Positions 1-10,275 of a stretch of DNA of 10,275 bases are shown here, piece after piece; positions within the stretch are counted from its first letter, which is position 1, and every line of letters begins with the position of its first letter. Where the stretch lies: positions 1 to 10,275 of the forward strand of contig JAHZKM010000055.1 of NCBI GenBank assembly GCA_022600395.1, given 5' to 3'. The DNA is from Pseudomonadota bacterium (GTDB lineage Bacteria > Pseudomonadota > Gammaproteobacteria > PS1 > Pseudothioglobaceae). The position numbers and the translations under genes are program-made. The notes beneath the pieces were generated by a model that saw only the letters and a list, made by a program, of their open reading frames with translations, did not search any database and had not been told where the DNA came from.

Positions 1-471
1 ATCGGCACACTGGTTGTGCCTGCCTTTTTGTATTTTACTGCAGGTTTTATTTTTGGCTGGGCCAAGCCTGTTCCGGTTAATTTCAGCGCGCTTAGATCGC
101 CCAAACAAGACATGCTATGGGTGGCGATCGCTGGACCTATGAGTAATTTTATAATGGCTATTATTTGGCTAGTGACTATCTTTGTAGCAATTAATACCGG
201 CTCTCAGTTTTTAGCAGATATGGCACAAATCGGCATTCAAATAAACTTACTACTTGCTGTGCTTAATCTTCTGCCGCTACCACCACTTGATGGAGGTCGT
301 GTTGTTAGTGCTTTACTACCACCCAAGATTAGTTATCAGTTTGATCAACTAGAGGCTTATGGATTATTTATTTTGCTTGGGTTATTATTTTTAGGTATTT
401 TTCAAAGCGTTATTCTGCCAATTGTCAAATTTATTCAACAGTGGCTTTATACTTTGGTTGGGCTTATTTAA
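1..471 (+). CDS. Site-2 protease family protein (peptidase M50), 5' partial
   Basis: The reading frame is open from base 1, so this is the C-terminal 156 residues of a longer protein. The GTG at base 16 lies inside the frame and is not the true start. M50 enzymes are multi-pass inner-membrane zinc metalloproteases that cut substrates within or near the membrane. The fragment shows the family's GWAKPVPVN stretch (residues 19-27) and the C-terminal NLLPLPPLDGGR motif (89-100), whose Asp97 normally completes the zinc site. Hydrophobic segments lie near 1-19, 40-64, 79-92 and 119-144. The HExxH motif must be upstream of the window, so activity cannot be judged. Short M50 proteins of this kind are often encoded next to trpS in gammaproteobacteria; here the gene is convergent with gatB and about 9 kb from trpS. 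The substrate is unknown. Confidence 0.88.
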   Translation: MGTLVVPAFLYFTAGFIFGWAKPVPVNFSALRSPKQDMLWVAIAGPMSNFIMAIIWLVTIFVAINTGSQFLADMAQIGIQINLLLAVLNLLPLPPLDGGRVVSALLPPKISYQFDQLEAYGLFILLGLLFLGIFQSVILPIVKFIQQWLYTLVGLI

Positions 472-508
472 GAAAAGCGCTAACACTTTCAAGCCCTTGG
501 GGATTTCT

Positions 509-559
509 AAGTAAAAGCACTCACGATTATTCTACCCAACCACTTCTTAGTGCAAACTT
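509..559. other. Imperfect dyad in the convergent gap, possible weak terminator
   Basis: The 92-base gap between the protease gene and gatB contains an imperfect inverted repeat. AAGT (509-512) and GCACT (517-521) face AGTGC (549-553) and ACTT (556-559), around a loop of 27 bases. A smaller hairpin, CACT-TCTT-AGTG (541-552), overlaps it. There is no strong GC stem and no clear U-tract on either strand. A terminator role for both convergent genes is therefore only a positional guess. No gene is seen in the gap. Confidence 0.2.
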
Positions 560-563
560 GATT

Positions 564-1994
564 TTAGCTGAGTTTTTCTCTGAGCAATTGATTAAGCAAT
601 TTTGGATTTGCCTTGCCTTGTGATGCCTTCATAGCTTGACCAACAAAAAATCCTAAAATCTTTTCATTTCCTGATTTAAATTGCTCAACTTGTGGTGCGT
701 TGTTGGCAATAATTTCGTCAATAATTGCCTCAATTGCACCCATATCAGTAACTTGCTTAAGCCCTTTAGACTTAATAATTTCATCTGCAGAACCTTCGCC
801 ATCCCACATTGCCTTAAAGACATCTTTGGCAATTTTTCCAGAAATAGTATCGTCACCAATACGTGCAATTAATTGTGATAAATCGTTTGCAGATATAGGT
901 GAATTTTCAATATCTAGCTGATTTTTATTGAGTGAAGCGGATAACTCACCCATAACCCAATTAGCACACAGCTTAGCATTTTTTTCATTGCCATCTAGCA
1001 TCGTTTCAAAATAATCTGCCAATGATTTTTGTGAAGTGAGTACATCTGCATCATACTCATTTAAACCTAGATCAGTCACAAATCGCGCCTTCTTCTGAAC
1101 TGGAAGTTCAGGTAAATCTGCCTTAATTGAGTCTAATAATTCATCGCTAATCTCTACTGGCAATAGATCAGGGTCTGGAAAGTAGCGATAATCATTCGCT
1201 TCTTCTTTAGAGCGCATCGAACGTGTTTCATGCTTGACCGCATCATACAGACGCGTTTCTTGAACCACTGAACCACCCTCTTCTAAGATATCCTGCTGAC
1301 GCTCTACTTCTAAATTAATGGCGCGCTCTAAAAATTTAAATGAGTTGATGTTTTTAAGCTCTGCTCGTGTACCAAGCTCCGTTTGACCCATAGGACGAAT
1401 TGATACATTTGCATCACATCGAAATGAGCCTTCTTGCATATTCCCATCACAAATATCAATATATTGCACCAAAGCATGAATCTTTTTAGCATATGCCACT
1501 GCCTCTTTAGCGCTGCGCATATCTGGCTCTGACACAATTTCAAGTAGTGGCGTGCCAGCACGGTTTAAATCGATCGCACTAAATTCATTAAACATATCAT
1601 GTACAGATTTTCCAGCATCTTCTTCCAAATGAGCGCGCGTTACACCTACTACTTTTGTCATCTCACCAACACTAATCTCAATCTCACCCTTACCAACAAT
1701 AGGTAAATCCATTTGTGAGATTTGATAGCCTTTAGGCAAGTCAGGATAAAAATAATTTTTACGATCAAAAATATTGCGCTGATTAATGTGCGCATTCACC
1801 GCCAAACCAAACTTAATCGCTTTATTAACTGCTTCAACATTTAATACTGGCAACACACCTGGTAAGCCTAAATCAACCGCACACGCTTGAGAATTTGGCG
1901 CTTGACCAAACTGGGTAGAAGCCGATGAAAATATTTTTGATTTTGTGCTTAGCTGTGCATGAATCTCCAGGCCGATTACCGTTTCCCACTCCAT
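564..1994 (-). CDS. gatB: Asp-tRNA(Asn)/Glu-tRNA(Gln) amidotransferase subunit B
   Basis: GatB is the kinase and tRNA-binding subunit of GatCAB. It phosphorylates misacylated Glu-tRNA(Gln) or Asp-tRNA(Asn), so that ammonia from GatA can form the amide. The 476-residue product opens with [14 protein letters not shown] and carries [14 protein letters not shown] (78-91), [10 protein letters not shown] (121-130), [17 protein letters not shown] (142-158) and, further on, [14 protein letters not shown]. The C-terminal ~140 residues match the helical YqeY-like tRNA-binding tail, so the protein looks complete. Where some GatB proteins have a CxxC at the front (CPVC), this one has CAVD, as expected for gammaproteobacterial forms. 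The frame is open 20 codons further upstream, but the ATG at 1994 is chosen because AGGAGG stands 6 bases before it and family homology begins there. It starts 1 base after the gatA stop and is the last gene of the run. Confidence 0.97.
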
Positions 1995-1995
1995 A

Positions 1996-3444
1996 TTAGT
2001 CCTCCTGTGGCATTTGTTGATGCCAATCAGTTTGTTGTTGGAATTGGTGCGCAATATTTAATAACTTCGATTCAGACCAATAATTACCAATCAACTGCAA
2101 ACCTACTGGCAATTTATTTGAAAATCCTGCTGGAATACTCATACCTGGAAGACCTGCTAAATTAGCACTTAGTGTGTAAATATCAGCCAAATACATTGAT
2201 ACTGGATCTTTAACAGAGCCTAGATCAAATGCTGTGGTTGGAGACACTGGACCCATAATCACATCAACTTCGTCAAATGCCTTCTTAAAATCATCGCTAA
2301 TCAGATGACGCGTTTTTTGCGCTTTTAAATAATAAGCATCGTAATAACCAGCAGATAAAGCATACGCACCAATCATAATTCGGCGCTTCACTTCTGCACC
2401 GAAACCCTCTGAACGTGAGCGTAAATATAGATCTTCTAAATTTTCAGGACTGTCACAACGATATCCATAACGCACACCATCTAATCGTGATAGATTTGAT
2501 GAGCACTCACAAGGTGCGACAATATAGTAAGTAGGAATGGCGTAAGCAGAATTAGGCAGAGATATTTCTTTAACTGTTGCGCCCATCGATTCAAATTCTT
2601 TCACTGCATTCATAACTTCAGTGGCAACCCCATCATCTAAACCTTCAGAGAAAAACTCCTTAGGTAGGCCGATGGTTAGTCCTTGGATAGAATTGTTTAA
2701 ATGAGCGGTATAATCAGGCACATCTTGCTCAGCAGAAGTAGAATCTTTCTCATCAAAACCAGCCATAGCATTTAAGACAATAGCCGCATCTTGAGCTGTT
2801 TTTGTCATTGGACCCGCCTGATCAAGACTTGATGCATAAGCAATCATACCGTAGCGTGAAACTCGTCCATAAGTTGGCTTAAGACCAGTAATCCCGCACA
2901 AACTGGCAGGCTGACGAATAGAGCCACCTGTATCTGTGCCCGTGGCAAAACAACTTAAACCGCCTGCAACAGCAGCAGCAGAACCACCCGAAGATCCGCC
3001 TGGGATTTTATCGGTATTCCATGGATTTTTAACCGCACCATAAAATGAGTTTTCATTGCTAGAGCCCATAGCAAATTCATCCATATTTGCCTTACCCAAC
3101 ATAACCGTATCAGCTTGATTTAATTGATGAGAAACGCTGGCATCATAAGGCGAGATAAAATTGTCTAGCATTTTAGAGCCAGCTGAGGTTTTTACGCCTT
3201 GCGTACAAAAAATATCTTTATGGGCATAAGGAATACCAGTTAGAATGTTGTTCGTACCTGCTGCGATTTTATCATCGGCCGCTTGCGCCTGGCTCATAGC
3301 CAGCTCGTCAGTCACGGTGATAAAGGCATTTAAATCTGATTGTTTAATTCGATCTAGATAATGCTGGGTAATTTCTACCGACGAATATTCTTTATCTTTC
3401 AGGCCTTGAGCAAGCTCAGCAATGGTTTTTTGATGGATACTCAT
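1996..3444 (-). CDS. gatA: Asp-tRNA(Asn)/Glu-tRNA(Gln) amidotransferase subunit A
   Basis: GatA is the glutaminase subunit. It releases ammonia from glutamine and passes it through a channel to GatB. The protein has 482 residues, the normal family length, and belongs to the amidase-signature superfamily. The Ser-cisSer-Lys triad can be placed: Lys76 in PYAHKDIF, Ser151 in [15 protein letters not shown], and Ser175 in [11 protein letters not shown]. The downstream stretch [20 protein letters not shown] is also typical. No break or missing catalytic residue is seen. The gene starts one base after the gatC stop and ends one base before the gatB start, so the three subunits are probably translationally coupled. 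The window alone does not show whether the complex makes Gln-tRNA, Asn-tRNA or both, because that depends on the presence of GlnRS and AsnRS elsewhere. Confidence 0.97.
2001..2006 (-). promoter_or_regulatory. Ribosome binding site that fixes the gatB start
   Basis: A perfect AGGAGG on the - strand lies inside the last codons of gatA, with 6 bases between it and the ATG at 1994. It supports this start over the in-frame ATG at 2054, which would overlap gatA by about 60 bases and add 20 residues without family similarity. Confidence 0.8.
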
Positions 3445-3445
3445 G

Positions 3446-3733
3446 TTATTCGATTACTGTTGGTACAAGATAATGCTTATTGCCAGTTTTGGGTGCAATA
3501 GATTGAAATAAATCTGATTGATCACCCTCGGTAACAACATCTTTTCGCAAACGCTGAGTCATGTGTAATGGGTGAGCCATTGGCTCAATATTATCTGTTT
3601 CGATAGCGCCTAGCTCTTCTGCCAAACCTAAAATAGCGTTTAAATCTTTGGTGTTATCTTGGAGCTCGTCATCGCTTAAAGAAAGACGCGCTAAATAAGC
3701 AATTTGCGTTACTTGTTGCTCAGACAATGACAT
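3446..3733 (-). CDS. gatC: Asp-tRNA(Asn)/Glu-tRNA(Gln) amidotransferase subunit C
   Basis: GatC is the small subunit that wraps around the GatA-GatB interface and helps GatA fold. The product is 95 residues, the usual length. It starts with the typical helical segment [20 protein letters not shown] (2-21), and has the conserved region around [19 protein letters not shown], followed by a C-terminal tail ending in HYLVPTVIE, the usual GatC ending (YFxVPKVIE-like). It lies only 2 bases downstream of the hypothetical membrane protein gene and 1 base upstream of gatA. No strong Shine-Dalgarno sequence precedes its ATG, so translation may depend on ribosomes finishing the upstream gene. Identity is secure from the ending motif and the gatA/gatB context. 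Confidence 0.95.
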
Positions 3734-3735
3734 AA

Positions 3736-4320
3736 CTATAGCATCGGAATCTTGTTAAAGATTCTAAGTGGTTTAGAGAATGAAGAACGCAACATGTTTA
3801 AATCACGCTGCATCCACTGCATAGAATCTTGCATAGTGGTCATATTTTTATTCATCTCTTCCATGTTAATTAACATTGGCTCTAGTGAATCCATTTTTAC
3901 ACTAACCTGAGTCAAATCAACCGCAATAGAATCTAATGAATTAAGTTTTAAGGCGATGGTATCCATGTTTTTATCAACTTTTGAAAAGCTCTTTTGCATT
4001 TGCGCCACTGAGACAGTCATCTGATTTACATTTTTAGAAAGCGTTTCAATACTCTCAGTCATAGAAGACATATTGCCACCCATATTAGGATCCATAGAAT
4101 TGGCAAGACGCGTCATATCGCTAGTTATTGAATAAATAACAATGAAGAATCCCATAATAATCGCACTAAAAACTGCTAATGCAGGTAGAAACATGCGCTC
4201 AAATTTTGAATCAGTGCGTTTGTCTGCATTTTCAAGCATTTTTTCCAAGTCGGAAATGCTTGATGTGATCATCACTTCATCATCTTTAATAGATTCTGGT
4301 TTTTGCTTACTGTCTGTCAT
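3736..4320 (-). CDS. Hypothetical single-pass membrane protein with methionine-rich coiled coil
   Basis: I do not recognise a named family. The 194-residue product has a charged N-terminal part (1-42), one strong membrane helix (about 43-66), and a long C-terminal part that is almost certainly coiled coil. From Met80 to Leu136 hydrophobic residues fall at strict 4-3 spacing. After an irregular stretch at 136-146, the register resumes and reaches Leu177. The 23 methionines are about 12% of the protein, and seven consecutive core positions (149, 153, 156, 160, 163, 167, 170) are all Met. With no cleavable signal peptide and KRTDSKFER just before the helix, an N-in/C-out topology with a periplasmic rod is likely. 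Start: ATG at 4320, preceded by AAAGGT at about 6 bases. It sits 21 bases after aroB and 2 before gatC. It may oligomerise or act as a scaffold; its function is unknown. Confidence 0.85.
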   Translation of the reverse strand: MTDSKQKPESIKDDEVMITSSISDLEKMLENADKRTDSKFERMFLPALAVFSAIIMGFFIVIYSITSDMTRLANSMDPNMGGNMSSMTESIETLSKNVNQMTVSVAQMQKSFSKVDKNMDTIALKLNSLDSIAVDLTQVSVKMDSLEPMLINMEEMNKNMTTMQDSMQWMQRDLNMLRSSFSKPLRIFNKIPML

Positions 4321-4341
4321 TTTTTACCTTTAATATTATGG

Positions 4342-5418
4342 TTAACAAAAATCCCCAATTACTTGATCTAGATGATCTTTTTGATAGTTATCACTAATAT
4401 ACGCCTCACCTAATTTTTTTAATAAAATTAGTCGAATATTGCCATCAATTACTTTCTTATCAACGCGCATGGCCGACAAGAACTCAGAAGCACTAATTTT
4501 ACCGTCTACACTGATTGGTAAATTAGATTTTTCTAATAAATCTTGCACTTGATCAATCTCTTGAGGAGTTAAATCACCTAATAATTGTGATAATTTCGCT
4601 GCCATTAACATACCTACTGAAATTGCCTCACCATGCAAAAAGACGCCATATCCCAATGTATTTTCAATCGCATGACCAAACGTATGGCCCAAGTTTAACA
4701 ACGCTCGCTTGCCTGACTCCAACTCATCTTGTGCAACAATGCTGGCTTTATCTGCACAAGATTGATAGACTGCCTGGATAATTAAATCCTTATTTCTTTG
4801 CATTAAATTTTGAATATTCTCTTGCAAAAATGTCAAAAAATTAACATTGCCTAATAAACCGTATTTAATCACTTCGGCCATGCCTGCAGAATACTGCCTA
4901 TCATCTAAAGTATCTAGTGTGTCTACATCGATCACCACACACTTAGGCTGATAAAAAGCGCCAATCATATTTTTGCCTAACGGGTGATTAACGCCTGTTT
5001 TGCCACCCACGCTTGAATCAACCTGAGACAGCAACGTGGTTGGAATTTGAATAAAACCTACACCACGCTGATAGCTACTAGCAGCAAAACCAGTCATATC
5101 ACCTACAACGCCGCCGCCTAAGGCGATCAAGGTACATGAGCGGTCAAAACGATTTGCCAATAGTGCGTCAAAAATTAAATTAACTGTATCCAATGTTTTG
5201 TATTGTTCGCCATCAGGCAGCTGCACCTCAGCGACATGAAACGAACTCAATAAAGATTTCACTTGCTCTAAATACAGCGGTGCAACTGTTGTATTGGTTA
5301 CAATCATCACTTGCTTTCCAGCAATATGATTGATGAGTAATTTTGCTTGATCCAACAACCCTTGGCCGATATAAATAGGGTAAGACTTCTCTGCTAAATC
5401 AAGTTCTAATATTTTCAT
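4342..5418 (-). CDS. aroB: 3-dehydroquinate synthase
   Basis: AroB is the cytosolic NAD- and metal-dependent enzyme that converts 3-deoxy-D-arabino-heptulosonate 7-phosphate to 3-dehydroquinate, step two of the shikimate pathway. The 358-residue product has the normal length. It shows the NAD-binding glycine stretch ALGGGVVGDMTGFAASSYQRG (near 99-119) and the following PTTLLSQVDSSVGGKTGVNH segment (126-145). The metal ligands are visible as Glu182 (AEVIKYG), His245 (LNLGHTFGHA) and His262 (LHGEAISVGM). All expected catalytic regions are present. Its ATG overlaps the ileS stop by one base (TAATG), so it is co-transcribed and probably translationally coupled with ileS. In many gammaproteobacteria aroB follows aroK; no aroK is seen here. 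Confidence 0.97.
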   Translation of the reverse strand: MKILELDLAEKSYPIYIGQGLLDQAKLLINHIAGKQVMIVTNTTVAPLYLEQVKSLLSSFHVAEVQLPDGEQYKTLDTVNLIFDALLANRFDRSCTLIALGGGVVGDMTGFAASSYQRGVGFIQIPTTLLSQVDSSVGGKTGVNHPLGKNMIGAFYQPKCVVIDVDTLDTLDDRQYSAGMAEVIKYGLLGNVNFLTFLQENIQNLMQRNKDLIIQAVYQSCADKASIVAQDELESGKRALLNLGHTFGHAIENTLGYGVFLHGEAISVGMLMAAKLSQLLGDLTPQEIDQVQDLLEKSNLPISVDGKISASEFLSAMRVDKKVIDGNIRLILLKKLGEAYISDNYQKDHLDQVIGDFC

Positions 5419-8186
5419 TAAGCAAACTCTCGTTTTTCGCCACTACCAGCCACATTTTCAACACAGCGACCGCAAAGCTCAGTATGTTCAGCATTTTGAC
5501 CAACATCTTCTCGATGATGCCAGCAGCGCACACATTTTTCATGAGCTGAGTGACTGACCACAACAAACACACCCTCACCCGCTTCGACACACTCATCAGT
5601 TTTATCCTGCAAAGGGTGAATGCGTGCATAAGAAGTGATAAAGACAAAACGCAACTCATCGCCCAACTGACTGAGCGCTTCTGTGGTTTTGTCATCACAA
5701 TACAAATCCACTTCTGCATCTAGTGAGGAACCAATAATTTTATCGCTACGCATAGATTCCATCTGTTTGCGAATAAATGGATTAATATTTCTTGCTGTGT
5801 CAATTGCCGTGTTTTGATAGCCTGATAACAAACCCTCATACCATTCGCTTAAGAAAATACTTTGTGTTTTTTCATCAGGCATATTCTGCCAAATTTCTTC
5901 TGCTGTAAACGACAACACGGGCGCAAGCCAGCGAACCATTGCCTCAAGGATATGATTAAGCGCTGTTTGTGCACTGCGTCTTGCTCTTGAATTTTCTTGC
6001 ACGGTGTATTGCCTATCTTTTATCACATCTAGATAAAAACCACCCAAATCATTACTGCAGAAATTTAATATTAATTGCAATGCATGGTGAAAATTATACT
6101 GCTCATAAGCTTGTAAAATTTGCACTTGCAAATCAGCTGTTTTAGAGACAATCCATTTATCCAAATCTAGCATTTGATCAGCATCTAGCGTATGTTGAGC
6201 AGGATCAAAGCCACTGGTATTTGCCAACATAAAACGCAGCGTGTTACGAATACGTCGATAAGAATCCGCTGAGCGATTTAAGATTTCATCAGATACTGTC
6301 ATCTCGCCGGTGTAATCAGTAGAGGCAATCCACAAACGCAAAATATCCGCACCTAAATTATTAACCACTTTTTGCGGACTCATGACATTACCCAATGACT
6401 TGCTCATTTTTTTGCCGTCTTTATCAACGGTAAAACCGTGCGTTAACACTTGCTTATAAGGCGCCTTGCCATTAATTGCAACTGATGAAATTAGTGATGA
6501 TTGGAACCAGCCTCGGTGTTGATCAGAGCCTTCTAAATATAAATCTGCCACATCAGATAACGCCTCTCTTGCTTTAAGCACTGCAAAATGGCTAACACCA
6601 GAGTCAAACCAAACATCGAGCGTATCAGTGGCTTTTTCATAATCATCTGCATCGGCGCCGAGCAAATCTTGAATATCTATCTCAAACCACGCCTCAATCC
6701 CTTGCTTTTCAATCATCGCTGAAATTTCAACAAATAATGCTTGAGTGTTAGGGTGCAGCTCTCCTGTTTGTTTATGAGTAAACAAAGTAATTGGCACACC
6801 CCAGAATCGTTGGCGAGAAATACACCAATCAGGGCGATTGCTCACCATAAGCTCAATGCGCTTCTTACCCCAATCTGGAATCCAATCTACCTTGGGAATC
6901 TCAGAATTTACCGCATCACGCAAGCCATTATCTTGCATTGACACAAACCATTGTGGCGTTGCTCTGAAAATAACCGGTGTTTTATGGCGCCAACAATGCG
7001 GGTAAGAATGCACTAATGGCGCATGCTTTACTAGAGTATTACTTGACTTTAAAAGCTCAATTACACTGGCATTTGCCTTAAAGATAAACTGACCAGCGAG
7101 TAGCTCAGTATCCTCAAAGAACACCCCACGCCCATCAACTGGACAATTAACCGGTAAATCATATTGCTTACCTACTGCAAAGTCTTCCTGACCATGCGCA
7201 GGTGCAGTATGTACAGCACCTGTTCCAGCATCGGTAGTCACATGATCACCTAAAATAATCGGTACTTGCTTTTCATAAAATGGATGCTGAGCTTTTAAAC
7301 CTTCTAGCTCACTGCCGCTAAATACCGCCGCTTGAATGCCAGCTTCAAGCTCGTAGCGTGACAAAGCAGACTCAGCCAAATCTTGAGCTAATAATAAATA
7401 CTCCGACCCTGTATCAGCAAGCACATAGTTAAACTCTGGGTGCAATGCAACTGCTTCATTTGCTGGCAACGTCCAAGGAGTAGTAGTCCAAATAACAACA
7501 GAAACAGGCTTGTCTACTTTAAAAATCGTATCATCAATAATTCGAAATTTGACATCAATCGCATCTGACTGCTTGTCTTTGTATTCTACTTCAGCTTCTG
7601 CTAAAGCCGAGCCACAGTCAGTGCACCAATGCACCGGCTTATAACCTTTAGAGACATGTCCATTATTAACAATCGCACCAAGGGCGCGTACGATATCCGC
7701 CTCATATTGAAAATCTTTAGTAAGGTAAGGGTTGTTCCAATCACCCAAAATACCCAAACGCTGAAAATCAAGCTTTTGCTTAGCCACTTGAGCATCAGCA
7801 TATTTACGACATTCAGCTCTAAATGCATTGGCATCAATCTTGACTCCAACCTTGCCTTTTTTCTTTTCAACATTCAGCTCAATTGGCAAACCGTGACAAT
7901 CCCAGCCTGGCACATAAGGTGCATCAAAGCCCGACAAAGACTTTGACTTAACAATAATGTCTTTTAATACTTTGTTAACCGCATGACCAATATGAATATC
8001 ACCATTGGCATAAGGGGGGCCATCATGCAGTGTAAATTTAGGCTTACCTTGATTATTTTTTCTAATTTGTGCATACAAATCATCCTGTTGCCATTTTTTA
8101 AGAAATCCGCCTTCACGATTCGCAAGGTTTGCTTTCATGGCAAACTTGGTGGCAGGCAGGTTTAAAGTGGATTTGTAATCAGACAT
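5418..8186 (-). CDS. ileS: Isoleucyl-tRNA synthetase
   Basis: IleRS is a class I synthetase that charges tRNA(Ile) and hydrolyses mischarged Val-tRNA(Ile). The 922-residue protein is full length for the bacterial form. The catalytic fold has HIGH at 65-68 ([13 protein letters not shown]), [10 protein letters not shown] (94-103) and KMSKS at 593-597. The editing domain has [13 protein letters not shown] (233-245) and [16 protein letters not shown] (321-336). The C-terminal zinc finger is intact: Cys885, Cys888, Cys905 and Cys908 in a CxxC-x16-CxxC arrangement. These features fit the zinc-tailed type common in gammaproteobacteria, as opposed to the eukaryote-like mupirocin-resistant type. A sigma-70-like promoter lies 35-63 bases upstream with a short leader, so no T-box or long leader control is seen. 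It is the first gene of a run extending to gatB. The frequent downstream partner lspA is absent; aroB occupies that place. Confidence 0.98.
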
Positions 8187-8220
8187 TGGCGCTTAAAAAG
8201 TTTAAAAACTAAAAAGCATC

Positions 8221-8249
8221 ATTATACGTGATAGGCCAGGTTTTTTGAA
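8221..8249 (-). promoter_or_regulatory. Sigma-70-like promoter of ileS
   Basis: On the - strand a perfect TATAAT (8221-8226) follows a 17-base spacer and a partial -35, TTCAAA (8244-8249, four of six matches to TTGACA). The predicted start is near 8214, giving a leader of about 28 bases before the ileS ATG at 8186. The position after the last small gene and before ileS suggests that the ileS-to-gatB run has its own constitutive promoter. Confidence 0.6.
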
Positions 8250-8281
8250 AACGAAAATAGCGAGTAAAGCGTAATGCCTAA

Positions 8282-8395
8282 CTACTTTTTAGATCTAAAA
8301 TAAAGCTTTAAATAAATAGCCAACGCCGCAGAAGCAAGCATAAAAAAGACAGCTGCCCAAAAGACGCTGTCTGTATTTAATTCATTAATAGGCAT
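8282..8395 (-). CDS. Small single-pass membrane peptide A (37 aa), paralogue of neighbouring B
   Basis: This 37-residue frame has no family I recognise. It begins MPINELNTDSVFW, continues as a hydrophobic stretch of about 17 residues (FFMLASAALAIYL in its second half), and ends basic (YFRSKK). That layout predicts one membrane helix with the acidic N-terminus outside and the basic C-terminus in the cytoplasm. Its first 13 residues match those of the upstream peptide B at 9 positions (both carry NELNTD and VF), with S/T and W/Y as conservative changes. The membrane segments have drifted apart. The conserved N-terminus in two consecutive frames is the main evidence that both are real genes. A weak ribosome site, AGAG, stands 8 bases before the ATG. 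No convincing promoter precedes it, so it is likely co-transcribed with B. It could be an accessory subunit of a membrane complex, by analogy with known micropeptides, but nothing shows which. Confidence 0.72.
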   Translation of the reverse strand: MPINELNTDSVFWAAVFFMLASAALAIYLKLYFRSKK

Positions 8396-8406
8396 AAGTA
8401 TTTCTC

Positions 8407-8426
8407 TTGTTGTTAAAACACAACAA
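8407..8426. repeat. Inverted repeat between the two small genes
   Basis: TTGTTGT (8407-8413) and ACAACAA (8420-8426) form a perfect 7-base stem around a 6-base loop. The structure lies in the 60-base spacer and touches the weak ribosome site of the downstream peptide gene. It is AT-rich and has no U-run after it, so it is not a convincing terminator. It could influence translation of peptide A or mRNA stability. Confidence 0.35.
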
Positions 8427-8455
8427 TAATATAGGCTTATTGGGAATATGGCCTG

Positions 8456-8578
8456 CTATTTTTTAAAGAATTTAAATCTTCTGCCGATAACAAAAATAAT
8501 AAAACTAACGATAGCCAATGCAACCATTAATAGGCTCATATAAAATACCGTATCGGTGTTGAGTTCGTTCATAATCAT
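8456..8578 (-). CDS. Small single-pass membrane peptide B (40 aa), paralogue of A
   Basis: This 40-residue frame is also of no family I recognise. It begins MIMNELNTDTVFY, has a hydrophobic helix of about 19 residues (roughly 12-30, ending IIFVIG) and a strongly basic tail (RRFKFFKK). By the positive-inside rule the N-terminus faces the periplasm. The ATG at 8578 is preferred over the in-frame ATG at 8572, because AAGGA lies 7 bases before the first and 13 before the second. With the first start, the shared NELNTD motif falls at residues 4-9 in both peptides, so they align without a gap. It is the first gene after a promoter with an FNR-like box and precedes peptide A by 60 bases. An activated, probably oxygen- or redox-dependent expression is inferred. 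Length and helix layout resemble oxidase-associated micropeptides such as CydX or CcoQ, but there is no sequence match that I can claim. Confidence 0.78.
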   Translation of the reverse strand: MIMNELNTDTVFYMSLLMVALAIVSFIIFVIGRRFKFFKK

Positions 8579-8585
8579 TGTTGTG

Positions 8586-8590
8586 TCCTT
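8586..8590 (-). promoter_or_regulatory. Ribosome binding site of small peptide B
   Basis: AAGGA on the - strand stands 7 bases before the ATG at 8578, an ideal distance. A good ribosome site in front of such a short frame supports real translation and decides between two nearby ATGs. Confidence 0.65.
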
Positions 8591-8610
8591 TTCTTTTCTT
8601 TAACAACAAC

Positions 8611-8616
8611 ATTCTA
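8611..8616 (-). promoter_or_regulatory. -10 element of the small-peptide promoter
   Basis: TAGAAT on the - strand matches the TATAAT consensus at five of six positions. Standard spacing puts the start point near 8604, with a leader of about 26 bases to peptide B. No -35 hexamer is needed if the upstream activator box is used. Confidence 0.5.
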
Positions 8617-8638
8617 TCAACAATACCGAAATAAATAT

Positions 8639-8652
8639 TTGACCTAGATCAA
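8639..8652 (-). promoter_or_regulatory. FNR/Anr/Dnr-like activator box
   Basis: Reading the - strand gives TTGATCTAGGTCAA, one base from the FNR consensus TTGAT-N4-ATCAA and a match to the TTGAT-N4-GTCAA form used for Anr/Dnr sites. The symmetry extends outwards over 22 bases (8635-8656), with 10 of 11 base pairs matching. The centre, between 8645 and 8646, lies at -41.5 relative to the start predicted from the -10 element at 8611-8616, the standard class II activation position. The box is 12 bases after the rluB stop codon and points at the small-peptide genes. Other CRP-family regulators with the same half-site cannot be excluded. Confidence 0.62.
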
Positions 8653-8663
8653 ATATATACAGA

Positions 8664-8679
8664 TTAAACTATAGTTTAA
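8664..8679. repeat. Perfect 16-base palindrome across the rluB stop codon
   Basis: TTAAACTATAGTTTAA is its own reverse complement. It covers the last codons and the TAG of rluB and is separated from the FNR-like symmetry by 7 bases. It might be an additional operator upstream of the small-peptide promoter, or simply a chance AT-rich palindrome; a terminator is unlikely because there is no loop and little GC. Confidence 0.3.
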
Positions 8680-9397
8680 CTGCATTAAGAAGCAATTTAA
8701 CCTGTCCAGGTTTTAGGTAGTCGTACTGATTAGCTTTTAGATTTTCAGGCAGTCGAATTTCTCCAAAACGAATACGGATCAGGCGTGAAACTTTAAAACC
8801 TAAAGACTCCCAAAGGCGCCTAACTTCACGCTTACGCCCTTCTTTTAATACCACTTTATACCAACGATTTGCCCCTTCACCACCACCAATGGTAACTCGA
8901 TCAAACTTGGCAAATCCGTCTTCTAGCTCAATACCTGTGGTCAATTGCTTGATATCTTCACTCTCCACTTGACCCAACACTCGAACGGCGTATTCACGAT
9001 CAATCTGCGAACTAGGGTGCATCAGCTTATTAGCCAAATCACCATTATTAGTAAATAGCAATAAACCTGACGTATTAAGATCCAAGCGCCCTACCATGAC
9101 CCAGCGCGATTCTTTAGGCAATAAGCTATAAACACTCTTGCGCCCTTGGTCGTCCTTATTGGAGCAAATCACACCCGCTTGTTTATTAAGGATTAATACC
9201 TTAGTTTCTTCCTCTTGATAACGCTCAAGATCCACACCTCTACCGTCAATTTTTACTTTATCAGTTATCTCACATTGATCGCCAATTTGAGCAACTTTAT
9301 TATTAACTTCAATGCGCCCTTGTTCAATCAGCCTTTCTGCCCAACGGCGCGAGCCATAACCAGCCGATGCAATAAGCTTTTGTAATCGTTCAGCCAT
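8669..9397 (-). CDS. rluB: 23S rRNA pseudouridine synthase, RluB type
   Basis: The enzyme isomerises a uridine of 23S rRNA (position 2605 for E. coli RluB) to pseudouridine during large-subunit assembly. The 242-residue product has an N-terminal S4 RNA-binding domain (about 3-50, starting RLQKLIASAGYGSRRWAERL) and the RsuA/RluB/E/F catalytic domain. The catalytic motif GRLDLNTSGLLLFTNNGDL (103-121) contains the nucleophile Asp106. Further family features are REYAVRV (134-140) and the KVVLKEGRKREVRRLWESLG segment. It is shorter than E. coli RluB because it lacks the long basic tail. It begins 2 bases after the trpS stop with no strong ribosome site, which suggests coupling. RluB is chosen over RsuA, RluE or RluF because rluB often sits in the trpS neighbourhood; sequence alone supports the subfamily less firmly than the fold. 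Confidence 0.9.
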   Translation of the reverse strand: MAERLQKLIASAGYGSRRWAERLIEQGRIEVNNKVAQIGDQCEITDKVKIDGRGVDLERYQEEETKVLILNKQAGVICSNKDDQGRKSVYSLLPKESRWVMVGRLDLNTSGLLLFTNNGDLANKLMHPSSQIDREYAVRVLGQVESEDIKQLTTGIELEDGFAKFDRVTIGGGEGANRWYKVVLKEGRKREVRRLWESLGFKVSRLIRIRFGEIRLPENLKANQYDYLKPGQVKLLLNAVKL

Positions 9398-9399
9398 AA

Positions 9400-10275
9400 T
9401 TAATAAGTAATGCCCATTGAATCTCTAACTTCTGCCATAGTTTCTTGCGCCACTGCTCGTGCTTTTTCTGAACCTTCATGAATAATCTGTTTAATTAAAT
9501 CTGGATCTGCCTGATACTTAGCAATACGCTCTTGCATTGGCAACAGCTCCGCTTGTATAGCTTCAATCACAGGCTGTTTGCAGGCGACACAGCCCATTTT
9601 TGCCTGAGTACAACCATCCACAACCCAATCGCATGTTTGACTATCAGAATAAACTTCATGAAGCTGCCAAACGGGGCATTTTTTCGGATCACCCGCATCC
9701 GTTAGTTTAATGCGCGAAGGATCTGTTGGCATGCGCTTAATCTTAGCCTCAATATCTTCAGCAGTATCTCGCAAAGAAATCGTATTGCCGTAAGATTTAC
9801 TCATCTTTTGCCCATCTAAACCTGGCATTTTTGACGCTTTAGTCAGCAAAGACTCTGGCTCAGGCAAGATAATTCTACCCACACCTTCAATATAGCCTGC
9901 CAAACGCTCACGATCGCTCAGGGTAATGTTTTGCTGCTCTTGCAACAAAGCTTGTGCTTTAACCATAGCCTCATCATCGCCCGTTTCTTGGTAAGATTTG
10001 CGCAATGAGCGAAACAATTTAGCTTGTTTTTTGCCCATCTTGCCAATCGCTGCCTCTGCTTTTTCCTCGAAATCCACTTCGCGACCATAAATATGATTAA
10101 AACGACGCGCCACTTCACGCGTAAGCTCAATATGTGCTACTTGATCTTCACCCACGGGCACTAGCCCTGCCTTGTACATCAAAATATCAGCACTTTGCAA
10201 TAATGGATAGCCTAAAAAACCATAAGTACCCAAGTCTTTTGTTTTTAATTTAAGCTGCTGATCTTTATAAGACGG
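9400..10275 (-). CDS. trpS: Tryptophanyl-tRNA synthetase, N-terminus outside the window
   Basis: TrpRS is a class I synthetase that charges tRNA(Trp). The frame is open to base 10275, so the N-terminal part with the HIGH-like motif is missing. Codons above 10233 read [14 protein letters not shown], which joins to the conserved [30 protein letters not shown]; the TTG at 10233 is thus internal. KMSKS is at 9793-9807 ([14 protein letters not shown]). Between [20 protein letters not shown] and KMSKS lies a charged insertion of about 80 residues, known from the long TrpRS of Pseudomonas-type gammaproteobacteria. The C-terminal domain has five cysteines, four in a C-x21-C-x6-C-x2-C pattern (9580-9678), close to the iron-sulfur site described for Thermotoga TrpRS. 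It is followed at 2 bases by rluB, with no scpA or scpB between. Identity is certain; the metal site is inferred. Confidence 0.97.

Follow-up and report, generated by a model that had tools for sequence, protein, structure and literature searches.

Tandem Single-Helix Membrane Proteins of Thioglobaceae Are Related to Small Open Reading Frames between ccoP and ccoG of cbb3 Oxidase Operons

Introduction

The small subunits described for terminal oxidases include CcoM and YnhF, and such subunits have so far been found singly, by mass spectrometry of purified complexes (PMC9264385). CcoM is a 36-residue subunit of the cbb3 oxidase (PMC10433244). In Campylobacter jejuni, CcoX and CcoY are encoded after ccoP and are needed for full oxidase activity, with CcoX being essential and CcoY (33 residues) being important for oxidase activity (PMC8267372).

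Here, we analyze two adjacent small genes, A and B, in a stretch of 10,275 nucleotides (hereafter the window) from a Pseudomonadota bacterium (assembly GCA_022600395.1, contig JAHZKM010000055.1). Like CcoM of Pseudomonas stutzeri (NF041600; PDB 5djq chain N), their products span about 36–40 residues with one helix; unlike CcoM, they occur in two or three tandem copies, and sequence homology between the two is not demonstrable. CcoQ/FixQ, a cbb3 subunit, is likewise small with a single helix, but A and B have no match to PF05545 and do not lie between ccoO and ccoP. Thioglobus has a CcoQ-like open reading frame (ORF) of its own between ccoO and ccoP (identified by reading), and the profile similarity to this protein is weak and not convincing (7.8 bits, with 85 of 2000 shuffles scoring as well).

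Results and Discussion

Two Tandem Genes for Single-Helix Membrane Proteins

The window comes from a marine sulfur bacterium with a Thioglobus/SUP05-type genome of 1.18 Mb (G000), and its minus strand carries, in this order, a trpS-like gene, rluB, A, B, and ileS. Gene A (8456–8578, minus strand, start ATG at 8578) encodes the 40-residue single-helix membrane protein MIMNELNTDTVFYMSLLMVALAIVSFIIFVIGRRFKFFKK, and its paralogue, gene B (8282–8395, minus strand), which follows downstream after a spacing of 60 bases, encodes the 37-residue single-helix membrane protein MPINELNTDSVFWAAVFFMLASAALAIYLKLYFRSKK. Two frames of 40 and 37 codons had been put forward here in an original prediction made from the DNA letters, and both are present on the minus strand. 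A second ATG, two codons into A, would give a product starting MNELNT, which corresponds to the MNEL start of some of the cbb3-linked relatives described below. The upstream neighbor (8669–9397, minus strand) carries S4 and PseudoU_synth_2 domains, and we take it to be the RluB-type pseudouridine synthase; the downstream neighbor (5418–8186, minus strand) is presumably the isoleucyl-tRNA synthetase gene ileS, from its domains, with synteny being considered for both neighbors and the other gene names in the window likewise being assigned from sequences and domains.

Purine-rich stretches resembling ribosome sites precede both frames on reading of the sequence, as had been predicted (AAAAGGA at 8586–8592 before A and AAGAGAA at 8402–8408 before B, both on the minus strand). 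Alignment bears out the proposed sharing of NELNTD and VF, with the motif N-E-L-N-T-D-x-V-F occupying identical positions in A and B at an overall identity of 42% (MAFFT). Each protein also has the expected single membrane helix and basic C-terminus, with one hydrophobic segment (Kyte–Doolittle 19-mer maximum of 2.79 in A and 2.23 in B) and a net charge of +5 (A) or +4 (B) in the last 12 residues. Membrane topology follows the positive-inside rule, and, because their tails are basic, the N-termini of A and B would face out.

We note also short TTGTTG/CAACAA inverted repeats near both starts (window positions 8406–8429 and 8577–8611, by reading), which might fold into weak hairpins surrounding the ribosome sites of A and B. 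Elsewhere in the window, a minus-strand frame at 3736–4320 encodes a 194-residue membrane-anchored, coiled-coil-like protein, for which the best 25 of 54 Pfam matches all fall below cut-off, and a search of the whole window against Rfam at gathering thresholds gave no RNA element match.

Conservation, Selection, and Decay

The pN/pS ratio of A is 0.17 in frame (10 sequences) and 1.01–1.07 in the shifted frames, and that of B is 0.37 in frame (8 sequences) and 0.99–1.40 in the shifted frames, such that the excess of synonymous over nonsynonymous substitution that had been suggested as a check is found in frame and absent from the shifted frames. A and B are real coding genes under purifying selection. 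The protein database holds five close homologues of A, and a profile of 30 rows (A2, with 26 rows from rluB–ileS-gap loci and four database relatives of A) retrieves 36 database proteins at E ≤ 10, the weakest at 1e-6, with the named records encoding relatives being Candidatus Thioglobus, SUP05, Bathymodiolus-symbiont, and Ruthia/Ruthturnera genomes. The pair had been described as unannotated, but the frames are not left out everywhere, as 9 of these 36 proteins carry a source-given name, always "hypothetical protein" or "uncharacterized".

At least one copy is present in all 12 searched genomes of the genus (the window genome included), and across the family a peptide match at E ≤ 0.01 is found in 22 of 83 genomes. 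The anticipated conservation of synteny holds at 20 of the 21 loci checked, where rluB and ileS flank the copies; the one exception, a match in genome G437 (E 0.007), was taken as chance, since it is not in the rluB–ileS gap, although it is nevertheless counted as a match in the CcoP/peptide contingency given below. That A and B are chance open frames has practically no probability left, being ruled out by the pN/pS values, the codon-position pattern, and the conservation, and opposed also by the database homologues, the genus-wide presence, the synteny, and the promoter site described in the next section; on this point, the original prediction of tandem paralogous genes stands. It further held that the motif is kept and the membrane segment has diverged: the helix of A is indeed unlike that of B, but each is conserved within its own orthologues. 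A further conjecture was that the two helices would touch either separate subunits or one another.

The B frame is open in 9 of the 12 genomes of the genus (with the start in G006 taken as given) and broken in the other three (G007, G008, and G009), and in G007 and G009 the size of the rluB–ileS gap is almost unchanged despite the broken B. As a separate observation, at loci L005, L006, and L009 the broken B coincides with a common altered site upstream of A, TTAACCTAGGTCAA. In the symbiont genus g2, partly decayed copies are found in five genomes (G012, G428, G429, G430, and G431), where rluB and ileS stay, and the remaining 7 of 12 genomes have no peptide match; at five g2 loci (L119, L120, L122, L124, and L039), A or B is variously decayed and a Thioglobus-type CcoP is retained. 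Broken frames between conserved flanks had been named in advance as a sign against genuine genes, and this pattern applies in part, to B in three of 12 genomes and to the decayed g2 copies. A third copy, C, is located further upstream in four genomes (G003, G005, G006, and G011). Because A and B, or their remnants, occur together in genera g1, g2, g6, and g8, the A/B duplication probably predates these genera.

An FNR/ANR-Type Site Upstream of Gene A

An FNR/ANR-type palindrome, TTGATCTAGGTCAA, with a score of 10/10 is located at 8639–8652 (minus strand), its center 67 bases before the start of A, and a putative −10 element, TAGAAT with a TG extension (8611–8616, minus strand), starts approximately 29 bases after the palindrome center. 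In class II FNR promoters, the site stands at −41.5, and the TAGAAT of A is found at the distance expected for such a promoter. Gene A thus has the palindromic site at promoter distance that is expected of an FNR/ANR-type regulated gene.

For scoring, TTGAY-N4-RTCAA was compared with the 100 bases spanning −130 to −31 of each upstream region, with decayed copies and the B of G006 excluded. Ten of the 16 A promoters carry a perfect site (10/10) and four score 9/10, with G010 scoring 7 and G002 scoring 8, and three of the four C promoters are perfect, the fourth scoring 9/10; of the 7557 control windows drawn from these loci, 0.56% reach 10/10 and 4.05% reach 9/10, although the A and C counts are not independent trials because the sequences are related. 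A good FNR-type site is found in none of the 12 B upstream regions, all of which score ≤7/10. We propose that A and B would form one operon. The FNR-type sites of A and C are unlike each other in sequence, and in three C promoters (G003, G005, and G011; loci L004, L008, and L007) the hexamer is, by reading, 12–14 bases closer to the site than in the A promoters; given this shorter spacing, C is possibly under different control from A.

An FNR-type site is also found 118–123 bases upstream of ccoN in G001, G005, G018, and G026, and no nearby site is found in G012, G017, G020, and G429, making four with and four without among the eight assessable genomes (G032 was excluded, and the ccoN starts were set by reading). 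In two genomes of the genus, moreover, such a site precedes a norC-like gene after ccoNOQP (L196, 7585; L198, 7482).

Crp/Fnr-family helix-turn-helix domains are present in 9 of 10 genomes searched, G000 included. Two of these regulators, L210 (G000, contig C50) and L218 (G001, approximately 4 kb after norB), have a P-E-S-F-S-R recognition helix, and E..SR in a recognition helix reads TTGAT. These two, together with L217, L222, and L223, which have the same recognition helix, carry four C-terminal cysteines (C-x2-C-x7-C-x7-C) and lack an FNR-like cysteine cluster at the N-terminus; such regulators may represent a variant sensor of oxygen or NO. Four others (L207, L208, L209, and L214) have an N-terminal C-x2-C.

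From these promoter features, we infer that A and B may be induced by low oxygen through an FNR-type regulator. Furthermore, because of the FNR/ANR-type promoter, and because the ccoN site is alike in some genomes, we propose that A and B would be made at low oxygen together with the oxidase. However, Cbb3 protein is higher in oxic than in anoxic culture of a cultured SUP05 strain (PMC6509183), and CcoN and CcoP are higher in aerobic culture of P. stutzeri (PMC10433244), and simple anaerobic induction fits neither result.

Relatives between ccoP and ccoG

Searching 369 genomes of the class with profile A2 gave nine matches at E ≤ 1e-3 outside its own family (best E 5.7e-10; genomes G093, G088, G242, G382, G119, G133, G226, G330, and G350), and each of the nine is an ORF with one helix, 38–59 residues long depending on the choice of start, that lies between ccoP and ccoG. 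As A2 was built without knowledge of cbb3, we consider the recovery of this slot in nine of nine cases to be the key result of this work. At L074, a locus from a Piscirickettsiaceae genome bin, the flanking CcoP and CcoG pass the NCBIfam cut-offs, and at the other loci these proteins are tblastn matches to the L074 pair. Upon adding these relatives (profile A4), matches at E ≤ 0.05 were obtained in 70 of the same 369 genomes, of which only the best loci were placed: 25 of the 29 outside loci fetched lie in the slot, the nine A2 genomes included, and the four off the slot are a short, unplaceable locus (L156), one with an internal stop (L160), and frames of 291 (L162) and 30 residues (L165). 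A CcoQ-like frame is also present at 22 of the 25 in-slot A4 loci.

Profile A6, which contains no Thioglobaceae sequence, was applied to 398 phylum genomes with a threshold of E ≤ 1e-3. No match was obtained in 371 of these genomes, and 25 of the 26 outside loci lie in the ccoP–ccoG slot (the exception, L257, has an internal stop), with 24 of the 25 belonging to a single family of another class (f207) and the remaining one to the class of the window. In the reciprocal direction, A6 retrieves gene A of the window at E 1.5e-4, and a profile–profile comparison matches A2 to A3 with a probability of 98.8% (E 7.6e-17), although this match is partly circular because A2 found A3. A typical form of the slot family outside the class of the window is MDAVVIGTIISLVGTLIVIGYLAYKIIRLVNSDEGE (L237), and the intermediates MNTDAVFWGS..., MGDLNNDWVLWGS..., and MNELNNDWVLWAS... 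lead to the Thioglobus form NELNTDTVFYMS. A and B belong to the same family as the ccoP–ccoG ORFs, with which they share the bidirectional profile match, the single helix, and a D-x-V before it. The slot ORFs span 34 to about 60 residues, and A and B are, by hydropathy, likewise single-helix proteins of under about 60 residues. The differences are that A and B are duplicated and lie outside the cco operon, that their C-terminal tails are basic and those of the slot ORFs often acidic, and that the extended NELN start is present in only part of the slot relatives. Rather than between ccoP and ccoG, which are approximately 58 kb apart in G001, the Thioglobaceae copies are found in the rluB–ileS gap (20 of 21 loci).

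The D-x-V of the shared motif is invariant in 22 aligned cbb3-linked relatives, which fits the suggestion that the exposed N-terminus may bind a common partner; given the cbb3 linkage of the relatives, an oxidase subunit would be the likely partner. The original prediction also knew of no family with this motif: neither A nor B nor any of six cbb3-linked relatives tested reaches the cut-off of a Pfam or NCBIfam family, but relatives do occur in cbb3 operons elsewhere. Alignment scans gave best single-member E values of 6.8e-4 (Pfam) and 4.5e-4 (NCBIfam), listed without their cut-offs, and searches of the PDB with A2, A3, and A6 gave chance-level matches only. The titles and abstract starts of the open-access literature searched contain no description of the ccoP–ccoG ORF or of the SUP05 peptides. 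In the protein database, profile A7 found 353 proteins at E ≤ 0.1 among 978 candidates, and the best 120 of these 353 include Thiomicrospira and Thiomicrorhabdus proteins named "hypothetical protein". The slot family resembles CcoX and CcoY of C. jejuni in that these are single-helix small proteins encoded after ccoP (PMC8267372). CcoX, however, belongs to DUF4006, which is not among the Pfam matches of A, B, or the relatives scanned.

These data also bear on whether A and B have no tie to cbb3 and belong instead among general stress micropeptides under FNR control or among peptides resembling type I toxins, for which one could cite the short hydrophobic helix, the basic tail, and the tandem copies. 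The strong purifying selection, the conserved hydrophilic N-terminal motif, the relatives in the ccoP–ccoG slot at 25 of 29 and 25 of 26 loci, and the failure of A and B to reach the cut-off of any Pfam or NCBIfam model all speak against such a role, and the weak similarity (E 0.0052) of one A2 member to a type II toxin model is at chance level for single helices; we therefore regard it as highly improbable.

Comparison with CcoM

The similarity to CcoM extends to the genomic setting. The CcoM model NF041600 scores above cut-off in two of the 369 class genomes (G196 and G397), and at both loci, as for A and B, there is an FNR-type site upstream (TTGACATCGGTCAA with its center at −74 at L166 in G196, and TTGACGAGTATCAA with its center at −116 at L167 in G397, both by reading), and no cco genes are recognized within 1.5 kb. 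Size and layout being alike as well, A and B might be true orthologues of Pseudomonas CcoM, and, of 18950 NCBIfam models, NF041600 is indeed the one that cbb3-linked members match most often (3 of 22, best E 0.016). Yet the unrelated Syndecan domain of Pfam is matched by four of the same 22 (best E 0.011), none of the 30 A2 sequences has NF041600 among its matches, which places them outside the curated CcoM model, and the CcoM chain of PDB 5djq is absent from the matches listed for A2, A3, and A6 at E ≤ 10. Moreover, when A6, A2, and A4 were compared with three CcoM sequences, at least 196 of 2000 segment-wise shuffles reached the real score in each of the nine tests, such that the profile scores are no better than those of shuffles. 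We thus consider orthology to CcoM very unlikely. By analogy, A and B may work like CcoM, yet we do not file them as CcoM, homology having been tested and not demonstrated.

Proposed Role in the cbb3 Oxidase

With their relatives located between ccoP and ccoG, beside a CcoQ-like frame, the obvious reading is that of a small cbb3 subunit or assembly factor, and we consider A and B likely to be small subunits with an accessory or assembly function in the cbb3 oxidase, a respiratory enzyme of high affinity for oxygen, that were relocated and duplicated in Thioglobaceae. Their closest wider relatives are the small genes found between ccoP and ccoG in various other Pseudomonadota. In Thioglobaceae, the gene would have moved to the rluB–ileS gap, a direction that we infer, been duplicated to A, B, and in places C, and acquired or kept an FNR/ANR-type promoter. 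The acidic N-terminus (NELNxDxVF) would be periplasmic and the basic C-terminus cytoplasmic, and the conserved N-terminal half may dock on the oxidase and stabilize or tune cbb3, as reported for CcoM.

Among the Thioglobaceae genomes, 20 have both a Thioglobus-type CcoP (E < 1e-60) and a peptide match, 13 have CcoP alone, two have the peptide alone (G027, which is 85% complete, and the chance match in G437), and 48 have neither, corresponding to a Fisher p of 1e-8 that is uncorrected for, and confounded by, kinship. Since 13 of 33 CcoP genomes have no peptide match, and four of the 20 with both have no intact copy (G012, G020, G428, and G431), cbb3 does not require the peptides in every genome. 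Several further observations count against a role in cbb3: the Thioglobaceae copies are not adjacent to cco genes, the slot form is found in one family only beyond the class of the window, B is broken in three of 12 genomes, the ccoN site is missing in four of eight, and G010 and G002 have no good A site.

Some of these same points would fit an alternative in which the family is cbb3-linked elsewhere, but the copies in Thioglobus now belong to a different membrane complex made at low oxygen (NO reductase, nitrate reductase, or another haem-copper enzyme) that shares the FNR-type regulator. These points are the location of the copies outside the cco operon and the retention of cbb3 without peptides in 13 of 33 genomes. 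In addition, ccoNOQP is followed in G001 and G005 by norC and norB (identified by reading), which are preceded by an FNR-type site. However, NorB is matched at E ≤ 1e-60 in four of 12 genomes of the genus, all 12 of which have the peptides, and in just 8 of 83 genomes of the family, so NorB is not the general partner, and we consider service to another complex to be unlikely. We retain the assignment of A and B to the cbb3 oxidase as the preferred reading.

Conclusions

Genomics alone thus points to a further candidate subunit that occupies one and the same cbb3 operon slot in two bacterial classes, and, in the Thioglobaceae lineage, to a candidate subunit gene that has been uncoupled from the operon and duplicated. 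A more far-reaching scenario, which we put forward tentatively and consider possible rather than probable, is that of a subunit family of approximately 37 residues, lacking a curated model, in the cbb3 operon of at least two Pseudomonadota classes, of which SUP05/Thioglobus would hold two or three isoforms under separate regulation, which an FNR-type switch would exchange or add on the oxidase and so tune it as cells pass the oxic–anoxic boundary. The family may be testable in culturable relatives, as Thiomicrospira and Thiomicrorhabdus proteins are among the database matches listed. As SUP05 bacteria cross the oxic–anoxic boundary of marine oxygen minimum zones (PMC6509183), a regulated set of subunits would be both testable and ecologically relevant.
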